Assembly: GCF_016756775.1 (NCBI RefSeq)
Contig: NZ_JAERMU010000003.1
Coordinates: forward strand, 1-64,000
Direction: 5' to 3'
DNA length: 64,000 nt
DNA from: Dryocola clanedunensis subsp. sulfonylureivorans
Lineage (GTDB): Bacteria > Pseudomonadota > Gammaproteobacteria > Enterobacterales > Enterobacteriaceae
A program made the position numbers and the translations under genes. The stretch's first letter is position 1. Every line of letters begins with the position of its first letter. This document shows positions 1 to 64,000 of the stretch, piece by piece. The notes beneath the pieces are model-generated. The model searched no databases. It was not told where the DNA came from and saw only the letters and a program-made list of their open reading frames with translations.

Positions 1-15
1 AGGTTCCCTGGGCGC

Positions 16-88
16 TTGACAGGGTTAATAACACAGGTTTAATAATTTTAATTCCGAATTTTAGCTCTCGCCTGCGTCGGGGCTTTTT
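16..88 (+). promoter_or_regulatory. Candidate phage late promoter with early terminator
   Basis: A consensus TTGACA at 16-21 is followed after 18 bases by TAATAA at 40-45. About 20 bases past the likely start point, a short GU-containing stem ends in a T run near 82-86. A strong promoter followed almost at once by a terminator, upstream of the lysis genes, is the layout of lambdoid pR'-tR', where antiterminator Q lets RNA polymerase through. Q itself is not in the window. This is inference from layout and motif match. Confidence 0.4.
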
Positions 89-306
89 CATATACGGGAG
101 TACTCTCTGCGCATTAAACTGCAAAGTCTTTCAGGGTTAGCCTTGGTCGGTGCGATCTCTTCTGCGGACAGCACACTTTAAGCATAAAACTCAGATGATG
201 GGCGAACTAGCTGCCTTATCTGAGTTGAAAAAAAAGTGTTGTAGTTAATCACCTTTAAAAAGGATTGAGAAATGCATACTTACTTGTTATGTAAACACTC
301 GCTATT

Positions 307-331
307 TTAATATCACGTTGATATTAACGTG
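307..331. repeat. Overlapping AT-rich palindromes
   Basis: TTAATATCA (307-315) is repeated inverted as TGATATTAA (319-327) with a 3-base centre. A second inverted pair, CACGTT and AACGTG, overlaps it, so two alternative hairpins are possible. It lies in AT-rich DNA between the candidate late promoter and the first possible gene. An operator or RNA structure is possible; no function is assigned. Confidence 0.5.
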
Positions 332-512
332 GTGATCTGTATAGTTAATTCAACTATTTAAATAATTATTTTAAGGCTATTACGTTGCATGCGCCAATTC
401 ATCACAGTATTATTTACTCCGCGATATGCAGGCTTTTTTTAATTCACTTCGCAAAAAAGGCAAATATCAATCCGCCACTAGTTCATCGGGAAGAGCAACA
501 ATAAGGATGTTA

Positions 513-692
513 ATGTTGTCGTACGGAGTTCGAGGCTCCGGTGGCGGTCCAAACAAAAGCTTTCCAGTCTGCGAAGATGGGGTAACCTGGAGTGACTGGA
601 AAGCGCATTCGCATGAGCACTGGATATTGAATAGATATCGCACTGTCGCCTCCATCGACTGCAACCAGCAAATGTTCAGCCGAATGGAATAA
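513..692 (+). CDS. Possible small phage protein, unrecognised
   Basis: A 59-residue reading frame begins at ATG 513, five bases after AAGGA, and ends just before an intrinsic terminator in the same direction. The frame stays open upstream to an ATG at 426, but that start has no ribosome site. The product has two Cys and several Trp/His, with no transmembrane segment or recognised motif. Its position between the late promoter and the holin suggests a small late or leader-encoded gene. It may also be chance. Confidence 0.3.
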   Translation: MLSYGVRGSGGGPNKSFPVCEDGVTWSDWKAHSHEHWILNRYRTVASIDCNQQMFSRME

Positions 693-696
693 TTAA

Positions 697-716
697 GCCG
701 CCCCGGGCGGTTTTTC
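697..716 (+). terminator. Intrinsic terminator
   Basis: CCGCC/GGCGG stem followed by TTTTT, directly after the small frame ending at 692. Confidence 0.75.
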
Positions 717-890
717 TTTTCTGAATAGTTAATCTGTGTATTACAAAGAGAAGTTACCTTTGGGATATGAGATATTTCTTAAATCTTAAAAATATCAGAA
801 GGAATTTGTGATAATTTCCTACTGGCATATAACTATATGCATGATATTTAAATATGTTGAAATTTGAATTAGGGGAAAGCATATATCATT

Positions 891-947
891 ATGAATTCAC
901 CCGTGGTAATTTTGTCTTGCTGTGTTTTATATGTAGTTCATCGTTAG
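891..947 (+). CDS. Possible 18-residue hydrophobic peptide
   Basis: The frame ATG 891 to TAG 945-947 encodes a short peptide with a hydrophobic core (VVILSCCVLYVV) and a basic end, followed within 20 bases by an intrinsic terminator. The AGGGGA at 870-875 is about 15 bases away, too far for a good ribosome site. Length and composition recall type I toxin peptides such as Ibs. There is no homology argument, so this is only a candidate. Confidence 0.2.
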   Translation: MNSPVVILSCCVLYVVHR

Positions 948-964
948 TAAGTACCTCTTGATCC

Positions 965-999
965 CCCGCCTCTTGTTTTCGCTCTGGCGGGTTTTTTTT
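965..999 (+). terminator. Intrinsic terminator
   Basis: CCCGCC (965-970) pairs with GGCGGG (986-991), followed by eight T. It sits in the gene-poor 720-1164 stretch, where nothing else but the possible peptide at 891 is seen. Confidence 0.75.
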
Positions 1000-1033
1000 G
1001 TCTAAAATTCAAGAATAAAAAATTGACTTCTAA

Positions 1034-1057
1034 AGGCTGCCAATCGGCGGCCTTTTT
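1034..1057 (+). terminator. Intrinsic terminator
   Basis: AGGCTGCC/GGCGGCCT stem with a T run, about 110 bases before the holin gene. It is a second barrier in tandem with the one at 965. Confidence 0.65.
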
Positions 1058-1164
1058 CCGTTTCGCGCCCATCCAAACAGCTAAACAATATCCCATCTCG
1101 TAACCTGGATGCAGCGCATTCTCAATCACACATAACTCCCGCTAACTACGCGAGGAGCGAGACT

Positions 1165-1470
1165 ATGAAAATGAACGATCAGCCAGGGAGCGTTGTTACT
1201 CAGTTTTTTGCTGCTTTGGCAGCTGTTGCAGCCTACCTGGGAGTTACTACACAGGACATCGTTTACATGATATTCGGCCTGATTGGTGTCGTCATATCGC
1301 TGGCATCATTTCTGTCTGGTCGATTAGATGCCTGGCGAAGTCGTAAAGAGGAACGGCAACGAACCAGAATGCTTCGGGACTATCTCGACAGCGTTGAAGA
1401 TAAGCCGAAAGAAGAGCGGCCGGCTGCCGTTAAGGTCGCGATTGATGCACTGGAAAGGGCGGGTGAGTAA
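1165..1470 (+). CDS. Phage holin
   Basis: This 101-residue inner-membrane protein should form the lesion that starts lysis. Two hydrophobic segments are visible (about residues 13-30 and 33-50, the second IVYMIFGLIGVVISLASFL), followed by a highly charged C-terminal tail, the usual holin layout. GAGGAG lies seven bases before ATG 1165. The stop codon overlaps the start of the lysozyme gene, and Rz/Rz1 follow, so the cassette order holin-endolysin-spanins supports the call. The exact holin family was not determined. Confidence 0.85.
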   Translation: MKMNDQPGSVVTQFFAALAAVAAYLGVTTQDIVYMIFGLIGVVISLASFLSGRLDAWRSRKEERQRTRMLRDYLDSVEDKPKEERPAAVKVAIDALERAGE

Positions 1471-1955
1471 TGGTGATGTCTCCGGCTTTACGCAATAAGA
1501 TAATCGGCCTCACAGGTGCGAGCGCTCTCACCATAGCTGGCGTGATGATCCCCGACCTCGAGGGTGTCCGACATGCACCGTATTACGACGTCGCTGGAGT
1601 GCTCACCGTCTGCTATGGCCACACCGGCAATGACATCGTGCCAGGAAAAAGGTATTCAGAAAAAGAGTGCCAGATGTTGCTGACGAAAGACCTCAAGCCA
1701 TTTGCTAAGTCTGTCGAGCGCTCTGTGAAAGTGCCAGCTACTGAATATCAGAAAGCCGCCTTAATCAGCTTCAGCTACAACGTTGGCGTAAACGCCTTTG
1801 AGCACTCATCAGTGCTGAGGTTGCTGAATAGCGGTAATTATATTGCTGCATGTGATGGGCTGCGACAGTGGATTTATGCAGGCGGACGTAAATGGAAAGG
1901 CCTGATGAATCGCCGAGAGGTTGAGCGTGAAGTATGCCTGTGGGAGCAAAAGTGA
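1470..1955 (+). CDS. Phage lysozyme (GH24 endolysin, SAR type)
   Basis: A muramidase of 161 residues that cleaves peptidoglycan during lysis. The GH24 catalytic arrangement E-x8-D-x5-T is intact: Glu31, Asp40 and Thr46 in the segment [16 protein letters not shown]. The N-terminus (about residues 10-28) is weakly hydrophobic and Gly/Ala-rich, as in signal-arrest-release endolysins of the P21/RrrD kind, which need no holin for export and are activated when released from the membrane. The start ATG overlaps the holin stop (TAATG); an in-frame ATG at 1476 is an alternative. Confidence 0.93.
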
Positions 1956-2416
1956 GCCGGGTAACAGCAATCACCATTTCAATAGTGATATGCATCATCG
2001 TCAGCCTGGCCTGGCTGGCAAGCCACTATAGGGATAACGCCGCTGATTACAAACGGCAGCGCGACGATAAAACACAACAGCTAACCCTGGCGAACGCTAC
2101 CATCACCGACATGCAAACACTACAGCGCACCGCTGCAGCTCTCGACGAGAAATACACAAAGGAATTAGCTGATGCAAACGCTGAAAATGCTGCTTTGCAG
2201 CGCAAGCTTGATAATGGTGGTCGGGTGTTCGTCAAAGGCCGCTGTCCAGTGCCCGCTGCAACCCCCAGCTCCGGCAGCATGGGCAATGATGCCAGTGTCG
2301 AACTCTCTTCTGCTTCTGGACACAACATTCTCGATATCAGGGCCGGAATTACCAACGACCAGGCAAAAGTAAAATATCTTCAGGATTATATCAGGCAGCA
2401 GTGCAGAGGTGGTTAG
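1952..2416 (+). CDS. Rz: Spanin inner-membrane subunit Rz
   Basis: With Rz1 this protein bridges the periplasm and disrupts the outer membrane in the last step of lysis. An N-terminal transmembrane helix (about residues 3-22) is followed by a long charged periplasmic coiled coil. I place the start at GTG 1952, because GGGAG lies five bases upstream and the product then begins SRVTAI, as is usual for Rz; an in-frame ATG at 1934 is possible. The start overlaps the lysozyme stop. The Rz1 gene is nested inside in another frame. Confidence 0.9.
2172..2372 (+). CDS. Rz1: Spanin outer-membrane lipoprotein Rz1
   Basis: Encoded wholly inside Rz in a different frame, the classic Rz/Rz1 arrangement. 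The 66-residue product has a lipoprotein signal ending LIMVVGC with the acylated Cys at about residue 19, and a short proline-rich mature part ([10 protein letters not shown]), like lambda Rz1. It is somewhat longer at the C-terminus than lambda Rz1. It partners Rz in joining inner and outer membranes. Confidence 0.88.
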
Positions 2417-2430
2417 TCAGTAGAAATGGC

Positions 2431-2478
2431 AAAAAAAATCCAAAGCAGGCTGAGGCACTCATCATTACCTGCCTTGGA
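2431..2478 (-). terminator. Minus-oriented terminator hairpin, module 1
   Basis: TCCAAAGCAGG (2439-2449) pairs with CCTGCCTTGGA (2468-2478) with one mismatch, and eight A at 2431-2438 give a T run on the minus strand. It is the first of four similar elements before 3060. Confidence 0.55.
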
Positions 2479-2613
2479 GCTACAAACGCAGCGCTTTATT
2501 TAAGACAGGAGGAATTTAACTTAAGTCTAAACCTGAATAACCAGAATATTCTTAATGAGGGTGAGGGTTTTTGTTTAGAAATAAACGAATTGCAGGGCTT
2601 CAGCAAAGAATGG

Positions 2614-2656
2614 AAAAAATAACCCAAAGCAGAGCGCATGAGGATCCTGCTCTGGG
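2614..2656 (-). terminator. Minus-oriented terminator hairpin, module 2
   Basis: CCCAAAGCAG (2623-2632) pairs with CTGCTCTGGG (2647-2656), with an A run at 2614-2619 on its left. The core AAAGCAG is shared with modules 1 and 4. Confidence 0.55.
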
Positions 2657-2860
2657 TGTAATGAATAACATTACTAAAACATGAAGCGGTCAATGAGGAA
2701 AGCATCTTACATCTGGCCTCCCTAATGTTCTTTCTAATAAGTGTCATTTGCTAATGATAACCATTAACAATTTGTGCGATCCAGATTTCACAGAGTAGCT
2801 ATCACTTTGGCAAGATCGAAATTAAGTGGGTGAATGGCGAGAGTCTGGAATAGCAATAAC

Positions 2861-2901
2861 AAAAAAATCCCCGACACACAGGGAATCGTGATGGGCCGGG
2901 G
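2861..2901 (-). terminator. Minus-oriented terminator hairpin, module 3
   Basis: CCCCG (2869-2873) pairs with CGGGG (2897-2901), with seven A at 2861-2867 giving a T run on the minus strand. No minus-strand gene is recognised to its right. Confidence 0.55.
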
Positions 2902-3017
2902 CTGACAGCGTCATGAGGCAATATAGTTTCGATACGTCTCGAAGCTACGCCCCCTTTTGCCGGATTAGATATATAAATAGTTTGGTTTAGTGACGGACCG
3001 CGTGGGAGACGGTGAGT

Positions 3018-3059
3018 AAAAAAACATCCAAAGCAGGAAGGCATACAAAACCTGCTTTG
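3018..3059 (-). terminator. Minus-oriented terminator hairpin, module 4
   Basis: CAAAGCAGG (3029-3037) pairs perfectly with CCTGCTTTG (3051-3059), with seven A at 3018-3024. Between 2417 and 3479 I see no convincing protein gene. This region is the positional equivalent of the bor region of lambdoid phages. Confidence 0.6.
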
Positions 3060-3479
3060 TATGAATGCAAAGCATTGGACTGATAAGCGCATCATACGGA
3101 ACCCGCTAACTTTAACTCAAACTCATCTAATGACATTGATAATTAACGTCTATTTTTGAATGAGAATTATTTGTGATGGGTGTCATCCAGATTTTACATA
3201 ACTGGAAACAGGCAAGCATTCTGTGGCGGAAAACAGATTGTGTAGCCCCGCAAGGAGAGTGATCACATCTGGCTGACGGGTAAGCCGTAAGTGGGGAAAT
3301 CCTGCTGTGAAGCACTGCAACCCAGTGAGAACATTCCGCAATTATCGGTTCCACCTAGAAATAGGCTTTGATAACGGAGGATTGCAAGGGTGTGCCGAAA
3401 ATAAGAAAACATGAGATTGTTAAGGGTATAGTTTTGTCATATGTTGAAGGTGTCAACCTTACCTTAAGGAATAATCATC

Positions 3480-4019
3480 ATGCTAAAACGTCGCACTCTC
3501 AAAACTGCACTTGCGGCGGTCATCTCACTCATTGTTCTTGCAGCCCCGGCTTATGCAAATCCGGGTAACGGGAATGGTAATGGAGGAGGTGGTGGGCAAG
3601 GAAATAGCAACGGCGGTGGTAATCACGGTAACAGTGGTAACCATGGCAATAGCGGTAAGAGCTCAGACCATGGCAACAAAGGCCAGGGTAAAGGAAAGTC
3701 TAATGATGATCACGGAAACCGCAAAAACTACGGCAAACCAGACCATGTTGATTCCGACATTAGTTTCTCTCATGCCCGATCCATTGCTGTAAATTATGGC
3801 CTCGTTGGGTATAAGTCCCTCCCTCCAGGCATCGCTAAAAATTTAGCACGAGGTAAGCCGTTGCCTCCGGGTATTGCCAAGAAATCGTTGCCAGCATCAA
3901 TGATTAACGATTTACCATATTACCCTGGCTACGAATGGCGAGCTGTCGGTGATGATTTGGTGCTTGTTGCTTTAAGCACGGCCATTGTAACTTCCATCAT
4001 CAACGGCGTGTTTGATTAA
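3480..4019 (+). CDS. CigR-like secreted protein, prophage cargo
   Basis: 179 residues: a signal peptide (about 1-26, cut after AYA), a long Gly/Asn/His-rich low-complexity stretch (about 27-85), then a conserved C-terminal part with twin PPGIAK motifs, YYPGYEW and a terminal hydrophobic segment (VLVALSTAIVTSIINGVF). The C-terminal part resembles the RcnB/CigR family; CigR of Salmonella SPI-3 is described as an anti-virulence membrane protein. AAGGA precedes the start. It lies between lysis and packaging genes with its own terminator, which is typical of a lysogenic-conversion cargo gene. Its role here is unknown. Confidence 0.75.
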   Translation: MLKRRTLKTALAAVISLIVLAAPAYANPGNGNGNGGGGGQGNSNGGGNHGNSGNHGNSGKSSDHGNKGQGKGKSNDDHGNRKNYGKPDHVDSDISFSHARSIAVNYGLVGYKSLPPGIAKNLARGKPLPPGIAKKSLPASMINDLPYYPGYEWRAVGDDLVLVALSTAIVTSIINGVFD

Positions 4020-4069
4020 CAGACCTTTTACAGCTGAGCCCTGCGCAAGCGGGTATTTTTATTTCTATC

Positions 4070-4097
4070 AAAAAGCCACTTCCGAGTGGCTTTTTTT
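4070..4097 (+). terminator. Intrinsic terminator after the CigR-like gene
   Basis: AAAAGCCACT/AGTGGCTTTT stem with a TTCCG loop region and a T run at 4091-4097. Confidence 0.85.
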
Positions 4098-4124
4098 AAT
4101 AGTTTCAATCAACAGGAATAACGA

Positions 4125-4248
4125 ATGGCAAAAACCGGACTGGAAAGCGCTGCCAATCCAGTTCCTGTCTGTGCATGCCAAATCGGGTATTTCCCTCAAA
4201 TACTTTTGTGAAGTGCAGGGACTAAATAGCGCGACCGCGACCCGCTGA
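4125..4248 (+). pseudogene. Decayed small-terminase-type HTH fragment
   Basis: A start with AGGA upstream (ATG 4125) is followed by a run of five A. Deleting one A restores a frame reading MAKPDWKA, then FLSVHAKSGISLKYFCEVQGLNSATATR in pieces, before the stop at 4246. This resembles the N-terminal DNA-binding segment of a phage terminase small subunit family (pattern KPDW..L...F....K.G...K..CE..GLN...AR). It is frameshifted and truncated, and lies upstream of the intact, unrelated small terminase gene at 4573. Family assignment is from pattern memory. Confidence 0.5.
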
Positions 4249-4338
4249 TGCAACTGATATCTATTGTGCCTTACCAGTAACTGGATCGAACCAGTCAGAG
4301 TTGACATTCTATCTGTAGGTTTCATTTTTAGATTATAA

Positions 4339-4359
4339 GCCGCCTCCGGGCGGTTTTTT
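4339..4359 (+). terminator. Intrinsic terminator
   Basis: CCGCC TCCG GGCGG stem-loop followed by six T, between the decayed terminase fragment and the candidate cos site. Confidence 0.8.
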
Positions 4360-4433
4360 ATTGCCATCACAATGGGCAGACCTATCGTAATGGCCTTAAT
4401 TCAAAAGGTACTCCTGGTGATTCTGAACACCGA

Positions 4434-4451
4434 GGGGGCGACGACACGCGG
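4434..4451 (+). other. Candidate cos (packaging) site
   Basis: The GC-rich stretch GGGGGCGACGACACGCGG lies about 120 bases before the small terminase gene, followed by AT-rich DNA. Lambda cosN begins GGGCGGCGACCTCGCGGG and lies about 190 bases before nu1. Sequence resemblance, position and the GpA-type terminase downstream point to cohesive-end packaging here. The exact nick positions are not known. Confidence 0.45.
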
Positions 4452-4572
4452 AAAAAGCCAGATTTTTGCATTTTTATCGGTCATCACCACTACTGCAATT
4501 CCTTGAATATCTGAGATAAAAAAATCAGCAGTGTCGATTCTGCTTGTTTTTCATTCATCACAGGAGCCTGTT

Positions 4573-5064
4573 ATGGATCGTGAGTTAAAGCTGCTACAGC
4601 TGAATGTCAGCCAGCTGGCGGCGCTATCTGGAGTACATCGACAGACTGTATCAGGCAGGCTGAAAAATGTTCGCCCCTCCGGTGGGAATGACAGCAACCT
4701 AAAACTTTATGCCCTTACCGATATTCTCGCTGAGCTTATGAAAATGCCCGCGCCGGTAGCTGAGGGAGATATGGACCCGCAGGACCGCAAAGCCTGGTAT
4801 CAGTCTGAGCGCGAGCGGCTCAAGTTCGAGCAGGAAGTCGGAGAGTTAATTCCCGCTTCTGATGTGGCCCGAGAATTTGCCGATCTGGCGAAGGCAATGG
4901 TGCAGGTGCTGGAGACGTTGCCGGATATTCTGGAGCGCGATTGTGCGCTGGCACCGGCAGCGGTCACCAGGGTGCAGGTGATTATTGATGATTTGCGCGA
5001 TGATATTGCCCGACGGGTAATGAGCGATGAGAAAGCAGAGGAGGAAATCCCGGAGGAGGAATAA
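4573..5064 (+). CDS. Terminase small subunit (Nu1-like)
   Basis: 163 residues. An N-terminal winged-helix-like segment (LNVSQLAALSGVHRQTVSGRLKNV, in pieces over about residues 8-33) should recognise the packaging site. A charged helical part with ERERLKFEQEVGELIP follows, typical of Nu1/DUF1441 proteins that bind the large subunit, and the tail is very acidic. The start at ATG 4573 is chosen because AGGAG lies six bases upstream; an in-frame ATG at 4531 lacks a ribosome site. The stop overlaps the start of the large subunit. Confidence 0.85.
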   Translation: MDRELKLLQLNVSQLAALSGVHRQTVSGRLKNVRPSGGNDSNLKLYALTDILAELMKMPAPVAEGDMDPQDRKAWYQSERERLKFEQEVGELIPASDVAREFADLAKAMVQVLETLPDILERDCALAPAAVTRVQVIIDDLRDDIARRVMSDEKAEEEIPEEE

Positions 5065-7184
5065 TGTCGGTACTGGCTACTGCCCTCACGCTAAAACAGG
5101 ACACCGGCCAGCTGATACAAGCGCCGCGCAGAATGCCGGTAGCCGAGGCAGTGGCAAAATATATGCGTGTTCCCACATCAGGAGGCAACTCAGTGCCGTG
5201 GGATCCGATGGTCGCGCCCTACGTGCTGGAGCCGATGAACTGCCTGGCCTCCCGTGAATACGACGCTGTCGTTTTCGTTGGGCCAGCCCGAACGGGCAAA
5301 ACAATTGGTCTGATCGACGGCTGGGTGGTCTACAACATTATCTGCGATCCGTCGGATATGCTGGTCGTACAGATGACGCAGGATAAAGCGCAGGAGCATT
5401 CCAAAAAACGCCTGGCCCGCACGTTTCGCAGCAGCCCCGAAGTTAAAAAATGTCTGAGCCCGCGTCGGAACGATAACAACGTCCACGATAAATTCTTCCT
5501 TTCCGGCAGCTTCCTGAAAATCGGCTGGCCATCAATCAATGTGATGTCGTCATCGGATTTTAAATGCGTGGCGCTGACCGATTACGACCGCTTTCCCGAG
5601 GATATCGACGGGGAAGGTGATGGTTTCTCCCTGGCATCAAAACGTACCACCACCTTTATGTCAGCAGGCATGACGCTGGTGGAAAGCTCTCCCGGGCGCG
5701 ATATCCGTGATATGAAGTGGCGCCGTAAGTCACCACACGAAGCGCCCCCTACGACCGGGATTCTTTCTTTATATAACAGGGGGGATCGCCGCCGCTGGTA
5801 CTGGCCTTGTCATCATTGTGGTGAATATTTTCAGCCTGAGATGGCCGCGATGGTGGGTTATCGGGATGACGTCGATCCGGTCAGGGCGAGCGAAGCGGCG
5901 CATATTCAGTGCCCTCACTGTAGCGGCATCATCACCGCCGATAAGAAGCGTGAACTCAACGGGCATGGAGTCTGGCTGCGCGAAGGCCAGCAGATAGATT
6001 CTGATGGCACGATTACCGGCGAAGCCCGCCGCTCCCGCATTGCCAGCTTCTGGATGGAGGGTCCGGCGGCGGCATATCAGACCTGGGCGCAGCTGGTTTA
6101 TAAATTGCTGACCGCCGAGCAGGAATACGAAACAACGGGCAGCGAAGAAACGCTGAAAGCCGTCATTAACACCGACTGGGGATTGCCTTATCTCCCTCGC
6201 TCGGCCACTGAGTTACGCCGCGCCGATGTGCTGATGGCCCGGGCAGAGAGTTTCGGTAAGCGCCTGGTGCCACCAAAAGTGCGATTCCTTATCGCGTCGG
6301 TAGATGTGCAGGGCGGTAAAAAGCGTCGTTTTGTCGTTCAAATCATCGGGTACGGTGAGAACGGCGAGCGCTGGCTGATTGACCGCTACAACATCCGGCA
6401 GTCTCTTCGCTGTGACGAATATGGCGAAACCCAGCCCATTCATCCTGGCGCATACCCGGAAGACTGGCAGCTGCTGGTGTCCGACGTGCTGGAGAAAAGC
6501 TACCGGCTCCAGGCCGACAGTGAACGGCGTATGCCCGTTCTGGCGATGGCCGTGGACAGCGGTGGCGAAGAGGGGGTTACTGATAATGCCTATAAGTTCT
6601 GGCGTCAGTGTCGCCGTGACGGCCTCGGCAAGCGTGTTTATCTCATCAAAGGGGACAGCGCAAAGCGTCAGAAGACCATTACCAAAACCTTCCCGGACAA
6701 CAGCGGGCGGGCAGATCGCCGCGCGGAGGTGCGCGGAGAAATCCCGGTTTACCTTCTGCAGACCGACACCCTTAAAGATCAGCTGAGCAATAACCTGAGC
6801 CGCGAGACGCCGGGCGCCGGGTATATTCATTTTCCCGACTGGCTCGGCGAGTGGTTTTACGACGAACTGACTTATGAAGAGCGTGGGCTGGACGGCAAAT
6901 GGCGTAAGCCCGGGAAAGGTAATAACGAAGCGTTCGACCTTTTCTGCTATGCCCAGGCCGTCGCGGTTCTGCGCGGCTATGAAAAAATCCGTGACTGGGA
7001 AAGTCCTCCTGCCTGGGCGCAGCCTCAGGACAGTAATTCAAACATCATTCAGGGGGATCGCCCCCGGGAGAATATCCAGGTGAAACCTAAAACCGAACTG
7101 AAAAAATCGACCGGCCAGTCAGAAAAACCGACGCCGGCATCGGGCGGCTGGCTGGGATCTTCCGGTAACGGAGGCTGGCTGTGA
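5064..7184 (+). CDS. Terminase large subunit (lambda GpA family)
   Basis: The packaging motor and cos-cutting nuclease, 706 residues. A Walker A-like loop GPARTGKT is at residues 73-80, an acidic ATPase segment LTDYD is near 173, two CxxC pairs (CHHC, CPHC) lie near 250 and 285, and nuclease-type acidic motifs SVDVQGG and AVDSGG follow near 415 and 500. Full family length. It overlaps the small subunit upstream and the gpW-like gene downstream by four bases each, so translation is probably coupled. Confidence 0.95.
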   Translation: MSVLATALTLKQDTGQLIQAPRRMPVAEAVAKYMRVPTSGGNSVPWDPMVAPYVLEPMNCLASREYDAVVFVGPARTGKTIGLIDGWVVYNIICDPSDMLVVQMTQDKAQEHSKKRLARTFRSSPEVKKCLSPRRNDNNVHDKFFLSGSFLKIGWPSINVMSSSDFKCVALTDYDRFPEDIDGEGDGFSLASKRTTTFMSAGMTLVESSPGRDIRDMKWRRKSPHEAPPTTGILSLYNRGDRRRWYWPCHHCGEYFQPEMAAMVGYRDDVDPVRASEAAHIQCPHCSGIITADKKRELNGHGVWLREGQQIDSDGTITGEARRSRIASFWMEGPAAAYQTWAQLVYKLLTAEQEYETTGSEETLKAVINTDWGLPYLPRSATELRRADVLMARAESFGKRLVPPKVRFLIASVDVQGGKKRRFVVQIIGYGENGERWLIDRYNIRQSLRCDEYGETQPIHPGAYPEDWQLLVSDVLEKSYRLQADSERRMPVLAMAVDSGGEEGVTDNAYKFWRQCRRDGLGKRVYLIKGDSAKRQKTITKTFPDNSGRADRRAEVRGEIPVYLLQTDTLKDQLSNNLSRETPGAGYIHFPDWLGEWFYDELTYEERGLDGKWRKPGKGNNEAFDLFCYAQAVAVLRGYEKIRDWESPPAWAQPQDSNSNIIQGDRPRENIQVKPKTELKKSTGQSEKPTPASGGWLGSSGNGGWL

Positions 7185-7396
7185 CAAAAGCCGACATCTA
7201 CCAGACGTTGATTATGGTTCGCCAGGCTTACACAGATTCACTTGACGGCAAAAGCGTCTCTTTCACGGGCGTGAACGGTCGCGCCATTACCAATCACGAT
7301 CCGGCAGCGCTGCGTGCAGAGCTTGATTACTGGGAAAATCGCTGGCGGAGAGCCTCCGGGCGCGGCGGCCCCTACAAACTCGCTAACTTTCTTTAA
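7181..7396 (+). CDS. Head-tail joining protein (gpW family)
   Basis: 71 residues, the usual size of lambda gpW, which plugs the portal after packaging so that the tail can attach. The pattern of an N-terminal helix with ADIYQTLIMVRQAY, a central hairpin (VSFTGVNGRAITNHD) and a C-terminal helix ending in LDYWENRWRRASG fits the family. It sits between large terminase and portal, as in lambda. Confidence 0.88.
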   Translation: MTKADIYQTLIMVRQAYTDSLDGKSVSFTGVNGRAITNHDPAALRAELDYWENRWRRASGRGGPYKLANFL

Positions 7397-7404
7397 GGCT
7401 TCCT

Positions 7405-8925
7405 ATGGGATTTATTGAGAAGACACTCGGTGTTGTATCGCCAGGGTGGGCAGCCGCACGGGCTAAAAACAGACTGAAGCTGCAGGCCTATGACGCGGCA
7501 GCGCCGTCCCGCACCCACAAGGGCAAGCGTGAGTCCCGCTCGGCGGATACGGCGGTTTTTGCCGCCGGCACATCGCTGCGGGAGCAGGCCCGGTGGCTGG
7601 ATGAAAATCACGATCTGGTTATTGGCCTGTTCGATAAGCTCGAAGACCGGGTTATTGGCGCGCACGGCATTCACGTTGAGCCGCAGCCGCTCGATATTCA
7701 TGGCAATCTCCATTCAGATTTTGCCGGGAAACTCACCGCGTTATGGGCCGAATGGTCCGTGCGCCCGGAGGTTACCGGCATGTTTACCCGGCCCGAGGCA
7801 GAGCGGCTTCTGCTGCGTTCTGCGCTGCGCGACGGTGAAGTTTTTACTCAGCTGGTGAGGGGCAACGTGCCGGGCCTGCAGCATGCGACTTCCGTACCGT
7901 TTTCTCTGGAGATGCTCGAGGCTGACTTTGTGCCTTTCAGCCTTAACAGTACGGCGGGCCAGCAGGTCCGGCAGGGCATCATCGTTAATGCCTGGGGGCG
8001 TCCGACCGGCTACAAGGTTTATAAAAACCATCCGGCCAGTTTTGCCGGGTTTAATGCCGACCTCAAAACCGTGTCTGCCGACAGCATGCTGCACCTCGCC
8101 AGCCGCAAGCGGCTTCACCAGCTGCGCGGCATCAGTCTGATCCACGGTGTTATTACACGCCTGAGCGATATCAAAGACTACGAGGAGTCCGAGCGCGTCG
8201 CGGCGCGCATTGCTGCGGCGCTCGGCTTCTATATCAAGCGGGGGGACGCGCAGTCGCTGGGCGATGAGGGCGAGTATTCCGAGCCGGGTGGCCAGCGTCA
8301 CTACGACATCGCGCCGGGGATGATTTACGACGATCTCAAACCCGGCGAAGACCTGGGCATGGTCGAATCCAACCGCCCTAACGTTCACATGTATGAATTC
8401 CGCAACGGGCAGATGCGCGCCGTGGCTGCCGGGACGCGTGGCAGCTATTCCAGCATTGCCCGCGACTATAACGGCACCTACAGCTCACAGCGGCAGGAGC
8501 TGGTGGAGAGTTTCGAAGGTTACAACGTTCTGCAGCAGTGGTTCGTGGGCCAGCACAGCCGTCCGGTCTACCGGGCCTGGCTGGCGATGGCGTTGCTCAG
8601 CGGTATCGACATCCCGCCGGACGTGGACCGAAACTCTCTTTACAACGCGCTTTACCTCGGCCCGGTTATGCCGTGGATCGACCCCGTTAAGGAGGCGACA
8701 GCATGGAAAGCTATCGTTCGGGGCGGGGCGGGCACCGAGGCGGAGTGGACGCGCGCCCGTGGCAAATCGCCGCAGGAGGTCAAGCGACAGCGCATCCGTG
8801 AAACCGAATTCAATAAAGAGCATGGCCTGGTGTTCGACTCTGACGCCGCCAACGACAAAGGAGCATCAGCTGATGCAAAAACAGAAGAGCCTGACGATCC
8901 CACTCCGCCGCGGGACGATGATTAA
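7405..8925 (+). CDS. Portal protein (lambda gpB family)
   Basis: 506 residues forming the ring through which DNA enters the capsid. It follows the gpW-like gene and overlaps the protease-capsid gene by 53 bases, the normal order for this head type. Family-typical stretches include ARWLDENHDLVIGLFDKLEDRV near residue 55 (in pieces) and ARIAAALGFYIKRG near 275. The C-terminus is acidic and disordered (PDDPTPPRDDD). The start ATG follows an AAGG-type site. Confidence 0.93.
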   Translation: MGFIEKTLGVVSPGWAAARAKNRLKLQAYDAAAPSRTHKGKRESRSADTAVFAAGTSLREQARWLDENHDLVIGLFDKLEDRVIGAHGIHVEPQPLDIHGNLHSDFAGKLTALWAEWSVRPEVTGMFTRPEAERLLLRSALRDGEVFTQLVRGNVPGLQHATSVPFSLEMLEADFVPFSLNSTAGQQVRQGIIVNAWGRPTGYKVYKNHPASFAGFNADLKTVSADSMLHLASRKRLHQLRGISLIHGVITRLSDIKDYEESERVAARIAAALGFYIKRGDAQSLGDEGEYSEPGGQRHYDIAPGMIYDDLKPGEDLGMVESNRPNVHMYEFRNGQMRAVAAGTRGSYSSIARDYNGTYSSQRQELVESFEGYNVLQQWFVGQHSRPVYRAWLAMALLSGIDIPPDVDRNSLYNALYLGPVMPWIDPVKEATAWKAIVRGGAGTEAEWTRARGKSPQEVKRQRIRETEFNKEHGLVFDSDAANDKGASADAKTEEPDDPTPPRDDD

Positions 8926-10972
8926 TCCCCGCGCAAGCCTGGCGGGAGTCGATGCGGCTACCGGCCAGAGCTGGTATGAAATCCGCGCGCTGGCCGCCGG
9001 ACGAGTAGAAATTTTTCTTTACGACGTGATCGGCGGCTGGGGTATTACCGCGCAGCAGTTTGTCGCCGACTGTAAGGATGCCGGTGTATTTGAAGCCAGC
9101 GCAGTCGATTTGCATATCCACAGCCCGGGCGGCGACGTGATGCAGGGCTTTGCCATCTATAACACCCTGGCACGCCTGAAAGCGAAGCTGGATATCTGGG
9201 TGGATGGCGTGGCGGCAAGCATGGCCTCGATGATTGTCTGCCTGCCGGGTGCCACGGTACATATGCCGGAAAATGCCTGGCTGATGATCCATAAGCCGTG
9301 GGGTGGCATTGCCGGCGATTCCGATGATATGCGCGATTATGCCGACTGGCTGGACCGGAATGAGGCGCTGATGCTCGGCGCTTACATGAATAAAACCGGG
9401 ATCGGCCAGGAGGAGCTGGAAGCGATGCTTAAAGCGGAGACCTGGATGAACGGCGCGGAAGCGTTAGAGAAGGGCTTTGCCGATGTTATTGAACCGGAAC
9501 TGCAGGCAGCAGCCTGCGTGAATGAAAACAAACTGAAGGATTATCAGAACATGCCACAACAGATTAAAAACCTTTTCACGCCGCGCGCGGAAGCTCCGGT
9601 TAATCAGCCTGCTGCACCGCAGGCACCGGCAGCCCCGGCGGTACAAAGCCAGCCAGAACCTCAACCGCTGATGGGCAACATCGATATTTCTGCGCTGGCG
9701 ACACAGCTGCAGCAGCAGATGCAGGCGGCAAACACCGAACGTGTAACTGCCGTATCCGCGGTATTTGATGCGTTTCCTGCGTTCGCCAGCCTTAAATCTG
9801 AATGTGTGGGGGATATGACATGCACCGCTGAGCAGGCACGTAATAAGCTGCTGACCGCGCTGGCATCCGGCACCACGCCGAGTGCCGGGCCGGGCGCCAT
9901 TCATATTCATGCGGGCAACGGCAATCTGGTCGGTGATTCCATCCGTGCTGCCATCATGAACCGCGCCGGCTATGCCGAAGCCGAGAAGGATAATGCCTAC
10001 AGCGGCTACACCCTGCGTGAAATGGCGCGAGCTTCGCTTGTCGACCGCGGCATCGGTATCGCTGGCCATTCGGCTCCTATGCAGATGGTCGGTCTGGCGT
10101 TTACCCACAGCAGCAGCGATTTCGGCAATATTCTGATGGATGTGGCCCACAAGGCGGCCCTGCAGGGCTGGGACGAGGCCGGAGAGACCTTCGACCAGTG
10201 GACGCGTAAAGGCACGCTGACGGATTTCAAAACCGCGCACCGTGTCGGACTGGAAGCCTTCCCGTCGTTGCGTCAGGTTCGCGCCGGGGCGGAGTATAAG
10301 TATGTAAAACTGAAAGACCGCGGCGAGCCGATTGCACTGGCTACCTACGGTGAGCTTTTCAGCATCGACCGTCAGGCCATTATCAATGACGATCTGACGA
10401 TGTTAACCCGTATCCCGCAGGCGATGGGGCTGGCAGCGCGCTCAACCGTCGGCGATCTGGTCTGGGCCGTGTTGACCAGCAACCCGAAAATGAGCGACGG
10501 TAAGCCATTGTTCCATGCCGATCACGGTAACCTGGTGGCAGCCGATCTGAGCATTGAAGGCCTGGATGCCGGACGCAAAGCGATGCTGATGCAGAAATCC
10601 GGCGATCGCCGCCTGAATATCCGACCGGCCTTTGCACTGACGCCGGTTGCGATTGAATCCCGCATGAACCAGCTGATTAAGTCTGCCAGCGTGCCGGGTG
10701 CCGATGCTAACAGCGGCATTGTTAACCCGATTCAGAATTTTGCGACGGTCCTGTCTGAGGCCCGACTGGACGACAGCAGCCCGACCGATTACTACCTGGC
10801 CGCTGCGCAGGGACGCGACACCATCGAGGTGGCCTATCTTGACGGCATCGACACGCCGTACCTTGAGCAGCAGCAGGGCTTCACCGTCGACGGGGCGGCA
10901 TTCAAAGTGCGCATCGATGCCGGCGTGGCACCGCTTGACCACCGTGGGCTGGTCAAAGTCACTAACAAATAA
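8873..10972 (+). CDS. ClpP-type prohead protease fused to major capsid protein
   Basis: 699 residues in a single frame. The N-terminal part (about 15-215) is an S14/ClpP-like protease with HSPGGDVMQG, a GVAASMAS serine motif and MIHKPWG histidine motif. A Pro/Ala/Gln-rich linker (about 235-270) follows, then a Mu gpT-like capsid domain to the end. The protease presumably releases the capsid domain during prohead maturation, with the linker region acting as scaffold. The start at ATG 8873 has AAAGGAG nine bases upstream; the frame is open further left but only antisense to codon sense of the portal. Such fusions are known in some lambdoid phages. Confidence 0.9.
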   Translation: MQKQKSLTIPLRRGTMINPRASLAGVDAATGQSWYEIRALAAGRVEIFLYDVIGGWGITAQQFVADCKDAGVFEASAVDLHIHSPGGDVMQGFAIYNTLARLKAKLDIWVDGVAASMASMIVCLPGATVHMPENAWLMIHKPWGGIAGDSDDMRDYADWLDRNEALMLGAYMNKTGIGQEELEAMLKAETWMNGAEALEKGFADVIEPELQAAACVNENKLKDYQNMPQQIKNLFTPRAEAPVNQPAAPQAPAAPAVQSQPEPQPLMGNIDISALATQLQQQMQAANTERVTAVSAVFDAFPAFASLKSECVGDMTCTAEQARNKLLTALASGTTPSAGPGAIHIHAGNGNLVGDSIRAAIMNRAGYAEAEKDNAYSGYTLREMARASLVDRGIGIAGHSAPMQMVGLAFTHSSSDFGNILMDVAHKAALQGWDEAGETFDQWTRKGTLTDFKTAHRVGLEAFPSLRQVRAGAEYKYVKLKDRGEPIALATYGELFSIDRQAIINDDLTMLTRIPQAMGLAARSTVGDLVWAVLTSNPKMSDGKPLFHADHGNLVAADLSIEGLDAGRKAMLMQKSGDRRLNIRPAFALTPVAIESRMNQLIKSASVPGADANSGIVNPIQNFATVLSEARLDDSSPTDYYLAAAQGRDTIEVAYLDGIDTPYLEQQQGFTVDGAAFKVRIDAGVAPLDHRGLVKVTNK

Positions 10973-10974
10973 TC

Positions 10975-10996
10975 ACCGCCGCCCGGCGGTTTTTTT
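10975..10996 (+). terminator. Intrinsic terminator after capsid gene
   Basis: ACCGCCG/CGGCGGT stem with seven T. Confidence 0.8.
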
Positions 10997-11004
10997 CTAT
11001 CTGG

Positions 11005-11027
11005 AGGCAGCAAAGGCTGCCTTTTTT
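11005..11027 (+). terminator. Second tandem terminator
   Basis: GGCAGC/GCTGCC stem with six T, just upstream of the ribosome site of the next gene; it forms a tandem pair with the terminator at 10975. Confidence 0.7.
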
Positions 11028-11040
11028 GCGGAGAGTAACA

Positions 11041-11376
11041 ATGGCTACAAATTACTATCAGGACGGCAACACGATGGACTGGACCAACGGCACCGGGGCA
11101 GACATCCTCTCAGGCCAGGCCGTTGCGGTGGGTAATATCACAGGCGTTGCCCACGATGATATTCCTGCAGGCGAGGCTGGCGTCCTGCATATGACGGGCG
11201 TTTTTGTTCTTCCCAAGGTCGCCGATGAAACATGGCAGCGCGGTGCAAAACTGTATCTTGATGATGCGGGGCTGGTCACTGCCGTGGCTGCGGATGCAGA
11301 AGCCGTTGTCGTGGGAACTGCGTGGATCACCAATAACCCAGGCGAAACGGAAACCCGTGTACGCCTCGGATTCTGA
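11041..11376 (+). CDS. DUF2190-type capsid cement/decoration protein
   Basis: 111 residues. The N-terminal ATNYYQDGNTMDWTNGT and the Gly/Ala/Val-rich beta repeats (ILSGQAVAVGNITGVAHDDI, VADETWQRGAKLYLDDAGLVT in pieces) fit DUF2190, small proteins encoded after capsid genes and thought to stabilise the head. The start at ATG 11041 has GGAG at the proper distance. It follows the double terminator, so its mRNA depends on antitermination or readthrough. Confidence 0.8.
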   Translation: MATNYYQDGNTMDWTNGTGADILSGQAVAVGNITGVAHDDIPAGEAGVLHMTGVFVLPKVADETWQRGAKLYLDDAGLVTAVAADAEAVVVGTAWITNNPGETETRVRLGF

Positions 11377-11732
11377 TGAACCGTTTTCGCGCGCGACTCA
11401 GTAAAGCAGATGCCCGGATTAACCGGGCTTTTGCAGAGGAGGTTCCCGCGCTGTTATTCATCGGTACCGAAAGCCGCCCGGTGGTCATTATTTTTGAAGC
11501 CCCTGACGCGCCTGTATTCGTGCAGGGAGGCGGAGAAATCCAGGACCATTCTCCGGCATTCAGCGCAATGACTGCCGATCTGAACGGACTTGAGAAACAG
11601 TGCACCGTGCAGATTAACGGGAAAATGTACCGGGTGACTCACATCGGTACTGATGAAGAAGGGCGTACAAGGGTAACCCTTGGGTATGGGGAGGCCGGGA
11701 GAGTTTCCCCGGTCATTGACAGCTGGAGCTAG
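11376..11732 (+). CDS. Head-tail connector protein
   Basis: 118 residues with a C-terminal beta domain (VQINGKMYRVTHIGTDEEGRTRVTLGYG in pieces) similar in type to lambda gpFII/'head-tail attachment' proteins. The start overlaps the stop of the decoration gene by one base. Placement between decoration protein and the gpZ-like gene supports a role in completing the head so the tail can dock. The assignment is by size, order and fold impression. Confidence 0.65.
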   Translation: MNRFRARLSKADARINRAFAEEVPALLFIGTESRPVVIIFEAPDAPVFVQGGGEIQDHSPAFSAMTADLNGLEKQCTVQINGKMYRVTHIGTDEEGRTRVTLGYGEAGRVSPVIDSWS

Positions 11733-11736
11733 AGCC

Positions 11737-12393
11737 ATGGCAAGAGGATCCCGCCTGCGGCGTGATTTACCTGTTGATATCGATCTCGATGCAATCTGGA
11801 GAATTGCTGACAGTATAGATGCTACACAGAAACAATTTCGCGCGGCTTATTCCAGGGCGTTACAGCGTACTGCGACAACATTACGCAAGCGGGCCATGTC
11901 CGATCTCAAAGCTGGGATAGCACCCCGTAATGCCAGCCTGGTGCGCAGGCGCTTGCTGTCTTTTCGGGTGCAGAGAGGCGCACAGCTTGATGAGTTTCGA
12001 CTCTGGTTCGGCCTTAATGCCATCAAAGTAAAAGACCTGAAAGGGAAAGTCCTGGGTCGGGTGCGACCTCATCATAGCAAGAGGGACAGTAAAAGCGGGC
12101 GCTATACGGCAGCCCGACGCAAGGCGAAGGAGGCAGGGTTTGATCCTAAAGGCAGCCTGCTGGCAACAGAAATGTACGCCAACAGTGAGGTTGCCCGTTC
12201 GCGCCGTGATGGCCGACGTACTGTCCTTATCCGCGATCCTGATACCCGGCGAACCCATGAAGCCGAAGTCGATATTTACGAGCCGATGCTGAATTACATT
12301 GAGGACAATGCGTTTGCGGACGCACTCGAGATTTTTACGCATCATTTTGAAACTGATATACGTGGCCGGGTGAAGGCCAGAATCTCTGTATAG
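11737..12393 (+). CDS. Minor tail/neck protein (gpZ-like)
   Basis: 218 residues, very basic and Arg-rich (for example RRRLLSFRVQRGAQ, RRKAKEAGFDPKG), ending in a region with two acidic stretches. The size, charge and position match phage minor tail protein Z-type neck proteins. The start is set at ATG 11737, after a GGAG at about 11725; the frame is open upstream. It would act at the head-tail interface or tail terminus. Confidence 0.65.
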   Translation: MARGSRLRRDLPVDIDLDAIWRIADSIDATQKQFRAAYSRALQRTATTLRKRAMSDLKAGIAPRNASLVRRRLLSFRVQRGAQLDEFRLWFGLNAIKVKDLKGKVLGRVRPHHSKRDSKSGRYTAARRKAKEAGFDPKGSLLATEMYANSEVARSRRDGRRTVLIRDPDTRRTHEAEVDIYEPMLNYIEDNAFADALEIFTHHFETDIRGRVKARISV

Positions 12394-12400
12394 GTGAACG

Positions 12401-12961
12401 ATGGCGCAACCACTCAGTCTGGCCGAATACCATGATGCGGTTATCTCATCAGTTAAAGCACATTTACCCTGGGTGCTCTCCGCGGATACATATCCGGAAG
12501 AAAATATTCCGCGATATTCTGGTCTGGTCACGCCGGCGGTCTATTTTACGCTGAACAACTGGAGCAGCCAGGAGGGGAACGAAGGGCAGCTGAATATTGA
12601 ACTGGAGTGTGATTTCTTCGTGGTCGTTGACACCGCCTCAACGCAGAACATCAGCAAACCCGATATTTACCTGCGTGCCGCCGCCGCCGATCTGACGCAG
12701 TGGGTTAATGGCCAGCAGTTCGGACTCACGCAGCTTGAGCCTGCCGTGTTTACGACCTCTGAGAAGGATGATTTCGATCCTCGTATGGATGACTACCTCG
12801 TCTGGCGAGTGAGTTTCACCCAGGCCGCTGCGTTTGGAACCGATCCGTTTGCCACTACGGCAGGGCCATTAAAAGCGGTGTGGCTGGGTGAAGCCCCGGA
12901 TACTGGTCGCAGGCATATTGATGATTACACGCTGATCTATGAGGTGACGCCTGATGAGTGA
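12401..12961 (+). CDS. Tail completion/terminator candidate
   Basis: 186 residues, alpha/beta, no signal peptide. Located between the gpZ-like neck protein and the baseplate spike, the usual slot for a tail terminator or Mu gp37-like protein. I do not recognise a diagnostic motif. The stop overlaps the next gene's start by eight bases, pointing to coupled translation. Confidence 0.55.
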   Translation: MAQPLSLAEYHDAVISSVKAHLPWVLSADTYPEENIPRYSGLVTPAVYFTLNNWSSQEGNEGQLNIELECDFFVVVDTASTQNISKPDIYLRAAAADLTQWVNGQQFGLTQLEPAVFTTSEKDDFDPRMDDYLVWRVSFTQAAAFGTDPFATTAGPLKAVWLGEAPDTGRRHIDDYTLIYEVTPDE

Positions 12962-13571
12962 CGCAGTAGGTGATTTGCAACGAAGGCTGGCGAATCTGGT
13001 CAGGCGGGGAGTTATCCATTCGGTACAGGCGGGAGGAATACCCAAATGTCGGGTTGACCTCGGCGATATCGTTACGGGCTGGTTACCGTTGTGCCAGGGG
13101 TATTCTGGTAAAAACCGCGCCGATTCAAATCCCTTTGCGCCTGGTGATGCGGTCACCGTGCTTTCGGAAGCGGGTGAACTGAATAACGGTCGCGTTTTCC
13201 CCGGCTGGAATACCGGGGCGCTGCCCGTGCCGGAGGGAAGTGAAAGCGAACACGTTACTCGCTACGGCGACGGCACCGAAGTGCGTTATGACCGTGAGGG
13301 GCACAACCTGACCATCAGGCTGGTGGAGGGCGGCACCTACACAATTATCGGTAAAGGTACGCTGGATGGACCCGTGGAAATTACGGACACGCTGACGGTG
13401 CAAGGTATTACGCAGATCAACGCCAACCTTATCGTTAGCGCGAGCATTTCTGCCTCGGGTGAAATTTCAGATGGCAAAGGGAAAATCAGCGCGATACGTA
13501 CCACCTATAACGGTCATAACCACCGGGGCGACAGTGGTGGAAATACACAACAACCCAATCAACAAATGTAA
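12954..13571 (+). CDS. Baseplate assembly protein V (tail spike)
   Basis: 205 residues, the P2 gpV/Mu gp45 type membrane-piercing spike. An N-terminal OB-like domain (residues about 20-95, with GYSGKNRADSNPFAPGD) is followed by beta-helical repeats, and the C-terminal tip carries NGHNHRG, the HxH motif that binds iron in P2 gpV. The Asn/Gln-rich tail precedes a terminator that overlaps the stop codon. Confidence 0.9.
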   Translation: MSDAVGDLQRRLANLVRRGVIHSVQAGGIPKCRVDLGDIVTGWLPLCQGYSGKNRADSNPFAPGDAVTVLSEAGELNNGRVFPGWNTGALPVPEGSESEHVTRYGDGTEVRYDREGHNLTIRLVEGGTYTIIGKGTLDGPVEITDTLTVQGITQINANLIVSASISASGEISDGKGKISAIRTTYNGHNHRGDSGGNTQQPNQQM

Positions 13572-13592
13572 CCTGCTTCGGCAGGTTTTTTT
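13570..13592 (+). terminator. Intrinsic terminator after spike gene
   Basis: AACCTGC TTCG GCAGGTT stem with a UUCG tetraloop and a T run; the stem begins in the stop codon. Confidence 0.88.
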
Positions 13593-13609
13593 ACGCCTGG
13601 AGAATATGA

Positions 13610-15073
13610 ATGGCTGATTTACATGGTGTGGAAACGATAGAGCTGACCTCCGGATCGGTCGCGGTGACCACAATCCAGACCGCAGTGATTGGTCTGGTAG
13701 GCACTGCGCCGGATGCCTCGACAGGGGCCGCGGCATTCGTCACCGTCGGCACGCCGATCCTCGATAATACCCTGACGTTTACGGCAAAGCTGGTGGGGCG
13801 TGCAGGCAACACTCTGCAGGTCGTTGCCGTTGCAGGAGTTCCCGATGAAGAATTGCCGGAAGAGGTTCCAACGTCAGCAGTACAGAACGAACAATTACTG
13901 ACGATCACCCTCGGCTGCGATGAAGCCGGCACGCTCATCGCAACCGCTGATGATGTGGCTGATGCGGTGGGGAGTCTGGCCGGTAGCGCCGTAGTGGTAT
14001 CAGGCGGTGGTGCGGGGCTGGTGGGCCCATTCAATGAAAAACTGAGCAGCGGAGAGGACGAGCCTTTTCCCCTGAATACCCCTGTTGCCGTCGTTGGCAG
14101 CACGCTCTGGTCAAAACTGGGGGCGGCCGGAACGCTTCAACAGGCGCTGGGAGAAATTAATAACCAGAGAAATGCGTTGTCGATTGTTGTGCGCGTGGCA
14201 GAGGAGCAGGATGAAGAAGCCCAGCGCGCAGCGATACTGGCGGGCATCAATGTACTGTCCAGAAGTAAGACGGTAACGACCTATCAGCCACGGATCCTCA
14301 TTGCGACAGGCTTCAGTGAGGATGATGCGGTGGGGAAAGCGCTGGAGACACAGGCCGGGAAATTACGGGCAGTGGCCTATGTGGACTGTGCATCCGGGGC
14401 CACAATGCAGGAAGTGGTGCAACGCCGGCAGATGTACGGCGCCCGGACTGAAATTCTTCGCCCGCGCGTTCAGGTAAGCAACAGTGACGGCCAGATAATC
14501 TACCGTCCCTATTCTGCTGCGGCAGCCGGTCTGCGCGCGCGTATCGATTACGAAAAAGGGTGGTGGTGGAGTAAATCGAACCAGGACATCTACAACATTC
14601 TTGGTGTCGAACAAATCGACGAGTTCATTCTCGGTGATGAAAACTGCGATGCTAACCTTCTGAACATGCAGAACATTTCCACCATTATTCGCCGTTCCGG
14701 TTTTAAGCACTGGGGTAACCGCCTGTGCTCAATCGATCCTCAGTTTCGTTTTGAATCGGTCCGCCGTACCGCCGACGTCATCGAAGACAGCATTCAGGAA
14801 ACCATCCTCGAGTATGTCGACCGTCCTCTCGACCGGACCAACGCCGATGACATTATCAACACCATCAATGCTTACATGCGGCAATTACACGGGCTGGGAG
14901 CTATTTTTGGCGGCAAGGCGTGGCTGGATGAAGAACTTAACACGGCTGAATCTCTGGCATCCGGCGTGCTGTATATCAACTATGACTTCGGTCCTAAATC
15001 ACCGACCGAACGGATCACCCTGCGTGTCCGTGTGAACAATCAGTATGCATTAGAGGAGCTTAACGCAGCATGA
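13610..15073 (+). CDS. Contractile tail sheath protein
   Basis: 487 residues. The N-terminal segment with GVETIELTSGSVAVTTIQTAVIGLVGTAP and the C-terminal part (YVDRPLDRTNADDI, RQLHGLGAIFGGKAWLD, TERITLRVRVNNQYALEEL, each quoted in part) are typical of P2 FI-type sheath proteins, which contract to drive the tube through the envelope. The stop overlaps the tube gene by four bases. Together with the tube gene this shows the phage is a myovirus. Confidence 0.95.
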   Translation: MADLHGVETIELTSGSVAVTTIQTAVIGLVGTAPDASTGAAAFVTVGTPILDNTLTFTAKLVGRAGNTLQVVAVAGVPDEELPEEVPTSAVQNEQLLTITLGCDEAGTLIATADDVADAVGSLAGSAVVVSGGGAGLVGPFNEKLSSGEDEPFPLNTPVAVVGSTLWSKLGAAGTLQQALGEINNQRNALSIVVRVAEEQDEEAQRAAILAGINVLSRSKTVTTYQPRILIATGFSEDDAVGKALETQAGKLRAVAYVDCASGATMQEVVQRRQMYGARTEILRPRVQVSNSDGQIIYRPYSAAAAGLRARIDYEKGWWWSKSNQDIYNILGVEQIDEFILGDENCDANLLNMQNISTIIRRSGFKHWGNRLCSIDPQFRFESVRRTADVIEDSIQETILEYVDRPLDRTNADDIINTINAYMRQLHGLGAIFGGKAWLDEELNTAESLASGVLYINYDFGPKSPTERITLRVRVNNQYALEELNAA

Positions 15074-15576
15074 GTGAGAAAACGAAACTCAGAGTCTGGA
15101 CGTTCTTCCGGAACGGGATCCGTATTCAGGGGGCGCATGAATACACGCCGCCGGTGCTGACCATCACCAAAACCGATTTACGTACCGGCGCGCAGGATGC
15201 GCCAACCCCGGTGGACGATGGCATGGAGGCGCTCACCTGCCAGATCAAGTTCTACGGTATTGATACGGATATGCTGGCGAGCTTTGGCTTTGTCAGCGGA
15301 AACCGGCCACGCTTCACGGCCTACCAGGGATTCACGGGAAACACGACTGAAGCCAGTTCCTCTGAAGAAATTGAGGGCTTTGTTCAGACCGTTACCCCGG
15401 ACGCGCGCGGCAACAGCGCCCTGTCAGAAAATGCCGTTACGGTAGATATTGCGGTGAGCTATTACCGCCAGATGGTTAACGGTCTGGAAACCATTGCTAT
15501 CGATACCGAGCGTTTTTCACGGCGCGTGAACGGCGTCGATGTCCTTTCCGGTCTGGCGGCAAAAGTCCGTCTTTAG
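15070..15576 (+). CDS. Tail tube protein
   Basis: 168 residues, P2 FII-like. Tube subunits stack inside the sheath to form the DNA channel. Features: N-terminal TFFRNGIRIQGAHEYTPPVLT, central DDGMEALTCQIKFYGID and C-terminal YYRQMVNGLETIAIDTE, matching the family pattern. It is translationally coupled to the sheath gene and followed by a terminator. Confidence 0.92.
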   Translation: MSEKTKLRVWTFFRNGIRIQGAHEYTPPVLTITKTDLRTGAQDAPTPVDDGMEALTCQIKFYGIDTDMLASFGFVSGNRPRFTAYQGFTGNTTEASSSEEIEGFVQTVTPDARGNSALSENAVTVDIAVSYYRQMVNGLETIAIDTERFSRRVNGVDVLSGLAAKVRL

Positions 15577-15590
15577 TCCACCTTTGATCC

Positions 15591-15614
15591 AACGGCCTGC
15601 GGGCCGTTTTTTTT
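15591..15614 (+). terminator. Intrinsic terminator after tube gene
   Basis: AACGGCC/GGCCGTT stem with eight T. Confidence 0.88.
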
Positions 15615-15626
15615 ATGGAGATATCT

Positions 15627-15917
15627 ATGAACTTCCCGGCTGAAACCCGAGTCATCAAACTGTACAGCCCCGTTTCGCTTGAGAGCGGAAACCTGCTTGA
15701 ACAGGTCACCATGCGCGAGCCTCTGGTACGCGATCGTATCGTTCATTCAAAAGATCGCGGTAATGAAGAAGAGAAGGAAGCGCGCATGATTGCTTTGCTC
15801 TGCAACCTGTCCGAACAGGAGATCTGGCTCCTGACGGCGGCAGACTATGCGCAGCTCACGGACGCCTTTAACGTTTTTATGTTACCGCCAGAGAAACGAC
15901 CGAAGACGACCTCCTGA
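15627..15917 (+). CDS. Tail assembly chaperone (P2 gpE-like)
   Basis: 96 residues, acidic/helical, between tube and tape measure, where tail assembly chaperones lie. The start is ATG 15627 with TGGAG six bases upstream; that site overlaps an in-frame ATG at 15615, which is therefore less likely. In related phages this frame also gives a longer protein by -1 slippage; here the -1 frame is open from 15872 to 16051 and its distal part is listed separately. Confidence 0.82.
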   Translation: MNFPAETRVIKLYSPVSLESGNLLEQVTMREPLVRDRIVHSKDRGNEEEKEARMIALLCNLSEQEIWLLTAADYAQLTDAFNVFMLPPEKRPKTTS

Positions 15918-15922
15918 GAGCG

Positions 15923-16054
15923 ATGAGACTGCTCGGCCGGCGGGTACATTTCTCGATGGCTGATTATCTGGCTATGCCGCTGAATTCCTTTATTTCTTTA
16001 ATCAATCAGGAAAGGGAGGACGCCGAACGTGGGCGCAACAAGTCAAAACCTTAA
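15923..16054 (+). CDS. Distal part of tail chaperone, -1 frame (E'-like)
   Basis: A 43-codon frame, -1 relative to the chaperone, open from 15872 through the chaperone stop to TAA 16052. Product MRLLGRRVHFSMADYLAMP and onward, ending EREDAERGRNKSKP. Its order and frame match the E+E' frameshift products of P2-like phages, which coat the tape measure. No canonical X XXY YYZ heptamer is seen; the nearest slippery candidate is TTT ATG near 15876. Independent start at ATG 15923 is the alternative. Confidence 0.6.
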   Translation: MRLLGRRVHFSMADYLAMPLNSFISLINQEREDAERGRNKSKP

Positions 16055-17726
16055 AGCCACGATCACTTTTGCGGGTGGGGTGGACAGCTCATGGAAACGT
16101 TCTACCCGGGATGTAGAGAAGGGCCTCAAGGATGTTGATAAAGAGTCTCAGAAGCTTATCCGCGACCAGGCAAAGCTGGCGGCGGAAATCAAAAAGACCA
16201 AAATTGCCGGAAACAGCGTTAAGGATCTGAGCCGACAGTACAGTGAGGTTACCCGGGAAATCCAGCGAACCGAGAAGGAGCAAAAGCGTCTTAACGGGCA
16301 GCTTTCCAAAGCCCGTAAACTCGAATCCTTCAAAGGCATGGGGAAAGGATTATTCCGGCGCGCAGGCGGTTTTGCCAGCGGGATGGCGGGTATGGTTGCG
16401 CCCGGTCTTGCCATTGGCGGTGGTGGGGTGGTTGCTTCCGCGCTGGGCACGCTGATCATGCCGGCGGCCCGGAATGCAGAAACCGCTGAGAAAGCCGGGA
16501 TAGCCAAAAGCTACGGCGTGGATGTGCCGACATTCAATAACTGGGACTCGCTGGCGAAACAGTTTGGTATCAGTGGTGAGAATGTTGGCGATCTGTTTGA
16601 AGAGTATCTTCACAAATCTGGCGAGTATAAGCAGACGGGCAAGCAGGGAGCGCTCGAGGATGCGTTCGATACGCTTGGGTTTAAAGCCGGTGATATGGCT
16701 GGCCTCAGCGATGTGGCCCAGTTTGAAAAAATCGTTGAACGTGCGCTCAGCCTGAAAGACCAGTCGAAAGCCTCCTTCGCCCTCGATTCACTCTTTGGTG
16801 GCGAGGCCAGTAAGTTTCTGGTGCTCATCAGGCAGTCTGGCAAAAGCTATAAAGACCTGATTGACGAACAGCAGCGCTACAACCTGGTGACCAAAGAAGG
16901 TGCCGACGGCGCGATTGCCGGTAATCAGGCCGTACGAAACCTGCAGACCGTTTTCTCATCGGCGATTGCAGAAATATCCGGCCAGCTGGGTAACGAGCTG
17001 GCACCGGATATTCGCAGCCTGACAGACTCTCTGGCCGAGTGGTTTAAAGGCGGTGGCATTAAGCGGATCACGGGATTTCTTAAAAATGACCTTTATCCTG
17101 GTGTGCTGACCTTCGGCAACGGTGTTGTGTATGTCGGTCGCATCATTTATGCCCTTGCAAAAAAACTCTCCTGGCTTCTGCCTGATGACAGAAACGATCG
17201 CAAAGATGTTCTGAAATCGCTGGCAATGACCGGATCAACTGATATAGCCAGGCAGACCGCGAAACGTAATGGCCAGGAAGAGTGGTTTGATAAGCAGCTT
17301 CAGGACAATCCCGATCTTGTCACCAACGTTAAGAAGTCGTACACCGAAACCCGCGGTTACTTCACGGACGACAACGATAAATTCAATCAGACGCTCGATA
17401 ACATTCTGGGGCCGGAGACTAAAACAGATCTGATGTCATTTGATGACGCGCTGAAAGGGAATCAACAGAGTAGCCCGGGTGATAGCGCCGGTACGGATGA
17501 AAAATCGGGGGACTGGAAGAAATACACTCAGGATCCGGCAAACTTCACCAGCGCTGCTGACGCCCGCCAGCTTACCGATAATCGCAAATTTGATTATCAC
17601 TTCGAAATTAACGGCGCGCCAGGCCAGGATGCCTCTGCCATCGGTGACACAATTTCAGGTATCACTAAAACCAACCCTGCTTTCACAGGCGACAGCAGCA
17701 TGTACGACCTCTGGAGTGACCAATGA
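16029..17726 (+). CDS. Tail tape measure protein
   Basis: 565 residues. It sets tail length and is ejected with the DNA. A coiled-coil N-terminus (about 20-105, rich in KLAAEIKKTK and EIQRTEKEQKRLNGQ types) is followed by a Gly/Ala-rich hydrophobic segment (about 110-150), then a helical body. The start is GTG 16029, nine bases after GGGAGG, overlapping the end of the -1 chaperone frame by 26 bases. It is shorter than P2 gpT (about 815), so a shorter tail is expected. Confidence 0.92.
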   Translation: MGATSQNLKATITFAGGVDSSWKRSTRDVEKGLKDVDKESQKLIRDQAKLAAEIKKTKIAGNSVKDLSRQYSEVTREIQRTEKEQKRLNGQLSKARKLESFKGMGKGLFRRAGGFASGMAGMVAPGLAIGGGGVVASALGTLIMPAARNAETAEKAGIAKSYGVDVPTFNNWDSLAKQFGISGENVGDLFEEYLHKSGEYKQTGKQGALEDAFDTLGFKAGDMAGLSDVAQFEKIVERALSLKDQSKASFALDSLFGGEASKFLVLIRQSGKSYKDLIDEQQRYNLVTKEGADGAIAGNQAVRNLQTVFSSAIAEISGQLGNELAPDIRSLTDSLAEWFKGGGIKRITGFLKNDLYPGVLTFGNGVVYVGRIIYALAKKLSWLLPDDRNDRKDVLKSLAMTGSTDIARQTAKRNGQEEWFDKQLQDNPDLVTNVKKSYTETRGYFTDDNDKFNQTLDNILGPETKTDLMSFDDALKGNQQSSPGDSAGTDEKSGDWKKYTQDPANFTSAADARQLTDNRKFDYHFEINGAPGQDASAIGDTISGITKTNPAFTGDSSMYDLWSDQ

Positions 17727-18193
17727 GTGAAATTATTCCGCTGTTTGAGTCCGCAGGTCAGACCGAGCTTAGCACCGCGCGAGGGGGGCAGGCAGCAAGG
17801 GTGATGCTTATGCTGGGCGATTTTGCATTCTCAGTCGATACCACGGCATACCAGCAGCTTACCCGGGAGGCCGCCTGGCGATGGAGTGAACAGGAACGGA
17901 TCGGCAAACAGGATTTGCTGCAGTACACCGGAAAAACAGCCAGAACGGTACGCCTGGAAGGCGAAGCACATGCTTTTTTTCGTAAAGGGGTCGATGCAGT
18001 CAACGACCTGTTTGATCTGGGCGAAAAAGCAAAACCGCAGCAGCTGGTCAGTGGTGCCGGTGACGTGCTGGGCTGGTGGGTGATGGTAGACTTTTCTGAT
18101 GCGACCAGCCGCTTTCTTCCCGGCGGTGGCCAGCGTAATAAAAACTGGACGATGACACTCAAATTCTATGCCGACGATCTATCAAACCCGTGA
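17723..18193 (+). CDS. Tail protein U (P2 gpU-like)
   Basis: 156 residues with family-typical MLMLGDFAFSVDTTAYQQL near residue 28, WRWSEQERIG, and FYADDL near the end. gpU is an essential P2 tail completion protein that binds at the tail end. Coupled by a four-base overlap to the tape measure gene, and overlapping gene X by 26 bases. Confidence 0.92.
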   Translation: MSEIIPLFESAGQTELSTARGGQAARVMLMLGDFAFSVDTTAYQQLTREAAWRWSEQERIGKQDLLQYTGKTARTVRLEGEAHAFFRKGVDAVNDLFDLGEKAKPQQLVSGAGDVLGWWVMVDFSDATSRFLPGGGQRNKNWTMTLKFYADDLSNP

Positions 18194-18383
18194 CGGCGAT
18201 GTGCTTGACGCAATAGTCGCCGAACATTACGGCACCGCTGGCGCATCTGCCATGGTGTCTCAGGTGCTGGAGGCAAATCAGGGATTATCTGAGAAGGGCG
18301 ATATTTACCCCGCCAGACTGTTGATAACCCTCCCAGATTTACCGCCAGTAAAAGAAGAATCACCTTTCCAGCTCTGGGATTAA
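18168..18383 (+). CDS. Tail protein X (LysM-like)
   Basis: 71 residues, a small LysM-fold protein: TRDGDVLDAIVAEHYG then VLEANQGLSEKGDIYPARLLITLPD. P2 gpX is an essential minor tail protein near the baseplate hub. It overlaps U and is followed after one base by D, the canonical U-X-D order. Confidence 0.93.
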   Translation: MPTIYQTRDGDVLDAIVAEHYGTAGASAMVSQVLEANQGLSEKGDIYPARLLITLPDLPPVKEESPFQLWD

Positions 18384-18384
18384 T

Positions 18385-19506
18385 ATGACCGACAACACCT
18401 CTGCGCTGGAATATTCTCCCGATTTCAGCGTGATTGCCGAAGGGAAAGATATTACCCGTGCGCTGCAGCAAAGCCTGACTGAGCTGACCCTCACCGATAA
18501 CGGTGGCGCAACAGCCAAATCTGATGAGCTGAAAATAACCCTTTTGTCCGAAACACTGAAGCTGCCTTCAAAGGGGGCACGCCTGCGGCTTGCTCTTGGG
18601 TTCAATGGTCAGCTGGTGGACAAAGGCTGGTTTGTGGTGTGCAGCGTCTCGAGCAGCGGGCCACCCCGGAAAATTGACATCTATGCGACCGCGGCACCCA
18701 TGAATGCAGAGAAGCAACAGGGGGATGTTCTGGCGCATAAAAATCGCAGCTGGGATGGTGTCACCCTGGGTGAGATTGTGAAAACGGTCGCCACCGACAA
18801 CGGGTTGCTTCCCCGAGTTGCGGCATCACTGATGGATATTCAGATACCGCATCTGGATCAGGTTGCTGAATCTGATGCGAATCTGATGACGCGGCTGGCG
18901 CATACCTACAGTGCCGTCAGTAAACCAGCCGGTGGATACTGGCTCTTTCTGGAACAGGGCGCTGCAGTTAACGCCAGCGGCAAATCTGCGGCAACGATAA
19001 CCATCACGCCCGAAGAGCTTTCAACCTGGTCATACAGCGAAGGAAGCCGGGGGAACTCGACCGGAAAAACCACGGCCGGCAGTAAAAAGAACAGCGGCAA
19101 GATCGGCGTTAATTACTATAACGAGCAGGACGGCAGGACGAATGTCAGTACCGTTGAGCATGATGGTCCGACGATGCTGATGCCCTGGACGCAGCCGGGG
19201 AAAGCGCAGGCTGACCATCATGCGCAGTCCAGGAAAACCCAGGCGAACCGGAATGAACGTAAAATGACGATAGCCGGCCCCTGCCGCCCGAAGCATGTTC
19301 CGCTGACCGCGGAATGCCAGGTGAAAACTTCCGGGTTTGGGGAGAGGGAAGACGGGCAGTGGCTGACAGAGTCGCTCGTTTATACCCTGGGGCCGTCAGG
19401 ATTCAGCTTTACCTGGAATCTTGTCGTTAACATCAAAGCGAAACAGGCTAAATCAAAGTCCCAAAAATCAGGTTCTGATAAGACCGGCCCGAATTACTAC
19501 GGCTGA
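18385..19506 (+). CDS. Tail protein D / baseplate hub (phage late control D family)
   Basis: 373 residues. This family forms the baseplate hub that holds the spike and resembles T4 gp27. Features include YSPDFSVIAEGKDIT near residue 10, RNRSWDGVTLGEIVKTVA-like text near 115 and a Lys/Ser-rich C-terminus (KSKSQKSGSDKTGPNYYG in part). Despite the family name it is structural. Confidence 0.92.
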   Translation: MTDNTSALEYSPDFSVIAEGKDITRALQQSLTELTLTDNGGATAKSDELKITLLSETLKLPSKGARLRLALGFNGQLVDKGWFVVCSVSSSGPPRKIDIYATAAPMNAEKQQGDVLAHKNRSWDGVTLGEIVKTVATDNGLLPRVAASLMDIQIPHLDQVAESDANLMTRLAHTYSAVSKPAGGYWLFLEQGAAVNASGKSAATITITPEELSTWSYSEGSRGNSTGKTTAGSKKNSGKIGVNYYNEQDGRTNVSTVEHDGPTMLMPWTQPGKAQADHHAQSRKTQANRNERKMTIAGPCRPKHVPLTAECQVKTSGFGEREDGQWLTESLVYTLGPSGFSFTWNLVVNIKAKQAKSKSQKSGSDKTGPNYYG

Positions 19507-19526
19507 TCCCTACCGCAGGAAATCAC

Positions 19527-19877
19527 ATGAATGGTGTCAATCGCCAGACGGGCAAACGCCTGTCGGGTTCGGCGCATCTGCGCCAGTCCGTTATCGATAT
19601 TCTTACAACCCCGAAAGGGAGCCGGCTACTTGTGCGTGATTACGGGAGCGATATTCCCGATCTTGTGGACAACCCGCAGGACGATCTGACCCGGCTTCGG
19701 ATCATCGCGGCAACAGCGTCGGCCCTGGCCGTCTGGGAGCCGCGGATAAAGCTTAGTCGCGTTATCGTGGCGTTTAATAACGACGGCAGCTGTGCCGTCA
19801 CGATAGAAGGCATCAACACGGAAACGGGCGATCCCGTTAACATTGAGGATATCCCCGCCTATGGCAAGCAGCTATGA
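19527..19877 (+). CDS. Baseplate protein W (gp25-like)
   Basis: 116 residues with the family signature region LVRDYGSDIPDLVDNP near residue 38 and LAVWEPRI near 72. gp25/W proteins form the inner baseplate wedge and carry lysozyme-like folds without lytic function. Its stop overlaps the start of J by 17 bases. Confidence 0.93.
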   Translation: MNGVNRQTGKRLSGSAHLRQSVIDILTTPKGSRLLVRDYGSDIPDLVDNPQDDLTRLRIIAATASALAVWEPRIKLSRVIVAFNNDGSCAVTIEGINTETGDPVNIEDIPAYGKQL

Positions 19878-20781
19878 CGTCATAAACCTTTCCGATCTGG
19901 CCGTGCCGGACGCGATTATCGTTCCGGATGCCGATGATATTTTCTCTGCGTGGCTCGCCAGACTGCGCGAACTGGATGCTGAATTTGATGCGCTGGTGGA
20001 GTCTGACCCCACGTATAAGCAGGGTGAAGTCAGCGCCTATCAGCTGACGCTGGCATTTCAGCGCGTCAACGATGCGGTACGGGCGGTCTTCCTTGCCAGC
20101 GCAGCGGGTGCTGATTTGGATCAGCTTGGTGCAAATTTTAATGTGCAGCGGCAGCTAATTATCCCGGCCGATCCCGATGCTGTTCCCCCGGTTGAGGTGG
20201 TTTATGAGGACGATGATGCATTTCGCGAGCGTATTCAGCTGTCCTGGGCGCAGCTCAACACGGCCGGCGCCCGAAATGCGTATCGCTATTACGCCAAATC
20301 CGCTGACGTCGATATTCTTGATGCCGATGCCTATGGGCCTGAAACACATAATCGCCCCGGGGAAGTTGATGTTTACATCCTCTCACGAACCGGCGACGGC
20401 ACGGCCAGCGCTGAGCTGGTCGCGACTGTTGATTCCACGCTAAATGCAGACGAGGTCCGACCGTTAACCGATTATGTCAGCACGCAAAGCGCAACCATCC
20501 AGAATTATTCCATCGAAGCGCAGCTCGATATCCCGGACGGGCCAGATGCACAAACTGTGCTTGAGAATGCGATCGACGCCGTGACCAGCTATACCCGGCT
20601 CTCCCACCGGATAAATACCCTCGTTCCTGTCTCCGCCGTCTATGCTGCCCTTCAGCAGCCCGGAGTTTCCCGTGTCAGGTTAACCAGCCCAAAGGCTGAT
20701 ATTGAAGCCGCCGCGGGCCAGGCACCCTGGTGCGGCTCAATAAATGTTATCCGTACACCGGAGGTAAGCCGTGGGAAATAA
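19861..20781 (+). CDS. Baseplate wedge protein J
   Basis: 306 residues, P2 gpJ/Mu gp47 family, the wedge subunit linking W to the fibre network. Typical stretches: AAGADLDQLGANFNVQR near residue 85, FRERIQLSWAQLNTAGARNAYRYYAKS near 120 (in pieces). The start at ATG 19861 has TGAGGA upstream; the frame is open to 19843. The stop overlaps gene I by 11 bases. Confidence 0.93.
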   Translation: MASSYDVINLSDLAVPDAIIVPDADDIFSAWLARLRELDAEFDALVESDPTYKQGEVSAYQLTLAFQRVNDAVRAVFLASAAGADLDQLGANFNVQRQLIIPADPDAVPPVEVVYEDDDAFRERIQLSWAQLNTAGARNAYRYYAKSADVDILDADAYGPETHNRPGEVDVYILSRTGDGTASAELVATVDSTLNADEVRPLTDYVSTQSATIQNYSIEAQLDIPDGPDAQTVLENAIDAVTSYTRLSHRINTLVPVSAVYAALQQPGVSRVRLTSPKADIEAAAGQAPWCGSINVIRTPEVSRGK

Positions 20782-21325
20782 TTTCAAATCGTTATTGCCC
20801 CCTTCTTCGGTTGCGGCTGAGCGGGCGCAGGAGCAGGCAACAACCGAGCCTGTCAAAGCGCTGAATACCGGCATGGTGCGGTGGGTAAAAAATCCCGATC
20901 TCTGTCCGGCTGAGCTATTGCCATGGCTTGCATGGGAATTCGCCGTTGATTTCTGGGACGGCAGCTGGTCAGAGGAACAAAAGCGCCAGGTCATCAAGGA
21001 TGCAGCCTATGTTCATCAGCACCGTGGGACCGCCGGCGCCGTCAGGCGGGCGCTCGGCTCTGTAAGCCTGCCCACGACGGTAATTGAATGGTGGGAAGAC
21101 GCTCCCAGAAAAGACCCCTACACGTTTCGTATCGAGGTCTACAGCCAGCAGGCCATCGACGCCGGGCTGTATGACATGATCCGACGTCAGGTTGAGAAAG
21201 CGAAAAACCTGCGTAGCCAGTTGAGCACGATCGATGTCATTGCCGACTTAGGTGGGGAAGGGGCTTATTACACGGGTGGGGCGACTACCGTCTATATCAG
21301 CATGATCATTGAGCCAGGAGAATAA
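20771..21325 (+). CDS. Tail protein I (P2 gpI-like)
   Basis: 184 residues. It connects baseplate and fibre. Family-typical text: PAELLPWLAWEFAVDFWDGSW near residue 40 (in part), HQHRGTAGAVRRAL and VIEWWEDAPRKDPYTF. GTG start at 20771, overlapping J. The fibre gene begins two bases after the stop. Confidence 0.93.
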   Translation: MGNNFKSLLPPSSVAAERAQEQATTEPVKALNTGMVRWVKNPDLCPAELLPWLAWEFAVDFWDGSWSEEQKRQVIKDAAYVHQHRGTAGAVRRALGSVSLPTTVIEWWEDAPRKDPYTFRIEVYSQQAIDAGLYDMIRRQVEKAKNLRSQLSTIDVIADLGGEGAYYTGGATTVYISMIIEPGE

Positions 21326-21327
21326 TA

Positions 21328-21654
21328 ATGGCTGATAAGTACTACAGTATTCTTACCAATAGGGGAAAGGATTTAGAGGCGCAATCCAGCGCAACGGGTG
21401 AGCCGGTTATTCTGAAAAGCTTCGTTGTCGGCGATGGGAATGGCCAGGCCGTTACGCCAGACCCGGCAAAAACAGCGCTGGTTCACGAAGTATATCGAAG
21501 CGACATTTCATCGCTTGATGTATCCACTGAGCAGAGCAACCAGTGGATCGCCCATCTTGTTTTACCAGCTGACGTTGGAGGCTTTACCGTACGTGAGATG
21601 GGCCTGTTGACGGATGCGGGCGAGCTTTACGCCGTTTGTAACTGTGCTGCGTAA
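21328..21654 (+). CDS. Tail fibre, N-terminal attachment domain only (truncated)
   Basis: 108 residues corresponding to the conserved N-terminus of P2 gpH-like fibres (DUF3751): YYSILTNRGKDLEAQ, FVVGDGNGQ, VGGFTVREMGLLTDAGELYAVCN. Complete fibres have several hundred more residues after this; here the frame stops at TAA right after CNCAA. This domain anchors the fibre to the baseplate, while the receptor-binding part lies out of frame downstream. A large internal deletion is the simplest explanation. Confidence 0.85.
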   Translation: MADKYYSILTNRGKDLEAQSSATGEPVILKSFVVGDGNGQAVTPDPAKTALVHEVYRSDISSLDVSTEQSNQWIAHLVLPADVGGFTVREMGLLTDAGELYAVCNCAA

Positions 21655-22177
21655 GAACGCAGGCGTGACGCAGGTTTATTACGTTTACAACAGCTCCCGC
21701 GTCTGGTCACGCAGTCAGTACAGCACAGGGGCATGGACACCGTGGGCGCGTGAGTACAACACACAGAATAAACCTTCCGCAAGTGATGTCTATGCGATAG
21801 CCCAGGACAGTTGCGAGGTTGCTGGATTCGCAAATAATAATGCAGCTAATCCATATATGCGCCACAAATCCAGTAATGCAGTTGTTACATTAGCGCCTCA
21901 AAGCTGGGTGTGGGCTACTTTTCAACCTAAAGGCAGCTATACCCCAGCAGGGCAGGCCTACACCAAAGCAGAAAGTGAAGCCCGTTATGTTCGAAATATG
22001 CAGCGTGGGGCGGCAACATCACCAGCAAAAACAAGTCAGTATGGCGCCAATGAGGCTCCTACAGGGTGTGTATTAACTCGCGCGTGGGGCGATCCTTCTG
22101 ATGATTATGGCGTTTTGATGACATATCGCCCACTACAAATTTATCTTAATGGCGCATGGCGAACAATTACAGGCTAA
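21655..22177 (+). pseudogene. Tail fibre C-terminal remnant, out of frame
   Basis: The frame is shifted +1 relative to the N-terminal piece and encodes about 170 residues resembling fibre tips: WSRSQYSTGAWTPWAREYNT, then NKPSASDVYA and repeats ending GAWRTITG. An internal ATG at 21614 lies inside the N-terminal domain in the wrong frame, so independent translation is doubtful. Followed directly by the fibre assembly gene, as normal. Together with the preceding entry it is a broken fibre gene, unless programmed frameshifting joins them. Confidence 0.7.
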
Positions 22178-22182
22178 ATAAT

Positions 22183-22710
22183 ATGGAACTGAAAAACGTA
22201 TCACGCTATTACCCTGACAATATGGAGTATGGCGACGGCATCCAGTATTTTAAAAGTGAAGATGGTCAGGATTTTTACGACTCTATAGAACTATTTACCG
22301 AGAAATATAAACTGTGTATCGAACCCGATACTAAAATAGTTCGCTCAATCGCAGAGGATGTTTCAACGCTTTATCCTGTCGGGTTTGATGTTGTTGAAAC
22401 TGATGCTTTGCCCGAAGGCGTTAACATTTACGGTGATTATCAGTTTAATAGTGGGAAGGTTATCGAAAGAAGCCAAAGCCATGCAGAGCTAGTTTCAGAA
22501 GCCGAGACGGAAAAATCGCAACGTCTGGATGAAGCTGCAACCGCAATCGCACCGCTTCAGGATGCAGTTGACCTGGGCATTGCCACCGATGAAGAAGCTG
22601 AACTGCTTCTGGACTGGAAGAGATATCGGGTTGAAGTAAACCGGATCGATACAAATCTTGCCCCTGACATTACATGGCCAGTGCCGCCGGTGAGTAAAGT
22701 GAGATTCTAA
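22183..22710 (+). CDS. Tail fibre assembly protein (Tfa family)
   Basis: 175 residues. Tfa proteins are chaperones for folding or attaching the C-terminal tip of tail fibres. The C-terminal half has the family layout: [49 protein letters not shown] and TWPVPP. The start at ATG 22183 fits, six bases after the fibre stop; an in-frame ATG at 22156 lies inside the fibre remnant. Intact although its client fibre is broken. Confidence 0.92.
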
Positions 22711-23309
22711 TTGCAATGTCATTTGGTTTGGCATGCATCACAAATGTCAATACTCATGAAGCAGTAAGTTGAGCGTTTGATCATTTTTAATTTCTTAATA
22801 AAATCAATCGGTTGAAATTTATAGTGGTGAATTCTAGTTTGTTAAAAAATCAAGGTGGAACAAGTGAAATTAACATAAAAAAACGTTATTTTTCATGAAT
22901 GAATGCATGTGATATTAACAACAAGTTAAAATGTCACACACTACGTTAATGTTTGTTTATTTTTAAATTTGCGGGATTTAATCCTGCTATATTGTTCTTT
23001 TTTTCTTTTGCAGATGTGTGTTGTGATGTTTTGAAGTGGAAAATTCTTTCACCTATGCTTTTAATCAGAGTTTTTAGTTTGTCTTTCATTGTTGCATATT
23101 AAATGCATGTTTAAATATAATACTCTACATTGAATGGCGTAAATATATACCACTGTATGTTTTTATTATGTTGATTGGTTATTGTTACCAAGGGTTTACA
23201 TCTCTATTCAATAATGGTTTTTGGATTTTCACTTTAAATGATGGAATGTTCCTTATGTAACATTGACAAGATGTTGCAAAGGATGATGAATTAAGGGAGT
23301 TCTATTGAA
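22711..23309. other. AT-rich intergenic stretch
   Basis: About 600 bases, very AT-rich, without a convincing gene or terminator. A TTGACA occurs at 23263 but without a usable -10 at 17 bases, and it would leave almost no leader. An imperfect inverted repeat TGTAACA...TGTTGCA spans about 23256-23279. The promoter of the autotransporter gene presumably lies here. Confidence 0.5.
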
Positions 23310-25559
23310 ATGCAAAAAAAACTAATATTTAAATCGATTTATTTGGCACTTTTCGCTGGACTATCAACAACGCAGGCAATAGCAGATACCTTCGATATCA
23401 ATGATGGAACTCAAAGCGAGATAACCATACCCAACGGGAATAATGTTATCAACATCCAGGATGGCTCAGTGCTTGATGTATTATATACAGGCAATGGTGA
23501 TAACTTAATTAATGTTACAGGTGGCCAGATTACCGGAGCTATTGATAGTAGTTTCCAGACTGAAGGTGGTAATTATATCCAGTTATCAGGTGGTACCGTT
23601 AATTTTGTTAATGGTTCGGAAGCTAATGATACGATCATCCTTGACGGCAGTAGCATGCCCGGGGAGGGGGGATTGTACGGATCTGGGGCGATATATGGTA
23701 ATGCTGGCGACAATAACATTATTATTAAATCTGGAGATGTTGTCGATGTAGTCGGTGGAAGTGGTAATGACAAAGTCGATATCTGGGGTGGAGCTATATC
23801 AGGAGCCGTTTTCGGTGGTCAGGGTAATGATATTATTGCAATACATGGTGACAATGCCGTGATAAATAGCCTTGACGGCGATTTTATGGACGATCCTGGA
23901 GGGGCGATTGATGATGATAAAATTTCGTATCGCGACACGCTTATTTTATCCGGTGTCACCGATGCGATCTCTTTAAATCCGTTGCTATTAAAAGGCGAGT
24001 CCTTTGAAAATATTACGCTGAATGACGCAACCAACATTACGCTATCTAACGACCTGTGGACTGGGAAGGAGTTTACTACTTCAGCGCTATTCGTAGATTC
24101 GACGAGCACTCTGAATATCGTAGGTTCTCAAACCGTTTACGGAAATGTTACGAACACAGGTGTAATGAGCTTAAATAACGGTGTGCCAGGTAATTCTCTG
24201 CATATTACTGGTAATTACGCTGGTAATGATGGAACTTTACAGCTGGCGACTAAACTCGGTGGCGATGATTCAGCAACGGACAAAGTAACTATCGATGGTG
24301 ATACCAGTGGTAAAACATTTGTAGCTGTCACTAATGCTGGCGGCAGCGGTGCTCAAACCCTAAACGGCATTGAGTTAATTTCTGTTGGTGGGGTGTCAGA
24401 TGGTGAATTTAAGCAAAAAGGGCGTATTGTAGCCGGCGCATATGACTATACCCTGGTACGTGGTACAGAAAACTTTAAAAACTGGTATCTGACGAGTACC
24501 GATACAACCCCTCCGATCATTGACCCTGTTGACCCTGTTGACCCTGTTGACCCTGTTAATCCTGTTAATCCTGTTAATCCTGTTAATAATGTTCGTCCAG
24601 AAGCTGCTGCGTATGCTGTAAACAGTGCTGCCTCCAATACGTTGTTTACTACATCACTGCATGACCGCCTGGGTGAAACGAATTATGTGGATGCATTAAC
24701 CGGGGAGCGGCTTGTAACAAGCCTCTGGATGAGGAATGAGGGGGGGCATAATCGTTCTACTGATTCTAGTGGTCAGAACAATACACATGCCAACCGCTAT
24801 GTGCTGCAACTTGGTGGCGACGTAGCCCAGTGGTCAACTGACGGCACAAATCGCTACCACATCGGTATGATGGGCGGTTATGCGAATCAGAAAGCCAAAA
24901 CCAGTAATAACCGTACCGGTTACCATGCTGACAGCAGCATCGACGGCTACAGCGCAGGGCTTTATGGTTCGTGGTTCCAGGACAACGAAACCAGGAGTGG
25001 CGCATATTTAGATTCGTGGATGCTCTATAACTGGTTTGATAACAATATCAGCGGACAGGACAATCCTACTGAGTCATACAAATCGAAAGGAATTACAGCC
25101 TCGGTCGAAGCAGGCTATGCCTGGAAACTCACAGACATGAGTCAACGTAATGCATGGTTTGTACAGCCACAGGCACAAATTACATATATGGGAGTTAAAT
25201 CTGACGATCATCAGGAAGCTAACGGTACATATGTTAAATCAGAAGGTGATGGCAACATTCAATCCCGCCTTGGTGTTCGTACGTATCTGAAAGGTCACAG
25301 TAAAATCGATGACAATAAGAATCGCACTTTCGAGCCATTTGTAGAAGCTAACTGGATTCATAACACGAAATCATTCGGGGCAAGTCTGGATGGTGTGCGT
25401 ATTGATCAGGCTGGGGCACGTAATATTGGGGAACTGAAAACCGGTGTAGAAGCTAAGCTGAGTAAAAACGTTAATTTCTGGGGCAGCGTTGCCCAGCAAA
25501 TAGGTGATAAAGGCTATAGTGATACAGAAGGTGTCGTTGGCGTGAAGGTAAGTTTTTAA
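23310..25559 (+). CDS. Autotransporter adhesin (type V secretion)
   Basis: 749 residues. A signal peptide (about 1-25, ending QAIA) is followed by a Gly/Asn-rich passenger with repeated GNDxI/GGxGND turns (about 30-200), fitting a parallel beta-helix. A pertactin-like autochaperone region (about 295-385) and a Pro-Val linker of nine-base repeats (about 404-425) precede a 12-strand type beta-barrel ending in Phe (VKVSF). AAGGGAG precedes the ATG. The passenger is short, about 400 residues. It lies past the fibre genes of the prophage, so it may be lysogenic-conversion cargo; a role in adhesion or aggregation is family-based. Confidence 0.9.
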   Translation: MQKKLIFKSIYLALFAGLSTTQAIADTFDINDGTQSEITIPNGNNVINIQDGSVLDVLYTGNGDNLINVTGGQITGAIDSSFQTEGGNYIQLSGGTVNFVNGSEANDTIILDGSSMPGEGGLYGSGAIYGNAGDNNIIIKSGDVVDVVGGSGNDKVDIWGGAISGAVFGGQGNDIIAIHGDNAVINSLDGDFMDDPGGAIDDDKISYRDTLILSGVTDAISLNPLLLKGESFENITLNDATNITLSNDLWTGKEFTTSALFVDSTSTLNIVGSQTVYGNVTNTGVMSLNNGVPGNSLHITGNYAGNDGTLQLATKLGGDDSATDKVTIDGDTSGKTFVAVTNAGGSGAQTLNGIELISVGGVSDGEFKQKGRIVAGAYDYTLVRGTENFKNWYLTSTDTTPPIIDPVDPVDPVDPVNPVNPVNPVNNVRPEAAAYAVNSAASNTLFTTSLHDRLGETNYVDALTGERLVTSLWMRNEGGHNRSTDSSGQNNTHANRYVLQLGGDVAQWSTDGTNRYHIGMMGGYANQKAKTSNNRTGYHADSSIDGYSAGLYGSWFQDNETRSGAYLDSWMLYNWFDNNISGQDNPTESYKSKGITASVEAGYAWKLTDMSQRNAWFVQPQAQITYMGVKSDDHQEANGTYVKSEGDGNIQSRLGVRTYLKGHSKIDDNKNRTFEPFVEANWIHNTKSFGASLDGVRIDQAGARNIGELKTGVEAKLSKNVNFWGSVAQQIGDKGYSDTEGVVGVKVSF
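24522..24584 (+). repeat. Nine-base tandem repeat in autotransporter linker
   Basis: Four copies of GACCCTGTT followed by three of AATCCTGTT, encoding (DPV)4(NPV)3. Unit length is a multiple of three, so slippage would change linker length without breaking the frame. Confidence 0.95.
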
Positions 25560-25590
25560 TCCAACATAAATCCTAATGGTTTTTTTCCTA

Positions 25591-25623
25591 TATCAAATGG
25601 CGCCTTAAAGGTGTCATTTGATA
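25591..25623 (+). terminator. Strong hairpin after autotransporter gene
   Basis: TATCAAATG (25591-25599) pairs with CATTTGATA (25615-25623), with further inner pairing. No clear T run follows, so it may stabilise the mRNA end rather than terminate. Confidence 0.4.
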
Positions 25624-25821
25624 CTTATTAGTTGTAACACTAATAATTAGTTAGATTATGACATTAAATGGTTAAAGACTTCGAGTAATAAATAAACTTG
25701 ATCGTATCCTCCAGAGTAACTATATCTTGTCTAAAATCCACTTGTCAGCTCTAAGTGAAATGAAACTGGATGGGAATGTTATTATAGGTGAGAAGCTGCA
25801 TTATGGCTAAAGGAGAAAAGG

Positions 25822-26433
25822 ATGTCATTGTGTCTGTTAAGCGATAATAAATATTTGTGTGTGGGTGTTGCATCTAGTGTTGATAAGGTTATTTGTGTTT
25901 CCTCTGATGCATTGATAAACAATAAGGAGTTGTTTTATGATATGTTAGAAGAAAGTAAGGTTCGCATAGTATTAATAAGTATATCTAATGATGCATTGTT
26001 AATGAAGGCTATTGAATTGACATGTAAGCAAAAAAATATACTGGTGTTCGTTGAGTGTCCGTCTTGTGTTCATATACCAGAGGTGAATGTTTGTGGTGTT
26101 ATTATGCTGCATCGGACATTAACATTTTCAAAACTATATGAAATAGCCCTTGCTAAAGATTTAAAGAGATATTGCTTTCCAATGATCGGTTTTTCAAAAA
26201 AACAAGAAGTGATCTGTTTGACTTTATTGTCAATATTGCAATGTGGGACAGGGTCGGGTGGGCTTATTCCTAATGTGCATATATCCGCAAAAAAAATTAG
26301 CAGGCAAAAAATGAAATTATCCAGAGATATGTATATCAATGGTGTTAATTTTATTTTGCTTTTAAAGTTACTGAAGTTGTTCTATGGGATATTTAAAATA
26401 AAATGTAATGTCAAAACACCCGTGTCGCAATAA
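25822..26433 (+). CDS. LuxR-type HTH regulator, degenerate
   Basis: 203 residues. The N-terminal part (about 1-135) is alpha/beta without clear receiver residues. The C-terminal part (about 142-195), with FSKKQEVICLTLLS, then ISAKKISRQKMKLSRDM and FILLLKLLKLF, follows the four-helix LuxR/GerE pattern, with KKISRQKMKL in the place of the recognition helix; the region between is atypical. A strong AAAGGAG site precedes ATG 25822. Very AT-rich and adjacent to the autotransporter gene, which it may regulate. DNA binding is inferred from pattern only. Confidence 0.6.
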   Translation: MSLCLLSDNKYLCVGVASSVDKVICVSSDALINNKELFYDMLEESKVRIVLISISNDALLMKAIELTCKQKNILVFVECPSCVHIPEVNVCGVIMLHRTLTFSKLYEIALAKDLKRYCFPMIGFSKKQEVICLTLLSILQCGTGSGGLIPNVHISAKKISRQKMKLSRDMYINGVNFILLLKLLKLFYGIFKIKCNVKTPVSQ

Positions 26434-26718
26434 AGATACAGTATAGATGACGAGTGTGTTTCAGAATCGATTCGATAAAACTCCTGCAGCTTGGTATTGA
26501 ATAATAAAAAAATAAAGTACGCTAAGTCATCAAGGAGTCTTATTTACTACTTGCTATCTACAGGAAGCCAGAATCGACGAAATCCGGTTTGAATATGCAA
26601 GCAGGTATCAGCGCACATAGTCACCCCTTTACTAGCGTGCGTTTTTATTTCTTTCAATATAGTTGTTAACTATTAAATAGCGTATTTACACCCCCTATGA
26701 TCATGTTGTCCATAAGCG

Positions 26719-26889
26719 CTACTCGCTAACGAGCCAGAATTCGGCCTCTTCAAACATATCTTCAACCAGGCGGTTAAGCTTTTCCTTCTCCGTTTTAGTG
26801 CAGTCGCTGTTCACCGCATTGGCCTGCATTGGCTTAACGCGCACATCAGCGGTCGGGAATACAGTATACACCCGCTTTGCTTGGGGCGC
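26719..26889 (-). pseudogene. DinI-like protein remnant, N-terminus lost
   Basis: On the minus strand an open frame from after TAA (26892-26890) to TAG (26721-26719) reads VYTVFPTADVRVKPMQAN, then KEKLNRLVEDMFEEAEFWLVSE in pieces. The C-terminal pattern (E..F..AE.WLVSE) is that of DinI-family phage proteins, SOS-induced modulators of RecA. About 25 N-terminal residues and a start codon are missing; only an internal GTG at 26871 is available. DinI-like genes often mark the right end of lambdoid prophages. Confidence 0.65.
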
Positions 26890-28260
26890 TTATTGACCTA
26901 CGAAACTTTCGTGGGTGACTGCCCCGATAATTTCGGGATTGTCTTGTGAGTAACTTTTGGTTACCTGCAAATTCTGAGGCCATAATGACCCGCGCAAAAA
27001 TAGAATAGCCTTTAAAGGAGCTGTTCACCCGATTCGTTCAGCGGTCGTTTCGTAACCTCGTGACTAATAGTCACACGGCTACCGCAGCTCTCGGCGTAAA
27101 GCGTTGGAACCTCTAAACCACGTTTAACGTTGTTTTGCATTAAGCAATAATACCAACACCTACCGATTCCGCTGGAACGACGGAGTTAGACCAAATCAGC
27201 CAGTAATGCAATTCTAACGAATTGTTATAATTAAGCCTGTTCAAGGAGTCAGGCAATTCTCGCGATTAGCTATAATTACATGGATTCAATGGGTTGCGAT
27301 GTCCGTACGTTAAACGTTCGGAGCTGTTTAAACTAGACACATCACCGAGTTTGATTTGTGTGCGCGATTTCCAATTGACCACAATTCAACCATCCCTCTC
27401 CCTCCTCAAATCCCACTATTCAGCCTCATACCCGACTTTAAAGCCCCAGAAACCGACCCTTAATCCGACTAAGGTCGGGTACGGTTTTTGGCATAACCAA
27501 CTGATTAGTAGTGAAATATCTCTCCATACCCGACTTACCCGACCAAACCGACCATGTTTTGCTTATATATAGAGATTTTTTGAATCTTGATTTAAACCTC
27601 AGAACTTCTCGTATAGATCACCGTCTGCAACAATGGCAGAAAATTAAATGGGGGTATCATTGGGGGTTCTTTGTTTTTTAAATTAAAATAAATAATGTTA
27701 AATCAATGCATTATATGTCATGTATTGCTCCCGCTGACCGCTCCAGCCTTCCCCTCATCGCCTTGCGCAATATTGCCGCTGGTGGCCCCTCGTATACAGA
27801 ATCGCAAAGCGAGACACCCTGACCTGCGAATACATGCTCCCAGAAATCTGAACTACAAACCTGTCTGCAATACCCAGGAAGCGCTTCTGTCGGAGATGGC
27901 TAAAGCGCAGGGCGCTTTACTGAAGCCAGATCATTAAGCCACAATGAATTCGTGTTTAATTCATGCTGTAATTTGATGATTTGGATTAAGTTACTTATAA
28001 ATCAATAATAATATATCCGTGCAAACCACTGTGCAGGTCGTTATACATAGTAAACCTGTCAGGGAAAAGACAGGAAGACTTCTGGTACTGCTGTGTATTT
28101 ACGGGGCCTGATCGATGTCGACAGGCTCCCGGATTTTTCTCTCCACATCCACATCCACCTCCACCTCCCTCTTCCATAATGTGACTACCAATATGAACGC
28201 AATGGCGTCTCTGCCAGGTTGTGCTAATTTTTTTATGGGTAATCATATGAGAACAAGGTA
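26890..28260. other. Gene-poor stretch, prophage-chromosome junction
   Basis: No protein gene I would defend. It holds a near-palindrome GTGACTAATAGTCAC (27060-27074), a repeat cluster (27427-27556), two close G-runs, GGGGGTAT and GGGGGTT, near 27650-27672, and a hairpin (28054-28073). A frame ending at 27937 has a protein-like C-terminus (QEALLSEMAKAQG) but no good start and may be decayed. The junction between prophage and chromosome is probably within this stretch. Confidence 0.5.
27427..27556. repeat. Repeat cluster, possible attachment-site arms
   Basis: CATACCCGACTT occurs at 27427 and again at 27526, each followed by AACCGACC or AAACCGACCA. An inverted counterpart, AAGGTCGGGTACGG, lies between them, with CCGACCCTTA opposite it. 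Clustered direct and inverted repeats at a prophage end resemble integrase arm sites. The integrase is not in view, so this is inference. Confidence 0.4.
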
Positions 28261-28458
28261 ATGAGCCAGGATGAAGAGCGCGTTCAGCTCATTGGTTGTG
28301 CCATAGGTGCAGCCGTGGTGAGTTTGATTGCAGATGGCAGGGTGATTAATCGCGATAACATCGTTAGCGAACTATACCGCCAGGGTAAAACTCTCGGCGA
28401 TGGGGTGGGCAGCATTATCAGCCACGAAGCGGTAGAGATTGTTATGCGGGGCATCTGA
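28261..28458 (+). CDS. YmgB/AriR-family small regulator-like protein
   Basis: 65 residues. The pattern LIGCAIGAAVVSLIADG, INRDNIVSELYRQ and HEAVEIVMRG parallels E. coli AriR/YmgB (LGQAVTNLMLSG, VNNKNIILSLIHSL, LEIVLRY), a small helical protein family tied to biofilm and acid resistance. AAGG lies very close to the ATG. A four-codon frame (ATG 28247 to TAA overlapping the ATG) may couple translation. A shared bidirectional terminator separates it from the porin gene. Confidence 0.6.
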   Translation: MSQDEERVQLIGCAIGAAVVSLIADGRVINRDNIVSELYRQGKTLGDGVGSIISHEAVEIVMRGI

Positions 28459-28463
28459 GGATT

Positions 28464-28498
28464 AAAAATAATAAGGCCTGCGCTTGCAGGCCTTATTA
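28464..28498. terminator. Bidirectional terminator between converging genes
   Basis: ATAAGGCCTGC (28471-28481) pairs perfectly with GCAGGCCTTAT (28486-28496). The A-rich left flank gives a T run on the minus strand, so it serves mainly the porin gene. Confidence 0.85.
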
Positions 28499-28510
28499 GC
28501 TATTGCTTAA

Positions 28511-29686
28511 TCAGAACTGGTATACCAGGCCTAAAGCAACGATATCGTCGGTAGAGATGCCGTTGTCTTTATAGAACTGATCGTCTTCATCCAGCAGGTT
28601 GATTTTGTAATCAACGTAGGTGGACATGTTTTTGTTGAAGTAGTAAGTCGCGCCAATATCTGCGTATTTAACCAGGTCTTTGTCGCCGACATCGCCAGTT
28701 CTGCTGGTATCTGAGCTCAGATCCTTACCTTTAGACATCAGGAAGGAAACCGCCGGACGCAGACCGAAGTCGAACTGATACTGTGCAGTCACTTCAAAGT
28801 TCTGCGTTTTATCAGCAACACCGTTCTCGTTACCGTAAGGCGTCATGTTACGGGTTTCAGAATACATAGTTGCCAGATAAATGTTGTTGGCATCGTATTT
28901 CAGGCCGGCAGTCCATGCATCAGCTTTGTCACCGCCTGCGGTGGTGTGGGTGATCTGGTCATTTGAACGGTCAGATGACGCATAGGCCGCGCCAGCGCTG
29001 AAGCCCATGCCCAGATCGTAAGAGGTAGACAGGCCCCAGCCGTCGCCATTTTCGTAGCGAACGTCGTTATCACCTTTGTAGTTTGTGTCCGTAGCAAATT
29101 TCTCCGTGTCGTTGTTACCACGGCTTGCAGTGCCTTCCTGACCGTTGCTCTTGCTTTCGTTAGCGCCCTGGTACTGCGCGGCGATGCTCAGGCCGTCGAC
29201 CAGACCGAAGAAATCGGTATTACGGTAGGTGGCCACACCGTTGGCACGGCTGGTCATGAAGTTATCGGCCTGGGAGTAGGAGTCGCCGCCGAACTCTGGC
29301 AGCATATCGGTCCAGCCTTCCACGTCGTACAGCACACCGTAGTTACGACCGTAGTCGAATGAGCCGTAGTCGCCAAATTTCAGGCCAGCAAACGCCAGAC
29401 GAGTCCAGGAGTTGTCGCCGTTGCTTTCTGTGTTGTTTGCCTGAACGTTATATTCCCACTGGCCATAGCCGGTCAGCATATCGTTAATCTGCGTTTCGCC
29501 TTTGAAGCCCACACGAACGTAGGTCTGGTCGCCATCTTTACCGGCATCGTCGGAGAAATAGTGCAGGCCGTCGACTTTGCCATAAAGATCCAGCTTGTTG
29601 CCGTCTTTATTATAAACTTCAGCTGCATGAACGGAACCCGCTGCCAGTAATGCAGGGATAAGAATTGCCAATGTTTTTCTAAACAT
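28511..29686 (-). CDS. ompN: OmpC-class outer-membrane porin (OmpN position)
   Basis: 391 residues. A trimeric general diffusion porin: signal peptide ending SVHA, mature start [20 protein letters not shown], the constriction-loop motif PEFGGD near residue 135, [15 protein letters not shown], and terminal GLVYQF. The location before nifJ matches E. coli ompN; sequence alone could also suit OmpS-type paralogues. I use ATG 29686, preceded by AGAGGG; the frame also opens at GTG 29695. A MicC-like sRNA gene, next to ompN in E. coli, was not seen upstream. Confidence 0.85.
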
Positions 29687-29695
29687 ACAGAACAC

Positions 29696-30163
29696 CCTCT
29701 GAGTATAATTTTTATGAACTAATTGGTGAATATTTGCACGAGATGGCTCGTGAACTTATCGTACTCAGATAGTTCAAATCCCTTTATGAAGCAGTTGTAA
29801 GAAAAAGACGTATAACATTGCAAATCATCACCGCTGAAATCATTATTTGTTTTATGAATGAATGACTTAGATTCATCATGGTAGGTATATTTACATTCTC
29901 ACATGTCGATATAAACCAAATAACTGTTATTTTCCATGGCGATAAGCTGGTTATTTAAGTTGCTCTTCAAGAGGGAGGTGTGTTCTTCATTGATTTATAT
30001 TCGCGCAACCCGGAAATATAATGTGACAATCATCTCAATTAATTACGTTACATTTCAGAGTGGCTGGAAATGTGATCTTTTGCAGAGAAATGACCCCATC
30101 ACGCGATTCTGCTAGACTACGCGCCAGCCGCTGCCTGCCAGCCCATCTAGTGAGAGTAAAACT
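29696..30163. other. Divergent intergenic region, porin and dbpA
   Basis: About 470 AT-rich bases between the divergent porin and dbpA starts. Both promoters should lie here, but no single candidate stands out. No terminator or sRNA-like hairpin was found. Confidence 0.5.
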
Positions 30164-31537
30164 GTGACATCTTTTTCAACCTTAAACGTCCTGCCTGCGG
30201 AACAAATCGCCAACCTTAATGAGCTGGGCTATCTGTCCATGACGCCCGTTCAGGCGGCCGCGCTGCCCGCTATCCTCGCAGGGAAAGATGTCCGTGCGCA
30301 GGCGAAGACCGGCAGCGGCAAAACCGCCGCCTTCGGCCTCGGCCTGCTGCAGCACATTGATGCCAGCCAGTTCATCACCCAGTCGCTGGTGCTTTGCCCA
30401 ACGCGCGAGCTGGCGGACCAGGTTGCCAAAGAGCTGCGCCGTCTGGCTCGCTACATGCCGAATATTAAAATCCTGACGCTGTGCGGCGGCCAGCCGTTTG
30501 GCGTCCAGCGTGACTCCCTGACTCATGCCCCGCACGTTATTGTGGCCACGCCAGGCCGCCTGCTGGACCATCTGAAGAAAGAGACGGTCAGGCTGGATGC
30601 GCTGCAAACATTGGTGCTGGACGAAGCGGACCGCATGCTGGATATGGGCTTTGCGGAGGCCATTGATGAAGTTATCAGCCACGCGCCGGCAAAGCGCCAG
30701 ACGCTGCTGTTCTCCGCCACCTGGCCAACCGCCATCGCCGCAATCAGCTCCCGCGTACAGCGCGAGCCACTGACCATCGAAATCGATTCAGTCGATGAGC
30801 TGCCGTCCGTTGAACAACAGTTTTACGAAGTATCCCGCAGCGGTAAAATTGGCCTGCTGCAAAAGCTGCTCAGCAAGCATCAGCCCGCATCCTGCGTCGT
30901 TTTCTGCAATACTAAAAAAGATTGCCAGGCCGTCTGCGACGCGCTGAGCGAAAGCAACCAGAGCGTGCTGGCGCTGCACGGCGATATGGAACAGCGTGAC
31001 CGCGACCAGACGCTGGTGCGCTTTGCCAACGGCAGCAGCCGCGTGCTGGTGGCTACAGACGTTGCTGCGCGCGGGCTGGATATTAAAGCTCTGGAAATGG
31101 TCATTAACTACGAACTGTCCTGGGATCCCGAAGTGCACGTCCACCGCATTGGCCGTACCGCGCGTGCCGGACAGAGTGGCCTGGCCATCAGCTTCTGTGC
31201 GCCGGAAGAAGCGCAGCGGGCGAGCGTGCTGGCAGACATGCTGCATTTGTCCCTGAACTGGCAGCAGGCACCAACCGGTATCACCATCAAGCCGCTGGAA
31301 GCAGAAATGGCGACGCTGTGCATTGATGGCGGTAAGAAAGCGAAAATGCGCCCGGGCGATATTCTCGGTGCGTTAACAGGTGACATGGGCCTGGACGGCG
31401 CGGACATCGGTAAAATAGATGTGCATCCGATCCACGTCTACGTTGCCGTTCGCCAGTCCGTTGCCCGCCACGCCTGGAAGCAGCTGCAGCAGGGCAAGAT
31501 TAAAGGCAAATCCGTTAAGGTTCGTTTGTTTAAGTAA
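30164..31537 (+). CDS. dbpA: ATP-dependent RNA helicase DbpA
   Basis: 457 residues, near identical in layout to E. coli DbpA, the DEAD-box helicase that acts on 23S rRNA during 50S assembly. Motifs: AKTGSGKT (47-54), LDEADRMLDMG, FSATWP, VATDVAARGLDI and HRIGRTARAG, then the C-terminal RNA-binding domain specific for hairpin 92 (GGKKAKMRPGDILGALTGD in part). GTG start after a GAGAG site. Single gene. Confidence 0.97.
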   Translation: MTSFSTLNVLPAEQIANLNELGYLSMTPVQAAALPAILAGKDVRAQAKTGSGKTAAFGLGLLQHIDASQFITQSLVLCPTRELADQVAKELRRLARYMPNIKILTLCGGQPFGVQRDSLTHAPHVIVATPGRLLDHLKKETVRLDALQTLVLDEADRMLDMGFAEAIDEVISHAPAKRQTLLFSATWPTAIAAISSRVQREPLTIEIDSVDELPSVEQQFYEVSRSGKIGLLQKLLSKHQPASCVVFCNTKKDCQAVCDALSESNQSVLALHGDMEQRDRDQTLVRFANGSSRVLVATDVAARGLDIKALEMVINYELSWDPEVHVHRIGRTARAGQSGLAISFCAPEEAQRASVLADMLHLSLNWQQAPTGITIKPLEAEMATLCIDGGKKAKMRPGDILGALTGDMGLDGADIGKIDVHPIHVYVAVRQSVARHAWKQLQQGKIKGKSVKVRLFK

Positions 31538-31625
31538 GTCGCTTCTCGGCCAGGTCTGCCTCATCTATCCCGGCACTCGCTCGGATAGTTTTGGGCGTCT
31601 TCCACCATCCAGGGCGTTAGCGAGG

Positions 31626-31830
31626 TCACCAGATAATGTGCACCCAACTGATGTCCTCGGCAGCACGCTCCGGGCTGCCGACATAGATGCAGCGATACTG
31701 CCGCTGGCCTTTATCTTTCTGATACGGCGCTCAATGGCTTCCAGTACGTGAGGGTGGTTAAGATCGTGACCATAGTCCATGGAAACAGCCAAATAGCGAG
31801 GGCCGACAAAGTAATTATTTACAAGGCGCT
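31626..31830 (-). pseudogene. Remnant of a HpcH/HpaI-type aldolase
   Basis: On the minus strand a frame reads YFVGPRYLAVSMDYG, then HPHVLEAIERRIRKIKASG. A +1 shift gives IYVGSPERAAEDISWVHIIW followed by TGA at 31628-31626. Together this looks like the C-terminal third of a HpcH/HpaI aldolase/citrate lyase family protein, broken by a frameshift and lacking its N-terminus. It lies between dbpA and the unknown pair below. Confidence 0.5.
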
Positions 31831-31898
31831 GGCGCGGTTGTGGGCAGAGTAATCGGCTATCTGCAAACGCCGATTACCCTAAAAATGTTTGCTCGCCG

Positions 31899-32450
31899 CT
31901 ATGGAAACAATTCATGCAGAAATGCTTCACGAGAAAGCGTGTAGTGTGATGCTTCCTCATTCGTTATTTTCCCGTCGGAAAGCTGCTTTTGTTTCTCTGC
32001 TTCAAAGCGCTTGTCTTTTGCCATAAACAGGGCGGTAAGATAGCTGGCATCTTTTTCATTTTCTTTATCATATTGCGCTATCAGGCTTTCAAAGCACCGC
32101 GCATCGCCGGGTCTGATTCTTTCTTTGAGCATGCACTCGGTCAGTAACCCCGTTTTATTTTGTTTCTCTTTATTTAAAACCTGTAGCTGCTGCAATGCCG
32201 TGTCATACTGCTGTTCTGCCAGTAATAAACTTAAATACATATTGCGAATATTTATATTTTTCGGATTTTCATCTACTAGCGTTTTCATCTTGTTGATGAT
32301 CGCGGGTTTGCTAATATCCTCTGTTTTTACATACTCGCTGACCAGAGCCGAAGCGGCTTCTGTGGTTCTGTCCGTGTGTGCGTCGGTTACAGCTTCAGCG
32401 GGTAGAATAAATAAAGAGAAAAACAGTGCTATGAAAAATTTCATGGTCAT
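31899..32450 (-). CDS. Secreted helical-repeat protein, unrecognised
   Basis: 183 residues (181 if the second Met is used). A signal peptide ends at about residue 20 (LPAEA), so it should be periplasmic. The rest is helical with a TPR-like impression (NIRNMYLSLLLAEQQYDTAL) and two Cys that could form a disulphide (ECMLKERI, ARCFESL). It starts immediately after the stop of the 145-residue gene (TAAATG), so the two are coupled. Function unknown; a periplasmic binding or protective role is a guess from the pairing. Confidence 0.65.
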   Translation of the reverse strand: MTMKFFIALFFSLFILPAEAVTDAHTDRTTEAASALVSEYVKTEDISKPAIINKMKTLVDENPKNINIRNMYLSLLLAEQQYDTALQQLQVLNKEKQNKTGLLTECMLKERIRPGDARCFESLIAQYDKENEKDASYLTALFMAKDKRFEAEKQKQLSDGKITNEEASHYTLSREAFLHELFP

Positions 32451-32888
32451 TTACCCGGTAAAAGATTGAAGTTTTATAGTCTTTTTAAGACTGCCTGGGA
32501 ATGGAATGATCTGACCGGTATAATCAGAAAGAATGTAGCCACCTTCAATGGTAATTGTTGGTGTGATGTATTTATTTGCCTTCATGAAAAAATCAGTGCT
32601 CCCAATGATAATGTCATCTAATCCTGCGGCAAAAGAATCACCTGTTTCGTTGTTTAGTATATATTTTCGCTGATCAATATTGTTAATAACAGAGCACCAG
32701 AACAGAAGTTTGCCAGAACCATTAGCTTTTGCAGCATTACTGTTTCCATGCGCAGAGAGATAAATTTTTTTTCCATGTTTTTCATCATGCTCTTTGAGAA
32801 TTAATGAAAGAGAGAAACTGGCATGAATGCCGACCCCTTCGAGTGGAAGGCTCGCAAGTTGAGAAAAGTGAAAGTTTCTGATCGGCAT
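32451..32888 (-). CDS. Unknown 145-residue cytoplasmic-type protein
   Basis: No signal peptide or membrane segment. The body contains IYLSAHGNSNAAKANGSGKL near residue 42 and beta-rich C-terminal text (PTITIEGGYILSDYTG). I recognise no family. It is first in a two-gene unit with the secreted helical protein. Base composition is lower in GC than the flanking core genes, hinting at recent acquisition. An effector/immunity pair is one reading, without direct evidence. Confidence 0.6.
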   Translation of the reverse strand: MPIRNFHFSQLASLPLEGVGIHASFSLSLILKEHDEKHGKKIYLSAHGNSNAAKANGSGKLLFWCSVINNIDQRKYILNNETGDSFAAGLDDIIIGSTDFFMKANKYITPTITIEGGYILSDYTGQIIPFPGSLKKTIKLQSFTG

Positions 32889-33031
32889 CGTTTTTTCATC
32901 CTTGATGTGTTTTCTTTAAAATATTAGATAATGGCTGGCAGTTGTAGAAGACATTGTAAATTAGGAATTTTACTCGCAATTAAATTATTGAGTAGAGTTA
33001 ACACTTATCTAACCACCAGATCCGTATTGTA

Positions 33032-33060
33032 GGGGGGATAAGCGCCAGCGTCATCCCCCG
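33032..33060. repeat. REP element
   Basis: GGGGGGATAAGCGCCAGCG paired with TCATCCCCC, the enterobacterial REP pattern, just after the nifJ stop. Confidence 0.8.
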
Positions 33061-33073
33061 TATTGCATGCAGT

Positions 33074-36000
33074 CTACTCGCCTGAGGCTTTCTCCGCTTT
33101 TCCTGCCATCCGGGCCAGGAAGTCGTATCTTTTCTGCAGGTCTTCTGCTGCATCCTTCCACAGCTGCTCGGCAACGTCCGGCTGTTGGGCGTTCAGGCGG
33201 CGGAAGCGCTGCTCTTTTATCAGCGTATCGGCTAACGCATCTGAAGGTGGACGAGAGTCCAGCGCAAGCGGCAGCTTGCCTTCGTCCGCGCGGCGCGGGT
33301 CGAAGCGGTACAGCGGCCAGAAGCCGGTGGCGGTGAGCTGACGCATCTGATCGTGGCTCAGCGCCAGATCGTAGCCGTGCTCCTCACAAGGGCTGTAGGC
33401 GATAATCAGCGACGGGCCAGGATAAGCCTCCGCTTCCTGAATCGCCTTCACCGTCTGGTTCAGCTGTGCGCCAAGCGAGATTTGCGCCACATAAACATGC
33501 CCGTACATCATCATGCTGACGCCGAGATCTTTACGTGCTTTGCGCTTGCCGTGCTCGCCAAACTTGGTGACCGCGCCGAGCGGCGTGGCTTTAGACGCCT
33601 GGCCGCCGGTGTTGGAGTAACACTGGGTATCCAGCACCAGAATGTTGACGTTTTCAGTCAGGCTCAGCACGTGATCGAGGCCGCCGAAGCCAATGTCATA
33701 CGCCCAGCCGTCGCCGCCAATCAGCCAGATAGATTTCTCCACCAGCGCGTCGGCGTCGGTCAGTAGCTGATGGGCATCCGCGTCATCCACGTTAGCCAGA
33801 TGCTGGCGCAGAGCGACAACCTGCTCGCGGCGAACTTCCGGGGTAGCCTCAGCGTGAAGCTGCTCGTTGAGTTCCGCTGGCAGCCGGTCGGCAAATTTTT
33901 CCAGCAGGCGCATCACGCGGGCGCGGTGCTGATCGACAGTCAGGCGGAAGCCGAGCCCAAATTCAGCGTTGTCCTCGAACAGCGAGTTCGCCCAGGCCGG
34001 GCCGCGTCCGTTGGCATCCGTGGTGTAAGGCGTGGAGGGGAGGTTACCGCCATAAATCGATGAGCAGCCGGTGGCGTTAGCAATCAGCATGCGGTCGCCG
34101 TAGAGCTGGGTGAGCAGTTTGATATACGGCGTTTCGCCACAGCCGGAGCAGGCACCGGAATACTCGAACAGCGGCTGGAGCAGCTGCGAAGTACGGATGT
34201 CGATACGCTCAAGGCTGGTGCGCTCCATCTCCGGCATGCTGAGGAAGAAATCGTAGTTCTCTTTCTCTTCTTCAACGTGCTCAAGGCGCGACATCATGTT
34301 GATGGCCTTGATCTCCGGGTTCTGGCGATCTTTCGCCGGGCAGACTTCCACGCACAGGTTACAGCCGGTGCAGTCTTCTGGCGCAACCTGAAGCACGTAC
34401 TTTTGCCCCTTCATATCGCGAGACTTCACATCCAGCGATTGCAGGGCAGCGGGGGCATGTTCCATCACATCCGGCTGAACCACCTTCGCGCGGATTGCCG
34501 AGTGCGGGCAGGCCGCGACGCAGTGGTTGCACTGGGTGCAGATGTCCGGCTTCCAGATAGGGATCTCTTCGGCAATATTGCGTTTTTCCCACTGGGTGGT
34601 GCCCATCGGCCAGGTGCCGTCCGGCGGCAGGGCGGAAACGGGCAGGGCGTCGCCCAGACCTGCCAGCATGGCTGCGGTAACAGTTTTGACGAAATCTGGT
34701 GCCGCATCGGAAACCACCGGCGGGCGCATCGGGCTGCTTTCGTTGACGTCCTGGAGCTGAACCTCCGCCAGCGATTCGCGGGCCAGCGCCAGCGCCTGCC
34801 AGTTACGCTCGACCAGCTCCTGGCCTTTGCTGCTGTAGCTTTTGGCAATCGCGCCCTGCAGCTCGGCCAGCGCGCTGTCCCCCGGCAGGATGTTAGTCAG
34901 ATGGAAGAACGCCATCTGCATGACGGTGTTGATACGCGCGCCAAGCTGGCATTCACGGGCGATTTTCGCCGCGTTAACCACGAAGAAGCGCGCTTTCTTC
35001 TGGTTTAGCACCGCCTGCACTTCCTGTGGCAGCCGGTGCCAGACCTCATCCGCGCCGTAAGGCGTATTGAGCAGGAAGATCCCGCCGGGCTTCAGGCGCT
35101 CCGCCATCTGGTATTTGTCGATAAACTGCAGCTGGTGGCAGCCGACAAAGTCAGCCCGGTCGATCAGATAGGTGGCGTTGATCGGCTGCTCGCTGACGCG
35201 CAGGTGGGAAACCGTCAGGCCGCCAGCCTTCTTCGAGTCATAAACGAAATAGCCCTGGGTAAAGAACGGCGTCGAGTTACCGATGATTTTAATGTTATTT
35301 TTGGTTGCCGAGACGCTGCCGTCGCTGCCCAGACCATAAAACAGCGCTTCCAGCTTCGAGCGGGACGGCAGGGTGTTTTCCGGCAGCGGCAGGGAGAGGT
35401 TAGTCACGTCGTCGTAAATGCCGACGGTGAAACGAGGACGAGGCTTAGCTTCTTTCAGCTCGTTAAACACCGCCAGCACGCAGTCAGGGCCGAACTCTTT
35501 GGAGGAGAGACCATAGCGCCCGCCAATCACGCGCGGCAGCGTTTCGCGGTCGCCACGGTTGAAGGCTTCGGCAAGCGAGGTCATCACGTCCAGATAAAGC
35601 GGCTCCGCCAGCGCGCCGGGCTCTTTAGTTCTGTCGAGCACCGCAACGTGACGGGCGCTTTGCGGCAGTACTTCCAGCAGATGGTCCGCAGAGAAAGGAC
35701 GGAACAGGCGAACTTTAAGGACGCCAACTTTCTCGCCGCGCTGTAAAAGCTCATCAACCACTTCTTCGCAGGTGCCGATTGCGGAACCCATCAGGATAAT
35801 CACGCGTTCGGCCTGCGGGTGGCCGTAGTATTCAAACGGACGATACTGGCGCCCGGTTGCGGCGGCGAAGCTGTCCATCGCCTGCTCTACGTGTTCGTAA
35901 ACCGCGTTGTACCACGGGTTCGTCGCCTCGCGGGACTGGAAATAGGTGTCCGGGTTCGCAGAGGTGCCGCGAATAACTGGATGATCCGGGTTCAGCGCCC

Positions 36001-36604
36001 GGGCACGGTGTTCGTCAATCTCCTTTTGCGGCAGAAGATCCAGAATGGTGCTGTCCGCCAGCGGAGCAATCTTGTTGATTTCATGGGAGGTGCGGAAGCC
36101 GTCGAAGAAGTGAATAAACGGCACGCGGCTTTTCAGCGTCGCAATGTGCGAAATCAGCGCGAAGTCCTGCGCTTCCTGAACGCTGCTGGCGCAAAGCATG
36201 GCGCAGCCGGTCTGGCGAATGGCCATCACATCGGAGTGGTCGCCAAAAATAGACAGCGCATGAGTGGCGACCGTACGGGCGGCAACGTGCAGTACAAACG
36301 GCGTTAACTGCCCGGCCAGCTTGTACAGCGTGGGGATCATCAACAGCAGACCCTGCGATGAGGTAAATGAAGTCGAGAGGGCGCCCGTTTGCAGCGCGCC
36401 GTGGACGGTAGCGATAGCCCCGGCTTCAGACTGCATCTCTACTACCCTGGGCGTATCGCCCCAGACGTTTTTCCGATCGTCGCCGGACCAGGCATCCGCC
36501 AGCTCCGCCATCGTTGAACTTGGGGTAATAGGGTAGATGGCAATAACTTCACTGGCACGAAACGCCACGGAGGCGACTGCACCATTGCCGTCGATAGTGA
36601 TCAT
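33074..36604 (-). CDS. nifJ: Pyruvate:flavodoxin oxidoreductase
   Basis: 1176 residues, full length; converts pyruvate and CoA to acetyl-CoA and CO2 with reduction of flavodoxin/ferredoxin. N-terminal pyrimidine-binding domain (ITIDGNGAVASVAFRASEV), two [4Fe-4S] sets in the ferredoxin domain (CTQCNHCVAACP near 690, CTGCNLCVEVCP near 745), then the thiamine diphosphate part with CSGCGETPY and ATGCSSIYGGN, and GDGWAYDIGFGG. Near identical in layout to E. coli YdbK. AAGGG precedes ATG 36604. In E. coli this enzyme is tied to oxidative stress and flavodoxin reduction; a link to nitrogen fixation is not shown here. Confidence 0.97.
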   Translation of the reverse strand: MITIDGNGAVASVAFRASEVIAIYPITPSSTMAELADAWSGDDRKNVWGDTPRVVEMQSEAGAIATVHGALQTGALSTSFTSSQGLLLMIPTLYKLAGQLTPFVLHVAARTVATHALSIFGDHSDVMAIRQTGCAMLCASSVQEAQDFALISHIATLKSRVPFIHFFDGFRTSHEINKIAPLADSTILDLLPQKEIDEHRARALNPDHPVIRGTSANPDTYFQSREATNPWYNAVYEHVEQAMDSFAAATGRQYRPFEYYGHPQAERVIILMGSAIGTCEEVVDELLQRGEKVGVLKVRLFRPFSADHLLEVLPQSARHVAVLDRTKEPGALAEPLYLDVMTSLAEAFNRGDRETLPRVIGGRYGLSSKEFGPDCVLAVFNELKEAKPRPRFTVGIYDDVTNLSLPLPENTLPSRSKLEALFYGLGSDGSVSATKNNIKIIGNSTPFFTQGYFVYDSKKAGGLTVSHLRVSEQPINATYLIDRADFVGCHQLQFIDKYQMAERLKPGGIFLLNTPYGADEVWHRLPQEVQAVLNQKKARFFVVNAAKIARECQLGARINTVMQMAFFHLTNILPGDSALAELQGAIAKSYSSKGQELVERNWQALALARESLAEVQLQDVNESSPMRPPVVSDAAPDFVKTVTAAMLAGLGDALPVSALPPDGTWPMGTTQWEKRNIAEEIPIWKPDICTQCNHCVAACPHSAIRAKVVQPDVMEHAPAALQSLDVKSRDMKGQKYVLQVAPEDCTGCNLCVEVCPAKDRQNPEIKAINMMSRLEHVEEEKENYDFFLSMPEMERTSLERIDIRTSQLLQPLFEYSGACSGCGETPYIKLLTQLYGDRMLIANATGCSSIYGGNLPSTPYTTDANGRGPAWANSLFEDNAEFGLGFRLTVDQHRARVMRLLEKFADRLPAELNEQLHAEATPEVRREQVVALRQHLANVDDADAHQLLTDADALVEKSIWLIGGDGWAYDIGFGGLDHVLSLTENVNILVLDTQCYSNTGGQASKATPLGAVTKFGEHGKRKARKDLGVSMMMYGHVYVAQISLGAQLNQTVKAIQEAEAYPGPSLIIAYSPCEEHGYDLALSHDQMRQLTATGFWPLYRFDPRRADEGKLPLALDSRPPSDALADTLIKEQRFRRLNAQQPDVAEQLWKDAAEDLQKRYDFLARMAGKAEKASGE

Positions 36605-36882
36605 AAGTGACCCTTACATTGCGCAAAAACAAAAGACCCGCCTGACTCCGCGAGCCGAAGAATAATGCATTAAGTTTAGCAAAGGGCTGGAGACGCGATT
36701 TTTGCTTTTGTGTGATAGAAATTGACTGATGAATAGTTGCAGATGGGAATTGTCTGAAGTTTTATTCTGAAAGGTGACCTATAACACAAATTAAGACACT
36801 TTATGTTGCCTGTTACCCTCGACGTAGCGTGTGGCTGGCGCTTATGATTCTTAGGTTTTGCAACGTTCGAGGGAGAAGAGGA

Positions 36883-37164
36883 ATGCGCGCTGCGTTTTTA
36901 GCCGGGTATGCCGCACTGGTGTTATCCACGTCACTGTTATCGGCATGCAGTAATGAACCACCGCAACAAGCGACCGCTGCACACGTTTCTCCGGGAATGA
37001 GAGCGGCAATGTCAGGCCAGAGTCAGGCAAACTGTGCAATGATTGGCGGGACGCTGAGCGTCGCTCGTCAGCTGGACGGTTCTGCTATCGGCATGTGTGC
37101 CATGCCCAACGGCAAACGCTGTAGTGAAAACGCGCTTGCCGCCGGTACCTGCGGGACTTACTAA
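36883..37164 (+). CDS. ydbJ: DUF333 lipoprotein YdbJ
   Basis: 93 residues. Lipoprotein signal with lipobox LLSAC (Cys at about 22), then a DUF333 domain NCAMIGGTLSVARQLDGSAIGMCAMPNGKRCSE (in part) with conserved Cys. Same neighbours (nifJ, hslJ) as E. coli ydbJ. The start at ATG 36883 has a GAAGAGG site; the frame is open further left without support. Role unknown. It converges on hslJ with only three bases between stops. Confidence 0.92.
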   Translation: MRAAFLAGYAALVLSTSLLSACSNEPPQQATAAHVSPGMRAAMSGQSQANCAMIGGTLSVARQLDGSAIGMCAMPNGKRCSENALAAGTCGTY

Positions 37165-37167
37165 GTC

Positions 37168-37593
37168 TTAGTTGACCAGATCGGCCAGTTTATACACTAA
37201 AGTGTGCTGGCTGGTTTTCAGCGTCAGCTGCTGTTTTGCCAGTTCAACCTGTGCGCCGCTGGTCAGCATGTCGTTAAGCATGTGATCCAGCTGGTTAAGC
37301 TGTGGCTCAACGCACATCATCATCGTCATACCAAGGCCTTTTGCCGACAGAGTGTTATCGGCAAGCGTTGCCTGCCCCATAAAGCGGTTACACATCGCAC
37401 CATAAACATGCATATTTTCACCGAAGCTCAGTTCCGGCACACGTTTGATGCCGGTCAGCGGCTTGCCGTCCACGCTTTGCAGCAGATAGCGGTGATGTTG
37501 CAGATCCTGCGCGGTGACAGCTTGTTTATCACTGGACTGAGCACAGCCAGTGAGCACCATGGTTGCCAGCATCAGCGAAGCTAATTTTTTCAT
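37168..37593 (-). CDS. hslJ: Heat-shock lipoprotein HslJ (META domain)
   Basis: 141 residues. Lipobox LTGC with acylated Cys at 17; META/HslJ domain with CNRFMGQATLADNTLSAKG and MTMMMC motifs. In E. coli it is a heat-inducible outer-membrane lipoprotein affecting novobiocin resistance. The position between ydbJ and ldhA is conserved. AGGGAGAAG precedes the start. Confidence 0.95.
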   Translation of the reverse strand: MKKLASLMLATMVLTGCAQSSDKQAVTAQDLQHHRYLLQSVDGKPLTGIKRVPELSFGENMHVYGAMCNRFMGQATLADNTLSAKGLGMTMMMCVEPQLNQLDHMLNDMLTSGAQVELAKQQLTLKTSQHTLVYKLADLVN

Positions 37594-37686
37594 CTCTTCT
37601 CCCTAAGGTATTGATGTCATCAATGAATTTGCGCCACTTTGGCAAAAAGCGGGCCGGGTTGCAGTAAGGATAATCTTAAAAATAGT

Positions 37687-37745
37687 CGGTGGATGACGCC
37701 CTGCGGCTTACTACCGTAGGCCGGATAAGCGAAGCGCCATCCGGC
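37687..37745. repeat. REP pair (BIME-like)
   Basis: GGTGGATGACGCCCTGCGGC and GGCCGGATAAGCGAAGCGCC, inverted REP units, between hslJ and the ldhA stop. Confidence 0.85.
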
Positions 37746-37763
37746 ATTGTACGGTGGACCGAA

Positions 37764-38753
37764 TCAGTTCACCTGATTGGCGCAAGGCTCGCCGTTCTCA
37801 AGCTGACGCAGGTTCTCCAGCGTGGTCTCGGAAATGCTGGTTAACGCCTCGGCTGTCAGGAAGGCCTGGTGGCCGGTGAACAGCACGTTGTGGCATGCGG
37901 AAAGACGGCGGAAAACATCATCCTGAATCACATCATTAGATTTGTCTTCGAAGAACAGATCGCGTTCATTTTCATAAACGTCCATCCCAAGCGCGCCGAT
38001 TTTCTGCGTTTTCAGCGCTTCAATCGCCGCCTGCGAATCAATCAGGCCACCGCGGCTGGTGTTAATGACCATCACGCCATCTTTCATCTGATCGAACGCG
38101 GAATGGTTCAACAAATGATAGTTTTCAGCCGTCAGCGGGCAGTGCAGCGAGATAACGTCTGACTGGGCGAACAGCGTCGGCAGATCGACGTACTCGACGC
38201 CCATCTCCAGCGCCGCAGCGCTTGGGTACGGATCGAACGCCAGCAGGCGCATACCAAACCCTTTTAATATACGCAGCGTCGCTACGCCGATTTTACCTGT
38301 CCCGATGACGCCAGCAGTTTTGCCGTACATGGTGAAGCCCGTCAGCCCTTCGAGAGAGAAGTTAGCATCGCGGGTCCGCTGATAAGCGCGGTGAATACGA
38401 CGATTCAGGCACATCATCATCCCGATAGCATGCTCGGCGACGGCTTCCGGTGAGTACGCCGGTACGCGCACTACCGGTAAGCCCAGCTCTTTAGCGGCAT
38501 CCAGATCCACGTTATTGAAGCCCGCGCAGCGCAGAGCGATAAACTTCACGCCTTGATTTTTCAGCTCTTCCAGCACCGGGCGGCTGCCATCGTCGTTAAC
38601 AAAAATACAGACGCCGTCACAGCCGTGTGCCGTTTTGGCCGTTTTTTCGGTTAGTAGGAAGTCATAAAATTCAAGTTCGAAGCCATATTCCTGGTTAACA
38701 TTCTCCAGATACTTCTTGTCATACTGTTTTGTGCTGTACACGGCCAGTTTCAT
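37764..38753 (-). CDS. ldhA: D-lactate dehydrogenase (fermentative)
   Basis: 329 residues, NADH-dependent reduction of pyruvate to D-lactate in mixed-acid fermentation. The NAD-binding loop GTGKIG is at 151-156; catalytic Arg234 (NTSRGG), Glu263 (DVYENE) and His295 (TGHQAF) are present. Full length and in the conserved hslJ-ldhA-ydbH order. No frame problem. Confidence 0.97.
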   Translation of the reverse strand: MKLAVYSTKQYDKKYLENVNQEYGFELEFYDFLLTEKTAKTAHGCDGVCIFVNDDGSRPVLEELKNQGVKFIALRCAGFNNVDLDAAKELGLPVVRVPAYSPEAVAEHAIGMMMCLNRRIHRAYQRTRDANFSLEGLTGFTMYGKTAGVIGTGKIGVATLRILKGFGMRLLAFDPYPSAAALEMGVEYVDLPTLFAQSDVISLHCPLTAENYHLLNHSAFDQMKDGVMVINTSRGGLIDSQAAIEALKTQKIGALGMDVYENERDLFFEDKSNDVIQDDVFRRLSACHNVLFTGHQAFLTAEALTSISETTLENLRQLENGEPCANQVN

Positions 38754-38966
38754 AAGACTTTTCTCCAGATGGTTTTGGGGCTAAATTATCATGCTTAAAA
38801 TTTTCTTACAATTCTTAAACTAAAGTTTTTACGGGCCATCAGCCCCCATCATTTACCGCTGATCTAAGCTTAGTCGATGGTGCGTTCTTCACGCCCGGTC
38901 AGAATCGTGCCAGAATAGCGGCATCGCTCGGCATAAATTTCCGCTGAATCAGGATATTAACCACCC

Positions 38967-41609
38967 ATGAAGGGTAAATATAAAGCCATACTTGCGCTGG
39001 TATTGATACTCATTTTAGTGCCGCTGGCGCTGCTGCTGACCGTCGCAAACTGGTTACCGACCCTGGCAGGACTCTGGCTTCCGCAGGGTACGCGTATCGC
39101 GCTGGACAAAAGTCCTCGGCTGCAACGCGGTGCCGTCGTGATCCCCGATCTTCAATACTTTGCCGGCGACTGCAAACTGGCCAGCATCAAAGATGCGACC
39201 TTGAGCCATCCGGGCCGCTGGCGGCTCCATCTCAATGAGCTCAATTTTAACCCTGACTGCCTGAACCAAATCCCAACGGGACAATCGGCTTCCGCCGCGC
39301 CTCGTTCGCTTGCCGAATGGCAGGCTATGCTGCCCAATACCTTGCTGACCGTTGATAAAGTTAACGTTATCCCCTGGCAGCAATTTGCGGGGGGACTGCG
39401 CGTTTCGCTGAGCCCGACCCAACAGGCAGTGCATTATTCCGGCCCGCAGCTGACGCTCGATGCTCAGCTAAAAGGGCAATCCCTGGCGCTACAGCAGTTC
39501 AAATTACGCGCTTTTGAAGGCATGGAGCCGATAGAGCTGGTGGGGACATTCACTTTGCCGCTCGTCCCCAATGGGTTACCGGAGCAGGGGCATGTGACGT
39601 CCACGCTGCGCATTCCGCAGGAGCCCGAGCTGATTCATGCCGTGCTCGACTGGCAGGAGGAGCAGGGCTCGCTGACCTTGCGTAAATCCCAGGACAGCGA
39701 GCCGCTGGCGATGTTGCCCTGGACCATCAGCAACAAAATCTTTGAGATCAACGGGGGGCAGTGGCAGTGGCCTTATGAAGGCACACTGCTGCGCGGAGGC
39801 ATTTCACTGCGGGTTGATGACTGGCAGGAAGGGCTTGAGAAGGCCACTCTCAGCGGTCGGATGAACGTCGTGACGCAAGGGGAAGCCGGCAAAGGGAACG
39901 CCGTGCTGAACATCGGGCCGGGTAAACTTAGCCTGACGAACAGCGCATTGCCCCTTCAGCTAACCGGCGAGGCAAAACAAAACGCGCTGGTGTTCTATGC
40001 CGTTCTGCCCGCTGAGCTCAGCGGCCCTTTGACCAGTCCTCAACTGTTGTTCAAGCCGGGGGCGCTGCTCCGTTCGCGTGGGCGGGTGGTTGATTCGTTG
40101 GATATCGACGAAATCCGCTGGCCGCTGGCGGGCGTACGCGTGACGCAACAGGGCGTAGACGGTCGCTTGCAGGCGATTATTCGCGCCCATGAAAATGAGA
40201 TGGGCAACGTGGTGCTCCATCTTGACGGCAAGGCGGACAATTTCTTCCCCGACTCTGGACTGTGGCAGTGGCACTATTGGGGAAGCGGCGGCTTTAAGCC
40301 AATGAATGCCCGCTGGGATGTCAGCGGTAAAGGGGAATGGCGGGATGACATCATCCGGCTAACGTCGCTCTCTACAGGCTTCGACAAACTGGAATATGGC
40401 ACCATGCTGATGCACTCCCCGCGGCTGGTACTCGAAAAGCCGATTCTGTGGCAGAGAGATGAAACCCATCCGTCATTTACCGGCGCGCTGTCGCTGGATG
40501 CCGGAATAACCACGTTTAGCGGTGGAAGTACGCTGCCCGCATCAACGCTGAAATTCAGCATTGACGGCCAGCATCCTTCCTCGTTTCAGTTCAAAGGCGA
40601 TCTGCATGCGGGAGCCGTTGGCCCCGTCAGGGTTAGCGGGCGTTGGGATGGTCAGCGGCTGCGTGGCAACGCATGGTGGCCAGAACAGGCGCTGATCGTC
40701 TTTCAGCCGCTGATTCCCCCGGAATGGAAAATGGATCTGAAAGGAGGGAGCCTTTACGCACAGATTGCCTTCTCGGCGGCCAGTGGCCAGGGCTTCGAAG
40801 CGGGAGGCCACGGCGTGGTGAAAGACGGCAGCGTATGGCTGCCGGATAATCAGGTCAACGGCGTCGATTTTGTTATGCCGTTCCGCTACAGCGAAGCAAC
40901 CTGGCATCTGGGCACTCGTGGCCCGGTGACGCTACGCATTGGCGAAGTGAAAAACCAGGTCACAGCGAAGAACATCACGGCCGATCTCGAAGGCTGGTAT
41001 CCGTGGAGCGAGAGCCAGCCGCTAACGCTCAGTGACGTCAGCGTTGACATTCTGGGAGGCAAAATAGTGATGCAGCAGCTGCGTATGCCGCAGCACGACG
41101 CGGCTTTACTGCGGCTGCAGAACATCTCTTCGAGCGAAGTTATCTCCGCCATTAACCCGAAACAGTTTACCGTCTCCGGCCCCATCTCCGGCGCGCTACC
41201 GCTGTGGCTTAACCACCCGCAATGGATAATCAAAGACGGCTGGCTGACAAACCCTGGCGCGCTGACTTTCCGAATGGACAAAGATATGGCCGATGCCATC
41301 GTCAACAACAATATGGCGGCGGGTGTGGCAATAAACTGGTTGAGATACATGGAGATTTCACACTCCTGGACCAAAATAAACTTAGATAATCTGGGTGAGT
41401 TAACGATGAGCGCGACCGTCACGGGCATCAGCCATGTGGAGGATAAGAAAAATACCGTGCACCTCAACTATACCCATCAGGAGAATCTCTTTACGCTATG
41501 GCGCAGCTTGCGTTTTGGCGACAATTTACAGACCTGGCTGGAAGAAAACGCCGCGATCCCGCAGGCGCGCTGCCAGAAACCCGGTGAAGCATGTGAGGAA
41601 AGACAATGA
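38967..41609 (+). CDS. ydbH: AsmA-like lipid transport protein YdbH
   Basis: 880 residues. An N-terminal transmembrane anchor (about 5-25) is followed by a very long beta-rich periplasmic part, as in the AsmA/TamB/YhdP group. In E. coli YdbH acts with TamB and YhdP in carrying phospholipid to the outer membrane. The stop overlaps ynbE by four bases, and ydbL follows, so ydbH-ynbE-ydbL form one operon. Confidence 0.95.
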   Translation: MKGKYKAILALVLILILVPLALLLTVANWLPTLAGLWLPQGTRIALDKSPRLQRGAVVIPDLQYFAGDCKLASIKDATLSHPGRWRLHLNELNFNPDCLNQIPTGQSASAAPRSLAEWQAMLPNTLLTVDKVNVIPWQQFAGGLRVSLSPTQQAVHYSGPQLTLDAQLKGQSLALQQFKLRAFEGMEPIELVGTFTLPLVPNGLPEQGHVTSTLRIPQEPELIHAVLDWQEEQGSLTLRKSQDSEPLAMLPWTISNKIFEINGGQWQWPYEGTLLRGGISLRVDDWQEGLEKATLSGRMNVVTQGEAGKGNAVLNIGPGKLSLTNSALPLQLTGEAKQNALVFYAVLPAELSGPLTSPQLLFKPGALLRSRGRVVDSLDIDEIRWPLAGVRVTQQGVDGRLQAIIRAHENEMGNVVLHLDGKADNFFPDSGLWQWHYWGSGGFKPMNARWDVSGKGEWRDDIIRLTSLSTGFDKLEYGTMLMHSPRLVLEKPILWQRDETHPSFTGALSLDAGITTFSGGSTLPASTLKFSIDGQHPSSFQFKGDLHAGAVGPVRVSGRWDGQRLRGNAWWPEQALIVFQPLIPPEWKMDLKGGSLYAQIAFSAASGQGFEAGGHGVVKDGSVWLPDNQVNGVDFVMPFRYSEATWHLGTRGPVTLRIGEVKNQVTAKNITADLEGWYPWSESQPLTLSDVSVDILGGKIVMQQLRMPQHDAALLRLQNISSSEVISAINPKQFTVSGPISGALPLWLNHPQWIIKDGWLTNPGALTFRMDKDMADAIVNNNMAAGVAINWLRYMEISHSWTKINLDNLGELTMSATVTGISHVEDKKNTVHLNYTHQENLFTLWRSLRFGDNLQTWLEENAAIPQARCQKPGEACEERQ

Positions 41610-41797
41610 AATTTTTTATCGCCGCAGGGTTGGCCACCGGGATGATGCTGCTGTCGGGGTGTATCCCGCGGATTGAGGTAGCGGCCCCGAAGGAGCCTAT
41701 CACTATCAATATGAATGTGAAAATTGAGCATGAAATCCACATCAAGGTCGATAAAGATGTGGAAAGCCTGCTGAAAAGCCGCAGCGATCTGTTTTGA
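41606..41797 (+). CDS. ynbE: Lipoprotein YnbE
   Basis: 63 residues. Lipobox LLSGC with Cys at about 19; short mature part rich in charged residues (EHEIHIKVDKDVESLLKSR). In E. coli YnbE partners YdbH at the outer membrane to complete the lipid bridge. Overlaps the ydbH stop. Confidence 0.95.
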   Translation: MKFFIAAGLATGMMLLSGCIPRIEVAAPKEPITINMNVKIEHEIHIKVDKDVESLLKSRSDLF

Positions 41798-41810
41798 TAA
41801 GGAGTAAGGG

Positions 41811-42134
41811 ATGAAAACGACAATCAAAGCCACGCTGATTTGCACGCTGCTGTTTAGCCAGCCCCTGCTGGCCGTGACATTAAATGATGCCCGCCAGCAG
41901 GGACTGGTTGGCGAAACATTAAGTGGGTATATCGCGCCGATCAAACAGGATAAAGCGACCCTGGCACTGGTGAAAAACATCAATGAGGCGAGGGCAGAGC
42001 ACTACCAGCAGCTTGCCGACAGCAACAACATCTCCGTCGACGAAGTGGCGAAGCTGGCAGGGCAAAAACTGGTCACGCGCGCAGCGCCCGGCGAGTACGT
42101 GCGCGGCATAAACGGGCAATGGATGAAGAAATAA
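41811..42134 (+). CDS. ydbL: YdbL, periplasmic partner of YdbH-YnbE
   Basis: 107 residues with a signal peptide ending near residue 21 (PLLAV). DUF1318-type body with LNDARQQGLVGETLSGYIAP and GEYVRGINGQWMKK. Third gene of the operon, 13 bases after ynbE with AAGGAG. E. coli YdbL is proposed to keep YdbH-YnbE assembly in check. Confidence 0.95.
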   Translation: MKTTIKATLICTLLFSQPLLAVTLNDARQQGLVGETLSGYIAPIKQDKATLALVKNINEARAEHYQQLADSNNISVDEVAKLAGQKLVTRAAPGEYVRGINGQWMKK

Positions 42135-42159
42135 ACTTACCGGCATCCGCTGGTAACAC

Positions 42160-43068
42160 CTATTGCCATCTTTTGCGGTATTCACCCGGCGACACGCCAA
42201 AGCGTTGTTTAAAGGCAGTGGAAAAATGGCTGTGATCGGTAAAACCCCAGCTGTAGCCAATTCCCGCCAGTTTTTCCGTGGCGCAGGCTGTACGCAACGC
42301 CTGCGCGCATAAATCCAGACGGCGGTTCTTAATGTACTGCGCAACGACCAGCCCTCTGTCCGCAAACATTCGGTAAAGGCTGCGCACAGACATTCCCGCC
42401 TCACCGGCAATCCACTCCGGGCGCAGCGTTTCCGACTGAATATGGTTATCAATTAGCGTCATCACCCGCGAAAGCTGCTTTTCTTTCTTTGACACGACGA
42501 TGTTGCGAACCTGTAAAACCGGGCGCAGCAGGCAAATGATGGCTTCGAGCGCCGCTTCGCTCTCGCAGGCGTTGAGATCGGGATTCTTTATGCTTTCATG
42601 CAGCAGCCGCTGGCTCAGCTGCACGACGGGCAGCTCACCGCCCAGGCGCTGTGCGCAGGGAATATCGCCGCAGCGAAGGTTCTGCTCCAGCAGATGGCGG
42701 GGCACCAGCAGCGAAATTTGCCTGGCCCGCTGTGAGTAGATAAAACTGCTTGGGCGGGAGGCATCGATCAGCGTGACATCCCCGCGGTGCAAAATGGCCT
42801 GGCTGTCTCCCTGTTCCATCACCGCGTTCCCCTCAAGCTGAAAAACCGTATAAAACCAGGCATCGTTGCCACCGTTGACCTCTTGCTGGGTACGAAACAG
42901 TCGTGCATGAGCAATGTCCACCACGCTGAGCTTCATGGCGTTGGCGTGATGCTCCTCGATACTGCCTCGAAAACCCTCATCCAGTGACTGCCCTGCAAAG
43001 CGTCCGCAGGCGCGATTAATGCGTTCCAGCCAGCGGTCAAAACGCTCGTTATTGTCCGGCCCTGCCAT
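42160..43068 (-). CDS. feaR: AraC-family activator FeaR
   Basis: 302 residues. N-terminal sensing domain with WFYTVFQLEGNAVMEQ and DVTLIDASRPSSF; C-terminal AraC HTH with EWIAGEAGMSVRSLYRMFAD and the second helix pair DHSHFSTAFKQRFGVSPGEYR (in parts). In E. coli FeaR activates feaB and tynA in response to aromatic amines/aldehydes. ATG 43068 is chosen because GTGAGGTGAGC precedes it; the frame extends to 43101. Divergent from feaB. tynA is not found in this window. Confidence 0.93.
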   Translation of the reverse strand: MAGPDNNERFDRWLERINRACGRFAGQSLDEGFRGSIEEHHANAMKLSVVDIAHARLFRTQQEVNGGNDAWFYTVFQLEGNAVMEQGDSQAILHRGDVTLIDASRPSSFIYSQRARQISLLVPRHLLEQNLRCGDIPCAQRLGGELPVVQLSQRLLHESIKNPDLNACESEAALEAIICLLRPVLQVRNIVVSKKEKQLSRVMTLIDNHIQSETLRPEWIAGEAGMSVRSLYRMFADRGLVVAQYIKNRRLDLCAQALRTACATEKLAGIGYSWGFTDHSHFSTAFKQRFGVSPGEYRKRWQ

Positions 43069-43310
43069 GCTCACCTCACGGACTGCAAATGTGTTAACCA
43101 ATAGTTACAGGTTGCGCGAGAAGGGAGAAGCCCTTCGCTCCTGTTACAGGAATTCACTATAGATAGCCCGGTGATGAAAACGACGAGCAATGTCGGCAAA
43201 TGCGGAGGCTGTCACAACGAACAAAGAGATTGGCAGGCACGAGAAAACCCGTTCGTGTGCTTATGGCTAAACTTAAACAAACAAGGTTTAAGCCACGATA
43301 AGGAGAAAAC

Positions 43311-44810
43311 ATGACCGCACAACAAGTTGCTGTCCTCGAATCGGTGCAGCATTTTCTGACCAGAAACCACGGGCTTTATATTGATGGGAGCTGGCAAGAA
43401 TCCACCAGCGGCGCGCGCCTGAGCGTCTTTAACCCGGCAGATGGATTGCAGATTGCCACCAGCGCTGATGCTAACGAACAGGACGTTGATAAAGCTGTGA
43501 CTTCCGCATGGCGGGCGTTCACCAGCGGCGTATGGGCGAATATGCTGCCCGCCGGCCGCGAAAAAATTCTGCTGCGTTTTGCCGACCTGCTGGAGCAAAA
43601 CGCTGAAGAGCTGGCCCAGCTCGAAACGCTGGAACAGGGGAAATCCATCAACATTTCCAGAGCCTTTGAAGTTGGCTGCACGCTGAACTGGATGCGCTAT
43701 ACCGCAGGGCTAACCACCAAAATCAGCGGCCGCACGCTCGATGTTTCTATCCCGATGCCGGAGGGCGCGCGTTACCAGGCCTGGACGCGCAAAGAGCCTG
43801 TTGGCGTGGTTGCAGGCATCGTTCCGTGCAACTTTCCGCTGCTGATCGGCATGTGGAAGGTCATGCCCGCGCTGGCCGCCGGGTGCTCTATTGTGGTTAA
43901 ACCTTCCGAAACGACACCGCTTACCTTATTACGCATGGCAGAGCTGGCCAGTGAGGCTGGCATTCCTGATGGCGTTTTCAATGTAGTGACAGGCTCAGGC
44001 GCGGGCTGTGGCAGGGCATTAACGGAGCATCCCCTCATCGCGAAGGTGAGTTTTACCGGATCGACCGCGACGGGCAAGGGGATTGCGCGAGCCGCGGCAG
44101 ACCGCTTAACTCGCGTTACCCTGGAGCTGGGCGGGAAAAACCCAGCCATCGTGCTGAAGGATGCCGATCCGGCAATGGTTATCGAAGGCTTGATGGCGGG
44201 CAGTTTCTTAAATCAGGGGCAGGTGTGCGCGGCAAGCTCGCGCATCTATATTGAGTCGCCGCTGTTTGATTCGCTGGTCAGCGGCTTCGAACGGGCGGTG
44301 AAGTCGCTTTCCGTCGGTGCGGGCATGGATACCGCGACCCAGATCAATCCGCTGGTCTCTAAGGGCCATCAGCAGAAAGTCGCCGACTACCTGATTGATG
44401 CGCAGCAGCATCGTGCAGAGCTCATCTCCGGTAACGCCGGCCCGAAAAATGGCGGCTATTACGTCCCGCCTACGCTTGTGGTTAATCCCGCCGCCGAACT
44501 GCGGCTGAACCACGAGGAGGTCTTCGGCCCGGTGGTTAATCTGGTGCGCGTGAAAGACGCGGAAGAAGCACTACGCTTCGCTAACGATACCGAATACGGC
44601 CTGACGGCCAGCCTGTGGACGAGTAACCTACAGGCGGCGATGAACTACACCTCGCGCATTCAGGCCGGCACGGTGTGGGTCAACAGCCATACGCTGATAG
44701 ATGCCAATATGCCGTTTGGGGGCATGAAACAATCCGGTACGGGCAGAGATTTCGGCCCGGACTGGCTGGATGCCTATACAGAAACGAAATCCGTCTGCGT
44801 GCGCTACTAA
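43311..44810 (+). CDS. feaB: Phenylacetaldehyde dehydrogenase
   Basis: 499 residues, NAD-dependent aldehyde dehydrogenase making phenylacetate from phenylacetaldehyde. Catalytic Cys in GQVCAASS (about 306), Glu in LELGGK (about 272), NAD-binding [19 protein letters not shown] before the start. Divergent partner of feaR, which should activate it. In E. coli tynA (amine oxidase) supplies the aldehyde; here a short unknown gene follows instead. Confidence 0.94.
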
Positions 44811-44909
44811 CGGTTAATTTCCCCCTGCCGGGTCGACCCCGGTCGATTTGGCAGGTATATTTCGCCGGGAAAACGGCGATCGTTCGCGCAAACGGAATAA
44901 GGTAAACCC

Positions 44910-45203
44910 ATGGCAAAGCATCCAATTGGCAAGCATCTGCGTGCCCCGGTGACATTCAACGAAAAAAATGTCCTGATTTATGTGGTTCGCGGTTCACAGA
45001 TTGAACATATGCCGCCTGATGAAGACGAGGACTACCCGGGCGATATGCAAATGCTGATGCCCGTATTAACGAAAGATTTTGATGCGGAATTGAGCAGTAC
45101 GCTGGAGGAGTGTGAATCGGGGGATGTCATCGTCTTTATGTGTACCACCGATCTTATTTTTGAGTATGGCTATTCGAAAATAAAAGCGATGCGTAACGCC
45201 TGA
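44910..45203 (+). CDS. Unknown 97-residue acidic protein
   Basis: No signal peptide, membrane segment or recognised domain. Acidic centre (PPDEDEDYPGD) and a C-terminal part with ESGDVIVFMCTTDLIFEYGYSKI. AAGG eight bases before the ATG, and a terminator directly after the stop, so it looks like a real separate gene rather than part of the fea unit. Confidence 0.65.
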   Translation: MAKHPIGKHLRAPVTFNEKNVLIYVVRGSQIEHMPPDEDEDYPGDMQMLMPVLTKDFDAELSSTLEECESGDVIVFMCTTDLIFEYGYSKIKAMRNA

Positions 45204-45205
45204 CG

Positions 45206-45227
45206 ATAACCCCGATTAATTCGGGGT
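45206..45227 (+). terminator. Hairpin AACCCCGATTAATTCGGGGTT
   Basis: Near-perfect inverted repeat (AACCCCGA/TCGGGGTT) right after the stop at 45203. The same core returns at about 45372. Confidence 0.6.
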
Positions 45228-45289
45228 TCAGACTGATGACAAGTCCAAAACGTATAATAAACAAACAGTTTTCATTAAAACAATAATCA

Positions 45290-45393
45290 GCAAAATCAAT
45301 TCATTGATTTTCGGCAGATAACCACAAAGAAGGAAAAACCACGCTTTTTCCTTCTTTGTCAGCAAAATAAACCCGATTAATTCGGGGTTATTT
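45290..45393. ncRNA. Cluster of three hairpins, possible sRNA/terminators
   Basis: In this gene-free gap: AAATCAA/TTGATTT (about 45294-45309), then a 14-bp perfect stem CAAAGAAGGAAAAA/TTTTTCCTTCTTTG (about 45325-45358), then a second copy of CCCGATTAATTCGGGG (about 45372-45388). The long stem could terminate in both directions. A short RNA ending here is possible; no promoter was identified. Confidence 0.35.
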
Positions 45394-45402
45394 GTTGGCT
45401 AA

Positions 45403-45774
45403 TTAGTTACCGTAGAAAATTTCACCTTTCTCGGCGCGGAGGATTTTCCCTTCCGCATCGGTAATCAACACATAGTTGCCGCCCATATAGGTCCAGTGGC
45501 TGCCGGCTTCTGGTGCGGGAAGGTGGCGAATCTGCCAGGCGTCAATCTGATAAGGTTTAGTGCGATACAGGTCCGGCACCACGTCGCCAATGGCAAAGTG
45601 CTTATAGTCAGCAAAAAACTCTTTAAGCTCAAAAGAAGAAGGATCGCTGGTCTTCGGCGTAGCGGTTGTTTTTGGCGTGGCTTCCTTAGCCGGCTCGCCG
45701 TAGGCCTGTGCTGAAAAAGCAACGGGCAGCGTCATGAAGAGGGCGGACAGCAAGATAATTTTCGACTTACGCAT
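45403..45774 (-). CDS. RcnB-family periplasmic protein
   Basis: 123 residues. Signal peptide ending SAQA (about 23), a Pro/Thr/Lys-rich spacer, then the RcnB-type domain: IGDVVPDLYRTKPYQIDAW, GSHWTYMGGNYVLITDAEGKI (in part). RcnB of E. coli is a periplasmic Ni/Co homeostasis factor; other members have unknown roles. AGGTGAAAAG before the start. Single gene with hairpins on its downstream side. Confidence 0.85.
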   Translation of the reverse strand: MRKSKIILLSALFMTLPVAFSAQAYGEPAKEATPKTTATPKTSDPSSFELKEFFADYKHFAIGDVVPDLYRTKPYQIDAWQIRHLPAPEAGSHWTYMGGNYVLITDAEGKILRAEKGEIFYGN

Positions 45775-46032
45775 AACTTTTCACCTGTTAAATTTTTTGT
45801 ACTGATATGACCGTATCATCTCCTAAACAAGTCTGTCGAATGATGAACAAACGTAACATAATAATAATGAACGACCAGGGGCAGACGACAGGCAGCAATA
45901 TTAAGCGTATTCCCGAAGTTCGTTTAGAAAAGGTTGAGGTCAGGCGGGCTATTTTGAGAGTCATCTGAAGCCTGAGGTGAAATAAACGCCAGGTTCAGCG
46001 AACAAAAATAAAATCTATCCATGCAGCTTGAG

Positions 46033-46058
46033 CCGTCACGAAATTGGCGGTTTTTTTT
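46033..46058 (+). terminator. Orphan plus-strand terminator
   Basis: Six-pair stem (one GU) and TTTTTTTT. Nothing coding ends nearby on this strand, so it may end a small RNA starting after 45775. Confidence 0.55.
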
Positions 46059-46065
46059 CGCCCCA

Positions 46066-46101
46066 ATAAAAAGCCCCCCGAGATGTGTCTCTGCGAGGGG
46101 C
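46066..46101 (-). terminator. mgtS terminator
   Basis: GCCCC/GGGGC outer stem and GAGA/TCTC inner stem; an A run on the left reads as T on the minus strand, about 30 bases past the mgtS stop. Confidence 0.75.
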
Positions 46102-46129
46102 GAGGTTGGTGGGGGAACATCACCTTTCA

Positions 46130-46225
46130 TCAGTCATCCCATTTGTGGCTCAGGTAAGCGGCAATAAATCCGGAAAACACAATCATTCCCAGTACGGCCA
46201 TAAATACATGCATATTGCCCAGCAT
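46130..46225 (-). CDS. mgtS: Small membrane protein MgtS
   Basis: 31 residues: MLGNMHVFMAVLGMIVFSGF then IAAYLSHKWDD, only a few substitutions from E. coli MgtS (formerly YneM). One transmembrane helix (about 6-24) and the conserved SHKWDD tail. In E. coli it is induced at low Mg2+ through PhoPQ, stabilises the Mg transporter MgtA and modulates PitA. AGAGGAG lies six bases before the ATG. A PhoP-box-like half site (TGTTTA) lies about 90 bases upstream, but its second half is poor. Confidence 0.93.
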   Translation of the reverse strand: MLGNMHVFMAVLGMIVFSGFIAAYLSHKWDD

Positions 46226-46340
46226 AGCGACTCCTCTTTGGTACGCATTTCGATAGAAATACCTCTCGTTAATGAAAATACTCGGTTGAGTGACACCATA
46301 TTAACGGCTAAAAGTTAAACAGGAGCTCACCGGCGGTAAA

Positions 46341-47351
46341 CTATGCGCCCGGTGATGTAAATGTTTTACGATAAGCCGCAGGGCTTGTTGCAAGTTGTGA
46401 CCGGAAGTGATGGCGCAACGTCGCGGCACTTCCAAAACCCGTCTGTTCAGCAATTTTCTCTACCGACATTCTGCTGTTTTCCAGCAAATCACGGCTTCTG
46501 GCGAGACGCGCCGCCAGCAGCCAGCGGGCCGGCGTTGTGCCGGTGGCGGCTTCGAAGCGGCGCAAAAAAGTGCGCGGGCTCATCCCGATGAATTTTGCCA
46601 TGCTGGCAACGCTGTGATTGCCGGCAATATTGGCCTGTAAATAATCCAGCAGCGGGCCCAGGCGATGGCTCTCATAGGCAACGGGGACGGCCTGTTCGAT
46701 AAATTGCGCCTGCCCACCGTCACGATGCGGCGGAACAACCAGACGGCGGGCGACGCTGTTTGCCGCCGCGCTGCCATAATCACGGCGCACCAGATGCAGG
46801 CAAAGATCGATACCCGCCGCGCTTCCTGCGGAAGTCAGCACGTTGCCATTATCGATATATAAAACGTCGGGGGTGACCTGGATTGCCGGATAGCGTTGCT
46901 GAAGCATGTCAGTGTAACGCCAGTGGGTCGTGGCCCGCTGGTTATCCAGCAGACCTGTCGCCGCCAGAACAAAGACGCCGGAACAGATAGAGAGCAGCCT
47001 GACACCGCGCTGATGCGCTGCCAGCAGCGCTTTACACAACGCAGGCGGCACCGGCGTTTCAGCGCCGCGCCAGCCCGGCACGATTATCGTTCCTGCTTGC
47101 TCCAGCAGCTCAAGCCCACCGTCGACAACAAAGCGAATGCCGCCCGTCGCTCGTAGTTCGCCGGCATCAACCCCCGCAACGGCGAAACGATACCAGTTGT
47201 TCCCCATTTCCGGGCGATGCAGGCTGAAGATCTCAGCGGCAACACCAAATTCAAAAGTGCATAACCCGTCATAGGCTAAAGCAACAACCAAAGGATTTTT
47301 CAATGCGTTATCCACCGCTACATTTGTCACGATCTTGACGCTATATGTCAT
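46341..47351 (-). CDS. ftrA: GlxA/FtrA-type transcriptional regulator
   Basis: 336 residues. N-terminal DJ-1/PfpI-like domain (PLVVALAYDGLCTFEFGVA, ICSGVFVLAATGLLD) and C-terminal AraC HTH (ASMAKFIGMSPRTFLRRFEA, EKIAEQTGFGSAATLRHHF). Divergent from a rhodanese gene, a pairing common for FtrA. The start is uncertain: the promoter TTGACA-16-TATAGC overlaps codons 2-4 from ATG 47351, so a later start such as GTG 47315 may be the real one. Confidence 0.88.
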   Translation of the reverse strand: MTYSVKIVTNVAVDNALKNPLVVALAYDGLCTFEFGVAAEIFSLHRPEMGNNWYRFAVAGVDAGELRATGGIRFVVDGGLELLEQAGTIIVPGWRGAETPVPPALCKALLAAHQRGVRLLSICSGVFVLAATGLLDNQRATTHWRYTDMLQQRYPAIQVTPDVLYIDNGNVLTSAGSAAGIDLCLHLVRRDYGSAAANSVARRLVVPPHRDGGQAQFIEQAVPVAYESHRLGPLLDYLQANIAGNHSVASMAKFIGMSPRTFLRRFEAATGTTPARWLLAARLARSRDLLENSRMSVEKIAEQTGFGSAATLRHHFRSQLATSPAAYRKTFTSPGA

Positions 47352-47389
47352 TACTGCCAGCTGTCAAGCGTAGGGCCGGCGACTATAGT
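47340..47389. promoter_or_regulatory. Divergent promoters of ftrA and rhodanese gene
   Basis: Minus strand: TTGACA (47367-47362) with TATAGC (47345-47340), 16 bases apart. Plus strand: CTGTCA (47361-47366) with TATAGT (47384-47389), 17 bases apart. The two -35 elements lie over each other, so one bound regulator could control both genes. Confidence 0.5.
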
Positions 47390-47416
47390 GGTTATCCACC
47401 TACAGAGGAGTTCCCG

Positions 47417-47806
47417 ATGAGCTACGTGACTGAAAATTCCGCCGCCGCGCCAGAAACCGCCGCCGCCCATTTTTTACAGCGCCTGACCCTGGAAACCGAT
47501 TGTGACGATGTGCATAGTTCGATGAAAGAAGGGGACATGGATTTCGTGCTTTTGCATGTTGTGGGCACGCCGGAGGCATTTAACCGCCGCCATATCCCCG
47601 GCGCGCAGCACCTGCGGCACCGTGATATGACCGTGGAGCGCATGGCCGAGTGGCCGGCCGATACGCTGTTCGTGGTCTACTGCGCCGGGCCACACTGTAA
47701 CGGCGCGGACCGTGCAGCTTTAAAACTGGCGCGCATGGGACGCCCGGTAAAAATCATGATCGGCGGCATAACGGGCTGGGCTGACGAGGGGTTTGAATTT
47801 GCGTGA
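47417..47806 (+). CDS. Rhodanese-like protein
   Basis: 129 residues. Rhodanese domain with RRHIPGAQHL, VVYCAGPHCNGADRAALKLA and IGGITGWADEGFEF. The active loop begins at Cys in YCAGPHCNGA, suggesting sulphurtransferase activity. The start at ATG 47417 has AGAGGAG; the frame extends left but across the promoter. Controlled with ftrA from a shared region; converges on the TauE-type gene at once. Confidence 0.88.
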   Translation: MSYVTENSAAAPETAAAHFLQRLTLETDCDDVHSSMKEGDMDFVLLHVVGTPEAFNRRHIPGAQHLRHRDMTVERMAEWPADTLFVVYCAGPHCNGADRAALKLARMGRPVKIMIGGITGWADEGFEFA

Positions 47807-48547
47807 TTAAAACGCGGCGCGCAGAATCATGTCACCGCCAGGCAATATTAAGCAGATAAGGAAGCCGCGCTTGAAGGCCAACGGGCTGATACGTTTGCGG
47901 ATGCGCTGCCCGGCGAGCAGGCCAGCCAAGGCGGCCACCACGGCTATTGCGGAGGTGGCCGGGGAGATGGAGTGAAGCGCGCCGTGCCACCACAATCCTC
48001 CCGCCAGCGCCAGCGTTGAAAATGTGAAGGAAAGCCCCAGCGCCTGGACTAATTCATCCCGTTCAAGGCCGAGAGACTGAATATAGGGCACCGCCGGAAT
48101 GACGAATACGCCGGTGCCGCCCGTCAGAAGCCCGGTCAGGAACCCGATAAGCGGGCCGAGCCATTTCTCATGGCGGGGAGAAACGCGCAGCGGACGAGCG
48201 AATAACGTCCACAGGGCATAAGACACCAGGGCGATGCCCAGAGCGCAGGTGGTGAATTTACTGCTCCCTGAGGCCAGCCAGACGCTGCCGCCGAGCGTGG
48301 CGCAGACAATCATCAGCATCATCGGCCACAGCCGGATAAGCAGCCGCTTAAGATCGCCCCCTTCGCAGAGCTGGAACAGGTTGGTCAGAAAAGAGGGGAG
48401 CAACAGCATTCCCGCCGCCGCTACCGGAGAGATTAAAGAGCCAAGAATTCCCATCGCCACCGTTGGCAGACCCATTCCGGTTACCCCTTTTACCATCCCG
48501 GCGAGGACAAATGTTGCCACAATGGCATAGCTGATCGATTCAGTCAT
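47807..48547 (-). CDS. TauE/SafE-family membrane exporter
   Basis: 246 residues, about eight hydrophobic segments, with two repeats typical of TauE/SafE (GMVKGVTGMGLPTVAMGILG near residue 20, FLTGLLTGGTGVFVIP near 135). Family members move sulfite, sulfoacetate or related anions. The start at ATG 48547 overlaps the stop of the upstream monooxygenase gene by eight bases, so the two are coupled; a start further left lacks sense. The substrate is not evident. Confidence 0.88.
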   Translation of the reverse strand: MTESISYAIVATFVLAGMVKGVTGMGLPTVAMGILGSLISPVAAAGMLLLPSFLTNLFQLCEGGDLKRLLIRLWPMMLMIVCATLGGSVWLASGSSKFTTCALGIALVSYALWTLFARPLRVSPRHEKWLGPLIGFLTGLLTGGTGVFVIPAVPYIQSLGLERDELVQALGLSFTFSTLALAGGLWWHGALHSISPATSAIAVVAALAGLLAGQRIRKRISPLAFKRGFLICLILPGGDMILRAAF

Positions 48548-48890
48548 GATCGTGCACCCCACGGCTGTCTGTCGGTGCCTGAATGCGATCGTCCATGCCG
48601 TAGTCACGCAGCACGTGCGCGATGCGCAGATGATAATTTTCAAAAATTGAAGACCTGCCTGCGGTCTGCGCCTCGCGGTGAAAAGCGGTATTACGCCACT
48701 GTTTTACAGCCTCTTCATCGCGCCAGAAAGAGAGCGACAGCAGTTTCCCCGGCGTTGCCAGGCTTACGAACCGCTCAACCGAAATAAATCCTTCTATTTC
48801 ATCAAGCATGGGTTTAAGTTCAGAGGCCAGATTCAGATAGTCTGCCTGTTTATCGGCGGCAGGTTGTGCTTCAAAAATTACGGCAATCAT
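48540..48890 (-). CDS. Antibiotic-biosynthesis-monooxygenase (ABM) domain protein
   Basis: 116 residues: MIAVIFEAQPAADKQADYL, then EGFISVERFVSLATPGKLLSLSFWRDEEAVKQWRN (in part), the ABM ferredoxin-like fold of small oxygenases. First gene of a two-gene unit with the TauE-type exporter and divergent from the ArsR-type regulator. The reaction is unknown. Confidence 0.85.
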   Translation of the reverse strand: MIAVIFEAQPAADKQADYLNLASELKPMLDEIEGFISVERFVSLATPGKLLSLSFWRDEEAVKQWRNTAFHREAQTAGRSSIFENYHLRIAHVLRDYGMDDRIQAPTDSRGVHDHD

Positions 48891-48964
48891 CGGTGTCGCT
48901 CCTTGTGTCAGGGAGGGTCACCTTATCTTCCTGACCAACCGGATGCTTCGTTGACCATCGAAAT

Positions 48965-49648
48965 ATGGAAAGCAATTATTTAGAAACGCGGCTTGCCGCC
49001 GTTGCGGCGGCCATTGCCGATAAAACCCGGGCAAGAATTCTGTGTGCGCTGATGGATGGCCGAGCATGGACCGCCACCGAACTAAGCGTGATGGCGGAGG
49101 TTGCGCCGTCTACCGGCAGCAGCCATCTGGCGAAACTTCTGGACCTGTCACTGATAGCCTGTGTGCAGCAGGGGCGTCACCGCTATTACCGTCTGTTCAG
49201 CCATCAAATAGCAGAAGCGCTGGAAGGGCTAATGGGCCTGGTCAGCGTGGACCGCAGCGTGCTGCGCAGCAAAACGCCGCAAGATCTGCGCTACGCCAGA
49301 ACCTGCTACGACCATATGGCCGGAGAAATCGCCGTTGTGCTCCACGATCGGCTGTTCAGCCTGGGCTGGCTGGAAGGTGAGGAATACGCGTTAACAGCCG
49401 AAGGCTATGCCCAATGCGAAAAACTAGGCATCCAGACAAGAACGGATAGCTCGCGTCGGTGTCTGGCCTGCGGGTGCCTGGACTGGAGCGAACGACGGGC
49501 GCATCTTGGGGGCGTACTCGGCACTACGCTGTTACAGACTTGCGAAGCGAAAGAGTGGATAAAACGGGATTTAGTCAGTCGGGAACTGCATTTTACCCCT
49601 GCCGGAAAGCGCGGGTTGAAAAAGGTGTTTGGCATTAGCGTAGCATAA
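48965..49648 (+). CDS. ArsR-type transcriptional regulator
   Basis: 227 residues. Winged helix at about 10-95: DKTRARILCALMDGRAWTATELSVMAEVAPSTGSSHLAKLLDLSLI (in pieces). The C-terminal half holds a Cys/His-rich motif RRCLACGCLDWSERRAHLGG that may bind metal or sense redox state. Divergent from the ABM/TauE pair, which it probably represses. Confidence 0.88.
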   Translation: MESNYLETRLAAVAAAIADKTRARILCALMDGRAWTATELSVMAEVAPSTGSSHLAKLLDLSLIACVQQGRHRYYRLFSHQIAEALEGLMGLVSVDRSVLRSKTPQDLRYARTCYDHMAGEIAVVLHDRLFSLGWLEGEEYALTAEGYAQCEKLGIQTRTDSSRRCLACGCLDWSERRAHLGGVLGTTLLQTCEAKEWIKRDLVSRELHFTPAGKRGLKKVFGISVA

Positions 49649-49798
49649 GAAAAGCCCTCAGTAGCAGATGTACCGAGGGTTGCAGAGTGCAGGACTACCA
49701 ATGCGAATAAACACTAAGGCTAACTTCAGAGGAACAGCCTTGAAGTTAACGTAATGTTAATTATATGTCTATATATTTGTAAAAATAAGAGGTTTGCA

Positions 49799-50302
49799 AT
49801 GTCACTCTATAGCGAAACAAAAGCACAGTTCATTCACGGTTTGCACAACCTGAGCGCCATTCTTGAAAAAAGTGCGGCCTGGTCGAAAGAGCACGTCAAC
49901 GGTGAAACAGCCCTGCTGGAAATGAAACTGGCGGACGATATGTTCCCGCTGGCCCGCCAGGTGCAGGTGACCTGTGATATGGCTAAACGAGCCGTGGCTC
50001 GCCTGGCCGGTGTCGAAGCTCCGGTTATGGAAGACACAGAAACAACTCTCGATCAGCTACGGGCCCGTATCGCAACAACAATTGCGTGGATGGAAAGCGT
50101 GCAGGATGTTCAGCTGGAAGGGGATGACGAAAGGCCGATTCTGGTTAAAGCTCGCGAACATGAGCTGCATTTCACAGCCCAAAGCTTCGTGTTCAAATTC
50201 GCAGTGCCAAACTTCTATTTCCACTTCACGACCGCCTACGACATTCTTCGCCACGCGGGTGTCCCGCTGGGTAAACGCGATTTTCTGGGTAAGATTAACT
50301 AG
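49799..50302 (+). CDS. DUF1993 protein
   Basis: 167 residues, DinB-like four-helix impression, with YFHFTTAYDILRHAGVPLGKRDFLG at the end, the usual close of DUF1993 proteins. AAGAGG precedes ATG 49799; the in-frame ATG at 49754 lacks a site. Function unknown. Single gene. Confidence 0.85.
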   Translation: MSLYSETKAQFIHGLHNLSAILEKSAAWSKEHVNGETALLEMKLADDMFPLARQVQVTCDMAKRAVARLAGVEAPVMEDTETTLDQLRARIATTIAWMESVQDVQLEGDDERPILVKAREHELHFTAQSFVFKFAVPNFYFHFTTAYDILRHAGVPLGKRDFLGKIN

Positions 50303-50341
50303 TTCTGTCCATGGGGAGGTCGAAGAGACGCGGCCTCATTC

Positions 50342-50376
50342 GAAAAAAAGGCGGAAAGCAAAATACTTCCCGCCTT
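50342..50376 (-). terminator. Terminator for the PQQ dehydrogenase gene
   Basis: AAGGCGG (50348-50354) pairs with CCGCCTT (50370-50376); seven A on the left read as T on the minus strand. Confidence 0.7.
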
Positions 50377-50400
50377 GAGTTACAGACGGCCCCTTGCGCA

Positions 50401-50470
50401 GGTCGGATAAGCACAGCGTCATCCGACACAACCAGCGTTAATGATGGATGGCGTTTAAGCTTATCCACCT
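50401..50470. repeat. REP pair
   Basis: GGTCGGATAAGCACAGCGTC with ATCCGAC, followed by an inverted unit GATGGATGGCGTTTAAGC, between the terminator and the dehydrogenase stop. Confidence 0.75.
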
Positions 50471-50524
50471 TACTAACGCTGATTGTTCCTCTTTACCATC
50501 CGCCCGGGGTAAACCAGTTATCAG

Positions 50525-52915
50525 TTACTTAGCATCTGGCAGCGCGTAGGCAATAATGTAATCGCCGCGGTCAGGAGACTGACGTGCCCCGCCTGCGTTA
50601 ATCACGATGTACTGCTTGCCGGTTTTCGGTGACACGTAGGTCATCGGGCCGGACTGGCTGCCGACCGGCAGGCGAGATTTCCAGATCTCTTTGCCGTTGG
50701 CGGTATCAAATGCGCGCAGATAGAAGTCCTGAGTACCCGCGAAGAACAGCAGGCCAGACTGCGTGGAGAGCGATGCGCCCAGCGTCGGCATACCGATTGG
50801 GATAGGCATGTGCATGCGAATACCCAGCGGGCCGGTATCCTGCACGGTGCCGACTGGCACCTGCCAGACGACTTTCCCGGACTTCAGATCAACCGCAGAC
50901 ATGGTGCCAAACGGAGGTTTCTGACAAGGGATGCCCAGCGGGGACAGGAAACGCTCGCGCATTGCGCCGTAAGGTGTGCCGTCCATCGGCACAATACCCA
51001 TCTCGATACCGCTGGCGTCTTTCGCCACCTTCGCACGCGGCACCATATAGTTCGCCAGGCCCAGACGCATATCGTTGACGAACATCAGGCTGTTGTTCGG
51101 GTCAACCGAGACGCTGCCCCAGTTCATGCCGCCCAATGAGCCAGGATATTGCAAAGAGCGATCCAGACCCGGCGGGGTGAAGACGCCCTGATGACGCATG
51201 CCTTTAAATTCGATACGGCAGATCAGCAGATCGATTGGCGTTGCGCCCCACATATCCGATTCGGTCAGCGTTTCGTTGCCAATCATCGGCATGCCGACAG
51301 AATACGGCTGGGTTTGTGAATAGCGCTCGCCTTCGACGTTCCCCTGAGGAACAGGACGTTCTTCCACCTTCGCGACAGGCTCACCGGTTTCGCGGTTGAG
51401 CATGAAAATCATGCCCTGCTTGGAGGTCTGTACGATGACCGGCGTCGTGCCGCCTTTGCCGTTCGGCAAGTCGTAGAGCAAAGGCTGAGACGGCAGATCG
51501 AAGTCCCACAGATCGTGGTGGGTGGTTTGGAAATGCCAGCGAACCTTACCGGTAGCGGCATCCACCGCCACGATGGAAGAGCTGTATTTATCATCTTCCG
51601 GGGTACGCGTGCCGCCGAAGAAGTCTGGCGTGGCGTTACCGGTAGGCAGATAGACCAGGTTCAGCTTTGCATCATAGGACATGGCAGACCAGACGTTTGG
51701 CGTGCCGCGAGTGTAAGTCTGACCTTTGGGCGGTACGCCAGTGATGTTCGGATTACCCGGATCCCACGCCCATGCAAGTTTACCGGTGTGAACGTCATAA
51801 GCACGTACCACGCCCGGAGGCTCGCCGGTAGAGAAGTTATCCGCCACGCGACCGCCAACGATAACCACGTTCCCCGCGACGAGCGGCGTAGAAGTTTGCT
51901 GGTAGTAGCCCGGTTTTACTTCGCCCATGCCAACTTTCAGATCCACGGTGCCATGGTCGCCAAAGTCTTCGCACAGCTTGCCGTTATCCGCGTTGATCGC
52001 CAGCAGGCGAGCGTCGGTGGTAGGCAGGAACAGACGGCGAGGGCAGGCGGCTGGCTGGGCAGGGGCTGCAGGCGCTGCGGCGGCCTTTTGCGTGGTCTCT
52101 TCGAAATAGCCTAAGCCACGGCAGCGCTGCCAGTTTGGCGCGGTGGCCTTGCTGTCATAGCGCCATTTTTCTTTACCGGTGTCCACGTCCAGCGCCAGCA
52201 CCTTGCTGTACGGCGTACAGACGAACAAGGTGTCGCCAACCTGAAGCGGAGTATTCTGGTCTTCCGCGCCGGAGCCGTTGCTCTGCGGGATATCACCCGT
52301 ATGGGCAGTCCACGCCACTTTCAGCTCAGAAACGTTACCTTTGTTAATCTGGTCCAGCGCCGCAAAGCGGTCGCCGTGGGTGGTATTACCCCAGTGCTTC
52401 CAGTCCTTTTGGGCTTCGCCAGGTGTGACAGGTTTCACCGGCACATCTTCTGTTGCCGCGACCTGAACCTGAGGCACAAACATCCAGCCTGCGCTCACCA
52501 GCATACAAACGGCAAGCACGGCGGCAATGCCGTAGGCGGGCGCTTTTTTTACCGTAGCCGCACCGTTAGCGGCACGCAGGATTGGCCAGGCGAGAGCCGA
52601 CAGGAATGCCAGCACCGCGAAGGTAAACAGGCGTGAAAACAGCGGCCAGAAATCCATGCCGGCATCGCTGATGGCCCAGAAAATCGTGCAGATAAAGGCC
52701 AGCGCGTAGAGTGCGAGGCCCGCAGTCTTTTTCCTGAAAATTAAAACGGCGGAAATGAGCATCACGATGCCCATCAGCAGGAAATACCAGCTGCCGCCCA
52801 GCGAGACTAAATAAGCCCCGCCAATGCCGATGGCGAGGCCAATGAGGGCCATCAGGCCGCCAAGTAACCACAGCAGCCCTGATGCCAGGCCGCGCGGAGG
52901 GGAATTACTTACCAT
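50525..52915 (-). CDS. Membrane-bound PQQ-dependent dehydrogenase (glucose/quinate/shikimate family)
   Basis: 796 residues. Five hydrophobic segments at the N-terminus (about 10-150) anchor it in the inner membrane; the periplasmic part is the eight-bladed quinoprotein propeller with CPRRLFLPTTDARLLAINADNGKLC, WHFQTTHHDLWDFDLPSQP and GDYIIAYALP (each in part). It oxidises a sugar or cyclic polyol in the periplasm and passes electrons to ubiquinone. It could be glucose dehydrogenase, but the context differs from E. coli gcd and the sequence is divergent, so the substrate is left open. PQQ must be made elsewhere or taken up. Confidence 0.9.
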   Translation of the reverse strand: MVSNSPPRGLASGLLWLLGGLMALIGLAIGIGGAYLVSLGGSWYFLLMGIVMLISAVLIFRKKTAGLALYALAFICTIFWAISDAGMDFWPLFSRLFTFAVLAFLSALAWPILRAANGAATVKKAPAYGIAAVLAVCMLVSAGWMFVPQVQVAATEDVPVKPVTPGEAQKDWKHWGNTTHGDRFAALDQINKGNVSELKVAWTAHTGDIPQSNGSGAEDQNTPLQVGDTLFVCTPYSKVLALDVDTGKEKWRYDSKATAPNWQRCRGLGYFEETTQKAAAAPAAPAQPAACPRRLFLPTTDARLLAINADNGKLCEDFGDHGTVDLKVGMGEVKPGYYQQTSTPLVAGNVVIVGGRVADNFSTGEPPGVVRAYDVHTGKLAWAWDPGNPNITGVPPKGQTYTRGTPNVWSAMSYDAKLNLVYLPTGNATPDFFGGTRTPEDDKYSSSIVAVDAATGKVRWHFQTTHHDLWDFDLPSQPLLYDLPNGKGGTTPVIVQTSKQGMIFMLNRETGEPVAKVEERPVPQGNVEGERYSQTQPYSVGMPMIGNETLTESDMWGATPIDLLICRIEFKGMRHQGVFTPPGLDRSLQYPGSLGGMNWGSVSVDPNNSLMFVNDMRLGLANYMVPRAKVAKDASGIEMGIVPMDGTPYGAMRERFLSPLGIPCQKPPFGTMSAVDLKSGKVVWQVPVGTVQDTGPLGIRMHMPIPIGMPTLGASLSTQSGLLFFAGTQDFYLRAFDTANGKEIWKSRLPVGSQSGPMTYVSPKTGKQYIVINAGGARQSPDRGDYIIAYALPDAK

Positions 52916-53167
52916 ATCGTTCTCCTGTCAGAACAGTGTCCTTGTGCTGCACGTGCGAAAGCGTCTCCGAAGTCGGAGAACGCAAAAGTGTACCGATTGG
53001 GGTAAACATGAACGCATCTGGTCGTGGTGGGTGCCTGGTCAGGCTATTATTACGAACCAAATGGTGAATGCTGCGGGTATCATAATCTCCCGTCAGGATA
53101 TTGCAAAGTTGTTAACGAGAAATTTCGCATTTATTGCGAACAGGGGGGCGTTACACCCCCTGCTGTC

Positions 53168-53190
53168 GGTCGGATAAGCGCCAGCGTTAA
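53168..53190. repeat. REP half
   Basis: GGTCGGATAAGCGCCAGCGT, overlapping the start of the ydeP 3' end. Confidence 0.6.
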
Positions 53191-55472
53191 GCGATACGGT
53201 TGTTTTTTACCTGCGCGGCAAGACTGATTTTGACGGGTACGGACTTAGAGGTTGGCGTGCCGGTACCGTCGCCAATGCTTTCCAGAGGAACCAGCGGGTT
53301 CGTTTCGGGATAGTAGGCCGCAAGATTTCCGCGCGGGATGGCATAAGGCACGATTTTAAAGCCGCTGACTTTACGCTCGATGCCGTCGTTCCAGACGGTT
53401 TCGATATCCACTAAATCCCCGTCCTGCAAGCCAAGGGCGGCCAGGTCTTGCGGGTTAATGAACAGCACTTCCCGCTGCCCGTACACGCCACGATAGCGAT
53501 CGTCCAGACCGTAAATAGTGGTGTTGTACTGATCGTGGGAGCGTAAGGTTTGCAGCGCGAATGGCGCATTCAGCTCGCCAAACAAGGACTCAGGCAGCGG
53601 CGCGGCGCTGAACTCCGCTTTACCGCTCGGCGTGGCAAAACGCAGCTCTGCCGCAGCGTTACCCAGATAAAAGCCGCCGGGAATATCGCACCGCTGATTA
53701 AAGTTCATAAAGCCCGGCAGGGTAGCGGCAATATGGTCGCGGATCAGGTTGTAATCAGCAGCAAGCGACAGCCAGTCCAGCTTTTCTTTGCCCAGTACCG
53801 CGTCGGCGACGCCCGCAACAATGGCCGTTTCCGAACGCTGAGTCTCCGCAACAGGATTACCAATACCTTCGGAGGCGTGCACCATGCTGAATGAATCTTC
53901 TACGGTGACAAACTGTCGCCCCGTGGCCTGCACGTCGGCCTCGGTACGCCCGAGGGTAGGGAGAATTAACCCGTCTTTCCCCGGCACAAGATGACTACGA
54001 TTTAGCTTGGTGCTGATATGCACCGTCAGGCCGCAGCGACGCAGGGCCTCCTCTGTTCGCGGGCTGTCCGGTGCTGCGGCGGCCAGGTTGCCCCCCAGCG
54101 CGATCAGCACTTTCACTTCGTCACGCAGCATGGCGGCCAGCGCCTGCACTGTGTTGTGCCCCGCGCGGCGCGGCGGTTCAAAATCAAAGTGGCTGGCCAG
54201 ACTATCCAGCAGCGCCGCGGACGGCTTCTCGTCGATACCCATTGTGCGGTTGCCCTGCACGTTACTGTGGCCGCGAACCGGGCAAAGCCCCGCGCCCGGC
54301 TTGCCGAGGTGGCCGCCCAGCAGCTGGAGGTTAACAATCTCACGGACGGTATTGAGCGAATGTTTGTGCTGGGTGATCCCCATCGCCCAGGTGCAAATGA
54401 CACGTTCGGCCCGCTGCCAGACGGCGGCGGCATCACGTAGCTGCTGCTCGCTCAAGCCTGACTGCTGCGTAATGTGCTCCCAGCTGGTGCTGTCAACTTC
54501 CGCAAACCATGCCTCTACGCCGTGGGTGTGTTCTGCGAGGAACCGCTCGTCGAAAACGTCACCCTGACCGCCGCGCCACATTTCCAGCAGCGCTTTAGCC
54601 ATGCCCCGAACGGCAGCCATATCGCCACCGAGGTTCGGCTGGTAGTAGTTGGTGCTGATGAACCCGGCCATCGGCGTGATGACCTCGAGCGGCTTCTGCG
54701 GATCGGCAAAGCGTTCAAGGCCCCGTTCACGCAGCGTATTAAAGGTGACGATTTGCGCACCGTTCTCCGCCGCATGGCGCAGGCTGTGCAGCATACGAGG
54801 GTGGTTGGTGCCCGGATTCTGGCCGAAAACGAAAATGGCATTCGCCTTATCAAAATCATCCAGGTGAATGGTGCCTTTTCCGACGCCGATACTGCGCTTC
54901 AGCCCGCTGCCGCTGGCCTCGTGACACATGTTCGAACAGTCCGGGAAGTTGTTGGTGCCAGCCATGCGGCCAAACAGCTGATAAAGATATGAGGCCTCGT
55001 TGCTGGCGCGCCCGGAGGTGTACAGCTCCAGCTGGTCAGGATGGTCCATCTCACGAATATGCTGAGCGATAAGCTCAAAGGCGTCGTCCCAGCTGACAGG
55101 TTCGTAGTGGTCCGTTTGCGCGTTATAACGCAGGGGTTCTGTCAGGCGGCCCTGATACTCCAGAAAGTAGTCGCTTTGCTGATAAAGTTTGCTGACGCTG
55201 TGCGCGGCGAAAAATTGCGCGTCGATAAAGCGGCGAGTCGCTTCCCAGGTCACGGCTTTGGCACCGTTCTCACAGAAGCTGAAGGTACTTTTATTATCAT
55301 CGCCCCACGCACAGCCAGGACAATCAAAGCCTTTGGCTTTGTTCATCCGCATCAGGTTGCGCAAATTTTTCAGGGCGTGCTTGCTGTCGAGAACGAAGCG
55401 GGTAGTGGCTTCCAGCGATCCCCAGCCGCCGGCTGCGGCAGAATAGGGCTTGATGGCAGGTTTAAATTTCAT
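53187..55472 (-). CDS. ydeP: YdeP/FdhF-type molybdopterin oxidoreductase
   Basis: 761 residues. Molybdopterin-guanine-dinucleotide enzyme of the formate dehydrogenase alpha type: CPGCAWGDDN near residue 51, TSGRASNEASYLYQLFGRMAGTNNFPDCSNMCHEASGSGL near 155 (in pieces), and GLQDGDLVDIET in the C-terminal domain. The N-terminus lacks the usual CxxCxxxC iron-sulphur set, which fits the YdeP branch. E. coli YdeP contributes to acid resistance; its reaction is unknown. Confidence 0.92.
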   Translation of the reverse strand: MKFKPAIKPYSAAAGGWGSLEATTRFVLDSKHALKNLRNLMRMNKAKGFDCPGCAWGDDNKSTFSFCENGAKAVTWEATRRFIDAQFFAAHSVSKLYQQSDYFLEYQGRLTEPLRYNAQTDHYEPVSWDDAFELIAQHIREMDHPDQLELYTSGRASNEASYLYQLFGRMAGTNNFPDCSNMCHEASGSGLKRSIGVGKGTIHLDDFDKANAIFVFGQNPGTNHPRMLHSLRHAAENGAQIVTFNTLRERGLERFADPQKPLEVITPMAGFISTNYYQPNLGGDMAAVRGMAKALLEMWRGGQGDVFDERFLAEHTHGVEAWFAEVDSTSWEHITQQSGLSEQQLRDAAAVWQRAERVICTWAMGITQHKHSLNTVREIVNLQLLGGHLGKPGAGLCPVRGHSNVQGNRTMGIDEKPSAALLDSLASHFDFEPPRRAGHNTVQALAAMLRDEVKVLIALGGNLAAAAPDSPRTEEALRRCGLTVHISTKLNRSHLVPGKDGLILPTLGRTEADVQATGRQFVTVEDSFSMVHASEGIGNPVAETQRSETAIVAGVADAVLGKEKLDWLSLAADYNLIRDHIAATLPGFMNFNQRCDIPGGFYLGNAAAELRFATPSGKAEFSAAPLPESLFGELNAPFALQTLRSHDQYNTTIYGLDDRYRGVYGQREVLFINPQDLAALGLQDGDLVDIETVWNDGIERKVSGFKIVPYAIPRGNLAAYYPETNPLVPLESIGDGTGTPTSKSVPVKISLAAQVKNNRIA

Positions 55473-55777
55473 CTGTAGCTTTCAGGTTGCGCAAATAATT
55501 AGCCTAAGTTTACTCCTCTTTAACAAATATGCGTGTTCAAAAGGGCCCTTTACGGCATAAACAGCAGGTATCTGCTTCGCTGGTGGAGGTTGCTCTGCCG
55601 CCGCAGGCAGCCGAAGACCCATAAAGTCAGACAAAAACCGGTGCCGATGGTTGAAAATGACGATAACTGGGCTACTTTTTAATCGTCACGACTGGAAAAT
55701 AAAGAAAAAATGCGAAATGCCGATGAATACCCCTCACTCGGCATTTCGTCGCAGCCCTAACCACAGGAACACTTTGC
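55473..55777. other. Intergenic stretch upstream of ydeP
   Basis: 305 bases. Apart from the hairpin at 55705-55748, I see no gene. Promoters for ydeP (left) and the coiled-coil gene (right) should lie here. Confidence 0.5.
55705..55748 (-). terminator. Strong minus-oriented hairpin without a gene before it
   Basis: CGAAATGCCGA (55713-55723) pairs perfectly with TCGGCATTTCG (55738-55748), with six A at its left that read as T on the minus strand. No minus gene ends here, so it could end an antisense RNA from the coiled-coil gene. Confidence 0.5.
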
Positions 55778-56596
55778 GTGAGCATGATCCAGAATCTGAT
55801 TAAAAAGGCTTTCGGGACAGAGAATGTCAACGAGGCGGCCAGCTTTTTAGCCAGCGCATGCAACCGTATGAAGAACAGCACTAAGGCCGAAATTCTCTAC
55901 GAAATTGAGCAGGCGCTGATTGGCGTCAATCTTCATCGTCTGCCGGTTCCCGACGCAGGGATGGCGACACGCCTGAAAAAAGCAGAAACCGAAGCGGCAA
56001 AGCTGCGGGCTGAGCTGGAAGATTTACGGCACAAAACCCCTGCGCAGAGTGAAGTGCAGCGGCTTAGCGCAAGAATCGCGACTCTACAAACAAACCTCGA
56101 CGAGACGCGTGCGCACCATTACCGCGAGCTGGCCCTGGTGCGCGAAACAATGCAGCGCAAAATGAGTGATTTGCACAATACGATGCAGCAGGATATCGAC
56201 AGCCAGCGAGAGCTGCGCGCCGAACTGGTTAAAAATGGCCATTCGCTGGTGGAAACCGTGCTGGAGCTCCAGCTGCAAGCAGCCGATCTTAAAAACCAGC
56301 TGGAGCTGGTTGAAACGCAAGGTGCTTCTGACCGGGCAGGCTATGAAGAAGCGCTACGGGCGCATCAAAACTACATCAGCGTCCTGAAAAACGACCTCAG
56401 TGAGTCCCGAACCCAGGCTGAGGGATACAACACCGAAATTCTTGCGCAGATACAGATTAATCTAACTCTACAGTCCACTCTGGACGAACTGATGAAAACA
56501 ACGCAGAATCAGGGCTTCGCAAAAGAAAATGGGCAGGGCGAACGTACCCAGAGCAGCGGGTCGCAGAGCTTTTCACATTGGATTGCAGAGAAATAA
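55778..56596 (+). CDS. Coiled-coil protein, unrecognised
   Basis: 272 residues. A helical N-terminal domain (about 1-55, IQNLIKKAFGTENVNEAASF) is followed by heptad-rich coiled coil from about 65 to 245 (KKAETEAAKLRAELEDLRHK, LELQLQAADLKNQLELVE) and a Ser/Gln/Gly tail. No signal peptide. GTG 55778 or ATG 55784 are both possible starts. No family recognised. It lies upstream of a lipoprotein gene, 24 bases away, perhaps one operon. Confidence 0.75.
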   Translation: MSMIQNLIKKAFGTENVNEAASFLASACNRMKNSTKAEILYEIEQALIGVNLHRLPVPDAGMATRLKKAETEAAKLRAELEDLRHKTPAQSEVQRLSARIATLQTNLDETRAHHYRELALVRETMQRKMSDLHNTMQQDIDSQRELRAELVKNGHSLVETVLELQLQAADLKNQLELVETQGASDRAGYEEALRAHQNYISVLKNDLSESRTQAEGYNTEILAQIQINLTLQSTLDELMKTTQNQGFAKENGQGERTQSSGSQSFSHWIAEK

Positions 56597-56620
56597 CCTC
56601 TTTTCGCAGGATAATAATCG

Positions 56621-57034
56621 ATGAGTTACCGTTTTACCCTCACCGCGCTGGCGGTTTTTTCACTTATGGGCTGTGCGAAACCCGTTACCGGCGAACCAGC
56701 AGCAGATTTCACCACCGGCCCGACGCTTGTCACCGTGGAGCATGCCTGGACCCGAGTTGACGATGGCACAACGGTTGTGGTGACCGTTGACGGTAAGGAT
56801 GCCGCGGCGTTAAAAGTGGGCGAGAGCGTGGCGCTCCGTCTGCCTGAGGGAACCTATCAAATTGGCGGTTATGCACGATCGCTTATCGGCAAAGTCAGCG
56901 TTGACCCGGTGAAACTCACGACCAGCGTAAACGGCGAGAAGGCAGTAGAATATGCCGTCACCAAGAACAAAGCTGGCTTCACGGAAGTCTCCCCGGGTGA
57001 AGTCGCGAAGCCTGAGGAAAAACCGGAAGCGTAA
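56621..57034 (+). CDS. Small lipoprotein, unrecognised
   Basis: 137 residues. Lipobox LMGC with Cys at about 18. The mature part is beta-rich (TLVTVEHAWTRVDDGTTVVVTVDGKDA in part; VGESVALRLPEGTYQIGGYARS), with a Glu/Lys/Pro tail. The middle looks like a PEGA-like or DUF2846-type beta domain, but I am not sure. It may be co-transcribed with the coiled-coil gene. Confidence 0.7.
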   Translation: MSYRFTLTALAVFSLMGCAKPVTGEPAADFTTGPTLVTVEHAWTRVDDGTTVVVTVDGKDAAALKVGESVALRLPEGTYQIGGYARSLIGKVSVDPVKLTTSVNGEKAVEYAVTKNKAGFTEVSPGEVAKPEEKPEA

Positions 57035-57160
57035 CAATTGCAGCGTGCCCGCTCCCGGGCACGTTCCTGTAAAGACAGCACTCTCCTTTCAGCACCATCT
57101 GATACCGGGCTTCATTCGGCCGGTATATCATGCATACTGGTTTTTTGACACGGAGGGGTA

Positions 57161-57961
57161 ATGTTGACGACAACTTTCCCGGCCTTACAGGCATCAACCA
57201 TCAGCGCGATTAACACCCTGGGGCAGTGGCTTGCCCGCAATGATTTTGTTGAATCACCCCAGGCCGTTGATGCTGAACTCATCGTGCTGGCGGGCAACGC
57301 CGTGATCCCCACCATTGACGCCGCATGTCAGCTTGCTGCAGCGGGTGAACAACCTTTGTTGATGACCGGCGGCATCGGCCATTCGACCACGTTTCTGTAC
57401 GGCGCTATTGCCGTTCATCCACGCTATAACACCATTCCGACAACCGGACGTGCGGAGGCGGCGATTATCAAAGACATCGCCACGGAGTTCTGGAAAATCC
57501 CCGCAGAAAGAATCATCACCGAAGAGAAGTCCACTAACTGTGGCGAGAACGCAACGTTCACCAGGCAGCTGCTGGCCGGAAAAGCCCTGACGCCGGAAAG
57601 CGTTATCGTCATTCAGGACCCGACGATGCAGCGTCGTACTATGGCGACGTTTGAGCGGGCGTGGCAGGGGGAAAACAAACGGCCGCAGTGGCGAAGCTGG
57701 CCGGGGATTGTTCCCTTCATGACAGCCGATGAGTGCAGCAGCCAGTTTTCTCCTTCACAAAAAGGTCTTTGGCCCGTTGCGCGCTACATCTCGCTTATCC
57801 TCGGTGAAATCCCGCGTATTCGTGACGACTTGCAGGGTTACGGGCCGCAAGGCCGCGATTATATCGTCCACGTTGAAATCCCCGCGCAGGTGATGGATGC
57901 CTGGCAGATGCTGCAAAACGATAGCGCGCTGGCGCGTTTAATCGGTGCACGGGGTCTGTAA
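57161..57961 (+). CDS. ydcF: YdcF, DUF218 protein
   Basis: 266 residues, the same length as E. coli YdcF. DUF218 Rossmann-like fold: LIVLAGNAVIPTIDAACQL, LLMTGGIGHSTTFLYGAIAVHP, STNCGENATFTRQLL, QDPTMQRRTMATFERAW (in parts). E. coli YdcF binds S-adenosylmethionine in crystal structures; its role is unknown. Clean GGAGG-type site and a hairpin after the stop. Confidence 0.95.
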   Translation: MLTTTFPALQASTISAINTLGQWLARNDFVESPQAVDAELIVLAGNAVIPTIDAACQLAAAGEQPLLMTGGIGHSTTFLYGAIAVHPRYNTIPTTGRAEAAIIKDIATEFWKIPAERIITEEKSTNCGENATFTRQLLAGKALTPESVIVIQDPTMQRRTMATFERAWQGENKRPQWRSWPGIVPFMTADECSSQFSPSQKGLWPVARYISLILGEIPRIRDDLQGYGPQGRDYIVHVEIPAQVMDAWQMLQNDSALARLIGARGL

Positions 57962-57968
57962 ACTTCTT

Positions 57969-57993
57969 TGTCTCCCCCGTACAGGGGGAGACA
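57969..57993. terminator. Hairpin after ydcF
   Basis: TGTCTCCCCC (57969-57978) pairs perfectly with GGGGGAGACA (57984-57993) around a five-base loop. There is no T run, so it may serve as an RNA end stabiliser. Confidence 0.5.
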
Positions 57994-58001
57994 GCCTTCA
58001 G

Positions 58002-58035
58002 CCGTCATAATTTTGTCATCAGCCTGTTTTATAAC
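58002..58035 (+). promoter_or_regulatory. PhoB box and -10 element
   Basis: CCGTCATAATTTTGTCAT (58002-58019) closely matches the PhoB box (CTGTCAT, four bases, CTGTCAT). TATAAC follows at 58030-58035, about ten bases on, as in PhoB-activated promoters where the box replaces the -35. The transcript would start near 58042, shortly before the phytase-like gene. Confidence 0.65.
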
Positions 58036-58068
58036 TCCGTGACACCAAAACCACGGATCCCTAAAACA

Positions 58069-59406
58069 ATGAAATTAAAACCCCTTACGTTGTTATCGCT
58101 TTGTCTTCTTCCTCTGTTAAGCCACGCCGCAGAACCGCAGGTTAATCGTTACGTTGTCACGTTTCCGCAAAGCGATCGTGTCGACTATACCGGGACATAC
58201 GCCAGCCAGTTCCCGGACGGCCTGCCGGTGGGCGTTGGCTCCGGGCTACAGTTCCTGCGTAAAGAAGGGAACGATCTGATATTCGCCACGGTAACGGACC
58301 GTGGACCAAACGCCGACTCGCCAAAGGCGGGCAAAAAAGATTCAAAAATTTTCGCTAACCCGAAATTTACGCCGCTACTGATGACCCTCCGCGTGGGGGA
58401 AGGCAAAGCGCTGGCGACCGATGCGCATCCGCTGCATGACGACCAGGGGCCTGTCAGCGGCCTGCCGCTGCCGGAAGGCCTGATAGGCGCAACCAATGAA
58501 GTTGCTCTGGACGATCAATTGCAGCAGCTGACGGGCGACAAACGCGGGCTGGACACCGAAGGCATCACGCCGGACGGCAAGGGCGGCTACTGGCTGTGCG
58601 ATGAGTACGGCCCGTTTATCGTCAATATCGACGCCAGCGGTAAAATCCTCAAAAAATTTGGACCCCAGGCTGAACACGGCGAACAGGGCGTGGCCGGAGG
58701 ATTACCTAACATCCTCAAATGGCGCCAGGCCAACCGTGGGTTCGAAGGGATAACGCGGATGCCGGACGGACGCATTATCGCCGCCGTGCAAAGTACGCTC
58801 GATATCGACGGCAAGAGCAAAAACAGCGCGCTGTTCACCCGCCTGGTGAGCATCGACCCGGCTACCGGCAAAACGGCGATGTATGGCTACCCAATCGACG
58901 CCGATGTCTACAGGAAAGCCAAAGATGCCAAAATCGGCGATATCGTGGCGCTGGATAACAACCGTATTCTGCTGCTCGAGCAGGGCGGCGATAAAAACAA
59001 AGCCATGCGCAATCTGGTCTACACGGTGGATCTTTCTCAGGCCACCGACCTGAGTCAGTTCGACAAAGAGCAGCCCGCGGAGTTTAACGATGCGCAGCAG
59101 CTGAAATCGCGCGGTATCAGGCTGGCGGAAAAGAAAGAAGTGCTGGATCTGCGCAAGCTTGGCTGGCAGCAGGAAAAAGCGGAGGGGATGACGCTTGTCG
59201 ATAGCCAGACTATTGCGGTCATCAACGATAACGACTTTGGCCTGCAGCCGGTGCTGGATAACCCGGACGACTATGAGGTGGACGGCAAAGGGCACCTGAC
59301 CCGCGACGGCAAAACGGTGGAGACTAAAATCGGCCTGAAGCCGCTGGAGAAGCCGCAGTCGCTCAATGAGCTTTGGGTCATTAAGCTGCCGGAAAGCCTG
59401 AAGTAA
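58069..59406 (+). CDS. Secreted esterase-like/phytase-like family protein
   Basis: 445 residues. Signal peptide (about 1-20, ending LSHA) sends it to the periplasm. Beta-propeller-like domain of the 'phytase-like' family: LIFATVTDRGPNADSP near residue 75, GLDTEGITPDGKGGYWLCDEYGPFIV near 160 (in pieces), FEGITRMPDGRI. Members act on phosphate esters or other esters. ATG 58069 is chosen as the signal peptide begins there; GTG 58039 lies in the promoter. A PhoB box upstream suggests phosphate-starvation control. Confidence 0.85.
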   Translation: MKLKPLTLLSLCLLPLLSHAAEPQVNRYVVTFPQSDRVDYTGTYASQFPDGLPVGVGSGLQFLRKEGNDLIFATVTDRGPNADSPKAGKKDSKIFANPKFTPLLMTLRVGEGKALATDAHPLHDDQGPVSGLPLPEGLIGATNEVALDDQLQQLTGDKRGLDTEGITPDGKGGYWLCDEYGPFIVNIDASGKILKKFGPQAEHGEQGVAGGLPNILKWRQANRGFEGITRMPDGRIIAAVQSTLDIDGKSKNSALFTRLVSIDPATGKTAMYGYPIDADVYRKAKDAKIGDIVALDNNRILLLEQGGDKNKAMRNLVYTVDLSQATDLSQFDKEQPAEFNDAQQLKSRGIRLAEKKEVLDLRKLGWQQEKAEGMTLVDSQTIAVINDNDFGLQPVLDNPDDYEVDGKGHLTRDGKTVETKIGLKPLEKPQSLNELWVIKLPESLK

Positions 59407-59475
59407 TCATTTTGTTTTTCTCTCTTGTGAGTGGGTATAGTGTCAGTCTGAAAGGCAGTTATTGAGACTAACGGT

Positions 59476-59527
59476 CCACCCTACGGAATGCGTATTGGTA
59501 GGGTGGATAAGCGATAGCGCCATCCAT
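59476..59527. repeat. REP pair
   Basis: CCACCCTAC and GTAGGGTGG inverted, continuing into GGATAAGCGATAGCGCCATCC. Confidence 0.7.
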
Positions 59528-59544
59528 CACGAAGAGGAGAAACC

Positions 59545-59778
59545 ATGGCACATCTGGAAGAAGTGATCGCGCGCGTAGACGCCCAAATTGCTGAATGCAG
59601 CATTGAACATATGAACGAACTGCTCATTGAGCTGAGCGACGACGCGGCGTTAACTCGTGAAGATCGCTATACCCAACAGCAGCGCCTGCGTACGGCAATT
59701 GCTCATAAAGGGCATCAAACCCGCGAAGAGGCAGAACATCGCCGTGAGGAATTGATCAAAGGCGGCAAGATTATTTAG
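59545..59778 (+). CDS. ydcY: YdcY, DUF2526 protein
   Basis: 77 residues, the same length as E. coli YdcY and alike throughout (EVIARVDAQIAECSIEHMNE, REDRYTQQQRLRTAIAHKG). Helical and charged; function unknown. GAAGAGGAG before the ATG. Confidence 0.95.
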   Translation: MAHLEEVIARVDAQIAECSIEHMNELLIELSDDAALTREDRYTQQQRLRTAIAHKGHQTREEAEHRREELIKGGKII

Positions 59779-59787
59779 CAGATTTTA

Positions 59788-59850
59788 CGGTGGATGACGC
59801 TTACGCTTTTTTATTTTATCGGGAGAATAAGCACCAGCGTCATTCACCGC
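59788..59850. repeat. REP pair
   Basis: CGGTGGATGACGCTTACGC and GAATAAGCACCAGCGTCATT with CACCG, inverted units. A TGCACCA half site like that of NtrC overlaps its right end (59850). Confidence 0.7.
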
Positions 59851-59963
59851 CTGCACCATTTAAACATTAATTAATCAGAAATCCGCTCCATAATAGTGCG
59901 AATATAAAATAAGAAAATCTTATATTTGATCTATCCCACTGAATTAAAAGCATAATAAATAAC

Positions 59964-59980
59964 TGGCACGCTTAATGCTT
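59964..59980 (+). promoter_or_regulatory. Sigma-54 promoter
   Basis: TGGCACGCTTAATGCTT: the -24 GG and -12 GC are ten bases apart, matching TGGCACG-N4-TTGCT with one change. Start point expected near 59990, before the allophanate hydrolase gene. Upstream, TGCACCA is half of an NtrC site. Confidence 0.72.
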
Positions 59981-60019
59981 TAACAATCTCATCTTGTATA
60001 CCAGATGGGATGCCAGCTT

Positions 60020-61816
60020 ATGTCAGTTTCCACCATATCCGAATGGGGCGCGTTTTATCGCCAGCAGCCGCAGCAGCTGGTGGCGGCTTATCAGAGCCTG
60101 GATGCTAATTTATCCCGCGAAGACAGCGCGTGGATATATATCGCCTCGCATGACGAAATATATTCTCAGTTAACCTCGATATTCCAGCTGATTAATTCTG
60201 GCGAAAAGCAAGTTAATGACTTCCCGCTATTAGGCGTGCCTTTTGCCGTGAAAGATAATATCGATGTCGCCGGCATGCCCACCAGCGCGGGCTGTCCGGC
60301 CTTTACTTATCTGCCGGAGCAGGACGCAACGGTCGTCGCCCGGCTGAAAGCGGCGGGAGCAGTTGCCGTTGGCAAAACAAATCTCGATCAGTTTGCCACG
60401 GGCCTGGTCGGCACGCGCTCGCCGTTTGGCGCGGTGCAGAACGCTTTTAATCCTGAGTATGTCAGCGGCGGCTCCAGCTCCGGTTCCGCATCAGCGGTCG
60501 CCCGCGGGCTGGTTTGCTTTGCGCTGGGGACGGATACCGCCGGTTCGGGCCGCGTGCCAGCAGGGTTCAATAACATCGTGGGCCTTAAACCGACCAAAGG
60601 CTGGCTCTCTGCCCACGGCGTGGTTCCCGCCTGCCGCCTGAACGACTGCGTGTCCGTATTTGCCCTAACGGTTGCCGATGCGCAAACCGTGGCTGCGGTT
60701 GCGGGCGGATACGATCCACAGGATCCCTATTCCCGTGCAAATCCGAAAACGGCCCCGGCTCGCTTCAGCGATAAACCCCGCTTTGCCATCCCGGACAAGC
60801 TGGAATTTTTCGGCGACAGGCAAAGCGAAGCAGCGTTTGCTAAAACGCTGGCACGGCTGCGGGAGCAGGGCGCAGAGCTCGTTGCCATCGACTTCGGCGA
60901 TTTTAACGCGCTGGCGGAGCAGCTTTATAACGCTGCCTGGGTTGCCGAACGCACCGTAGCGGTGGGTGGAATCTTCAAAAATCAGCCGGAAGAGATGGAT
61001 ACGACCGTGCGCGGCATCGTCGCTAACGGCCTGAATTTCAGCGCCTGCGATGCCTGGCAGGCGGAATATACCCGCGCCGAGCTTTCCCGGAAAATTAACG
61101 CCCGGCTGGCGGAGTTTGATGCGCTGGTCGTGCCAACCTCGCCAACTATTCACACCATCGCGGAGATGGCGCAGGAGCCGGTGCGGTATAACTCGCAGTT
61201 TGGCACCTACACCAACTTTACCAACCTTGCCGATCTCTGCGCGCTTGCGCTGCCGGGGGATTTTAGGGAAGACGGCCTGCCTGCCGGGATCACGCTGATT
61301 GCCCCAGCATGGCACGACCAGGCGCTGAGCCACTTTGGCAGCGCATGGCAGTCCGCGATAAATCTACCTTTAGGCGCCACGAACATAGCCTTGCCGGATG
61401 CGGCGGCGGAAAAACCGTCGGCGGATCACGTCCGTGTGGCCGTGGTTGGCGCGCACCTGCGCGGCATGCCGCTGAATCATCAGCTCACCACGCGCAGCGC
61501 GGTTTTCATCAAAGAAGCCCGTACCGCCGACAACTACCGCCTTTACGCCTTAGCCAATACCCAGCCCGCAAAGCCGGGCCTGGCCCGCAGCCAGCAAGGG
61601 CAGCCGATTGCCCTTGAACTGTGGGACATCCCGCTGGCGCGCTTTGGCGAGTTTGTGGCGGAAATTCCCGCGCCGCTCGGCATTGGCACCCTGACGCTTG
61701 ATGACGGCACCACCGTGAAAGGGTTTATTTGCGAATCGTCGGCCCTTGCTGACGCCACGGATATCACCGCGTGGGGCGGCTGGAAAGCCTGGCTTGCCCG
61801 TCACCACAGCGCCTGA
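60020..61816 (+). CDS. atzF: Allophanate hydrolase
   Basis: 598 residues, converting allophanate to ammonia and CO2. The amidase Ser-cisSer-Lys triad is visible: Lys in AVKDNIDVAG (about 77), Ser in GGSSSGSASA (about 154) and in GTDTAGSGRVPAG (about 178). A second C-terminal domain (about 445-598, VRVAVVGAHLRGMPLNHQL) matches the AtzF layout. ATG 60020 has a weak site and family-like start; the ATG at 60005 lacks one. Nine bases before urea carboxylase, so one operon. Confidence 0.94.
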   Translation: MSVSTISEWGAFYRQQPQQLVAAYQSLDANLSREDSAWIYIASHDEIYSQLTSIFQLINSGEKQVNDFPLLGVPFAVKDNIDVAGMPTSAGCPAFTYLPEQDATVVARLKAAGAVAVGKTNLDQFATGLVGTRSPFGAVQNAFNPEYVSGGSSSGSASAVARGLVCFALGTDTAGSGRVPAGFNNIVGLKPTKGWLSAHGVVPACRLNDCVSVFALTVADAQTVAAVAGGYDPQDPYSRANPKTAPARFSDKPRFAIPDKLEFFGDRQSEAAFAKTLARLREQGAELVAIDFGDFNALAEQLYNAAWVAERTVAVGGIFKNQPEEMDTTVRGIVANGLNFSACDAWQAEYTRAELSRKINARLAEFDALVVPTSPTIHTIAEMAQEPVRYNSQFGTYTNFTNLADLCALALPGDFREDGLPAGITLIAPAWHDQALSHFGSAWQSAINLPLGATNIALPDAAAEKPSADHVRVAVVGAHLRGMPLNHQLTTRSAVFIKEARTADNYRLYALANTQPAKPGLARSQQGQPIALELWDIPLARFGEFVAEIPAPLGIGTLTLDDGTTVKGFICESSALADATDITAWGGWKAWLARHHSA

Positions 61817-61825
61817 GGAGGAAAT

Positions 61826-64000
61826 ATGTTCAGCACAGTCTTAATTGCCAACCGTGGCGAAATCGCCGTTCGCGCTATCAGAACGCTGAAGAAAATGGGG
61901 ATTACCAGCGTAGCGGTCTATTCCGACCCGGATGCAAACGCGCAGCACGTGATGGATGCTGACGTTGCCGTCGCTCTTGGTGGTGAAAAGGCGGCGGAGA
62001 GCTACCTGGATATCGACAAAATTCTCGCAGCGGCAAAACAGAGCGGCGCGCAGGCCATCTTTCCCGGCTACGGCTTCCTTTCTGAACGAGCCGAGTTCGC
62101 ACAGGCCTGCGAAGAGGCCGGGATTGTCTTTATCGGCCCGACGGCGGCGCAGATCCGTGATTTTGGCCTGAAGCACTGCGCCCGGGATCTGGCCTTCAAA
62201 GCCGATGTACCTATGACGCCGGGCACCGGGCTGCTGCTCACTATGCAGGAAGCGCAGCTGGCGGCGGCAGAAATTGGCTATCCGGTGATGCTGAAAACTA
62301 CCGCTGGCGGAGGCGGCATCGGCCTTACCCGCTGTGACGATGAGGCAGGGCTGACGGAAGCCTGGGCCAGCGTAAAGCGCATGGGACAGCAGTTTTTCAG
62401 CGACGATGGCGTCTTTATCGAGCGGTTTGTCGACCGGGCGCGCCATCTTGAAGTGCAGATCTTCGGCGATGGCAAAGGCAAAGTGGTGGCGCTTGGCGAG
62501 CGCGACTGCTCGCTGCAGCGCCGCAACCAGAAAGTGGTGGAAGAAACCCCCGCGCCAAATCTGCCGCAGGCCACACGCGAGGCAATTCATGCCGCCGCAG
62601 TTGCCCTGGGTGAATCCGTTAACTACCGCAGCGCGGGCACCGTGGAGTTTATCTACGATGCGGCTCGCGATGCGTTCTATTTCCTGGAAGTGAACACGCG
62701 TTTACAGGTTGAGCATCCGGTTACCGAAATGGTCACCGGCCTGGATCTGATTGAGTGCATGGTAAACGTTGCCGCTGGCGTTACGCTGGACTGGCAACGC
62801 CTCGCGCTGCCGCCAAAGGGCGCAGCGATTGAAGTGCGGATCTACGCCGAGGACGCGCTGAAAAACTTCCAGCCAGCTCCGGGCGTGCTGACGGACGTTT
62901 GCTTCCCCGAGGATGTTCGCGTGGACGGCTGGGTGAGCACCGGCAGCGAAGTCAGCGCCTTCTATGACCCGATGATCGCCAAAGTGATCGTCCACGGTGA
63001 CGATCGCCAGCAGGCGTTAAGTAAACTGAACGAGGCGCTGGCGGCGACCCGTCTGCACGGCATCGCCACCAATCTGGACTACCTGCGCCAGATTGTTCAG
63101 CTGGCAGAATTCAAGGCCGGCGTGATGTGGACGCGCCTGCTGGATACGGTTGTCTACGAAGCCCATGCGATAGAAGTGCTGGAGCCGGGCACCTGGAGCA
63201 GCGTGCAGGACAGCCCTGGCCGCCTCGGCTACTGGGACATCGGCGTGCCGCCGTCCGGCCCGATGGACGACTTCGCCTTCCGTCTGGCAAACCGCATCGT
63301 TGGTAACCATCCTTCTGCCGCCGGGCTGGAGTTCACCCTGCAAGGCCCAACGCTGCGCTTCCATAGCGATGCGACTATTGCCCTGACCGGAGCAGACTGC
63401 CCGGCGACGCTGGACGATGAACCTGTTCCGTACTGGCAGCCGGTAATTATCAAGGCCGGACAAACGCTCAGGCTTGGCCGCGCCACCACGGGCTGCCGTA
63501 CCTACCTGGCCGTTCGCAACGGGCTGGACGTGCCGGTTTACCTCGGCAGCCGCTCCACCTTTGCGCTCGGGCAGTTTGGCGGCCACGCCGGGCGCACTTT
63601 GCGCGTCGCGGACGTGCTGGCAATTTCGCAGCCTAACCTGCCAGCCTGCACCACGCCTGCGCCTATCGCTTTGCCGCAGACGCCGGAACCGGCTGTTATC
63701 CCGCAGTACGATGAAGTCTGGGAAATCGGCGTGCTCTACGGCCCGCATGGTGCGCCGGACTTCTTCACCCCTGAATCCATGCGAACGTTCTTTGATGCGG
63801 AATGGCAGGTGCATTACAACTCCAACCGCCTCGGCGTGCGGCTGGTCGGGCCTAAGCCAGAATGGACGCGGGCCGACGGCGGCGAGGCCGGGCTGCATCC
63901 TTCCAACGTTCATGACTGCGAATACGCCATTGGCGCGGTGAACTTCACCGGCGACTTCCCGGTGATCCTGACGCGGGACGGGCCGAGCCTCGGGGGATTT
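61826..64000 (+). CDS. uca: Urea carboxylase (partial, runs past window end)
   Basis: 725 residues visible of about 1200. Biotin carboxylase domain first: FSTVLIANRGEIAVRAIRTL, the ATP-grasp loop KTTAGGGGIGLTR and EVNTRLQVEHPVTEM near 290. From about 450 the KipI/KipA-like carboxyltransferase part begins (GTWSSVQDSPGRLGYWDIGVPPSGPMDD in part). The biotin-binding end should follow beyond the window. With allophanate hydrolase it converts urea to ammonia using ATP, a nickel-free alternative to urease. GAGGAGG precedes the ATG. Confidence 0.95.
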   Translation, partial: MFSTVLIANRGEIAVRAIRTLKKMGITSVAVYSDPDANAQHVMDADVAVALGGEKAAESYLDIDKILAAAKQSGAQAIFPGYGFLSERAEFAQACEEAGIVFIGPTAAQIRDFGLKHCARDLAFKADVPMTPGTGLLLTMQEAQLAAAEIGYPVMLKTTAGGGGIGLTRCDDEAGLTEAWASVKRMGQQFFSDDGVFIERFVDRARHLEVQIFGDGKGKVVALGERDCSLQRRNQKVVEETPAPNLPQATREAIHAAAVALGESVNYRSAGTVEFIYDAARDAFYFLEVNTRLQVEHPVTEMVTGLDLIECMVNVAAGVTLDWQRLALPPKGAAIEVRIYAEDALKNFQPAPGVLTDVCFPEDVRVDGWVSTGSEVSAFYDPMIAKVIVHGDDRQQALSKLNEALAATRLHGIATNLDYLRQIVQLAEFKAGVMWTRLLDTVVYEAHAIEVLEPGTWSSVQDSPGRLGYWDIGVPPSGPMDDFAFRLANRIVGNHPSAAGLEFTLQGPTLRFHSDATIALTGADCPATLDDEPVPYWQPVIIKAGQTLRLGRATTGCRTYLAVRNGLDVPVYLGSRSTFALGQFGGHAGRTLRVADVLAISQPNLPACTTPAPIALPQTPEPAVIPQYDEVWEIGVLYGPHGAPDFFTPESMRTFFDAEWQVHYNSNRLGVRLVGPKPEWTRADGGEAGLHPSNVHDCEYAIGAVNFTGDFPVILTRDGPSLGGF

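Follow-up and report, generated by a model that had tools for sequence, protein, structure and literature searches.

A type Va autotransporter gene and a predicted, strongly diverged LuxR-type regulator gene near the end of a Dryocola clanedunensis prophage

The window analysed here is a 64,000-nucleotide stretch of a Dryocola clanedunensis subsp. sulfonylureivorans contig (NZ_JAERMU010000003.1, assembly GCF_016756775.1), and its first part carries a prophage late arm in which terminase, portal, tail sheath, tail protein, holin and endolysin families were matched. Near the end of this arm stand two intact genes on the same strand, one for an autotransporter and one for a short, predicted LuxR/GerE-type regulator starting 262 bp downstream of it (Table 1). 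The earlier note on this DNA had placed the pair between fibre genes and a DinI remnant, and this position is borne out: the fibre and assembly genes (21328-22710) lie to the left, and the remnant lies to the right, between the regulator gene and attR. The tail fibre gene (21328-22177) consists of two overlapping ORFs in different frames and is short overall. The stretch 26688-26879 shows 91% identity to a stretch of another contig, C9.

Table 1. Features in and around the autotransporter-regulator pair (window coordinates).
Feature	Position	Strand	Remarks
Prophage late arm (contig start to attR): lysis, terminase, head, contractile tail, fibre, cargo	1-27745	+
Tail fibre N-terminal collar piece	21328-21654	+	PF12571 positions 1-107 of 150
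Tail fibre C-terminal piece	21614-22177	+	PHROG tail fibre
Tail fibre assembly protein (lambda gpK/Tfa type)	22156-22710	+	PF02413 E 1.3e-32; phrog_136 E 1.7e-58
AT-rich leader, presumed autotransporter promoter region	22711-23309	+	28.7% GC
Type Va autotransporter ORF	23310-25559	+	intact, 749 aa
Autochaperone domain AC_1 (PF18883)	24192-24455 (aa 295-382)	+	E 5.4e-27; 94.5 bits vs cut-off 27.1
Beta-barrel domain core (PF03797)	24723-25490 (aa 472-727)	+	E 1.1e-44; 153.6 bits vs cut-off 26
Terminator-like hairpin, 15 pairs, loop 3	25591-25623	+	3' of autotransporter
Short LuxR/GerE-type regulator (predicted), strongly diverged	25822-26433	+	intact, 203 aa
Regulator N-terminal half	25822-26175 (aa 1-118)	+	SDNxYxxxG start common to family members
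Regulator degenerate helix-turn-helix (HTH) half	26176-26391 (aa 119-190)	+	low profile score, no PF00196
DinI remnant, 50 aa, N-terminus missing	26719-26871	-	PF06183 E 1.1e-11, profile 18-63 of 63
attR (putative), 17-bp copy of tRNA-Gly(TCC) 3' end	27729-27745	+	exact match to L094 10649-10665

Contig C34 carries the early arm (integrase, primase, Q-like antiterminator), and we infer that this contig and that of the window (C3), which have no physical join in the assembly, form one prophage. The putative attL is the end of a tRNA-Gly gene (10591-10665 of L094, on C34), 165 bp before the integrase ORF. The 17-bp att match taken alone is weak (E 0.034). With the contigs joined as inferred, the pair lies between the two repeats and the prophage occupies the ttcA-dbpA interval; chromosomal homology to congeners starts at 27930-28219. 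The attachment core of the E. coli Rac prophage was also tried as attR and gave no match.

The first gene is a complete type Va autotransporter gene, as the earlier note had read it: both the autochaperone and the beta-barrel domain are present in an uninterrupted ORF, and the match to TIGR01414 reaches 405 bits against a cut-off of 16. The layout runs from a signal-peptide-like start (residues ~1-26, by inspection only) through the passenger, the autochaperone, a proline-rich linker and the beta-barrel to a terminal F. BLAST similarity to a paralogue and to two autotransporters of genome G022 starts at residues 209-226; residues 27-240 show weak, repetitive similarity to other autotransporters, and clear or close relatives of the passenger (about residues 27-210, within the first ~210 residues) were found in none of the collections searched, in part by scans that begin with short exact peptides and overlook distant relatives. 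The protein misses the curated cut-offs for AIDA-I (NF033176; 315.7 of 1200 bits) and MisL (NF011841; 532.3 of 1297 bits). It resembles the MisL of Salmonella (NCBIfam PRK15313) best over residues 427-749 with 532 bits, but this score is far under the equivalog cut-off of 1297 bits. MisL and CigR are both encoded in Salmonella SPI-3, where the regulator neighbouring MisL, MarT, is of another type; a CigR-family gene is present in the same prophage as the autotransporter gene described here. The PHROG name “tail fiber protein proximal subunit” was set aside as misleading, the match covering the C-terminal 480 residues only.

Both genes had been described as very AT-rich. This holds for the regulator gene (32.2% GC) and the upstream intergenic DNA (28.7%), but the autotransporter gene, at 44.4%, is only moderately so; the phage late genes have 55.4%. 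Promoter-like sites in 22600-27000 number 14, not above shuffles (mean 14.8). Terminator-like sites in the region number 5 versus 2.8 expected from shuffles, a weak excess by itself. Since one such hairpin lies between the two genes, the regulator gene probably forms its own transcription unit or is transcribed by read-through. The purine-rich AAAGGAGAAAAGG, which resembles a ribosome-binding site, stands immediately 5' of its ATG.

By profile scores, the regulator is predicted to belong to a family of short LuxR/GerE-type regulators, that of L064, L061, L058 and L054. Against a 30-row family profile (29 distinct sequences and one duplicate), it scores 47.7 bits over residues 1-188, and the best of 2000 shuffles scores 9.4. 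The four-sequence family profile contains L064 and L061, which were chosen as the best aligners to the regulator; therefore, a leave-out profile was run that omits the two picked by similarity, together with sequences closely related to them. On this profile (22 of the 30 rows, still collected via an alignment holding L064 and L061) the regulator keeps 40.6 bits, the best of 2000 shuffles reaching 9.0. A profile built from L058 and L054 alone misses it: its 10.3 bits are exceeded by two shuffles and equalled by a third. Nor is it among the matches listed in our own-genome family search, in which 11 of 32 candidates were scored. No Pfam family matches the regulator at E≤1, and it is absent from the 32 own-genome matches to PF00196 (GerE) at E≤10. 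The account of a small, degenerate LuxR-type regulator 3' of the autotransporter gene thus agrees with the intact ORF and with a profile score well above the shuffles.

The two halves of the protein differ. The N-terminal half alone scores 30.8 and 38.2 bits with the family profiles, and the C-terminal half alone (residues 119-203) scores 9.0-9.8 bits, the level of the best shuffles; a small insertion ahead of the HTH core was seen by eye in alignments. The earlier note had the regulator lacking a clear sensing domain, and indeed no autoinducer-binding or receiver domain was matched in Pfam or NCBIfam. The degeneracy lies in the HTH half, however, and the N-terminal half is recognizable; the latter is presumed, from low-confidence models, to have a receiver-like fold, which may be a diverged one. 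Structure models of the regulator from a single sequence and from a three-row alignment are of low confidence (mean pLDDT 37.9 and 42.0), too poor as a basis for a fold search, and a PDB sequence search with the regulator gave no match. The host chromosome encodes at least five members of the predicted family. Two of the four examined adjoin fimbrial genes (one a PapD-type chaperone gene, the other usher and fimbrial subunit genes), and the other two have no recognized fimbrial neighbour.

The earlier note named the pair standing at the same chromosomal place without the prophage as the case against it, and in the three congeners examined (G004, G005 and G001) this was not seen: their ttcA-dbpA interval has no DNA match to the pair. 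By eye, the G004 interval contains unrelated genes and an integrase-like fragment. In G005, a 175-aa ORF of the interval was considered as a related regulator and rejected, its alignment not being above shuffles. At a threshold of E≤0.001, neither the 59 other relatives nor the 391 further genomes of the family hold a match to the regulator, and none was found in phages and plasmids. It is also absent from the genome contig collection and IMG/VR in scans with six peptides, which start from short exact peptides and so miss distant relatives. Megablast of 22711-26720 gave no match in E. coli genomes, and no second copy of the pair was found in any collection searched. Eight phage-collection records matching the autotransporter were not taken as phage carriage, because bacterial contigs and short contigs lacking annotation are among them.

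The neighbourhood itself recurs. By our own profiles, 12 of 83 other loci have a LuxR-type gene no more than 1.5 kb from a related autotransporter gene; counting the window, as L147, the set numbers 84, and L159 is a repeat of L096. Among the 12 neighbours, L135 (62 aa) is unsupported by Pfam (no match at E≤0.001), L125 (63 aa) narrowly misses the GerE cut-off, L172 is a GerE-EAL protein, and L101 and L102 are apparently the same locus in two congeners. At the remaining 71 loci, whose flanks are often short, no LuxR-type gene is present within that distance, and the 29 other short loci of the set have almost no upstream flank. Such neighbours were observed at 6 loci of the chromosomal set versus about 0.40 expected and in 5 clusters of the viral set versus about 0.37 expected. 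In IMG/VR, a scan that likewise starts from short exact peptides and misses distant relatives gave 37 loci with related autotransporters, in 29 clusters. In at least 9 of these clusters, genes for the tail or tail fibre lie no more than about 1.6 kb from the autotransporter gene; ten flanking proteins that looked like tail gene products, one per cluster, had been selected by eye from the 29 clusters. These counts suggest that such autotransporters are recurrent tail-proximal prophage cargo and have LuxR-type genes nearby more often than gene density predicts. A profile of six autotransporter-adjacent regulators misses the window regulator, whose 9.1 bits are exceeded by two of 2000 shuffles; therefore, this is not one conserved cassette.

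An autotransporter gene with a LuxR-type gene nearby is also a known kind of arrangement. Eaa is a prophage-borne, AIDA-I-type adhesin of atypical EPEC that confers autoaggregation, biofilm formation and matrix binding (PMC12399667). As in the window, its gene lies in a chromosomal prophage region beside a tRNA gene; unlike the window, the tRNA is tRNA-Thr, the region is 17 kb, and the excerpt available mentions no LuxR-type gene (PMC12399667); the likeness is one of description. Like the surroundings of the pair, the UpaB cluster is low in GC, combines an autotransporter adhesin gene with genes for LuxR/GerE-like regulators and for a putative phage integrase, and lacks a sensor kinase, according to the available part of its report; UpaB is under the joint control of the LuxR-type AutA and AutR, encoded in the same cluster (PMC4844996). 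It differs, in this likeness by description, in having two regulators, a chromosomal island and tested regulation (PMC4844996). In ipuR-upaE, a predicted LuxR-type regulator gene adjoins an autotransporter gene, but the two form one operon with an invertible promoter and recombinase genes alongside, and the part of the report available states that ipuR dependency was not observed (PMC6083910). Beside the window pair, no recombinase-like ORF was seen by eye among the listed ORFs.

The earlier note proposed a transferable unit that a phage moves between hosts. Its placement inside a prophage stands, as does the recurrence of the arrangement. Movement between hosts is not supported, because the regulator and the first ~210 passenger residues are without a close relative in the collections searched and the pair was found nowhere else in them; the fibre gene, short and split, also speaks against it. 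We lean towards a narrower proposal, which we hold to be somewhat better than an even bet: The prophage carries a lysogenic-conversion adhesin unit, in which the autotransporter is cargo that alters the lysogen surface and the regulator tunes it. The autotransporter would be exported, and its autochaperone and barrel would display an AIDA-I/MisL-like passenger on the surface of the lysogen, where it may alter aggregation, biofilm formation or attachment. The regulator would adjust autotransporter transcription and possibly also host fimbriae. Since its N-terminal half is not recognized by the libraries used as an autoinducer- or phosphate-receiving domain, the input is more likely a protein partner or the amount of the regulator itself. 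This proposal draws on the autotransporter domains, the att repeats, the integrase, the Q-like antiterminator and the pair-free interval in three congeners, together with the predicted family membership, the two family members beside fimbrial genes, the recurrence counts and the Eaa, UpaB and UpaE precedents. If it is right, this prophage, with a putative att site at either end, would be one bounded case of a surface adhesin arriving together with its own controller. The predicted family membership also ties a strongly diverged, library-invisible protein to known regulators.

Several observations run against the adhesin unit: the degenerate HTH half, the hairpin between the genes, the failure of the six-regulator profile and of that from L058 and L054, the two family members without a recognized fimbrial neighbour, the 71 of 83 loci without a LuxR-type gene and, from the part of the ipuR-upaE report available, the absence of ipuR dependency (PMC6083910). 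A possible but rather doubtful alternative is that the pair is passive cargo, with an autotransporter that is or was functional and a regulator gene in decay whose product binds no DNA and controls nothing. The shuffle-level HTH half, the insertion before its core and the missing PF00196 match would fit this, as would the decay of the neighbours, namely the DinI remnant and the short, split fibre gene. Yet a decaying gene should gain stops or frameshifts, and this ORF is open over 203 codons at 32% GC, has a ribosome-binding-site-like sequence and matches its family over residues 1-188. That the pair is chromosomal or part of an older island, the prophage having merely integrated alongside, strikes us as very improbable. 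Its GC differs from that of the phage late genes, the G004 interval holds an integrase-like fragment and unrelated genes by eye, and the att repeat is only 17 bp on two unjoined contigs. However, the putative attR lies beyond the pair and matches an attL at tRNA-Gly with the integrase adjacent, the DinI remnant, typical of prophage ends, also lies beyond it, and the three congeners have no match to the pair in the interval.

It is unlikely, in our estimate, that the regulator acts without DNA binding, forming pairs with the LuxR-type fimbrial regulators of the host or titrating them, and that host fimbriae are thereby turned down while the autotransporter is displayed. This would agree with a preserved N-terminal half beside an eroded HTH half, in a host whose chromosomal family members include two beside fimbrial genes, but both structure models are of low confidence. 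Slighter still is the chance of its most specific form, that the regulator kept a partner-binding half, lost the DNA-binding half and became an antagonist switching the lysogen from host fimbriae to the prophage autotransporter. If true, such an antagonist would amount to a phage-driven exchange of the cell surface.

The most plausible reading of the pair is an adhesin carried as prophage cargo, accompanied by a diverged controller. Both open reading frames are intact exactly where the earlier note had placed them (23310-26433). The upstream product is, as judged from its sequence, a type Va autotransporter, and the earlier description of it as complete is borne out by a β-barrel domain (residues 472-727, E 1.1e-44) and an autochaperone domain (residues 295-382, E 5.4e-27) in Pfam, together with a score of 405 bits against the general barrel model TIGR01414 (cut-off 16). 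By inspection, its N-terminus is signal-peptide-like and its last residue is phenylalanine; against the NCBIfam profiles for MisL and AIDA-I, it scores far beneath both curated cut-offs.

Autotransporter matches were found in 22 of 60 related genomes, that of the window included, and the C-terminal 479 residues matched in 183 of 392 family genomes. The alignments in related genomes often start at residues 244-290; earlier HMMER starts are residue 24 (own-genome paralogue) and residue 57 (one protein of the related genome G022). BLAST similarity to the paralogue starts at residue 209, with 59% identity from there on, and to two G022 proteins at residues 211 and 226. Passenger residues 27-240 alone retrieved only themselves by phmmer among 2465 ORFs of 84 autotransporter loci, and their best BLAST match (E 1.2e-5) was to part of a repetitive passenger. 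The first 270 residues gave a single weak match in genome_contigs, in a Rhizobium bin (36% over part), and none in plasmids. The exporter is thus standard and the displayed part its own. The passenger carries the motif GGxGND twice, at residues 149 and 169. The paralogue lies elsewhere on contig C3 and adjoins a further autotransporter (PF03797) on the opposite strand.

Features in the window and in the sequences compared with it
Feature	Sequence	Position	Strand	Basis
tRNA-Ile (GAT)	window	472-551	+	
CigR-family gene	window	3480-4019	+	NF040487, 202 bits (cut-off 78)
Autotransporter ORF, 749 codons	window	23310-25559	+	ORF reading
Terminator-like hairpin 3' of autotransporter	window	25591-25623		
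Regulator ORF, 203 codons	window	25822-26433	+	ORF reading
DNA of DinI remnant	window	26688-26879		
17-bp repeat of tRNA-Gly end	window	27729-27745		E 0.034
OmpC-type porin	window	28511-29695	-	556 bits
Stretch like the DinI-remnant DNA	own genome, C9	30879-31070		91% identity
Second autotransporter	contig C3, L025	6147-8987	+	59% identity from residue 209
Adjoining autotransporter	contig C3, L025	9705-12641	-	PF03797
Protein of 1025 aa with adhesin repeats	L094	5554-8631		
Autotransporter between LuxR-type genes	congener, L102	1252-5521		

The window starts where contig C3 starts, and genes for lysis, terminase, portal, tail sheath, tail and fibre occupy its first 22.7 kb. dbpA lies in the window and ttcA on contig C34 of the same genome, where it is followed by tRNA-Gly(TCC), an integrase and a primase; a Q-like antiterminator lies close to where C34 ends. 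The integrase-primase-Q order on C34 and the lysis-head-tail-fibre order on C3 fit one prophage across two contigs, of about 12.9 + 27.7 kb plus a gap at the presumed join. The window holds an exact copy, in the same orientation, of the final 17 bases of the tRNA-Gly, a repeat that is weak alone and gains weight from its position at a tRNA gene end ahead of an integrase. Congener homology restarts just past it, at 27933 (G004), 27930 (G005) and 28219 (G001), and at this site in G004 the end of the tRNA is reduced to a degenerate remnant. The autotransporter, the regulator and the DinI remnant would thus lie inside the prophage. The ttcA-dbpA interval of G004, G005 and G001, the congeners compared there, had no match to the pair. 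The fibre gene consists of two overlapping pieces that are read in different frames, which could make the phage fibre-defective; the split is possibly an assembly error.

Several neighbouring features deserve mention. The tRNA-Ile right before the lysis genes may be phage-borne or may have caused the assembly break at the contig start. The CigR-family gene lies between the lysis genes and the terminase, and a Salmonella contig in the phage collection has an autotransporter match and a CigR match about 3 kb apart. The C9 stretch resembling the DinI-remnant DNA has a phage tail gene of the GPD type and a tRNA-Arg close by, and is probably the end of another prophage. The porin, which has dbpA on one side and a small conserved ORF on the other, had no DNA match at this place in G005 or G001 and one of only 41 bases in G004. 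In L094, a protein bearing adhesin repeats of the Ca2+-stabilised Ig-like type lies between ttcA and tRNA-Gly, outside the prophage.

No family in Pfam, NCBIfam or PHROG fits the regulator (one meaningless NCBIfam match, E 0.033), and it is absent from the 22 above-cut-off GerE matches of its own genome. In pairwise alignments to these and weaker matches, L064 (z 5.2) and L061 (z 4.4), both short proteins, stand out. Against a profile of these with two further short own-genome proteins, L058 and L054, the regulator reached 28.3 bits, whereas the highest of 2000 shuffles had 12.4; the four-sequence alignment found matches in 199 of 295 family genomes, many confined to the HTH part. Against 26 full-length members from family-genome loci plus the four originals (29 distinct sequences), the regulator, matched from residue 1 to 188, scored 47.7 bits (best shuffle 9.4), and still 40.6 bits (best shuffle 9.0) after removal of L064, L061 and sequences at least 35% identical to either, which left 22. 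The N-terminal half alone reached 38.2 and 30.8 bits against the profiles, and the C-terminal half 9.8 and 9.0 bits, the level of the best shuffles. These scores place the regulator in a short LuxR-type family, with a degenerate DNA-binding half. Counting against membership, however, profiles of only two short-family members and of six autotransporter-adjacent regulators did not recognise it. Structure models are of low confidence. Of the four short proteins, L058 neighbours PapD-type chaperone and DUF1120 genes, L061 an usher and a fimbrial subunit, and L064 LysR-type regulators; L054 has no recognisably fimbrial neighbour.

The regulator had no relative at E ≤ 0.001 in 59 other related genomes, five congeners among them. 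Nor did a further 391 genomes of the family yield one at that threshold, the matches there being two partial ones at E 0.005 and 0.009, and there was none in genome_contigs or IMG/VR by peptide-based scans or in phages or plasmids by tblastn. The earlier idea of a unit that a phage moves between hosts thus found no backing. That the regulator controls the autotransporter is our inference. Our search of open-access literature, with few subscription journals covered, found no paper on this pair. It gave three close precedents, Eaa (PMC12399667), AutA/AutR-UpaB (PMC4844996) and IpuR-UpaE (PMC6083910), the last with no ipuR dependency observed for its phenotypes.

The IMG/VR scan turned up related autotransporters at 37 loci, which form 29 clusters when grouped at 95% identity of the C-terminal part; among ten flanking proteins preselected for tail genes, one per cluster from ten clusters, 9 matched a tail or tail-fibre family. 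With 17 long and 30 short chromosomal loci, the window's own among the short, these 37 make up the 84 loci. Besides the window, 12 loci have a LuxR-type gene no more than 1.5 kb from the autotransporter (L101, L102 with two genes, L121, L125, L130, L131, L135, L136, L153, L164, L172 and L175), and the other 71 of 83 have none in that range; L106 and L108 have one at 2.8-4.0 kb. A Pfam check of eight loci confirmed GerE in L102 (downstream gene), L121, L131, L164, L175 and L172, the last a GerE-EAL protein; L125 fell just under the cut-off and L135 had no match. From the density of such genes in the window's genome, about 0.40 loci were expected in chromosomal flanks against 6 seen, or 5 with two congeners counted once (P 6e-5), and 0.37 in viral clusters against 5, or 3 without two short ORFs (P 0.007). 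Since position, orientation and regulator type vary, this suggests an association rather than one cassette, and adhesin islands that are regulator-rich in general could explain it. In the congener locus L102, LuxR-type genes on the strand of the autotransporter flank it on both sides, at a distance of 26 bp on the upstream side and 7 bp on the downstream side.
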